Source of the DNA: a virus
IMG/VR virus record: IMGVR_UViG_3300035665_000135
Coordinates: 1-35,940 of that record
Length of the DNA: 35,940 nt
Direction: 5' to 3' (one strand)
Part shown: piece by piece, positions 1 through 35,940 of the stretch
Numbering within the stretch: the stretch's first letter is position 1
Layout of the letters: each line of letters begins with the position of its first letter
Position numbers and translations under genes: made by a program
Notes under the pieces: model-generated
Databases searched by the model: none
The model's input: the letters and a program-made list of their open reading frames with translations, nothing else
Told to the model about the DNA's origin: nothing

Positions 1-1
1 A

Positions 2-151
2 AATTTGAATTATCAAATCATTGGAGTTTTTGTCTGCCTTGATAAAAAAACCGGCTATACGCGGTTCGTCGATAAATCATGCACGAAGGCGCAAGCCCGT
101 GAATTAAAGGACCGTGAATTACTGGGGCCCTTTGGATGGTCCTTAAAATAG
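2..151 (+). CDS. Partial hypothetical phage protein (C-terminal 49 residues)
   Basis: An open frame runs in from the left edge and ends at TAG 149-151, so the N-terminus and start lie outside the window. The visible part has a basic, mixed alpha/beta-like composition (motifs VCLDKKTGYTRF and LLGPFGWSLK) and no recognisable domain. An intrinsic terminator begins 4 bases after the stop, which supports a real transcribed gene ending here on the plus strand. I do not recognise a family. No function is proposed. Confidence 0.5.
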   Translation, partial: NLNYQIIGVFVCLDKKTGYTRFVDKSCTKAQARELKDRELLGPFGWSLK

Positions 152-155
152 TCTA

Positions 156-177
156 AAGCCCTTAGGGGCTTTTTTTT
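156..177 (+). terminator. Intrinsic terminator
   Basis: Stem AAGCCC (156-161), loop TTAG, stem GGGCTT (166-171), running into eight T (170-177). It lies directly behind the stop codon at 149-151 and points in the same direction, so it probably ends the transcript of the partial left-edge gene. Confidence 0.8.
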
Positions 178-189
178 GTGCCTGCAAAA

Positions 190-218
190 CCCTAAGCATT
201 AAACCTTAGGGGGCTTTT
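190..218 (+). terminator. Second hairpin with short T tract
   Basis: Inverted repeat CCCTAAG (190-196) / CTTAGGG (205-211) with an 8-base loop, followed by GGC and four T (215-218). It repeats the CCTTAGGG core of the preceding terminator. It could be a backup terminator or a protein-binding palindrome. The T tract is too short for certainty. Confidence 0.4.
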
Positions 219-319
219 GCGCTGGGTTGCGTTGCCTTGCGCTTGCCTTGCGCTTTCCCAATGGTTGCGCGGGCTTGCGCTTGGTAATGCTGCCTGCGCT
301 GGGTTGCGCTTGCCTGCGC
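217..319 (+). repeat. TTGCGC repeat cluster (candidate packaging or origin site)
   Basis: Six copies of TTGCGC (217, 237, 248, 265, 275, 304) and two of TGCGC (295, 315) occur in 103 bases, all in the same orientation. Two longer near-identical 24-base direct repeats at 219-242 and 296-319 bracket the cluster, both beginning GCGCTGGGTTGCG. No open frame explains the pattern. Oriented short repeats like this are typical of sites bound by several copies of a protein, such as replication iterons or terminase small-subunit sites in cos/pac regions. The position between HNH and terminase, if the genome is circular, favours packaging. Confidence 0.55.
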
Positions 320-401
320 CTACGAAAGCGCTTAGGGATTGCCTGAGCATTTTCGTGGCCGTGTTGGCCGGTTATGCCCTCGGGCTTTTATAGGGGTTTT
401 T

Positions 402-572
402 ATGCTTATCAAAAGGGATTGTGGCGCAGTGCGCCTATACGTTAACGCTCGCGGGCAATGGGTGGCGCAATGGATCATCGACGGCGAGCCCGTGCCCGTA
501 GTGGCGCTTTTTGAGACTAAATCGGGAGCTTTAGCCTATGCGCTTAGCAGTCAGCCACCGGATCTAGACTAG
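402..572 (+). CDS. Hypothetical small protein (56 aa)
   Basis: The start at 402 is chosen because AGGGG lies 6-9 bases upstream. A longer frame from 339 has no ribosome site. The product is a compact 56-residue protein with a beta-rich look (VRLYVN, WVAQWIIDGEPVPVVALF) and no transmembrane segment. Family not recognised. It lies between the TTGCGC cluster and a GC-rich palindromic region, and is read opposite to the nearby HNH gene. Confidence 0.5.
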   Translation: MLIKRDCGAVRLYVNARGQWVAQWIIDGEPVPVVALFETKSGALAYALSSQPPDLD

Positions 573-582
573 GGGCTCAAAA

Positions 583-843
583 ATGCCGTTTATCGCTCAA
601 AATCCGCCTACTGGTCCGCCGATCCGGCTTTACCGGCCGCTCGAGTGCGCTTATCATGCCGCATTGCCGATCGTGCCGCGATCCGGCGCCGACCGACCGC
701 TCGTCGGTCAGAATCCGCCGCTGGTCAGTCTCATCCCCCAAAATCGACCGCCCGTCGGTTTCACTTCTGATCCCAGCTGCTTAAAAAAAAATTTTGAAAA
801 AAATTCTGGGAAATGTTCCAGGCTTTTTCCGGCCGGCCGGTGA
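583..843 (+). CDS. Doubtful proline-rich ORF over a palindromic region
   Basis: The frame starts 10 bases after the previous stop and has AGGGG at a reasonable distance, much like its upstream neighbour. The 86-residue translation is proline-rich with loosely repeated motifs (AQNPPTG, GQNPPLV, PQNRPPVG). These arise from repeated DNA (CCGCC..CTGGTC) rich in inverted repeats, and the 3' part runs through poly-A tracts and a minus-strand terminator. It may be a short peptide gene, or the frame may be an accident of the repeats. I lean to the latter. Confidence 0.25.
   Translation: MPFIAQNPPTGPPIRLYRPLECAYHAALPIVPRSGADRPLVGQNPPLVSLIPQNRPPVGFTSDPSCLKKNFEKNSGKCSRLFPAGR
598..759. repeat. GC-rich direct and inverted repeats
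   Basis: Two near-identical direct repeats (598-616 and 709-726) share ATCCGCC followed by CTGGTC. GACCGA (691-696) / TCGGTC (704-709) forms a stem with a 7-base loop. A related ACCG (747-750) / CGGT (756-759) hairpin follows. A 12-base palindrome CCGGCCGGCCGG lies just beyond at 829-840. The block separates plus-strand ORFs from the minus-strand HNH gene and could be part of an origin, cos or partition-like site. Confidence 0.45.
797..821 (-). terminator. Probable terminator of the minus-strand early operon
   Basis: On the minus strand an imperfect hairpin (CTGGAA ... TTCCCAG, one bulged base, 806-821) is followed by AA and a run of T complementary to the A tract at 797-803. It lies about 70 bases after the HNH stop codon and would end the early transcript. 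The short bulged stem makes this moderate. Confidence 0.4.
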
Positions 844-887
844 AAAATCACGCCCGGAAATTTTTTTCGCTCGGCAAAAATATTTTT

Positions 888-1271
888 TTACTCCGTGTAA
901 ACCTTTTGCTCCACATAATCGTGGATTTCGCCCTTCTTTTCTAGGTTTGTTTTGACTGAGTGGCAGTCGTGGCACAAAGATTGGAATCGGTTGCCCATCC
1001 ACTTTTCCCTGTCCATCTTATGCGGGAAGATGTGGTCAACATGGTGAGCCGGCGCTATTTTCCCCAGGCTTTGGCAGCGAGCGCAGATCGGATGCTTAGA
1101 CAGTTGGATCTGTCTGAATTGCTTCCATTGCTTGCTGTTGTAAAGCCTGTTAAATGACTTGCGATCTTCAGATAGGGCACCTCCGTGGATGCCGCAAAAT
1201 GTAGAGTTGTTGACCTTGGGGTTGGAGCAGCCTAACTCCCGGCAGGTTGTCTGCTTGGGCGTTCGTGGCAT
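888..1271 (-). CDS. HNH endonuclease
   Basis: 127 residues. An N-terminal Cys/His knuckle (C10, C15, C26, H29) is followed by an HNH core with C63-x-x-C66, H76-H77-V-D79-H80, N94 and C100-x-x-C103-H104, consistent with a zinc-supported beta-beta-alpha metal nuclease. Small HNH proteins of this type sit next to terS/terL in many cos phages and assist terminase in cutting genome ends. Here it is the last gene of the minus-strand early operon, and next to terminase only if the genome closes as a circle. It overlaps the upstream gene by 40 bases with no clear ribosome site, so expression may depend on coupling. A role in packaging is inference. Confidence 0.85.
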   Translation of the reverse strand: MPRTPKQTTCRELGCSNPKVNNSTFCGIHGGALSEDRKSFNRLYNSKQWKQFRQIQLSKHPICARCQSLGKIAPAHHVDHIFPHKMDREKWMGNRFQSLCHDCHSVKTNLEKKGEIHDYVEQKVYTE

Positions 1272-1468
1272 GAGTATGTGGCGAGGTCTAGGAATAGATC
1301 CGCTTCCTTCCTAGTCATGTGTCTTGTGATTGACTCTAACTGTTCGCGCTCTATAAGAGCGTTGAATAAACAGTAAAGCGAGTAAGGTAAATCATCTTGA
1401 TTGTGTATTGCTTGGAAGATGAAGTCTTTCTCGTTGGCTAGATGTTCCAAAGCCTTTTCTATTCTCAT
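1232..1468 (-). CDS. Hypothetical protein (78 aa)
   Basis: A 78-residue, mostly helical, acidic protein with no recognised domain. Its ATG overlaps the stop of the upstream Dps-like gene (ATGA), and its 3' end overlaps HNH by 40 bases, so it belongs to the same operon. The C-terminal tail (HERPSRQPAGS) lies inside the HNH overlap and may be poorly conserved. No function proposed. Confidence 0.6.
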   Translation of the reverse strand: MRIEKALEHLANEKDFIFQAIHNQDDLPYSLYCLFNALIEREQLESITRHMTRKEADLFLDLATYSCHERPSRQPAGS

Positions 1469-1854
1469 TTTAGGAACGTAAGTTTGTATAGTGTTGATTG
1501 CATCAGTGCTTCAATCTCGTCGATGCTGTTTTGTATGGCCGAGTCTGAGCCCATGACTGATCGGTAGTCTTTGACGTAGCCAAGCATGTACTCCAGCTCA
1601 GCCTTAGGCGTTTGTTGTGGTGGTCTGTACTCAATCGGGTAGCTAATTAGTTTTCCGTTTAGCCCTTGCCATTGCTCAACCACGGAATCCACCAAGTCGC
1701 CAAGATCCTCGTAGAAAGAGCCCAGGGCTTTGTGCTGAGCGTAGCTTTGGCTTTGCAAGTGGAGAATGTGAGCGTTCGTGACTCCATGCAGCAGGCACAT
1801 GATAAAAGCGCCAGTGGTTACCGGCTCTTCTTTGAATTTAAGCCTTATTGACAT
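1465..1854 (-). CDS. Dps/ferritin-like small helical protein (DUF5856-like)
   Basis: 129 residues, predicted all-helical. The segment around residues 31-64 (LHLQSQSYAQHKALG, then FYEDLGDLVDSVVEQWQG) resembles the first helices of Dps/ferritin-like proteins and phage DUF5856 proteins, where a His-containing helix is followed by an acidic helix. The family role is unknown. In true Dps proteins the equivalent His and acidic residues form the iron site. It starts just after a terminator, so it may have its own promoter or depend on read-through. Assignment is by remembered motif, not by search. Confidence 0.6.
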   Translation of the reverse strand: MSIRLKFKEEPVTTGAFIMCLLHGVTNAHILHLQSQSYAQHKALGSFYEDLGDLVDSVVEQWQGLNGKLISYPIEYRPPQQTPKAELEYMLGYVKDYRSVMGSDSAIQNSIDEIEALMQSTLYKLTFLK

Positions 1855-1863
1855 AAGCGCTCC

Positions 1864-1887
1864 AAAAAAAGCCCTCGCGGAGAGGGC
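1864..1887 (-). terminator. Intrinsic terminator inside the early operon
   Basis: On the minus strand GCCCTC (1882-1887), loop TCCGC, GAGGGC (1871-1876), then seven T (1864-1870). It is a textbook rho-independent terminator placed between the upstream small genes and the Dps-like gene. It would cut expression of the last three genes unless antitermination or a promoter within 1855-1864 applies. Confidence 0.85.
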
Positions 1888-1902
1888 AACCAGGGGAAGG
1901 AG

Positions 1903-2094
1903 TCACTTTTTGAGTTTACTCCCACTTCTTGACGAATTCAATGCCATGATGTACGCCTCGATTCGAGTCGCGTAAATCAGCATCTCAGCCTCGTTTTGCT
2001 TTGTGAGTAGGTTTCTACCCACAGACTTCATTTCTTCGACTGTAAGCCTTCTCCAGGGCTCTACGATGCCTTTTACCGAGTCCCACTCACTCAC
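1903..2094 (-). CDS. Hypothetical protein (63 aa), GTG start
   Basis: 63 residues, helical, basic C-terminus (SSRSGSKLKK). It begins with GTG at 2092-2094, overlapping the end of the upstream gene by 8 bases. AGGTTGAGAG within the upstream gene can serve as ribosome site. The start of the protein (MSEWDSVKGIVEPWRRLTVE) has no family I recognise. It is the last gene before an intrinsic terminator. Confidence 0.55.
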   Translation of the reverse strand: MSEWDSVKGIVEPWRRLTVEEMKSVGRNLLTKQNEAEMLIYATRIEAYIMALNSSRSGSKLKK

Positions 2095-2263
2095 CTCTCA
2101 ACCTCCTAAGCTGTTCTTCTGCTTCGTCGGCTAGCTGCCTAGCTCTCAGAGACAGATCCTCGGCCATTTCACAGATCTCGTCGATTTGAAGCATGAGTTT
2201 GTCGAAGTCGCTGAGATCTTCCGTCAGTGAATTTAGAAATGCTTGCCTTGCTTGCTCTTTCAT
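2087..2263 (-). CDS. Small coiled-coil-like hypothetical protein (58 aa)
   Basis: I translated this frame directly. ATG 2261-2263 overlaps the stop of the upstream winged-helix gene (ATGA), and it ends TGA 2087-2089. The product begins MKEQARQAFLNSLTEDLSDF and is strongly acidic/helical with regular Leu spacing (LMLQIDEICEMAEDLSLRAR). This is consistent with a short amphipathic helix or coiled coil. Coupling at both ends supports it as a gene. Function unknown. Confidence 0.6.
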   Translation of the reverse strand: MKEQARQAFLNSLTEDLSDFDKLMLQIDEICEMAEDLSLRARQLADEAEEQLRRLRGE

Positions 2264-2607
2264 AGTTCCCTCTTGATTTGATTAGCCAGTTCTTCGCCTC
2301 GGTCGGTCAGCATCCAAACGTAAGCCTTACTTCCGCTCGGAGCAGGTCGCTTTACCTTGTTTCCGTCGTCGTCTCGGTAATGTGTTACTAATCCCGCATC
2401 CTGGCAGTCTTTCCTGCGCTTGCCTATGCTGTTCTGCTGTAGGCCGGTTTTATCTGCAAGCTCATAGTCGGTAAGGTTGTTGTGCTCCAGTAAAGCAAGT
2501 AGGGCGGTACGACTGTGGTTGCTAGCCTTAAACCTTGCGCCGATTGCCGCCATGAGTGAAGTCAGCGGGTCTGTGCGTCTTGCCGTTGGAAAAGTAAATG
2601 GAATCAT
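2260..2607 (-). CDS. Winged-helix DNA-binding protein (MarR-like)
   Basis: 115 residues. Residues about 32-75 contain a helix-turn-helix (LLEHNNLTDYELADKTGLQQ) and a recognition region NSIGKRRKDCQDAGLV, followed by a wing (THYRDDDGNKVKRPAPSG) and an AYVWMLTDRGEELA end like the last helix of MarR-type winged helices. It probably binds DNA as a small regulator or replication accessory. It is coupled to the genes on both sides (4-base overlaps). It is one of four HTH/winged-helix proteins in this operon. Confidence 0.65.
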   Translation of the reverse strand: MIPFTFPTARRTDPLTSLMAAIGARFKASNHSRTALLALLEHNNLTDYELADKTGLQQNSIGKRRKDCQDAGLVTHYRDDDGNKVKRPAPSGSKAYVWMLTDRGEELANQIKREL

Positions 2608-2825
2608 CCCTCGCCCCTTAGTAAGTCTGCTGCATCTTTGTGACCACGTTTCTCTAAAAGCTCAATACAGTGATTGAGCCTCGCTTCTCCTACGTTGAAC
2701 CTTACAAGCTCAGCGAAATCTTCCAGCTCTTTTAGATTCACTGGCTCACCTGTCTTGAAATAGGTTGGTAGTTTGGCAATCTTTGCCATCCTAATTATCT
2801 CGTCTCGTTTTATCTCTGAAATCAT
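2604..2825 (-). CDS. Hypothetical protein (73 aa)
   Basis: 73 residues, helical. The pattern DEIIRMAKIA ... LKELEDFAELVRFNVGEARL ... CIELLEKRGHKDAADLLRG resembles short phage proteins of unknown function often found near replication genes. It overlaps both neighbours by 4 bases. No catalytic motif is visible. Confidence 0.6.
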   Translation of the reverse strand: MISEIKRDEIIRMAKIAKLPTYFKTGEPVNLKELEDFAELVRFNVGEARLNHCIELLEKRGHKDAADLLRGEG

Positions 2826-3046
2826 GGCATTCCTTTCAAATGCTTTGACATAAGAATCGTTTTTATGTGCTCAGGAACTTTGGGCAGCGGAGCCCATGCC
2901 ACAGCCCAGTCAGTCCACGTTCCGATCACGCAAACACCTCCAGCGTTGAGTAAAAGCATCTTTACCCCTCGCGGCGGTATTTCATCGTCCGGCGTTCGCC
3001 AATTGGATTCGCCAGCTATGTAGGTTTTCACGCCGGCCTCGGCCAC
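2822..3046 (-). CDS. DUF551-like small protein
   Basis: 74 residues. The order W17-R-x-P-D-D-E-I-P-P, then a hydrophobic strand KMLLLNAGGVCVIGTW and a late WAPLPKVPE motif, matches the DUF551 pattern (opening W/PP motif, beta strand, closing W-x-P-L-P). The family's function is unknown and it is common in phage accessory regions. The extension after PLPKVPE is somewhat long. It overlaps the upstream gene by 19 bases. Confidence 0.5.
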   Translation of the reverse strand: MAEAGVKTYIAGESNWRTPDDEIPPRGVKMLLLNAGGVCVIGTWTDWAVAWAPLPKVPEHIKTILMSKHLKGMP

Positions 3047-3219
3047 AAGTAAGAAGTCGCTTGTTTGTAACCCTTGTCGATAAGCGTCTGCTCTTTTATC
3101 TCACGCCCGCCAGGAAGAACGAACGTCTTTTTCTTGCTGTAGTGCGGCACGATCATGATGTCATGCGCGTGGTAGACGTTTACCCAGTCATGTTCCTGCA
3201 TCTTTGCTTCTATTTTCAT
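3028..3219 (-). CDS. Hypothetical protein (63 aa)
   Basis: 63 residues, basic, with clustered aromatics (WVNVYHAHDIMIVPHY, SYLWPRPA). No domain recognised. The start at 3219 leaves one base after the upstream stop. The product is cytosolic by composition. Function unknown. Confidence 0.5.
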   Translation of the reverse strand: MKIEAKMQEHDWVNVYHAHDIMIVPHYSKKKTFVLPGGREIKEQTLIDKGYKQATSYLWPRPA

Positions 3220-3220
3220 G

Positions 3221-3577
3221 TCATTGTCCTATGTTAAACGGGTTGTTATAAAACTTTGCTTCTACGGTGACTCTGCTTTTGTGAAACTTGGGCTTTTCTT
3301 TGACCACGGGTTTTTCTTCAACCTTGTCGGTTACAAACTCGTAAACACGTTCTTTCCCTAACACATTCACGATTACCTTTGTTTTTAGGTAGCCCTTTCT
3401 GGTCAAGTTCCTAAGATTTCTGTCGCAAGATCTTTTGTCCGTTTTCATCTGCAACTGAACCTGTTTCAGAGTCGCCGGTGTCTTACGTTTCTTCAGGTAA
3501 GCAAGAACCTTTGACTGACCATCGGTCATCGTTGATTTCCATTTGATGGAATCACTCATGTTGTGATCGCCGCTCAT
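3221..3577 (-). CDS. Winged-helix DNA-binding protein
   Basis: I chose the ATG at 3575-3577 because it overlaps the upstream stop (ATGA); this gives 118 residues. A longer TTG-type frame from 3604 is less likely. The central part (SKVLAYLKKRKTPATLKQVQ, RSCDRNLRNLTRKGYLK) is a helix-turn-helix with wing, then a basic, Lys/Pro/Val-rich linker and a tail ending NNPFNIGQ. It probably acts as a transcription or replication accessory factor. Family assignment is by pattern only. Confidence 0.6.
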   Translation of the reverse strand: MSGDHNMSDSIKWKSTMTDGQSKVLAYLKKRKTPATLKQVQLQMKTDKRSCDRNLRNLTRKGYLKTKVIVNVLGKERVYEFVTDKVEEKPVVKEKPKFHKSRVTVEAKFYNNPFNIGQ

Positions 3578-3894
3578 GATTTTCTTTGGTAGTAGTAAGA
3601 CCATGCTCCAACGTGCTGCTTGAATAGTTTCTCTTTCGAGATCAGCTTGCGGGCTTCTAATGCCCTAATCATCTTGAGCGCGTTCTGTGGTGTGCAGCCA
3701 AATTGATCGGCTAAGTTTTGCAGTGACTTAGGCTCGGCCAGCGCGTCCAAGTAAATATTCTGGGTTTTAGTTAGCGGTCTAAAGCGCTTGATGATTCGCT
3801 TGCCAAACCTCGCAACCGATTGCTCAAACTCAGGCCGACCAGAGATCATCACACCCATTGTCTTTGCAAGCATTAACACTTCTTGCTGGTTCAT
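3574..3894 (-). CDS. Winged-helix DNA-binding protein
   Basis: 106 residues. N-terminal helical segment, then an HTH (YLDALAEPKSLQNLADQFG, CTPQNALKMIRALEARKLI) and a basic tail containing HVGAWSYYYQRKS. The architecture resembles replication or transcription regulators with a small MarR/GntR-like fold. Overlaps by 4 bases with both neighbours. The adjacent gene encodes another winged helix of different sequence, so the pair may be an old duplication or work together. Confidence 0.6.
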   Translation of the reverse strand: MNQQEVLMLAKTMGVMISGRPEFEQSVARFGKRIIKRFRPLTKTQNIYLDALAEPKSLQNLADQFGCTPQNALKMIRALEARKLISKEKLFKQHVGAWSYYYQRKS

Positions 3895-4160
3895 GCGTTT
3901 TTTTCCTTTAGCTTGGCTTCAATGGCTCGGGCAAAACCACAGCGGTCAAACCAGGGTGCATTACTTTCGTCGATTTTCTGGGACAGATAACTTAGATCTT
4001 CAATCTCCTGATCCGTCAGTGAAATCCATTCTTTCTTAGTTGCTTGCTGGCGTAATCTTGAGACGTGACCCTTGTTGTAACCAGTCTGCTTTGCAATGTC
4101 TGTAACCCTGAGTGACGGGTCTTTGACCAGCTCTCTTACGATTTCACCTCGGCTTTTCAT
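3891..4160 (-). CDS. HTH DNA-binding protein
   Basis: 89 residues. The N-terminal HTH (GEIVRELVKDPSLRVTDIAK then QTGYNKGHVSRLRQQATKK) is followed by a helical part with WFDRCGFARAIEAKLKEKNA. This looks like a small homeodomain-like protein, possibly with a dimerising C-terminal region. It overlaps the MazG-like gene by 4 bases. Regulatory role inferred only from the HTH. Confidence 0.6.
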   Translation of the reverse strand: MKSRGEIVRELVKDPSLRVTDIAKQTGYNKGHVSRLRQQATKKEWISLTDQEIEDLSYLSQKIDESNAPWFDRCGFARAIEAKLKEKNA

Positions 4161-4501
4161 TTGTCAGCCCTCGCAATTGCCGCTGCATTACTGTACGTCT
4201 GGCCGTAACGCTTTCTGAGTTTCTCTATGTTCGCTTGCAGAACGTCTTCGCGGTCTATGCAGAATGCTTGCCGAATCCCTTGTAGATAAAACTCAATGTC
4301 GCCTAGCTCTTCTATGAGGTTCGTGAAGTCCAGAGGCTTTTGGTAGATCGCAAACTTTTTGATCGTGTCTAAAAGCTCGCCAGCCTCACCAGATACGCCT
4401 ATCGCCATGTGCAATGCGTAAGCCTGCATAGGTGTTAGCTCGTCTATGATTTCTTGCCCTGGCTTTGCCAACTGACTTACTAATTCGTGATGTTCTTTCA
4501 T
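4157..4501 (-). CDS. MazG-like nucleotide pyrophosphohydrolase
   Basis: The start at 4501 is chosen because GAGGT lies 4-8 bases upstream; a start at 4528 lacks one. 114 residues of all-alpha NTP pyrophosphatase type. The metal site follows the family pattern, E39-x-x-E42 in SGEAGEL and E65-x-x-D68 in EELGDIEFYL, and the C-terminal KLRKRYG is also typical. MazG-like enzymes hydrolyse (d)NTPs to NMP and pyrophosphate. Phage versions are thought to adjust nucleotide or alarmone pools for phage replication. Its location in the replication operon fits. The substrate cannot be told from sequence. Confidence 0.85.
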   Translation of the reverse strand: MKEHHELVSQLAKPGQEIIDELTPMQAYALHMAIGVSGEAGELLDTIKKFAIYQKPLDFTNLIEELGDIEFYLQGIRQAFCIDREDVLQANIEKLRKRYGQTYSNAAAIARADK

Positions 4502-4508
4502 AGTTACC

Positions 4509-4652
4509 TCAAAACGGAGCTGGTTCAAAAGGAATAGGCTCAGGCTTAATCTTTTTAGGCTTAACCCATTTGTTACCTACAAACGCAGGAAACGGCCATT
4601 TGCCAGCCTTAACCGCTTTCTTGATGGTTTGGTCTACTTTCTCGTCTTTCAT
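4509..4652 (-). CDS. Lys/Pro-rich small protein (47 aa)
   Basis: Read directly from the minus strand. ATG 4650-4652 overlaps the upstream stop (ATGA), stop TGA 4509-4511. The product begins MKDEKVDQTIKKAVKAGKWP and ends with a Lys/Pro-rich segment containing KPKKIKPEPIPFEPAPF. It is probably basic and partly disordered. Its end lies 7 bases before the MazG-like start and holds that gene's ribosome site. Function unknown. Confidence 0.5.
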   Translation of the reverse strand: MKDEKVDQTIKKAVKAGKWPFPAFVGNKWVKPKKIKPEPIPFEPAPF

Positions 4653-4963
4653 GCTCGCCTCATCAGTGATTTAAGTTTGCTGATCTCTTGCAATCCTCGC
4701 TCTTTATCAATCGGAGCGGCAAGCATTTTCACGATAGGCGGCGGTGCCATCCGACAAACGGCGCGAAACTGTATGACGTTCGGCGGCCTATCCGGCAGGC
4801 ATTCAAGACCGTAAGCAATCTCATGTGGTCTAAAACCAGACAATTCTTTAGCCCAGTTTTGCATGACTTCTTGGATCTGAACGTCTCTGTACTGATCTAC
4901 GAAAGCCTTGCCATAGGTAAGCGCCATCTTCTTAAAGATGATCTCAATCACTTGAATGTCCAT
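4649..4963 (-). CDS. Replication protein P-like (helicase-loader domain)
   Basis: 104 residues. The block WAKELSGFRPHEIAYGLECL followed by PPNVIQFRAVCR matches the conserved part of lambda P-like replication proteins (W-x-x-x-L-x-G, R-x-G-L-E-x-x, P-P-x-x-x-x-F-R-x-x-C-R). P-like proteins recruit the host replicative helicase to the origin complex. At 104 residues it is shorter than lambda P (about 230), so it may hold only the core or be a derived form. It starts on the last base of the upstream O-like gene's stop (TAATG), repeating the classic O-P order. Confidence 0.7.
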   Translation of the reverse strand: MDIQVIEIIFKKMALTYGKAFVDQYRDVQIQEVMQNWAKELSGFRPHEIAYGLECLPDRPPNVIQFRAVCRMAPPPIVKMLAAPIDKERGLQEISKLKSLMRRA

Positions 4964-5736
4964 TAGCCCTCCAGCAGATCTTGGTGGGGTGTAATGTCGA
5001 TCTCTCGCTTATTGCCAAAGATGACATCAATAGCATTCTTGTAGTGATTGTCTTTTCTTATGTCGTCAGTTATCCACTCAGCCTTAAATCCGGCCCATCC
5101 CCTTTCGCATGAAATCTGAAAGACCTCAGCAATAGTCATGCCGGCCGACTTAGCCTCTCTTTTTAAGCCTTCAAATGCTGCGGTTGTAAGCGGAGCCCTT
5201 TTCTGTTTTCGCAGCTCTTTGTAAGACCTCCAGAGAACATCGGAAACACCTTCTGGCTTCTCGACAATAATGTTTTTAATCTTATTAGAAGATGAAGATG
5301 AAGAAGAAGATGAAGGGGTTGGTTTTTGTTTAACCTCTTTTATAACCTCATGGTTATCCTCAAGGTTAACCTTGCCCTTAGAAACAAGAGCTGGATTACC
5401 ACCCTTCTTTCCGCCTAAAGCCCTGATTTCTCTAAGATTTTCATCACGAATCATGCGCCGTGAGCATATAGAACCATCTTCGGCAACGTCATAAACGCCA
5501 GCAACCTTTAATTCGTTAAGCCAAGCGTTAACAACCTCAATGGTCTCACCAACCATACGGGCAAGGTTATCGGGAAGGATAACCTTATCGCCAACCTTAA
5601 GGTGACCATAAGGTTTACCTTCGTGCATGAAGCAAATCATGTCAATCCAAAGCCCTCGGGCTCCGGTAGAACAAGATCTAAGGCCTGTATCTCTTAGCCA
5701 ATCTGCCGGATAAAACTGAAAGGAAGGCCTTTTCAT
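4963..5736 (-). CDS. DUF1376-like replication initiator (O-like)
   Basis: 257 residues. The N-terminus FQFYPADWLRDTGLRSCSTGARGLWIDMI is a DUF1376-type winged-helix segment found in phage replication proteins. A linker with TPSSSSSSSSSN (about residues 141-152) joins it to a C-terminal helical domain (LWRSYKELRKQKRAPLTTAA ... FKAEWIT). It is probably the origin-binding protein, as for lambda O. The gene also carries a cluster of AAGGTT/AACCTT palindromes, and lambda's origin likewise lies inside O. It is followed by the P-like gene. The start is ATG 5736, overlapping the end of the HNH gene. Confidence 0.75.
   Translation of the reverse strand: MKRPSFQFYPADWLRDTGLRSCSTGARGLWIDMICFMHEGKPYGHLKVGDKVILPDNLARMVGETIEVVNAWLNELKVAGVYDVAEDGSICSRRMIRDENLREIRALGGKKGGNPALVSKGKVNLEDNHEVIKEVKQKPTPSSSSSSSSSNKIKNIIVEKPEGVSDVLWRSYKELRKQKRAPLTTAAFEGLKREAKSAGMTIAEVFQISCERGWAGFKAEWITDDIRKDNHYKNAIDVIFGNKREIDITPHQDLLEG
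5332..5621. other. Candidate replication origin: AAGGTT/AACCTT palindromes
   Basis: Within the O-like gene, AACCTT/AAGGTT-type elements recur in both orientations. They include perfect palindrome AAGGTTAACCTT (5362-5373), inverted pair AAGGTTATC (5563-5571) / GATAACCTT (5578-5586), palindrome ACCTTAAGGT (5594-5603) and near-palindrome AAGGTTTACCTT (5610-5621). AACCTC (5332, 5344, 5533) and AACCTT (5503) also occur. Lambdoid phages keep iterons for the initiator inside the initiator gene. The clustering here suggests the same, but coding constraint could contribute. Confidence 0.45.
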
Positions 5737-6173
5737 TTAGCTTTCCCTTCTTCTTTATTCAGATAAAAATTCCAAGCCGCATAAAAGAATTGTCTTGCGC
5801 TTTTACCTAGCTCGTATACAAGTTTTGCGTTTGGATTGTCTTCGGGTAAACAAACGCTTACGGCCTGGAAGCCAGCAATCAAAAAAGCCGTTTCATTTCT
5901 AAATGCTGGCTCGTCAGGAAGCCTTGAGATAATTTCGTTTAATAAGTCACTGCTGTCGTGGAAAACTTTATGGCAGGTCTCGCACAGGCAAGCTAGCTGC
6001 TCATTTTCGTAATCCCATACATCGCGGTTAGATATGTATTGCTTGTGATGAACGTGCAATGTTTTCTCACCGCTCTTACAGACGCTGCATAAAAAATCAT
6101 TAGCCTGGAAAACTTCAAGACGTTTTTTTTGCCATCTCGGATCGAGATATTGGCTGCGATAAGACTTCGCCAT
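5733..6173 (-). CDS. HNH endonuclease
   Basis: The start at 6173 is chosen because GAGAGGTG lies 4 bases upstream; a GTG 6 bases earlier is possible. 146 residues. The HNH core has C29-x-x-C32, H40-V-H42-H43, N58, C64-x-x-C67-H68 and H72. A helical C-terminal half (about residues 80-146) has no match that I recognise. It may be a stand-alone homing-type or DNA-processing nuclease. Its ribosome site lies in a structured leader (6181-6233). It overlaps the O-like gene by 4 bases. Confidence 0.8.
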   Translation of the reverse strand: MAKSYRSQYLDPRWQKKRLEVFQANDFLCSVCKSGEKTLHVHHKQYISNRDVWDYENEQLACLCETCHKVFHDSSDLLNEIISRLPDEPAFRNETAFLIAGFQAVSVCLPEDNPNAKLVYELGKSARQFFYAAWNFYLNKEEGKAK

Positions 6174-6180
6174 AATCACC

Positions 6181-6233
6181 TCTCATCAAAGGTTGTCATC
6201 ACTGATGGTGCAAAGGGCAGGCGGGTGATGAGA
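6181..6233 (-). promoter_or_regulatory. Structured leader before HNH gene, may hide ribosome site
   Basis: TCTCATCA (6181-6188) and TGATGAGA (6226-6233) are perfect 8-base inverted repeats. Between them lies CATCACTGATG (6199-6209), a perfect short palindrome whose arms match the same sequence. Read on the minus strand, the right arm of the outer stem includes bases of the GAGAGG ribosome site of the HNH gene. The shared CATCA/TGATG sequences allow two alternative pairings. The 110-base gap 6174-6283 has no gene. Confidence 0.4.
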
Positions 6234-6283
6234 CCGCTTTTCGGGAGCTACCCTAGCCTTTGCGTACTACTCAACAATCGTAT

Positions 6284-6598
6284 TCAGAAATCCACAATCT
6301 TGCAAGTCCATCCTGCTTTTAGCTTTCCCCATCCGTGAACGGTGATCTTCCACCCTGCGGCCAAGATCGCAGACAGATGCTCTGACTCTTGTATCTTGGT
6401 TACCCTGGCAGCAACATTACCTCGGCTTGTAGTCTGCACCAAGAGCGTCTCACCGGGTTTTATAGCCAGTATGTCGCCTATGCCGAATAGGTCTTGCCTG
6501 ATCCTGGCGTGTGGGTTCCAGCGCTCGACAATCTGGCAGAGATAGCCTTCAGATCTGAGCTTTTCCAGTGACCGTTGCGTTGGTGATTTACCGCTCAT
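6284..6598 (-). CDS. Possible nuclease (VRR-NUC/resolvase-like fold), first gene of early operon
   Basis: I chose the ATG at 6598 (104 residues) because the upstream extension to 6688 runs through the divergent promoter region. The order RIRQDLFGIGDILAIKPG then TLLVQTTSRGNVAARVTKI resembles the D-x(n)-(E/Q)-x-(K/T) strand pair of PD-(D/E)xK restriction-like nucleases, with D in FGIGDILAI and Q in LLVQTT. Some phage proteins of this shape have unusual or missing catalytic residues. Function is therefore tentative. It is the promoter-proximal gene of the minus-strand early operon. Confidence 0.5.
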   Translation of the reverse strand: MSGKSPTQRSLEKLRSEGYLCQIVERWNPHARIRQDLFGIGDILAIKPGETLLVQTTSRGNVAARVTKIQESEHLSAILAAGWKITVHGWGKLKAGWTCKIVDF

Positions 6599-6687
6599 CT
6601 GCTTGTCTCTGCCTTTCGTCTGCTCGTGTGCATAAATTAAAGATACCTGTTCTATAGTTGGTTTTCGTAACAAACAACGGAGAAGCA
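6599..6687. promoter_or_regulatory. Divergent early promoter region
   Basis: This 89-base AT-rich gap separates the minus-strand replication operon from the plus-strand recombination operon, so promoters for both should lie here. A TATAGT at 6653-6658 is a possible plus-strand -10 box. On the minus strand TTGTTT (about 6671-6676) followed by TATAGA (about 6650-6655) with a short 15-base spacer is possible. Neither is a strong consensus match and I see no clear operator palindrome. Confidence 0.45.
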
Positions 6688-7023
6688 ATGGATACAGAAC
6701 TTATTGAGCCGCCCAAGCCTTACAACATTAGAACGCCTGATCAGCTAAAACAAGAATTAGCTGTAAATACAGCAAAATGGCGACGCTATAAAACATGGTC
6801 GAAAGATCAAGCCTTAAAATTGTTTGTTGGTGTCGATCCGCATAAATTTGACCCAAAATCTAATGTTCACAAGTTTTACCTTAACACGCTGAACATCCAA
6901 AGTCTAGAGCGTGAAATGCAAAGTACAGTTGAACGACCTTTGCAAAACCGAGCGCTAGTTAAATACTGGATATTGCGACTCCCGGAATCTGAGCAACAAG
7001 CCGCAGCAAAACTTTTTTTATGA
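6688..7023 (+). CDS. Hypothetical protein (111 aa), first gene of recombination operon
   Basis: The start at 6688 is chosen because CGGAGAA lies just upstream; an earlier in-frame start at 6658 lacks a ribosome site. 111 residues, mixed charge, helical, with WRRYKTWSKDQALKLFVG and VKYWILRLPESEQQAAAKLF. No domain recognised. It is coupled by ATGA to the next small ORF. Confidence 0.65.
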   Translation: MDTELIEPPKPYNIRTPDQLKQELAVNTAKWRRYKTWSKDQALKLFVGVDPHKFDPKSNVHKFYLNTLNIQSLEREMQSTVERPLQNRALVKYWILRLPESEQQAAAKLFL

Positions 7024-7112
7024 AAGAAACTGATATGAGGAAAATAGAATGGCTGGCCTACATAGCATTGGGGATGTTTTACGGAGTTCTAATGTTTCTG
7101 TTCGTGAGGTGA
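7020..7112 (+). CDS. Single-pass membrane micropeptide (30 aa)
   Basis: ATG 7020-7022 overlaps the preceding stop (ATGA), and TGA 7110-7112 lies 2 bases before the ERF start. The 30 residues begin MKETDMRKIE and continue with a roughly 17-residue hydrophobic helix (WLAYIALGMFYGVLMFLF) ending VR. Charge on both sides fits one membrane span. The GAGGTG before the ERF start is inside its last codons. Coupling at both ends argues that it is translated. Function unknown. Confidence 0.5.
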   Translation: MKETDMRKIEWLAYIALGMFYGVLMFLFVR

Positions 7113-7114
7113 AA

Positions 7115-7711
7115 ATGAACGTCTACAACTTAATCGCAAAAGTATCGGCCGATCTTTGCCAGCATGGAATCTCTAAAGACCGCAAGAATGCTCAGCAGTC
7201 TTACAACTTTCGTGGCATTGATGACGTTTACAACGCACTAGCTCCGATCATCAGCAAACACGGTCTGGTGATCCTGCCTCGGGTTATGCGCCGAGAAGTG
7301 TCTGAGCGCATGGGCAAAACCGGATCGTCACTCTTTTATGTCGTGGTTGAGGCTGAGTTTGATTTTGTCTCTTCGCATGACGGAACCAAGCACACGGTTA
7401 AGACGTTTGGTGAAGCCATGGATTCAGGCGATAAGGCTACTAACAAGGCTATGTCCGCTGCTTATAAATACGCAGCCTTCCAGACGTTCTGTATACCAAC
7501 TGAAGGCGATAACGATGCCGACGCAACCACACATGAAGCAGAAACTCCAGAGTTCACAGAAAAACTAATGCTAATCGCGGCAGCTAGCAAAGAGACCTTA
7601 AAAGATGTGTATGAGAAGTATTACAACGAATACAAGGATTATCCTAACCTTCAGAAACAGATCATCAAGGTTAAAGATCAACGTAAAAAAGATTTAGGGA
7701 TCGGGCAATGA
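7115..7711 (+). CDS. erf: ERF-family single-strand annealing recombinase
   Basis: The start at 7115 is chosen because GAGGTG lies 5 bases upstream; the frame from 7049 lacks one. 198 residues. The ERF pattern is visible: FRGIDDVYN at 32-40, then a beta-rich core (LFYVVVEAEFDF) and GEAMDSGDKATNKAMSAAYK at 99-118, followed by QTFCIPTEGDND. ERF proteins bind single-stranded DNA and anneal complementary strands, usually with an exonuclease and SSB, both encoded downstream here. The C-terminal part is helical and probably variable. Confidence 0.85.
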   Translation: MNVYNLIAKVSADLCQHGISKDRKNAQQSYNFRGIDDVYNALAPIISKHGLVILPRVMRREVSERMGKTGSSLFYVVVEAEFDFVSSHDGTKHTVKTFGEAMDSGDKATNKAMSAAYKYAAFQTFCIPTEGDNDADATTHEAETPEFTEKLMLIAAASKETLKDVYEKYYNEYKDYPNLQKQIIKVKDQRKKDLGIGQ

Positions 7712-8052
7712 ACACAGTAAAAGCGTTAGCTATAGATAAAGCGTTAAGACTGCTTAACGCGTCTGGATGCAAATATTTTGTAATTGACGAATTAGGAAAA
7801 ACATACGGAGAGCTTCCTGTTGAAAAAAAATCAAAAAAACAATCAAGGTACAAACCGGGAGTTATGTCTAATTACTTCAAGCCTTTTTTGGTTAACGCAA
7901 AAATTGGTGACGTTGTTGTTATCCCTTTTAACGATTTTGATCCAAGAGCGTTATCTGGTGCAATTACTGCTTATTTGTCAGGCACCTGGGGAAAACAATC
8001 TTATAAATCCTGCACCACAAATTCTTCTATTGAAATATTGAGGTGCTCATGA
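7708..8052 (+). CDS. Hypothetical protein (114 aa)
   Basis: 114 residues, coupled to ERF by ATGA. It has a Lys-rich middle (VEKKSKKQSRYKPG) and a conserved-looking end (DPRALSGAITAYLSGTWGKQ, YKSCTTNSSIEILRC). The end reads like a helix-turn-helix followed by a strand and could bind DNA, but this is weak. No family recognised. Confidence 0.55.
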   Translation: MNTVKALAIDKALRLLNASGCKYFVIDELGKTYGELPVEKKSKKQSRYKPGVMSNYFKPFLVNAKIGDVVVIPFNDFDPRALSGAITAYLSGTWGKQSYKSCTTNSSIEILRCS

Positions 8053-8372
8053 GAGACCCACATGCTGCGGTTGATTACATCCTAAAACACGCTGAAAAGT
8101 TTGCAGACGCTAGGGCTCAACGTGTGTATCTAGAAGAGTTCAGAAAGAGCAAGAAAGCCCTGCTAATGCAGCTAAACACCGCTCAGCCGATCTCTGCCCA
8201 AGAGCGTGATGCGTACGCTCACCCTGAGTATTTGGAGCTTTTAGAGGGCTTAAAAATAGCCGTGGCGATAGAAGAAAAGTTACGATGGGATCTTGTTGCT
8301 GCTCAGGCCAGGATAGAAATTTTTCGCACTGAATCGGCAAATAACCGAATGCTTGATAAATCTACGATGTAG
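8049..8372 (+). CDS. Hypothetical coiled-coil-like phage protein (107 aa)
   Basis: ATG 8049 overlaps the upstream stop (ATGA). 107 residues, helical, with the motif AHPEYLELLEGLKIAVAIEE, then LRWDLVAAQARIEIFRTES and a final NNRMLDKSTM. This YAHPEY...LRW.LVAAQARIE.WR pattern is common in small proteins of proteobacterial phage recombination regions. Their function is unknown. No catalytic residue pattern seen. Confidence 0.6.
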   Translation: MRDPHAAVDYILKHAEKFADARAQRVYLEEFRKSKKALLMQLNTAQPISAQERDAYAHPEYLELLEGLKIAVAIEEKLRWDLVAAQARIEIFRTESANNRMLDKSTM

Positions 8373-8378
8373 AATGCG

Positions 8379-8432
8379 GTTGTGGCTACCTTTAGCGGGG
8401 GAAAAGCAGACTGAACCACTGCCTGCCACAAC
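8379..8432 (+). repeat. Inverted repeat in the leader of the homing endonuclease gene
   Basis: GTTGTGGC (8379-8386) pairs with GCCACAAC (8425-8432), and inside lies GCAG (8406-8409) / CTGC (8419-8422). The structure fills most of the 88-base gap before the next gene. It could be an RNA element, an insertion-site remnant for the homing endonuclease or chance. No T run follows, so it is not a terminator. Confidence 0.35.
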
Positions 8433-8460
8433 TTCATATGGTTCTTATGCGAGGTTCAGC

Positions 8461-8985
8461 ATGATTGAATATCTTAAAAACAATTTCCGTTATCAAGACG
8501 GTTTTCTTTACCGAACCACTGTTAGAGGTGGTGAAAAAATCGGGAAGAAAGCAGGGTGGCTTACCTATTGCAACGGCAGGCCTTACTGGAAAATTTCCAT
8601 CGATGGCAAAACCACTTATTTGCACCATGCAATTTTTATTTTGCATAACGAATACAAACCAAAATATATAGATCATATTGATGGAGATTCCACAAATAAT
8701 CGCATTGAAAATTTAAGACCGGCCACACAAAGCCAAAATGTAGCCAATAGCGCCCTAAGTTCTAAAAATACTAGCGGTTTTAAAGGTGTTACATATTTAA
8801 AGGGTAGCGGAAAATGGAAAGCCCAGTTAATGAAAGACATGAAACATATAAGTCTTGGTTCGTATGCCACAAAAGAAGAGGCTTACGAAGCATACAAAAT
8901 TGGCGCAAAAAAATATTTTGGGGATTTTGCTAGGCCAGAAAAAAAGCAAGCAAACGCCAGAGCAGAAATTAGGAACACCCAATGA
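8461..8985 (+). CDS. HNH-AP2 homing endonuclease
   Basis: The start at 8461 is chosen because GAGG lies upstream; a longer frame from 8353 is out of context. 174 residues. HNH_3-type core with HH55-56, D71-H72-I-D74-G and N84-L-R86 (YIDHIDGDSTNNRIENLRP), then an AP2-type DNA-binding domain around 105-157 (SGFKGVTYLK, GKWKAQL, LGSYATKEEAYEAY). Such free-standing nucleases cut an intron-less or target allele and spread. The base composition is more AT-rich than its neighbours, fitting insertion. It is coupled to the next gene by ATGA. Confidence 0.9.
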   Translation: MIEYLKNNFRYQDGFLYRTTVRGGEKIGKKAGWLTYCNGRPYWKISIDGKTTYLHHAIFILHNEYKPKYIDHIDGDSTNNRIENLRPATQSQNVANSALSSKNTSGFKGVTYLKGSGKWKAQLMKDMKHISLGSYATKEEAYEAYKIGAKKYFGDFARPEKKQANARAEIRNTQ

Positions 8986-9272
8986 TGTACAGAAACCAGA
9001 AACTATTGGAAACCGTTCGTGAGTTTGAATGCGTGTTGTGCGGCGCGGAAGATGGAACCGTCGTTGCCGCGCACAGCAATCAACTTAGAGACGGGAAAGG
9101 TAAAGGGATAAAGGCTCATGACTACAGGATAGCCGCCTTGTGTTATCGGTGTCACATGGCTATAGACCAAGGGCACAGAATGAATAAGCAGGAAAAAGAA
9201 GCGATGTGGGAAGAAGCCCACCGCAAAACAATCGGTTTTTTATTTGAAAGAGGCAAGTTATGGGTTCAGTGA
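8982..9272 (+). CDS. DUF1364-like HNH nuclease
   Basis: 96 residues. The patterns FECVLCGAEDG, AAHSNQLRDGKGKGIKAHDY and ALCYRCHMAIDQGHR fit the DUF1364 / phage nuclease family (C-x-x-C, A-H-S-N, K-x-x-D, C-x-x-C-H-x-x-x-D). The family is thought to act on recombination or replication intermediates. It lies between the homing endonuclease and SSB, as in many phage recombination modules. Two adjacent start codons (8982 and 8985) are possible. Confidence 0.8.
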   Translation: MMYRNQKLLETVREFECVLCGAEDGTVVAAHSNQLRDGKGKGIKAHDYRIAALCYRCHMAIDQGHRMNKQEKEAMWEEAHRKTIGFLFERGKLWVQ

Positions 9273-9631
9273 ATAAAGCGATCATCATTGGTAACGCAGG
9301 AAAAGATCCAGAGATCAAATACACGGATGCAGGAGTCGCTGTTTGTACCTTGACGCTAGCAACCAAACATTCCTGGAAGCAACAAGACGGTAGCCGCCAG
9401 GAAAAAACAGAATGGCATCGCATCGTTTTCTGGGGAAAGCTAGGCGAGATTGTCGATAAGTACGTTAAGAAGGGCTCTCAGGTTTACGTCGAAGGTCGTA
9501 TCGAAACACGAAAGTGGACAGACAAAAACGGTAACGATAAGTACACCACCGAGATCGTTGCTGATCAAATGCAGATGTTAAGCGGCAGACCCAAAGCAGA
9601 AATAGATAACGATGAAGAGGTACCTTTCTGA
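9260..9631 (+). CDS. ssb: Single-stranded DNA-binding protein
   Basis: 123 residues of a bacterial-type SSB. OB-fold residues NKAIIIGNAGKDPEIKY, VCTLTLATKHSW, EWHRIVFWGKLGEIV and GSQVYVEGRIETRKWTDKNG are in order. The short disordered linker ends in an acidic tip (DNDEEVPF) that in bacterial SSBs recruits replication and repair proteins. It would coat single-stranded DNA for the ERF and exonuclease partners. GAGG lies upstream of the start, and the gene overlaps the DUF1364 gene by 13 bases. Confidence 0.95.
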   Translation: MGSVNKAIIIGNAGKDPEIKYTDAGVAVCTLTLATKHSWKQQDGSRQEKTEWHRIVFWGKLGEIVDKYVKKGSQVYVEGRIETRKWTDKNGNDKYTTEIVADQMQMLSGRPKAEIDNDEEVPF

Positions 9632-10221
9632 TGGAGCAGGGAACCGAGGAATGGAAACTTGCTCGGCTCGGGAAGGTGACAGCTTCCCGTGTCTCCGCCG
9701 CTAGAGCAAAGAAAGGTACGGCAACTCGAGCCGACTACATAGCCGACATCATTACAGAGCGCCTTACAGGCTCACCAATCGAATCTTATACAAATGCGTA
9801 CATGGAATGGGGAACTGCAAATGAACCGCTTGCAAGAGCCGCATATGAGATCAAAACAGGCATCTGGGTCGAGCAGGTTGCTATTGTCAATCATCCGACG
9901 ATTAAGTCGTTTGCAGCGTCGCCTGATGGTCTGGTCTGGACGGATGGTCTACTCGAAATCAAATGTCCGAAAACCTCCACGCATTTAGGCTGGATGATGA
10001 AAGGCGAACCGCCTTCCGAGCACAAACACCAGATGCTTGCTCAGCTTGCCTGTACCGGTAGAGAGTGGGTTGATTTTGTATCGTTTGATCCACGGTTGCC
10101 CGAGCATCTTCAGTTGTTTATTGTGCGGTTTCAACCAGAGCGCAAAGACATTGAAGATCTAGAGAAAGACGTAATGACTTTTTTGGCGGAAGTTGACACA
10201 ATGCAAAGGAAATTAGGATGA
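9631..10221 (+). CDS. YqaJ/lambda-Exo-like 5'-3' exonuclease
   Basis: 196 residues. The YqaJ fold is seen in WKLARLGKVTASRVSAARAK, then SPDG (D99), LLEIKCP (E109-x-K111) and HKHQMLAQLACTG (Q134, Q138). The D...E-x-K triad matches the metal site of lambda exonuclease. It probably resects DNA ends to make 3' strands for ERF. TGATG couples it to ssb and ATGA couples it to the next gene. Residue numbering and family are confident; the DNA end preference is inferred from the family. Confidence 0.9.
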   Translation: MEQGTEEWKLARLGKVTASRVSAARAKKGTATRADYIADIITERLTGSPIESYTNAYMEWGTANEPLARAAYEIKTGIWVEQVAIVNHPTIKSFAASPDGLVWTDGLLEIKCPKTSTHLGWMMKGEPPSEHKHQMLAQLACTGREWVDFVSFDPRLPEHLQLFIVRFQPERKDIEDLEKDVMTFLAEVDTMQRKLG

Positions 10222-10409
10222 GCTGGAGAGAGTTAATTGCCGAGCAAAGAACCCCGCGCACATTCAAGCCCGTCGAGGAAATCTGGCGACAGTACGGCTG
10301 GAAGCCGCCCTCAACAGAGTGCGAGGACACCATCGAAAAACATAAAGCATTTCGAGCCTGGAGCCTCGGAGAACTGGCTTTCGATCATCAAGGAAGTGAA
10401 GAGCAGTGA
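10218..10409 (+). CDS. Hypothetical protein (63 aa), possibly half of a split gene
   Basis: 63 residues beginning MSWRELIAEQRTPRTFKPVE, with WRQYGWKPPS next. It overlaps the exonuclease by 4 bases. The last 15 or so residues (WSLGELAFDHQGSEEQ) look less protein-like than the overlapping frame, which reads ENWLSIIKEVKSSDRQEIAA. A +1 frameshift near 10355-10380 would join this ORF to the next one. Function unknown. See the related finding. Confidence 0.5.
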   Translation: MSWRELIAEQRTPRTFKPVEEIWRQYGWKPPSTECEDTIEKHKAFRAWSLGELAFDHQGSEEQ

Positions 10410-10641
10410 TCGACAGGAAATTGCGGCAGCTTACGAAAAGGTTATGCCGCTGGTCATCGAGGATTGGGCTCACTGGCTTTTATCGAAGCCTAAGACTCGG
10501 CGGCTACCGCTGATCGAGTTAATAGCAAAACATCACGGTGACTCGGTAGGTGATATGGTGAAACGTAAACTTACCGAGCTACACCACGCGTCTTTTCAAA
10601 ACTCCGCATTCCAGCAATCCCCAACATCCCGGAAAGGATGA
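10396..10641 (+). CDS. Hypothetical protein (81 aa), alternative start or frameshifted
   Basis: The frame is open from well upstream, but the best start in it is GTG 10396, with AAGGA too close for a strong ribosome site. The 81 residues include EIAAAYEKVMPLVIEDWAHW and PLIELIAKHHGDSVGDMV and look like a genuine helical protein. The last 71 bases overlap the 3' end of the convergent holin gene. It may be expressed by coupling or as the second half of a frameshifted protein with the preceding ORF. Confidence 0.4.
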   Translation: MKSSDRQEIAAAYEKVMPLVIEDWAHWLLSKPKTRRLPLIELIAKHHGDSVGDMVKRKLTELHHASFQNSAFQQSPTSRKG

Positions 10642-10984
10642 CCCACAAAGCCTCGGTGTCCAACATGGGCGGAGGCTTTACCTCTTTGGGGACTATTTGC
10701 TCGGCTTGCAGCCAAACCCACGCCCAGACTAGTAGCGGGTAAAGCAAAAACTGATAGGCCATAGCAGCGGCACCGATCCAACCTATGGCCGGTCTCCAGC
10801 CAGCAACAAATAAGTTTTGATTGCCGGCTTCGGTTTTGTTGACTTCCATTTGCGCCAGATCAATTGCCTGATCTATACGCCTACCTTCTAGCTCTAGCTC
10901 TAAACGCTCTTTGTCCGTGGTTATAAGGTCGCTGGCGACTTTACCGACCGAGTCAATGATTGCGCCTATGCCTAGCGGGTTCAT
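10571..10984 (-). CDS. Three-transmembrane holin
   Basis: The start at 10984 overlaps the endolysin stop (ATGA), with AAGG upstream; a TTG at 11008 is unlikely. 137 residues. An amphipathic helical N-terminus is followed by FVAGWRPAIGWIGAAAMAYQ, LLYPLLVWAWVWLQ and a last LWVILSGMLGIAGMRSFEK. The order matches the 3-TM phage/GTA holin family, which forms membrane lesions at a set time so that endolysin reaches the cell wall. It is the last gene of the late region; the plus-strand operon converges on it. Confidence 0.85.
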   Translation of the reverse strand: MNPLGIGAIIDSVGKVASDLITTDKERLELELEGRRIDQAIDLAQMEVNKTEAGNQNLFVAGWRPAIGWIGAAAMAYQFLLYPLLVWAWVWLQAEQIVPKEVKPPPMLDTEALWVILSGMLGIAGMRSFEKTRGVAR

Positions 10985-11475
10985 AGCCTTAGCGCTCGAT
11001 TTAACCAACCAAGGAGGAATTTAATCTGAGTCCTGTCACGCTGCACGATGTCTCTGTATCTTGCAATCTTTGCTAGTGCGTAATGCGCGATAAAGAGCTC
11101 TTCTGACATGCCATTAAGAGCTGATATGGTCTTTTGACCTATAACGCCATCAGGAGAGGTTTTAGCCACAATTTGAGCAAGTTTGATTGCGACTGATACG
11201 CCAGCATTAACACCAAAATTAAAGACGGATTCAGCAATAGCAGGGTTAAGCTCATCACCGCGTATAGGATTCCAGTAGCTTGCTCGGTAAAAGTCTCTGA
11301 CTAATTCTGTAGGCGGCGTTTCTTTTGCGTCTATAAACGACCATCCAGCCCACTGTGGATTCTTGTTTCTAGCAATGCCTGCGTACGTTGTTCCGCCAGT
11401 ATCGCCGGGGATCGTATGAAGGATATAACCACCTTCATCGACCATCATTTTGTCGTATGCTGTCTCAAAACTCAT
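10981..11475 (-). CDS. GH108 endolysin (N-acetylmuramidase)
   Basis: 164 residues. The GH108 signature is VDEGGY with E14 as the likely catalytic acid, followed by PGDTGGTTYAGIAR. A C-terminal peptidoglycan-binding-like part (GVNAGVSVAIKLAQIVA ... DGVIGQKTISALN) fits PG_binding_3. It degrades the glycan backbone of the cell wall. No signal peptide is visible, so export depends on the holin downstream. It overlaps both lysis neighbours by 4 bases. Confidence 0.9.
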   Translation of the reverse strand: MSFETAYDKMMVDEGGYILHTIPGDTGGTTYAGIARNKNPQWAGWSFIDAKETPPTELVRDFYRASYWNPIRGDELNPAIAESVFNFGVNAGVSVAIKLAQIVAKTSPDGVIGQKTISALNGMSEELFIAHYALAKIARYRDIVQRDRTQIKFLLGWLNRALRL

Positions 11476-11705
11476 TTGTCTTGCTTATGGTCTAGCTTGT
11501 CAAAGATCTTAGCGAGCATACTTTTTATGTCGCTGATGTCTTTCTCGTAATCTGGCTTTAGAACATAGGCATGAGGCAAACCTTTTTCTAAATCTCTAAG
11601 GTCGCGCTGTAGCTCTTGCTGAGCTTCCCAAACCACACGGAAGAACCAGCCGAATGCAGCAGAGAGAACGCCAAAAGCGATATTAAGCAGCGTTTGAGAG
11701 TCCAT
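11472..11705 (-). CDS. Small lysis-module membrane protein
   Basis: The start at 11705 (77 residues) is chosen because the protein then begins MDSQTLLNIAFGVLSAAFGW, like related small phage proteins; an upstream start at 11738 is possible. One N-terminal transmembrane helix (about 5-22) is followed by a charged helical part ending in KIFDKLDHKQDK. It may be a holin partner or accessory lysis factor. It is not a typical Rz/Rz1 pair. It overlaps the glycosyltransferase gene by 23 bases and the endolysin gene by 4. Confidence 0.65.
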   Translation of the reverse strand: MDSQTLLNIAFGVLSAAFGWFFRVVWEAQQELQRDLRDLEKGLPHAYVLKPDYEKDISDIKSMLAKIFDKLDHKQDK

Positions 11706-12750
11706 AGTAGTGAAGGTTCCTAACGAGTCGTTCGTCATCTGGCGATAGATCTACCGCCGCCACACCGTGTCTTATAGCTTCGTCTTTTAAGCCCAGATGA
11801 TGAGCTGCTACCGCTGCGAGATCATGCGGTTTCGCACCCCAGACTTCAGGGTCGCATGTGTAAACCAGTTGTTTGTCTTTGATCTCCAATGCCATTGTAG
11901 CCGCGTGGAAGCATTCTTTCCACATAGACTTCATGTAAAAGGACATCGCCGCGTCTACCCACGGCTCACGCGTTCCAGGAGCCTCGGCTATCGCCATCCT
12001 GTACCACTTTAAAGCCTCCCAAGGGTTCTGTTTATGGTCATAGGCCTTGCCTAACAACCGCATGGCGTAGCACCGCTCATTCGGCCATGTCGCCTCTGGC
12101 ATGTCGAGATAGGTGTTGAGTGCGGTTATAGCCTCATCCCAAAGGTGATAGAACGTAAGCTCACGAGCAAAGTAAAAAGCATTGCGCGGGCACCGCGGAT
12201 CTTCTTTTACCGCCATCCTAAGAAGATCTAAATACTGACCGCGGCTTTTAGTCGGATCTGGGTGATGGGAAACTAACAGTTTGTCGGTTTGCGCGTAAAT
12301 CTCTGTTGTGCGTTGATCCGGCCTTGGATATTCATGGACCGGATGGTGCCAGTGGTAACCAACTCGGTGATGGATCTTCTCGTAATAGAACAGAATGTTC
12401 TGACCCCAGTCAAATTTGTACCGGAGCCTAGTCGTTTCAGGTTGCCATACGCGCTCAATTTCCTCGCGCCATCCTGGCTCAAGAACCTCGTCTAAGTCTA
12501 GAGACACACAGACATCGTAGTCACCGGGAATAAGGCACAGCGCAGTGTCTCGCGCCATATCGAATCGCCAAGGCTTGACAGATATATCGTAGACAGTAGC
12601 CCCGCATTCTCTTGCTAGGCTGGCCGTGTTGTCAGTTGATCCTGTGTCAGCGATCAGGATCAGGTCTGCGTCTTTAGCGGAGTCACAGAACCTTTTTACA
12701 AACTGCTCTTCGTTTTTTGATATTGCATATACGCAAATTTTTAGTGTCAT
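11683..12750 (-). CDS. GT2 glycosyltransferase with TPR-like C-terminus
   Basis: 355 residues. The GT-A donor-site motifs are KNEE (12-15), DTGSTDNT (35-42) and D85-L-D87-E88 (DxD). A C-terminal half (about 190-350) has helical repeat patterns (YFARELTFYHLWDEAITALN, ALKWYRMAIAEAPGTREPW) typical of TPR. No transmembrane segment is seen, so it is probably cytoplasmic. It might glycosylate phage fibres or modify host surface sugars. The acceptor is unknown. It sits between the fibre genes and the lysis genes, and its 3' end overlaps the next gene. Confidence 0.85.
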   Translation of the reverse strand: MTLKICVYAISKNEEQFVKRFCDSAKDADLILIADTGSTDNTASLARECGATVYDISVKPWRFDMARDTALCLIPGDYDVCVSLDLDEVLEPGWREEIERVWQPETTRLRYKFDWGQNILFYYEKIHHRVGYHWHHPVHEYPRPDQRTTEIYAQTDKLLVSHHPDPTKSRGQYLDLLRMAVKEDPRCPRNAFYFARELTFYHLWDEAITALNTYLDMPEATWPNERCYAMRLLGKAYDHKQNPWEALKWYRMAIAEAPGTREPWVDAAMSFYMKSMWKECFHAATMALEIKDKQLVYTCDPEVWGAKPHDLAAVAAHHLGLKDEAIRHGVAAVDLSPDDERLVRNLHYYGLSNAA

Positions 12751-12763
12751 GTCTTATGTCCGT

Positions 12764-13090
12764 TTATACAGAATCAGCACCGATGGAATCAACCACAGGC
12801 ACAACCCACTGACAAGTTGCTTCATCAAGTACAGCTTCTGGTGTTGGTTGTGGGGCTATAAACGCGTCACGAACGGGGTCGTAGGTGTAGCCAATGCCTG
12901 CGTAGTTTTTGCGGAAGTTTCCGTTGTAGCTAGTCTGCTTCCAGTGTGGATACCCACCTGACCAGTTTTGGAGAAACCAAACGCCTTTCCATTCTTGCTC
13001 TTGGCCGTTCTGGTCAAGCAGTTCGTTGTTGTGAACGACATGGACTTCAAGCACCACGTTGTTCTGATCTAGCTTTGCAAAGTGAGCCAT
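12764..13090 (-). CDS. Tail-fibre-region protein, phage virion-associated type
   Basis: 108 residues with the widespread phage pattern AHFAKLDQNNVVLEVHVV ... WKQTSYNGNFRKNYAGIGYT ... YDPVRDAFIAPQP ... LDEATCQWV. Similar proteins are common near the fibre genes of aquatic phages, but their role is not settled. The C-terminus ends DSIGADSV, very like that of the gene at 14298-14597. GAGGTAAGG lies upstream of the start. Confidence 0.65.
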   Translation of the reverse strand: MAHFAKLDQNNVVLEVHVVHNNELLDQNGQEQEWKGVWFLQNWSGGYPHWKQTSYNGNFRKNYAGIGYTYDPVRDAFIAPQPTPEAVLDEATCQWVVPVVDSIGADSV

Positions 13091-13098
13091 GCCTTACC

Positions 13099-14301
13099 TC
13101 AGAATGTGATGGTTCCGTTTCCGGTAAATTTGTAGGTGCGATACCCACCAGATACTGTAATTGTTGGGCTTCCTGTCGTTGACGCTGCCGCAGGATACGA
13201 ATCTGGGTAACGCAGAATAATCACACCAGAACCACTGGCGTATTGGTTAGTTGAAGCGCCCCCGCCCCCGCCCCCGCCACCTGTGTTTGCGCTTCCTGCC
13301 GACCCTGCTGTCACTATTGAGGCATCTGCTAACGATTGCACGGCACCATTACCACCGCCGCCATTGCCGCCTGTGCCAGCGGTAGGATTATTGTTGCCAC
13401 AAGCACCGCCGCCACCGCCGCCGTAGTAAACGCCAGAGCCTGTGGGCCACTCAATACCTACGCCACCATTACCGCCGCCTGAGGTCGTGCTTGCTGGACT
13501 TGTTCCTGCGCCACCTGCACCGCCGCCACCACCACTGGGGTAATTGCCTGAGCCTCCAGGAGAGTTACCTCCAGCGTTACCTTCGCCAGAAGTCCCTGCG
13601 GCTCCGTTAAAACTATTGCCGCTTACGTTTGACGATCCACCACCGCCACCAGAACCGCCAGTTGCAGCAACACGCAACGTACCGTTCCCGCCACCAACAC
13701 CACCTTGACCACCGCCCGTTGTAGAAATTGTTGTGATACCAGTGCCAGAAAATGAGGACGCATTACCACTTCCAGTTGAAACACCAGCACCAACTGTTGC
13801 GGTAAAACTAACTCCTTTGGCTAAGGAAAGCGAACCGGTTTTGACACCACCAGCACCGCCACCACCTCCAAAATATCCTGCGCCAGACCCGCCACTAGCC
13901 GCGACAAGATAGTCAATAGGAACTGGCTGAGTAATAGTTGTCGCTAAATTAGAGGCATAAGAAATCCAGCCCTGCGTTGAATCTATGTACACAAGGTTTA
14001 CAGAACCTCGCTCGGTAGAAACAATGCCATTTGCTGTTGAGCCGTTAATTTTGTTTCCATTAGGACTAATCGTCAGATTATTCGTTGCCCACGTCCCTGC
14101 GTAATCTGTCAGCGTGATGACATTCCCCGCAGCAGGACTAGCAGGTAGCGTGACGGTAAACGCTGCTGAGGTTGTATTACACGGATAAGCCCTGCCAGCC
14201 ACAGCCGTAAACCCCGTGGTCTGCACGGCCTGCCACGCCACACTGGATATACCAGATGTGCCTGACTGCGTGATGTTTGCGGATGTGATTTTCGTGGTCA
14301 T
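13099..14301 (-). CDS. Polyglycine-rich receptor-binding tail fibre
   Basis: 400 residues. N-terminal part (about 20-130) with a domain of the kind seen in phage fibres (ending in STQGWISYAS). The rest is a polyglycine-rich region with at least seven runs of four or more Gly, and a closing GVIILRYPDSYP ... YRTYKFTGNGTITF of the Gly_rich type. Such regions form polyglycine-II helices at the tips of phage adhesins. This is the likely receptor-binding tip. It overlaps the preceding gene by ATGA. Confidence 0.8.
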   Translation of the reverse strand: MTTKITSANITQSGTSGISSVAWQAVQTTGFTAVAGRAYPCNTTSAAFTVTLPASPAAGNVITLTDYAGTWATNNLTISPNGNKINGSTANGIVSTERGSVNLVYIDSTQGWISYASNLATTITQPVPIDYLVAASGGSGAGYFGGGGGAGGVKTGSLSLAKGVSFTATVGAGVSTGSGNASSFSGTGITTISTTGGGQGGVGGGNGTLRVAATGGSGGGGGSSNVSGNSFNGAAGTSGEGNAGGNSPGGSGNYPSGGGGGAGGAGTSPASTTSGGGNGGVGIEWPTGSGVYYGGGGGGACGNNNPTAGTGGNGGGGNGAVQSLADASIVTAGSAGSANTGGGGGGGGASTNQYASGSGVIILRYPDSYPAAASTTGSPTITVSGGYRTYKFTGNGTITF

Positions 14302-14597
14302 ACCGAATCAGCTCCTAGAGAATCAGCGGTAATTGAGTCTGCATAAACAGGGTCAATCGTAATAACTTCAATGCTCGTTGCCGGATAAGCACCCTCTACC
14401 CACTGCCTGTCCGAATGGTTCCAGTTCCACTGATAACCTGCCCTGTCTGCTGGCTTTGGTGGACGTACAACCCACTCATGCGACCACCAGATAACTTCCA
14501 TACCTTCAGGGCAGTCCGGTGCATCAGGCACTTCAATCCAGCCCTCTGTACCGTCTGTGTGAGGCTTGGGAATACTTCCGTTTTTACTGTAGAGCAT
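14298..14597 (-). CDS. Small fibre-associated protein, possible chaperone
   Basis: I chose ATG 14597, with GAGG 6 bases upstream; a GTG at 14609 overlapping the upstream stop is also possible. 99 residues with W-rich motifs (EVIWWSHEWVVRPPKPADRA, YQWNWNHSDRQWVEG), loosely like tail-fibre assembly or chaperone-type proteins. The C-terminal DSITADSLGADSV mirrors that of the gene at 12764-13090. It sits between two fibre genes. Confidence 0.5.
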   Translation of the reverse strand: MLYSKNGSIPKPHTDGTEGWIEVPDAPDCPEGMEVIWWSHEWVVRPPKPADRAGYQWNWNHSDRQWVEGAYPATSIEVITIDPVYADSITADSLGADSV

Positions 14598-14605
14598 GGT
14601 GGGCC

Positions 14606-16708
14606 TCACTGTACTGGGAAGGGTGCGGTTGGGACGGTTGTCACGGTTCTTACATAACCAGGAGTGATTCGCACATCTTGAAAGTAACCACTAAGCCAAT
14701 TTTGATATGCAGTTGATCCTGCATTACGCCCAACCATAAGCGTTTGCGCTGATGTGAACGTGGCGCTTTGAGTAACTGCTCCAGAACTTGTGCCGACTAA
14801 GGTCCCATCAATATAGAGCTTAAGGTTTCCTGTTCCTGTACCGCTTCTTGTTACCGCAAAATAATGCCAAGCATTTAGAGATACTGACAAACCAGTGACT
14901 TGCAAAACCGTTGTAAAGTTTAGGTTTAAGAAATATTCAGTTACAACCCCACCAACTATTCTAATAAACCAAGAAAATTCTGGATTAGATACTCCAACGG
15001 CCGCACAAGACACAATCGTCCCGTATTTTTCAGCGTCAGCACTTCTTCCTGCGTTGATTGGATAAACCCACGCCTCCATCGTGAAGTCACCGTTCAAGCT
15101 AAAAACAGGAGAACTTCGGCTTGTTAAATAATTTCCATCTCCGCTTAAGTAAATGCTTGTAGGTGGGAACTTTGATGTTGTGTTACTTATCTGTGCCGTC
15201 CCAACAGTCTCCAAGACATTCTTAGCAGTGGCATCGACCACGCCAGCGTTGGTGTAGTTGAGGAGGAGTTGGGTGTTGGTGATGGCGGTGAGTGGTGCGG
15301 TTGGGACTGTGTAAGTGGTTCCTGTGTAGACAGCGGTTCCCTTTACAACACGGAAGTCGCTTATGTTCCCTAAATAATTTGCACTCCCAAGGAAGACGGC
15401 TGCAATTGATACAGAGCAATTAACATTGAAATTGGTAGAGTCTGCTACTGAGTTTTTTCTAACACCATTCAAATAGCCATACACCGTCCCAGACGACCTA
15501 ACAACGGCAATATGATTCCATTGGTTTGATATTGTTGATAACGTAACCCCAAGCAAGTCTGCGCTTGCAGCTATACTTCCGTTTGATAAAGAAACATAAC
15601 GTAGCCAGTTACCATTATTGTCAGCGCCGTCATCCCCCCAAATCAAAGCAGGTGCGGTCGTAGGGGATATAGATCCTGTACTGCCGTTGTTACGAAAATC
15701 AAAAATGTACTGCCTTGTTGCCCCTCTAGACGTATTCAACCAAAACTCAATAGTGAAATCGCCCGAACCTAAAGCTAAATTTGCTGATGTTGCGTTTGGA
15801 TTTAACCAGTCACCATTCCCATCGAAGTACCCGCTACCACCCACTGCTGATGCCGAGTAGGACTGTGTAGGGGCGAAGGGGGAGAAGGGGGTGACGGAGG
15901 GTGAGCCTGAAGCAGTGATTGTGTAGCCGTTTGTGCTGGCATCACGAAAACGATTGGATTGACAAGTTAGCAAAGACGTATTGCCATCGTTTGTGTACGG
16001 TACTAATGGCGTTGCTATGGTTCTGACTGTTGATGAAACCCTTAAGTTAGAAATATAACCATTCCAATACTGCCCTGTTGGGGTCTGACCAATATAAGTT
16101 GGAGCGACAAGACCGCCTGTTTGAATGCCGTACCAAGTGCCTGATCCGCTTGATGTTCCATTTATGTAAATAGTCGCCGTACCTCCGGTTATGGTTACGG
16201 CAACGTAATTCCAAGTGTTGGCTTGTATTGTTCCACTGCTGGTTATGTACCTAAAACTGCCGTCGTAATGGAATAAAACAATATTGCCCGTTGAATTGAC
16301 TGAGAAGTTAAGGTACGTATTACCTTTAGCAATTATTGAAGGGTTTAGATATGCGTTTGCTGGGGCTGACTGAAGGGCATTCACATAAACCATAGCCTCA
16401 ATCGTGGCTGTTGTGGTCGAAGCGTTTGCGGTACTCCAAGTGCCAAAAATAGATGTCGAAGTTTCTAAGATTGAGCTAGAACCATTGAAATAATTCCCCC
16501 ACCCAGTCTGGCTGAACGGCGAGAACGTGCCTTGCGTTGTGTTGCCGTTGCGGGTGATGGTGAAGTTATTGCTGGAACCATCTAAGAACGTATTGTTCTG
16601 AGCGCCGTTAGTGCCGTTGCCTGGGAGGAGTAACGATACAAGGTTGAAGTAAGCGTCTTTGACTGCGCCAGATACACCCGCAATAAGGGCGTTGAGTATG
16701 CCTGTCAT
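14606..16708 (-). CDS. LamG-type fibre protein with three repeats
   Basis: 700 residues, three tandem concanavalin-like/LamG-type beta-sandwich domains of about 230 residues each. Cues that recur are Y-x-G-x-G-N/D-Y-L, DFTIEFW / DFTMEAW, W-x-x-Y/H-x-A-V-x-R-S-x-G and Y-I-D-G / Y-L-N-G, each ending near RV...G-x-V-R/Y-T. It is probably a sugar-binding fibre component. The domain count and boundaries are by eye. Confidence 0.75.
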   Translation of the reverse strand: MTGILNALIAGVSGAVKDAYFNLVSLLLPGNGTNGAQNNTFLDGSSNNFTITRNGNTTQGTFSPFSQTGWGNYFNGSSSILETSTSIFGTWSTANASTTTATIEAMVYVNALQSAPANAYLNPSIIAKGNTYLNFSVNSTGNIVLFHYDGSFRYITSSGTIQANTWNYVAVTITGGTATIYINGTSSGSGTWYGIQTGGLVAPTYIGQTPTGQYWNGYISNLRVSSTVRTIATPLVPYTNDGNTSLLTCQSNRFRDASTNGYTITASGSPSVTPFSPFAPTQSYSASAVGGSGYFDGNGDWLNPNATSANLALGSGDFTIEFWLNTSRGATRQYIFDFRNNGSTGSISPTTAPALIWGDDGADNNGNWLRYVSLSNGSIAASADLLGVTLSTISNQWNHIAVVRSSGTVYGYLNGVRKNSVADSTNFNVNCSVSIAAVFLGSANYLGNISDFRVVKGTAVYTGTTYTVPTAPLTAITNTQLLLNYTNAGVVDATAKNVLETVGTAQISNTTSKFPPTSIYLSGDGNYLTSRSSPVFSLNGDFTMEAWVYPINAGRSADAEKYGTIVSCAAVGVSNPEFSWFIRIVGGVVTEYFLNLNFTTVLQVTGLSVSLNAWHYFAVTRSGTGTGNLKLYIDGTLVGTSSGAVTQSATFTSAQTLMVGRNAGSTAYQNWLSGYFQDVRITPGYVRTVTTVPTAPFPVQ

Positions 16709-16717
16709 AACAACCCC

Positions 16718-17164
16718 TTAGGTCAAACCGTTGCCAGAGATCAACCAAGTCGTTGAAGTCATCTTCACAGCGGTAGCAATACCGTACTGAGCAAGGCTCC
16801 GTGATCCCGTAGATCCTGTGCCAGCCAAGTACATGGTATCGCTCGTAATCGCAATCGTGACAACCTGCGAGGTCATGTTGATAAACGTCAACACCGTACC
16901 CGTTGCATAAGCCACCGAAGCATTAGCAGGGATCGTGAACGTCCTTGCGTTAGCGTCTGTCGAGGGGTGGAAGATAACCTTACCAGCATCGGCCTCGACT
17001 GCTGTATAAGCCGCCGACTGCTCATTCACGGGGGCATTCAAATACCCAAGCGTTGTGCTGTCAGTAAGCGGCAGCGTTTGCGTTAGGGCAGAGCTGGTAT
17101 TGGCTGACTGAAGCGTGTTAGAGCCAGCCCCGCTTGCATTGCCCTTGATAATAATTGAAGACAT
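16718..17164 (-). CDS. Virion/fibre-associated beta-structured protein
   Basis: The second ATG (17164) has AAGGAG at the better distance; the first is 17167. 148 residues, with the motif DAGKVIFHPSTDANARTFTI followed by TGVV-like strands and SLAQYGIATAVKMTSTTWLI. This beta-rich domain often occurs in phage tail fibre proteins. It sits between the collagen-like and LamG genes. A minor virion protein or fibre part is likely. Confidence 0.55.
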   Translation of the reverse strand: MSSIIIKGNASGAGSNTLQSANTSSALTQTLPLTDSTTLGYLNAPVNEQSAAYTAVEADAGKVIFHPSTDANARTFTIPANASVAYATGTVLTFINMTSQVVTIAITSDTMYLAGTGSTGSRSLAQYGIATAVKMTSTTWLISGNGLT

Positions 17165-17174
17165 CATTAGCTCC

Positions 17175-19013
17175 TTAGAACTCTAAAACGACCCATTTTT
17201 CACCAGTGCCTACGGTCACTGTGACGTTGGTGCTGATTGTTACAGGCCCAACACTTAGGCCGTTATTACCATCTGTGACTGTGTAATTGCTTGAAATCGT
17301 TTGCTGGTTTTCAAGAATGACTGAAGAACCACCCCCGCCACCACCACCGCCCATCAAACGGATCTGAATCTCCTCACCGTTCGCTGGTGCCGTACCAAAC
17401 ACCACATTCGTACCGGAAATCGTGTAGTCAGTGGTTGGCTCTTGTGTGACACCGTTCAGAATGGCTAGGACGTTATCCACCGTCATGCCAGACGCACCGG
17501 CAAAACTTGTCGTTGATCCATCACCTGTGTAGGTGTAAGTGGCGTAAGAAGTTCCACCACCGCCGCCACCGCCACTAATCGTCACGGTCACAGCCGTTCC
17601 TACAGCAGACGCGGTCACACCTGAGCCAACAAAGTCAAAGCTCGTAACGCCGGAAGTTAATAGAGAGCCTTCATCCGACACCGAGATATTAGTGCCAGTA
17701 CCAGCGGGTCCTGTTGGGCCGGTAGGCCCTGCTACTGTTGACGCACTGCCCGTTGGTCCTGTGGGCCCGCTCGTTCCTGTAGTCCCAGTAGGTCCGGTAG
17801 GTCCAGAAGATCCCGTGGGTCCAATATCACCCTGAGCTCCCGTGGGACCGGTAGGGCCTGCAACTCCGGAAGTCCCGGTGGGTCCCGTCGGACCTGCTGC
17901 ACCGTTGGCTCCCGTGGGTCCTGTCGGGCCAGCAATACCCTGCGATCCGGTTGGGCCTGTGGGGCCGGCAACCCCCTCAGCACCAGTTGGTCCCGTGGGC
18001 CCGGCTGCACCAGAAGTTCCGGTTGGACCGGTAGGTCCAGCAGCGCCAGAACTTCCTGTCGGTCCGGTTGGCCCATCTATACCATTCGCCCCAGTAGGGC
18101 CTGTGGGTCCAGCAATTCCCTGGGCTCCAGTAGGTCCGGTAGGACCATTTGATCCGCTCGCCCCAGTGGGACCAGTAGGTCCGGCTACGCCTTGAGCACC
18201 AGTAGGGCCAATATCCCCTTGCGCCCCTGTAGGCCCTGTAGGTCCTGCTGCCCCTGCACTCCCAGTAGGCCCTGTGGGGCCGTCTAAACCATTGGCGCCA
18301 GTCGGTCCTGTAGGTCCGATTGCTCCAGTAGGACCTGTAGGCCCAAAGCTTCCACCAGGAATATTGACCGTAACCGCGTTGCCAACAGCGGTCGCAGCGA
18401 CACCAAGACCGACAAAGTCAAAGCTGACAACGCCGGTCGTAATAATGGCGCCTTCATCGGCTACAGAAATATTAGTGCCCGTTCCCGCTGGGCCGGTAGG
18501 TCCTGTAGGGCCGGATGCCCCTGTGGGTCCTGAACTACCAGTCGGGCCCGGAACAGTCGAAGCCGCCCCAGTAGGACCTGTCGGTCCGCTAGCGCCAACG
18601 TCTCCAGTCGGGCCGGTAGGTCCGGCTACGGTAGATGCTGCGCCTGTAGGTCCGGTCGGGCCACTAGAACCAGACGCGCCTGTAGGGCCTGTTGGTCCCG
18701 GTGTTGTGGAAGCAGCTCCGGTCGGGCCTTGCTGCCCTGTTGGACCAGTGGGTCCTGCACTACCGGTCGGCCCTGTAGGACCCGTGGCTCCGCCGCCAAC
18801 AATAGTCACCGTGACATCGCCACCCACTGCCGTAGCGGTGGCTCCCGGGCCTGTAATGTTGAGCGAGGTTAGGCCAGACGTAATCTGTGTACCTGCATTA
18901 GATACAGGAATGTCCGCTCCCGCTCCCGCCGGACCCGTCGGACCGATTACTCCCTGATCGACGACAAGCGTTATCTGGCTTGCGCCGCCCACTACCAGAT
19001 CAATATCGCTCAA
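17175..19013 (-). CDS. Collagen-like tail fibre protein
   Basis: 612 residues. TTG start with a strong upstream GGGGTGA. Two collagen blocks of G-P-T-G-P-T-G-type triplets (about 77-180 and 223-440) alternate with three related beta-modules at about 33-75, 181-221 and 442-483 (cues [27 protein letters not shown]). A C-terminal beta-rich part follows with two Gly runs (GGGGGGG). Collagen-like phage proteins form triple-helical fibre shafts. The three modules and two collagen blocks look duplicated in the protein. Confidence 0.85.
17694..18347 (-). repeat. Long collagen-coding repeat block
   Basis: About 218 codons of near-regular G-x-y triplets, mostly GPTGPTG units separated by short variable triplets. 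On the plus strand they appear as repeated CCTGTAGGTCC-like units. The long imperfect DNA repeat can shrink or grow by slippage. It also explains the long Pro/Val-rich open frames on the opposite strand, which are not real genes. Confidence 0.85.
18474..18785 (-). repeat. Second collagen-coding repeat block
   Basis: About 104 codons of GPTGPTG-type triplets interrupted by AASTVPG-like spacers, a spacer also seen in the J-like gene (ASTVPG). This suggests exchange or common origin of the collagen blocks. It lies upstream of the longer block in the same gene. Confidence 0.8.
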
Positions 19014-19492
19014 TTTGTCACCCCGTTAGATCTAATGAGGAACAACAAAAACACAATTAAGTCTTGTGCTGGCGTTGATCCGCTTGCAGGGATAGCGATT
19101 GTGATATTGCCGGAAAACCCAACTGGGTTAGCAGCGTTGATGTCAAGCTCTGTATCCGTCGAAAGCACCGACCATGCCGATTCGTCAATGACCAGCGTAA
19201 AAGATCCACCGGACAGATTTTGATTTGTGATGGTCAGGCTTACAGGGGAGGGCGGAGGAGAGAAATCTGCAATATCAAACGTAAGTCCATATCGAGAATC
19301 ACGAACGTTTGAGAGTTGCCGACGTAAGATTTGGCTTGTGATAGTCGCGCCAGTTAGATTCCTTGGCGTACCATCTTCATTATTGAGCGTCAGATTCCAG
19401 TAAGTTTTCTGGTTGTAGACAAGCTCACCAGCGATAATCTGGTTATTAAAACCGCTGACTTGCGTCAGGGTGTTCTTGCTAAAGATCGCCAC
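19010..19492 (-). CDS. Tail-associated protein of unknown role (160 aa)
   Basis: 160 residues beginning with GTG and an upstream GAGGGA ribosome site. Two beta-rich parts ([30 protein letters not shown]) resemble a beta-sandwich. The C-terminus ends in a hydrophobic segment ([11 protein letters not shown]). It sits between the J-like hub gene and the collagen fibre gene and could attach one to the other; this is inference. No strong family match. Confidence 0.6.
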
Positions 19493-19567
19493 TATTCCCT
19501 CGCTCGGTAAATGACGTTCGCTAAGCCACTCTCAGCAAACGATGGGCTATCTTGTCTTTTCTAGATT

Positions 19568-22500
19568 CTAAGGCTTTTGTTCTAAAGCCGCAATCCTTTG
19601 TTCAAGCTCTTTGATTGCATTTGTCAATACCGCAATCATCTCAGGCATCGCTAAACCCAGCCTCGTCCCCTTTGGGGTTTCGATCTGAGAAACCACTTCA
19701 GGGATGACAGACTGCACATCTTGCGCGATAAATCCTAAGTGCGGATCGGTCTGTCCTATGTAGTTAAATCTTACGGCCTGAAGTTGCAGAACCTTTTGCA
19801 AGCCGCCTGTGTAGTCCTGTATGTTTTCTTTTAGATTTCTGTCTGACGAATTTACCCATGATCCAGCGTCAGCGTACGCATTCCCGTTAGTGTTGAATGT
19901 CCAGGTCTGAGATGCGCCACTTGTGTAAAGAACAAGATTCGATCCTGCGGCATAACTTCCCGAGCTGTTTGTGAATACCCAGGAATTATCTGCAAACGAT
20001 GTGCCGCGCAAACTTGCAGTCTTGCCAGAAGAAAGCGCAATGCTATTTGTCCAAGGGTCTGGAAGCGAAGGCGTGGCACCGGTAGGGCCTGTGGCCCCTT
20101 GCGGTCCGGTAGGCCCAGGAACCGTAGATGCCGCCCCAGTAGGTCCCGTAACTCCCTGCGGACCCGTAGGCCCCGGAACTGTGGAAGCCGGTCCCGTAGG
20201 ACCTGTATTTCCTTGCGGTCCAGGATCACCTTGAGGCCCTTGAGGCCCTTGAGGGCCCTGTGGACCCGTAGGCCCTGCAACGCCAGCAGACCAACTGCCA
20301 TCACCCCTCAAAAATGTTGTGGTGTTGTTTGGGATGTTTTGGATCTGCGTAAAGCCGGAAGATGTGTTTGGGAAGTAATAAGTATTAGCAGCAATACCAC
20401 CAGAAGTGATCCTGATCGCGTAGCCGTTGGCGTTGGCAAACGTAGACGCGTTGCCGCTTGTCGAACTGGTTTTTTCTACAACCAAAGCCTCCGCAACAAA
20501 GCTCGAAAGTTTTAAGCCTTTAACTAAAGGCGAGCCCGCTCCATTAACAATTTGCGCGGTAAATTGTCCGCTAGCGCCGCCATTAAAAACTACAGGGGAG
20601 TCGCTAAAAGGGTAATTAACTGCGTTGATTTTTAAAATCGTGTTGTCGTAACCCGAAACCCCAAGAGAGAACCAAGGCGTCGCCCCACCGTAAGTCGTAT
20701 AACCCTGTATCTCGAGGTTGTTGGAATTATTAATGGTGATGCGATTCGCGCCAGTGCCAGAAGCAATCTCGCCCCTAAGATAAGCAGCGGAAGCGTAAAG
20801 ACCGCCTGACGTTTTATCAAGATACCAGCCAGCCGTTCCGTAGCTAGATGATGTTGGTGGAATCGGCCCGTTATAGTTATCGGACAGAATGCTCTGAAAT
20901 ACCGACGCGGCTATTGGCCCTGTCCATGCCGTCGAGTTAGCAGGAACTCCGTCGACCGCAACACCATTGGCGTTATATCTGCCTTGGAGATACCAAAGCA
21001 CCTGCCCGATCGTAAGTGAAGGCATCGTGGAAGACCAGCCTAGCGGAACGGACGAACCAGACGTTGGTGTCGTAAATGTAGGCGTTGCTGCCGTTTGCGA
21101 TTGAACGAGATAAGCGTTGATAAAAGCAATCCCAATCAATCCAGATCCGCCTGTAGGTCCAGAACCTCCAGTTGGTCCGGTGTTACCTTGTGGACCCTGG
21201 GGCCCCTGTGGCCCCGTGGCACCGCCCGGTCCTGTTGGCCCGGCCATGCCTGTAGGAGACCACACAAGTGGCGCACTAGTTGCAGATAGCGAGCTTTTCG
21301 CAGATTCATTTGCAACTGAAAATGCAAAGTACCAAGTGTTGCCAGCAATCTGTAAGTTCTCAAACTTTACTGTTGATCCGTTTGCAAAAATAGATCCGTT
21401 ACTCAACACCTGAGTGCTCATGACTTTCCAGTCTGTGGCTGAAGGCGTTGCGCTAGATGTATAGAAAAGAGTAACGGTTGTCACGCGTCCCGTAGTGGGC
21501 ATCGTGCAGGTAGCGGAAAAAGTCGGAGGCGCAGCAGAAGGCGCAAGGTCTCCAAGCACAGGAGCATTTAGCGAAGAAAAAAATGTCGGAGATGGAAGGC
21601 TGGAGTTAGGCGCAGGAGCAAATGCTGTGATGCTTGCATCGTTATAAACGTCTGCGTTGTACTCGGAAAGTTCTAGTGTCGCGCCGAGGTTGCCGTCATC
21701 GACAGTCGCCTCCGACACCTTCATGACGCGGAAGAGTTTATTCGTCCATCCGTAGTCAGCGTTAGTGATGTCAACAACATCGCCAGCGTCTACCTGAATG
21801 CCAGGATAGGAAGATGTGATCGTGACAATCAAATCTTCTCTTGCCTGCTCCAAGCGTCGGTTACCAAGGTATTGAGCCTGCACTGAGTTGTTGCAAAACT
21901 CCAGGCTTGTCGTTTGTCTGTTGTCTGGTTCATTGGGATACCGAAGGATCGCTGGAGTCTCCATGTAAACCATGTCCGGCTGATCTCGATTGTCCTTTGA
22001 TGGAAACTCAATCTGAATCTGGTTGATCTGCTGATTGATGTCGATTGCAGAGACCCTGATCTCACCGATAAGATTTGAATCATTAAACGAAAAAGTAGAG
22101 CTTTCTGCTTTGTTAATGATGATCGACCAAAGACCCGAGGCAGCGTTATAGGCCATCCATGAGTCTGAGCACTCCAACATCTTCTCGACGTTGTCTAACA
22201 CTGGTTTACCTGTGTCTACAACACCGTTAATTCGGTATCGAGCTTGAGTCGCTGAGCCGCCGCCAGAAGGCGTATAGGTGATAGTCTGATCGGAGTAAGT
22301 ATTGAGAGCTGTAGCACTTGCGGAATCCACAAGGCCCGTCATGCCTGCGCCATAACGATCATCGGTCATGTAGTCGTACCAAGCATCTCCAGGCTTACAT
22401 TCTGATCCGCCTTTTGGCAAGTGTGTGCAGTAGAACGTGATTGGCTGTAGACCGGTCGTCCCTGCATCCGCGTTGTAATTAAGTTTGACAATGGCAAACG

Positions 22501-23083
22501 CCAAACCATTCATCTGCCTACCAGACGAAGGCCAACGTAAGGCAGCAGGAATATCTGCGCCGCCCATAAATACATTGGGAGCCGTACCGTTTACAGCGGT
22601 GATAACACCAGCTTGAGTTGAGGTGTAAAGGCTGATGTAAAGATTGCCGCTAATTTTCGTGTCTGCGTTGCCGTCGCCATCTGTCAACGAAATGACTTTT
22701 GTTTGATCTGTATTATCAAATGTTATAAGACGGTCGCCGTAGTAAAACTTAGTTCGATCATAAGTAAAGGTTGCAGACGCATCTGAAGAGATGGAAGAGA
22801 TCGCAATGACGTAATACATCGTCTTTTGATCTGTGGAGAGAACGGCATCAACAAACGTACCGCCTAACCATGCGCTGCCATAAACGACAGGGATTGAATT
22901 GTTATTAGCCGGCGGCATTTGCTGCCGAGCGCCCATGTCCTGAGCCTGGGACGGCTTGCTACCAAACGCCCTTGTGACGACATAGGACACTGCAAAGTTA
23001 ATTGCAAATGTCGCAGCCGCTAAAGCTATAGATCCAGCTTGTAACGTAACGCCAAGGGCTGATAAAACGATGGATGCTGGCAT
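19568..23083 (-). CDS. J-like central tail fibre/hub fused to collagen and S74 chaperone
   Basis: 1171 residues. An N-terminal hydrophobic stretch (15-38), then hub-type regions as in lambda J ([47 protein letters not shown]). A fibronectin-like module (about 510-608), collagen block 612-648, a central beta part, collagen block 936-1003 and a C-terminal S74 intramolecular chaperone (about 1078-1171, with S1080-D1081 in [10 protein letters not shown]). S74 domains trimerise the fibre and then cut themselves off before the Ser. Host recognition is likely. The combination in one chain is unusual. Confidence 0.85.
20075..20278 (-). repeat. Collagen-coding block 2 of the J-like gene
   Basis: Codons 936-1003 encode GPQGPQ and GPTGP-type triplets with ASTVPG spacers, immediately before the C-terminal fibre tip and S74 domain. 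Confidence 0.8.
21140..21250 (-). repeat. Collagen-coding block 1 of the J-like gene
   Basis: Codons 612-648 encode a short collagen stretch ([24 protein letters not shown]). It marks the junction between the conserved J-like half and the variable C-terminal half. Confidence 0.8.
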
Positions 23084-23086
23084 GAT

Positions 23087-23524
23087 CTACTCTCGAAAGA
23101 AGGTCGCTTGCAGTGGTGCAAATTTGTATCTTGTGTAGTCAATTTCTGGTGAGCTGGGCATAAGACTCGTACAGACAATCTGAACTCGCTTTTGGTCAAG
23201 CATGTCTTGGGCTAATTTATTGAACCGCAGCCAAAGCCTGCCGCCAATAGATGTGTCTCTATATTCCGGCATGACCCACCACGCCACTTCGTGTAATTCC
23301 TTGACGGCGCTATTCCAAAAGTTACAAGTGACATAAGCGGCCAAAAAACCTCTTAGCTGATCGTCCACCAAAATAAAGCCGCGGCCTTTTAGCATCTGAT
23401 AAAACAGCGAACGGACATGGCCTTCGTTCTGATTGTGTTTTAGTGCTTTTATTCCTGCTTCTTCTGCGTAGGCTTTCATCATGTCGATTAGGTGAGGCAT
23501 GTCGTATTTTGTCGCGTATCTCAT
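23087..23524 (-). CDS. GNAT-like acetyltransferase
   Basis: 145 residues. A GNAT-type core: N-terminal helices (MRYATKYDMPHLIDMMKAYA), a strand pair (GFILVDDQLRGFLAAYV), HEVAWWVMPEYRDTSIGGRL (the acetyl-CoA loop region, a variant of R/Q-x-x-G-x-G) and a C-terminal VQIVCTSLMP. Many phages place such a protein just before the J-like gene. Its substrate is unknown. It overlaps the upstream tail-tip gene by 4 bases. Confidence 0.75.
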   Translation of the reverse strand: MRYATKYDMPHLIDMMKAYAEEAGIKALKHNQNEGHVRSLFYQMLKGRGFILVDDQLRGFLAAYVTCNFWNSAVKELHEVAWWVMPEYRDTSIGGRLWLRFNKLAQDMLDQKRVQIVCTSLMPSSPEIDYTRYKFAPLQATFFRE

Positions 23525-24216
23525 TGTCCAATTTGTCCGATCTGATCGATAACCCTTTGATTGTCATTTTCAACACCGCTTACTACATCTGACCCAGGAG
23601 AAGCCTGGGAGCCAGTTTGAGGTTTAGCACCAAAGTCAAAATATTGACCAGAGATTGCAGCCACACGGCTCATGCTTGCGTCCCTCGGAAGCAATGGATC
23701 GCTTGGATATAACTGTTGCCAACTATTTATGTTCGTTCTAATGCCGCTAATCTTGTTTTCTAAGATGGCCCTGAATGATGTGCAAGAAATGGAAGCAGTT
23801 ACGGTTCTACTCCTGATGTTTTCGTTCCAATCTTCAGTCAAGCTGATGTTAGAAACGATCCCCTGGTAGCGCTTGAAGAACTGCGTTGAAGGACTCGTGA
23901 TGATTTGATAATTGGAGTCAAAGAATCCGCGCCACACCTCTAGCGTCGATCCCTTGATGTCAGCACCAAGCACCAAGTTAACGTTAGTCGGATCAATGCC
24001 TATGAGACCTATCACCATATCAACTGACGTAGCCTTAATTTCTCGGTTTACCGCACCAACAGAAAGAAGGCTCCCGAGGCCCGAGAATGTATTGCCGCCA
24101 ACAGTGATAGCAGCAGCCGCATTACAGAACGTATAGGTCGCAGAAGCTGTTACTAGTTTTACAAATTCGCCGTGGGTAATGCTTGCGCTATTTAGCGCCG
24201 TCATAGGGGTACTCAT
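23521..24216 (-). CDS. Tail tip/hub protein (DUF2163-like)
   Basis: 231 residues, beta-rich. The motif series VGGNTFSGLGSLLSVGAVNR, IKATSVDMVIGLIGID, LEVWRGFFD and KRYQGIVSNISLTEDWNENI is typical of tail hub proteins such as DUF2163. Residues 190-231 form a polar tail. Its position between the distal tail protein and the J-like gene fits a lambda L-like role. Family name is tentative. Confidence 0.6.
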   Translation of the reverse strand: MSTPMTALNSASITHGEFVKLVTASATYTFCNAAAAITVGGNTFSGLGSLLSVGAVNREIKATSVDMVIGLIGIDPTNVNLVLGADIKGSTLEVWRGFFDSNYQIITSPSTQFFKRYQGIVSNISLTEDWNENIRSRTVTASISCTSFRAILENKISGIRTNINSWQQLYPSDPLLPRDASMSRVAAISGQYFDFGAKPQTGSQASPGSDVVSGVENDNQRVIDQIGQIGQ

Positions 24217-24860
24217 TGCACGTTCTCCCTAAAGACGAAATCAGAGTCCCAATCAACAAACGCGCCATTCGTCATGGGGTTTAAGGTGTATGTTGGGCAA
24301 ACCTCAGCGACCACAGAAAACGTGCAAGCAGAGCCTACAGCGGTCAACGTCCCAGCAGTGGGCGTTCCTATCACCGGTCTATGCAAAGTCACGCTAACGG
24401 TTGATCCTGAGCCTCTCAGCACCTGTGCCGTGACCTTGTATGCGTAACTTCCAAGCTGAAGAAAATCACCGGCTTTAAACACAATCGTTGAGCTTGCAAC
24501 TGAGGGAAGGTTGCCGACAGAAATCGTAGTTGCATTTGCGGCCGGAACAGAAGCAAGGGTAAGTGCCGCCGCTTGTACGCTTGTCAGTTCGCCTTGATAG
24601 CTTGTAAACCATGAAAGGTTTGTCGAGCTAAACGTGATGGTCGCCGCCGTTTGCCTGTCCAGGTTATCAATGGTCTGGATGACATCGCGAACCTGCGGGT
24701 AGTACAAGAACGAGTGAGGCTTGACTGTAAACACCCAAGGTACAGCGGTTACATATTGCGCCGTTCTGACCTGCCCTGACCGAGAATATTGCTGGCCTAC
24801 CATCCTGCGGTTATTGACCGTAATAGACTGAGAAATGTCTAAGATTGTTTGAAAGCTCAT
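24213..24860 (-). CDS. Distal tail protein-like
   Basis: 215 residues, beta-rich, with TAQYVTAVPWVFTVKPHSFL and QTIDNLDRQTAATITFSST near the start and PTYTLNPMTNGAFVDWDSDF near the end. It lies directly after the tape measure gene, where a distal tail protein (Dit/gpM type) is expected. A hub platform at the tail tip is inferred. Confidence 0.6.
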   Translation of the reverse strand: MSFQTILDISQSITVNNRRMVGQQYSRSGQVRTAQYVTAVPWVFTVKPHSFLYYPQVRDVIQTIDNLDRQTAATITFSSTNLSWFTSYQGELTSVQAAALTLASVPAANATTISVGNLPSVASSTIVFKAGDFLQLGSYAYKVTAQVLRGSGSTVSVTLHRPVIGTPTAGTLTAVGSACTFSVVAEVCPTYTLNPMTNGAFVDWDSDFVFRENVQ

Positions 24861-26764
24861 GCTCGACCTCTCGGTGAGAGTGATTTCTGAGCGTAGGCAT
24901 TCGCAGCCCAGACCGCTCGATTACTGCCCATAATTCGTTCCTCGAACGATTTAACGTCAATCGCCTGAATGTTATAAACAACGCTACCGCCTGTGGCCGC
25001 AAGCGCGTTGTTAGGGACGATCGTGCCGCTTGATTTCGGCACAAATAGCTCAGGGCCCTTTTCGCCAACAATGTAAGGTTGATTGCTATTAACCGGTCCA
25101 CCACTGGCTTTAAACAGGTCCATGAATGAACCGCCAGCAGGTAAGAATGAGTCAATAAACCGGTTTAAAGATCTTGTTGCAAACCGCTGAAACAAACTCT
25201 TAGCTAAGTTTTTGAAAGCTTCGGCGGCTGACTTACCGCGCATAAACGCATCGACAATTTCAGCGCCAAGACTCTTAAACCCGTCACGAAGGTCTTCCAG
25301 TAATTCCTTCATCGGATCAATCTGACCCTTCATGTCGGCAAAGTATTTGTTGACAATCTTGAAGTATTGTTCTTCAGTGATAAAACCTTCTGACAATAAC
25401 TGATCGACTCGCTGTAGCTTTTCACCGAGTATTTCTAACGGTGTCAGGGAAGCTTCAATTTCTTTTCTAGCAAGCGCAAGCATCTCCTCATAAGACTGCC
25501 CTTTGCCAGGAGAACTTGGCTTGTCAAATGGATCAGCATTAGGAAATAACGCGCCATAGTCAAGATCTTTAGCGGCCTCCTTAATGTCAGCCTGAACTTC
25601 GGCTAAAAAGTTTTTTCTAGATTCGTCCGTACCAAAAATAGCCGTCAAAAACTCAGGCTTTTCTACCTCTTTTGCAGCTTTGGCAGCAATCAATTCATTA
25701 GCCTTTTGCAGAGCTTCTGAACCATATTTCGCGGCCTCAAATCGCAAAGCAGCATCTTCACCTTCGCGTAACTTGCGAATCTGAGCGTCCAGCCCATCAA
25801 TGTATGCCTTGGTTCTTTCGGCTTGGCGCTTAGCGTTTTTCTCGGCTTCGCTTTCTTCTTTCTTTTGAGTTTCGCTTTTCGCGGCCTGCGCTTCTTGTAT
25901 GGTTGTGATTGTTTGCAGAAGCTGCTCTCTAAACTTAGCACCTTCTTTAGTCGCTTCTTTTGTGTTGAGTGCAAGGCTTAAAACAAAGTCGCGCAGCTCT
26001 TCAAACGTGCGTTTATTTTGGTCAAATGCTCTTAACTCTTCAAATAGCTTTTTGGCTTCCTCTTGAGAAACACCAAGATCCTTAGATAGCTTCTCTATAG
26101 GAGAATCCATAAAAGGCTTGAAGATTTCGGGGAGCGCTAACTTCCATATAGGCGCGTATTCATTTGTCAGCGCCTTAGTGAACTCTTTGATTTCGTTAGT
26201 AAGCTTTAGCTTTGATATGTCGTAAAGCTGTTGATACAAAGCCTTTAAAGCTGGCGCGGCATCGCTGTAATAACTCTCGCCAATATCTTTCAGCGATAAA
26301 GCGGCTTTATTGTTGGCAGCAACAAATTGAGCGGCGGCGCTTGATGCGTCTTTCGTCGCGTCCTCAAGAGTTTTTACATCTTTTGTAAGGCTTGAGAATG
26401 CAACAGTAATTAACGGAATACCGACTGCCGCAAGGCTACCAAGAACCACGCCTAACGTACCAAATCCGCTTAAAAGCTGCGGAAGCTGCTGAGTAAAGGC
26501 TTGAGCCGCCGACGTTCCAGAGGCTACCTGTACAGAAAAGTCCTGAACTTGATAACCAATATTTCTGAGGTTATATTGAAAGTTCTTTTTTGCATTGGCC
26601 GCATCGTTTAATGCGGATGAGTAAGACCTTGTTTGCTGGCCGGTAGATTCAAGCGTTTGGCCTAGCTCTTGAGCTTTCTTCTTGGCTTCGTCAGCGCCTT
26701 TTTTGAACTCTGCGCTATCAAGGCCCAGGCCGACTTGTAAACCGGCGATCATCTTACCTGCCAT
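24857..26764 (-). CDS. Tape measure protein
   Basis: 635 residues. An N-terminal AGLQVGLGLDSAEFKKGADE with coiled-coil helices, a hydrophobic region (about 90-128), a long Lys/Glu-rich helical middle and C-terminal FMDLFKASGGPVNSNQPYIV then GEKGPELFVPKSSGTIVPNN, an ending typical of tape measure proteins. It sets tail length and helps DNA entry. It overlaps the GT chaperone frame by 11 bases. Confidence 0.85.
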   Translation of the reverse strand: MAGKMIAGLQVGLGLDSAEFKKGADEAKKKAQELGQTLESTGQQTRSYSSALNDAANAKKNFQYNLRNIGYQVQDFSVQVASGTSAAQAFTQQLPQLLSGFGTLGVVLGSLAAVGIPLITVAFSSLTKDVKTLEDATKDASSAAAQFVAANNKAALSLKDIGESYYSDAAPALKALYQQLYDISKLKLTNEIKEFTKALTNEYAPIWKLALPEIFKPFMDSPIEKLSKDLGVSQEEAKKLFEELRAFDQNKRTFEELRDFVLSLALNTKEATKEGAKFREQLLQTITTIQEAQAAKSETQKKEESEAEKNAKRQAERTKAYIDGLDAQIRKLREGEDAALRFEAAKYGSEALQKANELIAAKAAKEVEKPEFLTAIFGTDESRKNFLAEVQADIKEAAKDLDYGALFPNADPFDKPSSPGKGQSYEEMLALARKEIEASLTPLEILGEKLQRVDQLLSEGFITEEQYFKIVNKYFADMKGQIDPMKELLEDLRDGFKSLGAEIVDAFMRGKSAAEAFKNLAKSLFQRFATRSLNRFIDSFLPAGGSFMDLFKASGGPVNSNQPYIVGEKGPELFVPKSSGTIVPNNALAATGGSVVYNIQAIDVKSFEERIMGSNRAVWAANAYAQKSLSPRGRA

Positions 26765-27124
26765 TGTTTCCCCCTAAGATGTCAAGAAACTCTTTGCGAA
26801 ATCCTGGCAACGAAGTGAATGCTAGAAAATCGCGCTCTTGTCTTGTCATGTTGCTTGGAGGTATGAAATATTCCTCCATGTGCGGGAAAAACTCTTGAGG
26901 CTTCTTAGACTGTGCGTTGCGCGAGAAAGAAGACCCAATGTTCCAGACAATCGCCATCAGGTGCGACATAAGCATGAGGTTTTGCCTGCCACCTATCATG
27001 CCGTCGCGCCACATCAATTCTAACGCTCTTACGGTCGCTACATCAAGATTATCAAAGACTTCTGGCCGCTGTCCGTTGAATATTGCAGCAGCTCTAATCT
27101 GAAGATATAGCGACCCAGTTAGTT
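26754..27124 (-). CDS. Tail assembly chaperone GT extension (-1 frame)
   Basis: This frame is open from the A AAA AAC slippery site and has no credible start of its own (GAATTGATG only). After -1 slippage the reading becomes LTGSLYLQIRAAAIFNGQ, then continues to stop near 26754, giving about 122 extra residues and a fusion of about 275. In lambda, gpG and gpGT are made the same way and load tail tube protein onto the tape measure. It is expressed only through frameshift of the upstream gene. Confidence 0.75.
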
Positions 27125-27580
27125 TTTTTTCGTTTCTTCGTAAGAGGGATCAACTGTCTTTTGCACAAGCTCCACAAGATGCTTGATATCAACCTCGGAC
27201 AGCGTTTCAGAAATATCGTCATAAGACAGGGCAAATAAATCTTCGCCTTCCTTAAACCCGACAAGCGAAATCATTGCAATCTCGCGCATCTTTTGAATGG
27301 CTTTGTAACGCGCGGTAGTCCTCATGCTGGACCCTTGCACAATCACATCCTGATCGGAAACCGTAATGCCTTCGTCGGATGGCGTGGCAAACTCCCACAA
27401 TGATTGCAAGAGCGCTTGATACTCAGCCTCGACAACTTCATCTGAAGGCTTACGCATCTTTGCCATCAGTTCCTGCATCTCGTTACGAGTAGGAACATAG
27501 ACTTCTAAATCGTGGCCGTTAAACTGAATTGTCTTGTATTTTTTTCTCTGGAATCCGCCCAGACGTTCGTGTAGTTTCAT
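27119..27580 (-). CDS. Tail assembly chaperone G
   Basis: The ATG at 27580 overlaps the upstream stop (ATGA); a TTG at 27607 is less likely. 153 residues, helical (EMQELMAKMRKPSDEVVEAE, DIKHLVELVQKTVDPSYEET) with a beta N-terminus (YKTIQFNGHDLEVYVPTRNE). It resembles siphophage G-type chaperones and ends in the slippery sequence. It is assumed to act with the GT form on the tape measure protein. Confidence 0.75.
   Translation of the reverse strand: MKLHERLGGFQRKKYKTIQFNGHDLEVYVPTRNEMQELMAKMRKPSDEVVEAEYQALLQSLWEFATPSDEGITVSDQDVIVQGSSMRTTARYKAIQKMREIAMISLVGFKEGEDLFALSYDDISETLSEVDIKHLVELVQKTVDPSYEETKKN
27122..27128 (-). other. Programmed -1 frameshift site A AAA AAC
   Basis: In the G frame the last codons are ACG AAA AAA AAC TAA, so the heptamer A AAA AAC is placed in the correct zero-frame phase one codon before the stop. 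The -1 frame is open on both sides and continues into the GT frame. This is the canonical tail chaperone frameshift of siphoviruses. Confidence 0.85.
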
Positions 27581-28044
27581 CTTTTCGCCCTTTGTTTTGC
27601 TGCCCAATTGTTTAAATGAGTGCCTAGATCTTGTCTTAGTATTTCTAACATGTTTGGTATAGCAGTTTGAAAACCACGCCTTATAAAAGGTGTGGCCGCT
27701 TGGTCTGCCGTCCCATATTCACGAGCTTCGGTTGCAGGCCGGTATTCGCCCTTCTCGTCGTAATACTTGACACCAACATCAACATAACCAAAAGCAAGCG
27801 TATTTTGGTTTAGATACTTTCTCTTCTTGTCTTTGCCGGATGCAACCTTAGCGCCAGCACGAACCGTTGTTCTCATGCGACCAGTATCTACAGGCGCAAT
27901 TGATTTAATGTAGTCTTTTGCGGGAACAACAGCTTTCCTAAGAGCGGGCACCAAGGATCTTTTGGCCGCAGTAGAGCCAAATTCTTGCTGCATGTCCAGA
28001 AGCGTTTTCTCCAGCTCCCTTAGCCCTTTTACCTCAAACTCCAT
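27577..28044 (-). CDS. HK97 gp10-like neck/tail completion protein
   Basis: The start at 28044 (155 residues) gives MEFEVKGLRELEKTLLDMQQ; the frame is open to 28053. The HK97 gp10 pattern is KGLRELEKTLLDM ... VPAKDYIKSIAPVDTGRMR ... YVDVGVKYYDEKGEYRPATE ... ATPFIRRGFQ. These proteins join head and tail at the neck. It overlaps the upstream gene by 11 bases and the G gene by 4. Confidence 0.8.
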   Translation of the reverse strand: MEFEVKGLRELEKTLLDMQQEFGSTAAKRSLVPALRKAVVPAKDYIKSIAPVDTGRMRTTVRAGAKVASGKDKKRKYLNQNTLAFGYVDVGVKYYDEKGEYRPATEAREYGTADQAATPFIRRGFQTAIPNMLEILRQDLGTHLNNWAAKQRAKR

Positions 28045-28255
28045 TGGTAACAATCCGCTTGTAAATAAGATCGTTCAGCTTAGTGACGTAATTCACGACC
28101 TCTTCTGGAGTCATGTCAGGCGCATGAGCTTCTGCTATCTTGTGACAGAGATTGATGTTAATCAAACGCTGTTGAGGATACCCAAACCAGTTCTTAGCTC
28201 CGGTTTGGGCTTGAGCGATGAGATAACTCAATAAATCATCACTCGCTCTTTGCAT
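28034..28255 (-). CDS. Hypothetical protein of tail module (73 aa)
   Basis: 73 residues, helical (RASDDLLSYLIAQAQTGAKN, EEVVNYVTKLNDLIYKRIV). GAGG lies at a suitable distance upstream. It lies between the tail tube and neck genes, where small proteins of unknown role often occur. It overlaps both neighbours. Confidence 0.55.
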   Translation of the reverse strand: MQRASDDLLSYLIAQAQTGAKNWFGYPQQRLININLCHKIAEAHAPDMTPEEVVNYVTKLNDLIYKRIVTNGV

Positions 28256-28427
28256 GAGCCCTCAGCACAGAAAGACAGACTGCTTCGGCACCGCCGGGGC
28301 TGGCTTCCGATAGGGCGGCATCCACCTCTTGTAAGGTAAAGGGATGCCCTTTTGCCATATCGTGAAGGTCGCCACGGAATTCGGCCATCAAAGCGACAAG
28401 CTCATCAAGTGTTGTTTGACCAACCAT
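28239..28427 (-). CDS. Hypothetical small protein (62 aa)
   Basis: The ATG at 28427 is chosen because GAGGG lies upstream; the longer frame runs antisense to the sense of the tube gene. 62 residues, acidic/helical, TTLDELVALMAEFRGDLHDM and SPGGAEAVCLSVLRAHAKSE. Function unknown. It overlaps the tube gene by 23 bases. Confidence 0.5.
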   Translation of the reverse strand: MVGQTTLDELVALMAEFRGDLHDMAKGHPFTLQEVDAALSEASPGGAEAVCLSVLRAHAKSE

Positions 28428-28899
28428 ATTGGTTCCCTCGCGGGTGTATTGTGAATGTAACTTGTGCTTCTGCGCCCGGAGCGGGATCAATTGTCCACTG
28501 ACTGACACGGCCATTGAAAGCAAAGTAGACGTTATTGGTTCCGTCTGTAGCTTTAATGATAAACGTGCGGTCAATTGTTCCGTTGTACGCGTCACCACGA
28601 AGCAAAAGAAGGTTTGTGTCAGCAGGATTCCAAGCGGCCACAACTGTCATAGACGTTGGAGCAGACTGAACTGGGATTTTGTCAGATTGACGCGAGCCAG
28701 CAACCGCAAAGTTAGCAACAGCATCGTCTTGACCGAAGGCGGGAATTGCTTCTACCGGAACTAAATTACTGGAAATAGCCAAGGCAGAAATAATTGTGTG
28801 ATCGTCCAAATCCGTAATTGGTACAACGGTTGGCGTAGCCCCCGGCTGGCAATATAGAGAGGCTGAAAAGCCGGGTAAAACTTTATTAGGGAGTGCCAT
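28405..28899 (-). CDS. Major tail tube protein
   Basis: 164 residues, beta-rich. PGFSASLYCQ, TDLDDHTIISALAISSNLVP, TSMTVVAAWNPADTNLLLLR, YNGTIDRTFIIKATDGTNNV and VTFTIHPRGNQYGW fit a tail tube beta-barrel. It follows the neck and precedes the chaperone pair, as in most siphophages. Position and size make this the tube, but no diagnostic motif exists. Confidence 0.7.
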   Translation of the reverse strand: MALPNKVLPGFSASLYCQPGATPTVVPITDLDDHTIISALAISSNLVPVEAIPAFGQDDAVANFAVAGSRQSDKIPVQSAPTSMTVVAAWNPADTNLLLLRGDAYNGTIDRTFIIKATDGTNNVYFAFNGRVSQWTIDPAPGAEAQVTFTIHPRGNQYGWSNNT

Positions 28900-28907
28900 T
28901 TTTCACC

Positions 28908-29312
28908 TCATGAAGGAATATCTAACGTGCAATCTAAAACGATTTGATGTAACTTGTTGTCATTATCGTATGTATGAAACAGCCAATCAACATCAACTTT
29001 TGCCACAAAAAACAAGCCGCCAAAAGTTCCTTGATAGCCGTGTAATGCGTCAACAATCTGCTGAGCCTTTGCATAGCAATTAGCCATTTGCTGCGCAAAG
29101 ACTGATGCCTGAAAGACTGGCCTATCTATACCTTTCACAGACTGAGGGCCGGTATAAACAGGCTGATGCACATCTCTAAGCTGCCAAGTAACAAACGTCG
29201 GCTCGGTTGCAAAGTTGCGGTTAAACACAGCGTAAACCGGCGTGGGCGTACAGACCGTATTTAACTGGGCCTGTATTGCTTGGGCATAGGTAATCGCGGA
29301 ATTCTGACCCAT
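28908..29312 (-). CDS. Tail terminator-like protein
   Basis: The ATG at 29312 shares its A with the upstream TGA (TGATG). 134 residues (MGQNSAITYAQAIQAQLNTV start), with YQGTFGGLFFVAKVDVDWLF and HQIVLDCTLDIPS. Position after the head closure gene and size match tail terminator/completion proteins (lambda U / DUF3168 type). Assignment is mainly by gene order. Confidence 0.6.
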   Translation of the reverse strand: MGQNSAITYAQAIQAQLNTVCTPTPVYAVFNRNFATEPTFVTWQLRDVHQPVYTGPQSVKGIDRPVFQASVFAQQMANCYAKAQQIVDALHGYQGTFGGLFFVAKVDVDWLFHTYDNDNKLHQIVLDCTLDIPS

Positions 29313-29653
29313 CACACAGCCGTTGTCGGTTCGTTGCGATAGCAAGTGAGGGTTACCCACTGCCTATCGTCATGTTCGTAGACCTCGGCAATACGCCAAG
29401 ATTTTTCTCTGAACGTAATGCTGTAAGCCTCTTGCGCGTCCGAGATTGTGCGAATGTTAGGCGTGTAATTGACGACAAAATCCATCATGTTGTCGTATTG
29501 CCTGAACCGCTCCAGAGTCTTGATCCGGTTATGGACAGACTTTGTTTTTGCGCGAGTCTGAAACCACGCAGTCTCTGTCGTTGTTTGTTCACCAAGATTA
29601 GTGACTCCAAACGTCAGATTGTTAATCGTGATTTGATCGACGCGTAAGACCAT
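29312..29653 (-). CDS. Head closure-like protein
   Basis: 113 residues, beta-rich: QITINNLTFGVTNLGEQTTT, TAWFQTRAKTKSVHNRIKTL and AYSITFREKSWRIAEVYEHD, ending in WVTLTCYRNE. Size and location after the connector match head-closure proteins of the SPP1 gp16 / HK97 Hc1 class. Motif support is weak. Confidence 0.6.
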   Translation of the reverse strand: MVLRVDQITINNLTFGVTNLGEQTTTETAWFQTRAKTKSVHNRIKTLERFRQYDNMMDFVVNYTPNIRTISDAQEAYSITFREKSWRIAEVYEHDDRQWVTLTCYRNEPTTAV

Positions 29654-30297
29654 TACATCACCAGCGGCTTGTAAGGTCTCAACAACTGGTCAATCGCCCA
29701 CGGAAGTTGTTTGTGCTGGATTTCAGCAATGGCGGACCGGTTATTGTAGAAATGCGTGAGAAGCAAAAGACCGGCTTGCTTGACCACAGGGTACTGGCCG
29801 ATGACGCTACCCTGAAGGGTGTACTGGCACAGCATCGGCGCAGTCATGTAAGTATTGATGTTGTTGGGGACCTCAAACAAAACCAACTTGTTTCCTGTTG
29901 GATCGTAGTAATAGTTTGAGCTTGAGATGGTCGTAAGAACCGGCGGGTTAAGGTCGTTGTAATACTTAACGGTGTTAATCCTTACGCCGTTTTGCGACAC
30001 CTCTGGAAAGTCTAGTGAAACCGGAGCTGCCATCAAACCCGAGATCATGTAACCAACTTCATAAGTCACGTTACAGATCGGTACACCTAGATAGTCCTCA
30101 ATTGCCATGCGCGTAGCCAGCTCAAGCGATTCCAGATAAGTATCCTGCGACTCATCTGCAAACAAATTGAGCTGGTTGGTGATTTCGTCGAGCGTGAGCC
30201 ATTGCGTAACAATGTCACGGTTTGATTGCACTACCTTTTGGTAGTTGAACGGGTTACGCGAACCCGCTCCGAAATTACCCTGTAGCTGACTTGGCAT
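29653..30297 (-). CDS. Head-tail connector (adaptor, gp6-like)
   Basis: 214 residues. WLTLDEITNQLNLFADESQD and LESLELATRMAIEDYLGVPI fit the N-terminal alpha helices of the gp6-like/DUF-type adaptor family, and VKQAGLLLLTHFYNNRSAIA fits its C-terminal helix. It should bind the portal ring and the next neck proteins. Start ATG two bases after the capsid paralogue stop. Confidence 0.75.
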   Translation of the reverse strand: MPSQLQGNFGAGSRNPFNYQKVVQSNRDIVTQWLTLDEITNQLNLFADESQDTYLESLELATRMAIEDYLGVPICNVTYEVGYMISGLMAAPVSLDFPEVSQNGVRINTVKYYNDLNPPVLTTISSSNYYYDPTGNKLVLFEVPNNINTYMTAPMLCQYTLQGSVIGQYPVVKQAGLLLLTHFYNNRSAIAEIQHKQLPWAIDQLLRPYKPLVM

Positions 30298-30298
30298 G

Positions 30299-31327
30299 TT
30301 AGGTTCCGATCAAACGAACGCCAGCGGTTACATCACGCACAGTCGAGACCAAACGCTTTTCAGCGTAGATCGTAATTGTCCCAGGCTGCGTCTGCTCCAT
30401 GCGTTGCAGCGTCATCTCCGAATAATCAACGATCCACATAAACCGAGGCCAGTTGGCTAGGTAAATGGGAGAAGCTCCGATAGCTGGGGCATCTAAGTAG
30501 GGATTGACAATGACCGGCCAGCCCATGATGTTGACACCCGGACCTTCGCCATCCTCGCCCGTTTCAACAAGCGCATAAGAATTGCCAGCATGAGTGTATT
30601 CACGCAGAGTCTGTAATGCGGTTGGGTGCATCATCCACGCCGTTCCAGGCATTCTCCAAAACTGACCTGGAAGAGCGTTGGCAACATCCACAAGGCTTTC
30701 CCACTCGATCCCGCCAGCATGACCATAACCGACCGTATTGAGCGTGTGGATGCCGTTAGTAATGGCCGTTCCTGAGCTGCCATAAGCCGCAGTAGAACCC
30801 GCTGTTCCCGCGTACATCTTAAGACCGCGCAGACCGTTAGTTGCGCCTGTGCTTGTAGTGGTCGATCCTGCCTGATCGTTATTGATCGCCATTGACGCGG
30901 CTTCGATCTGGCTAAATTCCATTGCAAGATCTTCAGCGAGCGCAGCATCAAGACCGTTGATGTCACTCATCGCCGCCGCACGAATCGGCATCTGAGCCGA
31001 AATGACGCGCATGGGAAGCTGCCAAATGCTGGTGGCGATATTCGGTGATCCGCTGTTAGCGTTTACCGTGTAGCCCCAAGGGTTTGTAGAGTTAGCCGCA
31101 TTACCAGTCTTAACAACAAACTGAATATCCGAATCCGAGGTCATCGTCTGGTTAGCGTAAACCCGGAAAGGGTTCCAGTAACGCAGACTTGCAAAGACAT
31201 CTTCGTTATAGACCCGGCCACCAACGCCGGAGCCCGAGCCCGTAAGGGCTGAGGCTTCAGCGAGGTTCACCTTGGCTTTGCCCTCGTGGAGAGCCTGCTT
31301 AAGCCCTTCTAAAATAACCTGTTTCAT
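30299..31327 (-). CDS. Second HK97-fold capsid protein (paralogue without delta domain)
   Basis: 342 residues, plainly related to its upstream neighbour. Shared signposts in order are EASALTGSG-x-x-VGGR, NP-x-R near the start, WGYTV, SIWQ, AQMPIRAAA / AQFPIRTAA, AMSDINGLDA / ALDDIDGLEP, INNDQAG / QNNDQSG, NGLRGL / DGLRGLDQYAG and VRDVTAGVR / VRDPNAGVR. It begins right before the mature part and so lacks an N-terminal scaffold. GGAGAG lies upstream of the ATG. It may be a vertex, minor or alternative capsid protein. Confidence 0.8.
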   Translation of the reverse strand: MKQVILEGLKQALHEGKAKVNLAEASALTGSGSGVGGRVYNEDVFASLRYWNPFRVYANQTMTSDSDIQFVVKTGNAANSTNPWGYTVNANSGSPNIATSIWQLPMRVISAQMPIRAAAMSDINGLDAALAEDLAMEFSQIEAASMAINNDQAGSTTTSTGATNGLRGLKMYAGTAGSTAAYGSSGTAITNGIHTLNTVGYGHAGGIEWESLVDVANALPGQFWRMPGTAWMMHPTALQTLREYTHAGNSYALVETGEDGEGPGVNIMGWPVIVNPYLDAPAIGASPIYLANWPRFMWIVDYSEMTLQRMEQTQPGTITIYAEKRLVSTVRDVTAGVRLIGT

Positions 31328-31344
31328 AGTCTCTCCATAGAGGG

Positions 31345-31362
31345 AGAGGGCTTTCGCCCTCT
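31345..31362 (-). other. Hairpin between the two capsid genes
   Basis: Perfect 7-base stem AGAGGGC / GCCCTCT with loop GAAA on the minus strand (GNRA type), without a following T run. It lies 4-22 bases after the stop of the first capsid gene and before the ribosome site of the second. It could be an RNA stability, processing or weak attenuating element that sets the ratio of the two proteins. Confidence 0.5.
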
Positions 31363-31366
31363 TAAA

Positions 31367-32716
31367 TTAAGCCGCAGTGCCAGTCGAGCGATAACGTACG
31401 CCAGCGTTAGGATCGCGCACCGAAGTAGCTGCACGAGTCTCGCCGTAGAACGTGATCGAGCCTGGGAGCGTCTGGTCATAACGACGCAGAACCATGCTCA
31501 GACGCATAACGATGGTGTGGAACAACTGCCAATCGCAGAAATACATCGGATAGTAGGAAGTTGTGCCAGCAGCGCCGGTTGTGGGCTGAGAAGGATTGTC
31601 GACATACTTGTTGACCACCACATCAAAGCCAAGCAACTTACCAACGATGCCATCATCACGAGCCAAGCCGTCGATATAGATCGGACGCTTCTGATCGTCA
31701 ACCAAACCACGGATGCCCTGCAACAAGATTGGGTTGATCATGAAGCGAGCGGTCGGGGTCCAGTATTGCTGTGGCAAGCTGTAGATGAAGTTAACAACGT
31801 CTTTGTAAACGATGTTATTTGCACCGACAGTGTTTGCGTTGGTGGTCAACTGGTCATACGTCGCAAGGCTATGCAGACCGTTGGTAGTTGCCGTTCCCGA
31901 GGTTCCGAAAGAAGCCGTGGAAACTGTGCCGCCCGTGTAGGTTGCATTTGCGCCTGCATACTGATCCAAACCGCGCAGACCATCAGCACCGCCTGTTGAT
32001 ACCGAGGTTCCGGTTCCGCTCTGATCGTTATTCTGGACCATCGAGGTTGCCATTGCCTGCTGGAATTCCATCAGCATGTCGTCAACAACGTTGGGCTCAA
32101 GACCGTCAATGTCATCAAGCGCAGCAGTACGGATTGGGAACTGTGCGTTCAAGTCTTTGAGGATCACTTGCCAAATCGACGTTGACTCAGTTGTTGGCGT
32201 TCCGTTATTTTGAACGGTATACCCCCATTGAGCGCCAGAATTCCCCTGCTTCACGCGAAACTGATAGGCTGAACCGTCAGTTGCAACAATACGGGAAATA
32301 TTCATCATCGGATTGCCAAGACGCTTAGCGGCAAACACAGGATCGTAAGCGGTACGGCCACCAACGTCGTAACCAGAACCGGTAAGCGCAGATGCTTCTT
32401 TGATATACCCGTCGAACTGATCGACCGATTCAAAGATCTTTACTTCGCGCTCAACCTGATTGCCACCCTTCACGTACTCTTTCAGCACATCACGGAAGCG
32501 ACGGTTTGCCTCACCGCGGATCGTCTTGTGGATGGGTCGAATGATTGATGGAGCGGCAATCTTTGCCTCAAGAGCGGCAAGTTTTTGCTCGGTTTCTGCT
32601 TTAACTGCCTGAACAGCTTCGGTAACTTGAGTTTTTACAGCCTCAGCGGTTTCAGCAAGTTTTGCAGCGTTGGACGCTTCAATTGCATCTAGTTTTTCAA
32701 TGACTTTCTCAAGCAT
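31367..32716 (-). CDS. Major capsid protein with N-terminal delta domain
   Basis: 449 residues. N-terminal coiled-coil delta-like domain (residues about 1-100, with LDAIEASNAAKLAETAEAVK), then the HK97-type shell: YIKEASALTGSGYDVGGRT, WGYTVQNNGTP, LNAQFPIRTAALDDIDGLEP, RFMINPILLQGIRGL and TSVRDPNAGVRYR. The S78 protease next to it should remove the N-terminal part during maturation. AAGGAA gives a good ribosome site. It is the likely main shell protein. Confidence 0.9.
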   Translation of the reverse strand: MLEKVIEKLDAIEASNAAKLAETAEAVKTQVTEAVQAVKAETEQKLAALEAKIAAPSIIRPIHKTIRGEANRRFRDVLKEYVKGGNQVEREVKIFESVDQFDGYIKEASALTGSGYDVGGRTAYDPVFAAKRLGNPMMNISRIVATDGSAYQFRVKQGNSGAQWGYTVQNNGTPTTESTSIWQVILKDLNAQFPIRTAALDDIDGLEPNVVDDMLMEFQQAMATSMVQNNDQSGTGTSVSTGGADGLRGLDQYAGANATYTGGTVSTASFGTSGTATTNGLHSLATYDQLTTNANTVGANNIVYKDVVNFIYSLPQQYWTPTARFMINPILLQGIRGLVDDQKRPIYIDGLARDDGIVGKLLGFDVVVNKYVDNPSQPTTGAAGTTSYYPMYFCDWQLFHTIVMRLSMVLRRYDQTLPGSITFYGETRAATSVRDPNAGVRYRSTGTAA

Positions 32717-32726
32717 GATAGTTCCT

Positions 32727-33503
32727 TTATCGGGTTGCGATTGCCTTCAGCAGCTCACGGTATTGGAGCGCCTCCAACAGTTTCACCGCTGCGTCCGACT
32801 CACTCGGATTGGCGGGTTGCTTGGCAGATTCAGCGTCACGCTGTTCAATAATCTGTTTCAGCAAAGCAGATGCAGCGGTTGCATCCTTTCTTGAAAGCCC
32901 TGCATCACGCAGTGCCTTCTCGATTACTCTTGGATTGGGCTTGTTGTCCATCCAATATTCAAGTCTTGAGATCTCGGCTTTAGGATTGTTAGGGTTCATC
33001 ACAATCGAAACCTCAGCCAATCCGCCTCGGATAATTTGAAAAAAACCGTCATAACCATCACTGCCAGATGTCAAAGGCTCGCCACTCTCATCGACCATTT
33101 GATACTCGTCAGCGTAAGCACCGACAGAAACACCGCCGACCATACGCGGCGATTCCTTCATGATCGTGTACAGATCTGATCCTGCCGTGGTATTCAGGAA
33201 GAGTTTCCCAGTTCCGGTCATGCCTTCGTCGGTAATGTCGAACTTTGACCACTCGCCCACCGGCATCATGTCGCTTGAGTGCTGGAAGTACATGGGGAGC
33301 GGCCTGCCGGCTTCCATCCAGCTTTCGTGCCACATTTCAAAAGCCTCTGGCGTGTAAAAGAATCTGCGCCCGTCTGCGCCTTCTCTTGCGCCCCAGGTTG
33401 TCAGAGTTGCCTCGATCTCGCCGGTTGGTTCGCCGGTTGCCTCGTCAGCCATACGGCCAAGCTCAACCTTTGCCTCGGTGAAGAATTGAATGTGCTTAGC
33501 CAT
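32727..33503 (-). CDS. Prohead protease, peptidase S78 family
   Basis: 258 residues. The S78 signature is MYFQHSSDMMPVGEW (H75) and VGGVSVGAYADEY (S126), with a preceding GADGRRFFYTPEAFEMWHES. The conserved His and Ser are in the right order. It digests the delta domain of the capsid protein during maturation. The C-terminal 80 residues are helical and may act as a scaffold-like part. AAGGAA lies upstream of the start. Between portal and capsid, the typical HK97 order. Confidence 0.9.
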   Translation of the reverse strand: MAKHIQFFTEAKVELGRMADEATGEPTGEIEATLTTWGAREGADGRRFFYTPEAFEMWHESWMEAGRPLPMYFQHSSDMMPVGEWSKFDITDEGMTGTGKLFLNTTAGSDLYTIMKESPRMVGGVSVGAYADEYQMVDESGEPLTSGSDGYDGFFQIIRGGLAEVSIVMNPNNPKAEISRLEYWMDNKPNPRVIEKALRDAGLSRKDATAASALLKQIIEQRDAESAKQPANPSESDAAVKLLEALQYRELLKAIATR

Positions 33504-33522
33504 GTATTGGTTCCTTTTGCTT

Positions 33523-33603
33523 CATTTTCCCATCTTCGGGTTTAGGCTTAGGCTTTCTCTTGTCAGCCTGTTCCTTTAACTGCTTTAAAACATCCTTAAG
33601 CAT
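33523..33603 (-). CDS. Doubtful 26-aa Lys-rich peptide
   Basis: Read directly on the minus strand: ATG 33601-33603 to TGA 33523-33525. Product begins MLKDVLKQLKEQADKRKP and ends in a Lys/Pro tail. It overlaps the portal stop by 8 bases and would be coupled. The length is too short for firm support. It fills most of the gap between portal and protease. Confidence 0.25.
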
Positions 33604-34993
33604 TTCCAGCTCGTCCGGTCTTACCTACGACCTTAAGATTTCCGCCACCGCCAGTATCCTGCGGCGAAGAGCCGGGAATAGACTTATCAACACCACCGGC
33701 AGCAAGCAGAGAATCACCATCGTCCACGCTATCAAGCCCAAGATAGTCTCGAGCTTCGTTGGGCGTGAGAATGCCATTCTTGACTCCGGCCACAACATAG
33801 TTCATCTGGTCCAGTGGTGCGCCCTTGAGGAAATCCTGCGTCTGAAACTGCACATACAGATTTGGATAGCCACCAAGAAGGCTTGTCTTTAGCTTTTGCT
33901 CGATGTTCGTGATAAACGGCATCATCGTCGACTTGTAGAACTCGTCGAGCATCGTCTGCGTGTTGTTGTACTTGGACTCACCCACGCCGATCATTGCCGG
34001 AGGAACGCCAAACAAGCCAGCAATACGCGCCATTGTTTGTTTCTTCAGCTCTCGTGCGTCTACGTCTTGCAGCGTCAAGGGCTTAATACTTTCGTACATC
34101 ATACCTTGGTCTAATAGCATCGACTGCCCAGGCTTACTTAAGTCTGACGGCTGACTATTAAGCATGTTTGTCCATGCCTCTTTAAGCCTAGCCGCAATCT
34201 CTTTAAACTTGGAATCCGGTATGACCTGCTCAGTGCGGAACAAGCCAGAAGGCTTTGCGCCGTTAAGCATGATGAAGTTGGAGTACAGATCAATGTCTTG
34301 ATCGAGCGAAATTAACTCGACAGCCTGCAAGCGGTTGAACGAAGAGGAACCTTGCCAGGGCTCGCTCTTGACGTGCATAACCTGGAAGTATTGCAGCGGA
34401 TCGTCTTTGTTAAAACCGTAGGAAGAGCTTGTAAGCGTATAGAACGGGTATCTCGTCTCGGAGATACGCGGAACAATTAGCGTCGAGTCAAGAACGTAGA
34501 CTTCAAGCGGAACCTGCTGAGGATCGGCTTCGTTCTTTCTCCAGAGCAATACGAAAGTCTCACCGGCAAGCTCATGCCACATCGTGAATTGATACCAGAA
34601 CTCGTATTGACTCTGGAAATTATTAGGCTGGGAAAGCAAGTTAAGGATCGACTTTGCGCGGTTCTTTTCGCGCTCTGGAACCCCAGGTTCCGTCTGGGTA
34701 TCGACTAAAGTACCATCGGCCTGCCTAGACATGATCTTTACAGGCAGTTGAGCAAGCGCTCGAGCCTTGGTTCCCACGCAAGCCATGACCGTTGAGTTTC
34801 TGGCAAGCGTTGTAATGTCAAGCGAACGTCCAGCTTCGTTGACAGCAGAGGTGGTTACATAGAGAAGTTGGTTAGATCCGTAGCCTTGCCCCTTGCCACG
34901 GAGCATGACGTTATTACCCAAAACGGTGTTGCCGAACAACGAATTCGACTCATTTTGGGTTGGTTTCTTGCGGAATCTGTCGAATATGCCCAT
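33596..34993 (-). CDS. Portal protein (HK97-type)
   Basis: 465 residues from the ATG at 34993, which has GAGGA upstream; the frame is open to 35005. HK97 portal signposts: an N-terminal MGIFDRFRKK, TTLARNSTVMACVGTKARAL, LLSQPNNFQSQYEFWYQFTM, GVPPAMIGVGESKYNNTQTM, DEFYKSTMMPFITNIEQKL and a Gly-rich C-terminus. It forms the dodecameric DNA gate of the head. Order with terminase and protease is standard. Confidence 0.9.
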   Translation of the reverse strand: MGIFDRFRKKPTQNESNSLFGNTVLGNNVMLRGKGQGYGSNQLLYVTTSAVNEAGRSLDITTLARNSTVMACVGTKARALAQLPVKIMSRQADGTLVDTQTEPGVPEREKNRAKSILNLLSQPNNFQSQYEFWYQFTMWHELAGETFVLLWRKNEADPQQVPLEVYVLDSTLIVPRISETRYPFYTLTSSSYGFNKDDPLQYFQVMHVKSEPWQGSSSFNRLQAVELISLDQDIDLYSNFIMLNGAKPSGLFRTEQVIPDSKFKEIAARLKEAWTNMLNSQPSDLSKPGQSMLLDQGMMYESIKPLTLQDVDARELKKQTMARIAGLFGVPPAMIGVGESKYNNTQTMLDEFYKSTMMPFITNIEQKLKTSLLGGYPNLYVQFQTQDFLKGAPLDQMNYVVAGVKNGILTPNEARDYLGLDSVDDGDSLLAAGGVDKSIPGSSPQDTGGGGNLKVVGKTGRAGNA

Positions 34994-35001
34994 TTTTGTC
35001 C

Positions 35002-35940
35002 TCAAAACACCCTGAATCCGTACGATTCGTTAGGGGCAGGGTTATCAAGTGAGCAGTGCATCGCAATAATCAAGGCAATAATTCCATCGACCTTGGCGTG
35101 TTTGTCCACACCAGCCTTTTTTACCTTGATGTTGCCTTGCACATCTGTGAACACTTCGCAGTTTCCCAATTGGTGGCCTAAAAACTGGTTGCCATCGTGT
35201 TTAATTTTGCGTCCAAGAATGAGCTTTTCTACATGCTTGGATGGGTTACTTAACACCGCCATCCCTTGCCCAACTTTCTTGACTGGCATTCCTGCTTCGT
35301 ATAGTCGCGCCACCAGGGCAGCAGCGTTGTACGCGTCATATCCGACTTCGCGTACGTCGTATTTCTGGCCTTGCCCAATAATATACTCGGAAATCTCACG
35401 GTCGTCCATAACATTTCCTTCCGTGATGTGCAAGAGACCAGAGTTTATAGCCTGACGAAAAATATCTTGGTAATGAGTCGGCAAGAGTTCAAATCCGTCC
35501 TCCGGCAAAAAGAACTTCCACTCGGCCTCGTAATCATCTTCGCCAAATCGTTTTAGCGTACAGACCGCATTAAGATCTCGGGTCGCTGCCAAGTCAAAAC
35601 CGATAAAAACAGCTTCTGGCTGTCGATCAGTTAAGCCTACAGACGCATCCCAGTGAGACCTGTCTACCCAAGCGGTTTCGGCAGATACATAGACATTCAG
35701 TGTCTTGCAGAGAAACTCGTTAAGCGCAGCCGGCTTAATCTTGGCTTCTTCGCATCGAGCGGCAATCGCATCGTGCGAGACAGAAATGTTGTGCATGGGA
35801 TTGGCTTTGTGCCAGACCGCAGGGTCTCGCCAATCATCGCCTGCATCCAAAGAATAAAGCAGGCCAAACCATCTGGGGTTATCAGGTACATCCTGGTTAA
35901 GAATGCGCTCCATAACCTGTAGGTCTTCAAAGAACTTGGT
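35002..35940 (-). CDS. terL: Terminase large subunit, C-terminal part (5' end cut by window)
   Basis: The open frame reaches the window edge, so the ATPase domain and start lie outside. The visible 312 residues contain the nuclease domain. FIGFDLAATRDLNAVCTLKR carries the first metal-binding Asp, DDREISEYIIGQGQKYDVRE and VGYDAYNAAALVARL follow, and KVDGIIALIIAMHCS provides a late Asp of terminase_1-type nucleases. This part cuts the concatemer during packaging. The stop at 35002-35004 is 9 bases from the portal ATG. Confidence 0.9.
   Translation of the reverse strand, partial: TKFFEDLQVMERILNQDVPDNPRWFGLLYSLDAGDDWRDPAVWHKANPMHNISVSHDAIAARCEEAKIKPAALNEFLCKTLNVYVSAETAWVDRSHWDASVGLTDRQPEAVFIGFDLAATRDLNAVCTLKRFGEDDYEAEWKFFLPEDGFELLPTHYQDIFRQAINSGLLHITEGNVMDDREISEYIIGQGQKYDVREVGYDAYNAAALVARLYEAGMPVKKVGQGMAVLSNPSKHVEKLILGRKIKHDGNQFLGHQLGNCEVFTDVQGNIKVKKAGVDKHAKVDGIIALIIAMHCSLDNPAPNESYGFRVF

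Follow-up and report, generated by a model that had tools for sequence, protein, structure and literature searches.

In bacteriophage T4 the hexamers of the head are made of gp23 and the pentamers of gp24, the latter probably derived by a duplication of gp23 (PMC9958956). The two proteins lose N-terminal segments of different length, 65 residues in gp23 and 10 in gp24, and some mutations by which gp23 can take over from gp24 are located in the gp23 A domain (PMC9958956). Downstream of gene 23 the T4 record shows an intrinsic terminator (AGGGAACC-TTCG-GGTTCCCT-TTTTT), then segD, a GIY-YIG endonuclease gene, and then gene 24. A paper of 2025 gives T4 as the single virus with two HK97-fold proteins in separate roles (PMC12407261). 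Bacillus phage B450 is annotated with 'two distinct major capsid proteins' (PMC12786184), thus two-capsid annotations exist elsewhere.

A widespread group of freshwater (lake) siphophages also encodes two related shell proteins, which stem from its own duplication event. The example reported here is found in the window, i.e. the whole stretch of DNA analyzed, a virus record of 35,940 bases in which the terminase gene is cut by the contig end. A preliminary description of this DNA pointed to two tandem HK97-fold capsid genes. Both are present on the minus strand, here termed MCP1 and MCP2, in a head operon with the gene order terminase, portal, S78 protease, MCP1, MCP2, head-tail adaptor, then tail genes. 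The features are as follows.

35002..35940, minus strand: terminase large subunit, 5′ end cut, assigned by position and open frame (TerL precedes the portal gene in phage P19250A)
33596..35005, minus strand: portal protein (PF04860, E-value = 1.1e-57)
32727..33503, minus strand: prohead serine protease, Peptidase_S78 (PF04586, E-value = 5.1e-08), the presumed processor of the capsid N-terminus
31367..32716, minus strand: MCP1, major capsid protein, 449 aa (PF05065, TIGR01554, AlphaFold2 model)
32399..32716, minus strand: scaffold-like (delta) N-terminal region of MCP1, residues 1-106 (AlphaFold2 helices, MCP1-only alignment columns)
31328..31366, minus strand: hairpin AGAGGGC-GAAA-GCCCTCT, 7 bp, directly after MCP1 (family comparison)
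30299..31327, minus strand: MCP2, second HK97-fold capsid paralogue, 342 aa (PF05065, AlphaFold2 model, identity to MCP1)
29653..30297, minus strand: head-tail adaptor (PHROG 40/442), starting 1 base past MCP2

The gap between MCP2 and the adaptor gene has a median of 2 nt family-wide.

Other genes of the window were noted in passing. Two tail-region proteins (17175-19013 and 19568-23083) display long collagen-like GPTGPTG repeats (PF01391, E-value = 5.7e-38 and 2.8e-8), and the 1171 aa collagen-like protein carries a C-terminal Peptidase_S74 chaperone domain. A GNAT-type acetyltransferase (23087-23524; PF00583, E-value = 1e-4) is situated within the tail gene cluster; contig L166 has a similar-looking gene at this position (8243-8695). 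There is one tail-tube-like gene in the window (28405-28899), and two tandem paralogues of this type with 66% identity are found in contig L165 (4745-5239 and 5255-5770). A family-2 glycosyltransferase with weak TPR-like repeats (11683-12750) lies near lysis-type genes.

MCP1 and MCP2 share 144 of 349 aligned amino acids (41% identity, E-value = 6e-74). The BLASTP alignment covers the entire mature part, thus the homology is global and goes far beyond the short motifs on which the pair had originally been called paralogous; a chance similarity is rejected by the E-value over this length. Both proteins score above the curated cut-offs of PF05065 (24.2 bits; MCP1 72.2 bits, E-value = 6.1e-20, MCP2 70.1 bits, E-value = 2.6e-19, Pfam profile search) and of the NCBIfam model TIGR01554 (27.5 bits; MCP1 85.7, MCP2 67.9), and both match PHROG 10, 'major head protein'. 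The identity and the two sets of profile scores confirm the capsid pair as paralogues.

The N-terminal ends differ. MCP1 carries a scaffold-like region of ~105 residues, in which the AlphaFold2 model places a long helix at positions 2-54 and another at 66-83, and the HK97-fold shell part begins at about residue 107. An alignment of 49 divergent MCP1/MCP2 pairs shows segments present in MCP1 only, and these take up most of residues 2-92, i.e. the coiled coil. MCP2 is without this coiled coil of ~80 residues, and the proposal that the second copy lacks the large scaffold-like domain agrees with the alignment. The accompanying statement that MCP2 starts where the mature part of MCP1 would begin is not exact, although it holds as far as the coiled coil is absent: 23 residues precede EASALTGSG in the window, and 22-42 residues do so across relatives. 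MCP2 opens with a conserved helix (consensus ITERILxGIKQTLETGxKVxIDL), after which comes the junction E-A-S-x-[IL]-T-G-S-G, largely common to MCP1. The short N-terminal sequence of MCP2 resembles a propeptide and may be cleaved off, and the S78 protease may cut both proteins at this common junction.

Both MCP1 and MCP2 are predicted to have the HK97 fold, with N-arm, E-loop, spine helix, and A and P domains. These elements are seen in the AlphaFold2 models, which give a pLDDT of 70.5 and a pTM of 0.73 for MCP2, and values of modest confidence for MCP1 (pLDDT 62.7, pTM 0.58). A Foldseek search yields >300 PDB chains at an E-value of 0.001 or better, the top ones being HK97-fold capsids. The best match of both models is the capsid of the Rhodobacter capsulatus gene transfer agent (RcGTA), 6tb9 (E-value = 2.2e-15 for MCP1 and 1.0e-14 for MCP2).

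In HK97-type capsids, the A-domain points to the five- or six-fold axis. Since it faces the capsomer axis, proteins that form hexamers and proteins that form pentamers should differ there. Identity between MCP1 and MCP2 is 58% in the N-arm and about 44% in the E-loop and P-domain, and falls to 31% in the initial A-domain segment and to 17% at the tip, with region boundaries taken from the general HK97 fold rather than from solved structures of the two proteins. Within MCP1, the corresponding identities are 63-86% (63% at the tip). The A-domain tip is thus the most divergent part between the two proteins, with the reservation that MCP2 is less conserved overall than MCP1 and that A-domain tips are variable in general. 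Three loops (window numbering 259-265, 290-297, and 378-385) are present in MCP1 only and are absent from MCP2 in the 49 divergent pairs.

The gene pair is also found in a cultured phage, Methylophilaceae phage P19250A (KX815270), where the two genes are adjacent and in the same order and the proteins are 59% (MCP1) and 53% (MCP2) identical to those of the window. In the P19250A annotation, the MCP1 orthologue is a 'gene transfer agent capsid protein' and the MCP2 orthologue a 'hypothetical protein'; a literature search found no published description of the pair. P19250A is the sole match at an E-value of 1e-5 among 50,697 phage records. Phage Venkman (MT375522), reported in one genus-level cluster with P19250A (PMC8163748), was considered as a relative and set aside: neither capsid protein matches it by tblastn, and its annotated head module is podovirus-like, with portal, scaffold, one capsid protein, and tail tubes A/B.

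Scans of IMG/VR and GTDB genomes show >300 loci, with identities down to about 60% for MCP1 and about 53% for MCP2. By profile HMMs, at least 303 loci among the matches listed have exactly MCP1 and then MCP2. Eighteen loci have one gene, each ending at a contig edge, and none of the matches listed has a single capsid gene where there is room for both. Nor is a single-capsid close relative found in the clade among the best 80 loci of each of five viral-contig scans. One contig, L126 (1181-3631), has both genes frame-broken, which is probably sequencing error rather than decay. An assembly artefact or a strain-specific duplicate is rejected by the at least 303 loci together with the cultured phage.

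A tree of 25 MCP1/MCP2 pairs and four outgroup capsids places MCP1 and MCP2 each on one side of a branch (SH-aLRT 83 and 76, a moderate family support, with long outgroup branches). The tree requires two label changes, the minimum, and the MCP1 branch is long (0.8 changes per site). As each protein is monophyletic with respect to the outgroups, the simplest reading would be one duplication before the clade radiated. Over 400 pairs, MCP1 has a median dN/dS of 0.056 (0.046 in its first 100 residues) and MCP2 one of 0.065; with such low values throughout, both genes are under strong purifying selection and all parts appear functional. A decaying copy is rejected by the MCP2 value. It had been allowed in the preliminary description that the second gene might prove degraded in related phages; instead it is kept in the two-gene loci, at least 303 in number, with a dN/dS of about 0.06. 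It is near certain that the two-gene capsid is fixed, old, and functional.

Of 50 divergent genomes, 49 have a GC-rich hairpin in the segment between MCP1 and MCP2, as opposed to 5% of shuffled sequences; in the fiftieth, L188, it has an internal mismatch. A hairpin with a U-run, resembling an intrinsic terminator, is present in 38 of the 50 genomes (0.3% of shuffles). Over the larger set, 255 of 257 members carry the hairpin, P19250A also has it, and the inner stems show 45 different sequences with pairing kept. No other terminator-like site is highly conserved within about 5 kb on either side; the bin that ranks second in frequency, about 50-250 nt upstream of MCP1, has one in 22% of the 50 representatives. 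Genomes of the clade to which the window belongs retain the stem GAGGGC-GAAA-GCCCTC and have no U-run; the ribosome-binding site of MCP2 is overlapped there by another small stem. When 101 nt of the window are folded, the hairpin region is no stabler than shuffles (z = −0.10), and it is the comparison across the family that speaks for the hairpin. Rfam gives no match in this region, and ribosome-binding-site strength displays no clear difference in expression between MCP1 and MCP2.

A hairpin without a U-run also follows the capsid gene of the single-capsid phages KS9 and PHB09. The hairpin therefore speaks for high expression of MCP1 and lower expression downstream, not for a vertex role, and as proof of the latter it is rejected. 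MCP2 lies past the hairpin and abuts the adaptor gene, which suggests smaller amounts: MCP2 is probably made below the level of MCP1, together with the low-copy connector genes. The intergenic hairpin/terminator, absent from the preliminary description, probably uncouples MCP2 expression from that of MCP1. In two contigs, a homing endonuclease gene of PHROG 314 is inserted between the hairpin and MCP2, as segD is in T4 (L200, 2290-2886, E-value = 6e-15; L231, 5357-5953, E-value = 5e-16; no Pfam match).

By analogy with T4, it is reasonably probable that MCP1 forms the hexamers and MCP2 the pentamers, the arrangement having evolved independently of gp23 and gp24. The vertex role appears to be the best supported of the options that had been raised for the second protein. 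One old tandem duplication would have led to a head built from two HK97-fold proteins. MCP1, with its scaffold-like domain and its gene upstream of the hairpin, would be the abundant subunit and make up the hexamers; MCP2, less abundant after partial termination, would make up the pentamers of the eleven vertices not occupied by the portal. MCP2 would be taken into the prohead lattice by way of conserved contacts of the N-arm and E-loop, would depend on the scaffold domains of MCP1 for assembly, and would be trimmed by the same S78 protease as MCP1 at the shared junction. A T=7 head, assumed from the genome size of 36-39 kb, would carry about 360 copies of MCP1 and 55 of MCP2 per virion. The fuller statement, that the clade evolved its own vertex protein, that the split is not limited to T4, and that the conserved terminator fixes the proportion of MCP2 to MCP1, lies just on the likely side.

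MCP2 could instead enter hetero-capsomers with MCP1 or take random positions in the shell, as in the Family 2B encapsulin of Streptomyces lydicus. With 41% identity and with N-arm, E-loop, and P-domain conserved, co-assembly is plausible, and there is a precedent in an irregularly tiled HK97-fold shell of two components (PMC12407261). However, the members of an encapsulin pair share about 70% identity (PMC12407261), and MCP1 and MCP2 are far more diverged. In addition, MCP2 has no scaffold domain, and unequal amounts are expected from the hairpin. Such a mixed shell is doubtful. It is improbable that there are two kinds of particle or that MCP2 switches the size or shape of the head. RcGTA, the nearest solved capsid, forms oblate as well as icosahedral heads (PMC7296036) and the missing coiled coil could alter curvature, but RcGTA needs just one capsid protein for this variation, and MCP2 alone would be without a scaffold domain, no separate scaffold gene being evident alongside.

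The place of MCP2 immediately upstream of the adaptor gene, at the median gap of 2 nt, would fit a role in special capsomers surrounding the portal/adaptor vertex; an argument from gene order alone is weak, however, and a portal-proximal role is very improbable. A decoy, also raised in the preliminary description, is unlikely, and non-structural roles taken together (decoy, anti-defence bait, chaperone, or decaying duplicate) are hard to credit. MCP2 does evolve somewhat faster than MCP1, but it is retained in all relatives seen, at a dN/dS of about 0.065 and with the HK97-fold elements intact.

If MCP2 is the vertex protein, a division of the HK97 fold into hexamer and pentamer proteins occurs outside the T4 lineage as well. 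The two-capsid clade comprises hundreds of metagenomic contigs and a cultured member, with the pair retained throughout. A comparison of MCP1 with MCP2 provides candidate positions that specify pentamer versus hexamer, a long-standing question for this one fold. The small head should suit cryo-EM, and with P19250A in culture the vertex question is directly testable.

With respect to known systems, nothing essential differs in P19250A, where the orthologous pair, its order, and the hairpin are alike. The likeness to T4 consists of tandem HK97-fold paralogues, a shorter N-terminal region (here a putative propeptide) in the second protein, and a hairpin between the genes. The N-terminal shortening is 65 and 10 residues in T4 and would be ~105 and ~23 in MCP1 and MCP2. 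T4 is a myophage of 169 kb and the phages reported here are siphophages of ~36-39 kb, with the higher identity (41%) between the two proteins. T4 gp23 and gp24 match PF07068, whereas MCP1 and MCP2 match PF05065 alone, and BLAST of MCP1 and MCP2 against gp23 and gp24 gives no significant match. The two duplications thus appear independent, and descent from the T4 pair is unsupported. The RcGTA capsid Rcc01687 (6tb9) is, among solved structures, the closest to both proteins in profile as well as fold comparisons, but there one capsid protein forms pentamers and hexamers (PMC7296036). The S. lydicus Family 2B encapsulin likewise consists of two co-assembling HK97-fold paralogues (PMC12407261). 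It differs in being a cellular compartment with no portal or genome, with subunits ~70% identical and apparently mixed at random. A two-component encapsulin is rejected for the present locus, as the MCP genes belong to a phage head operon that also encodes portal, protease, and adaptor.
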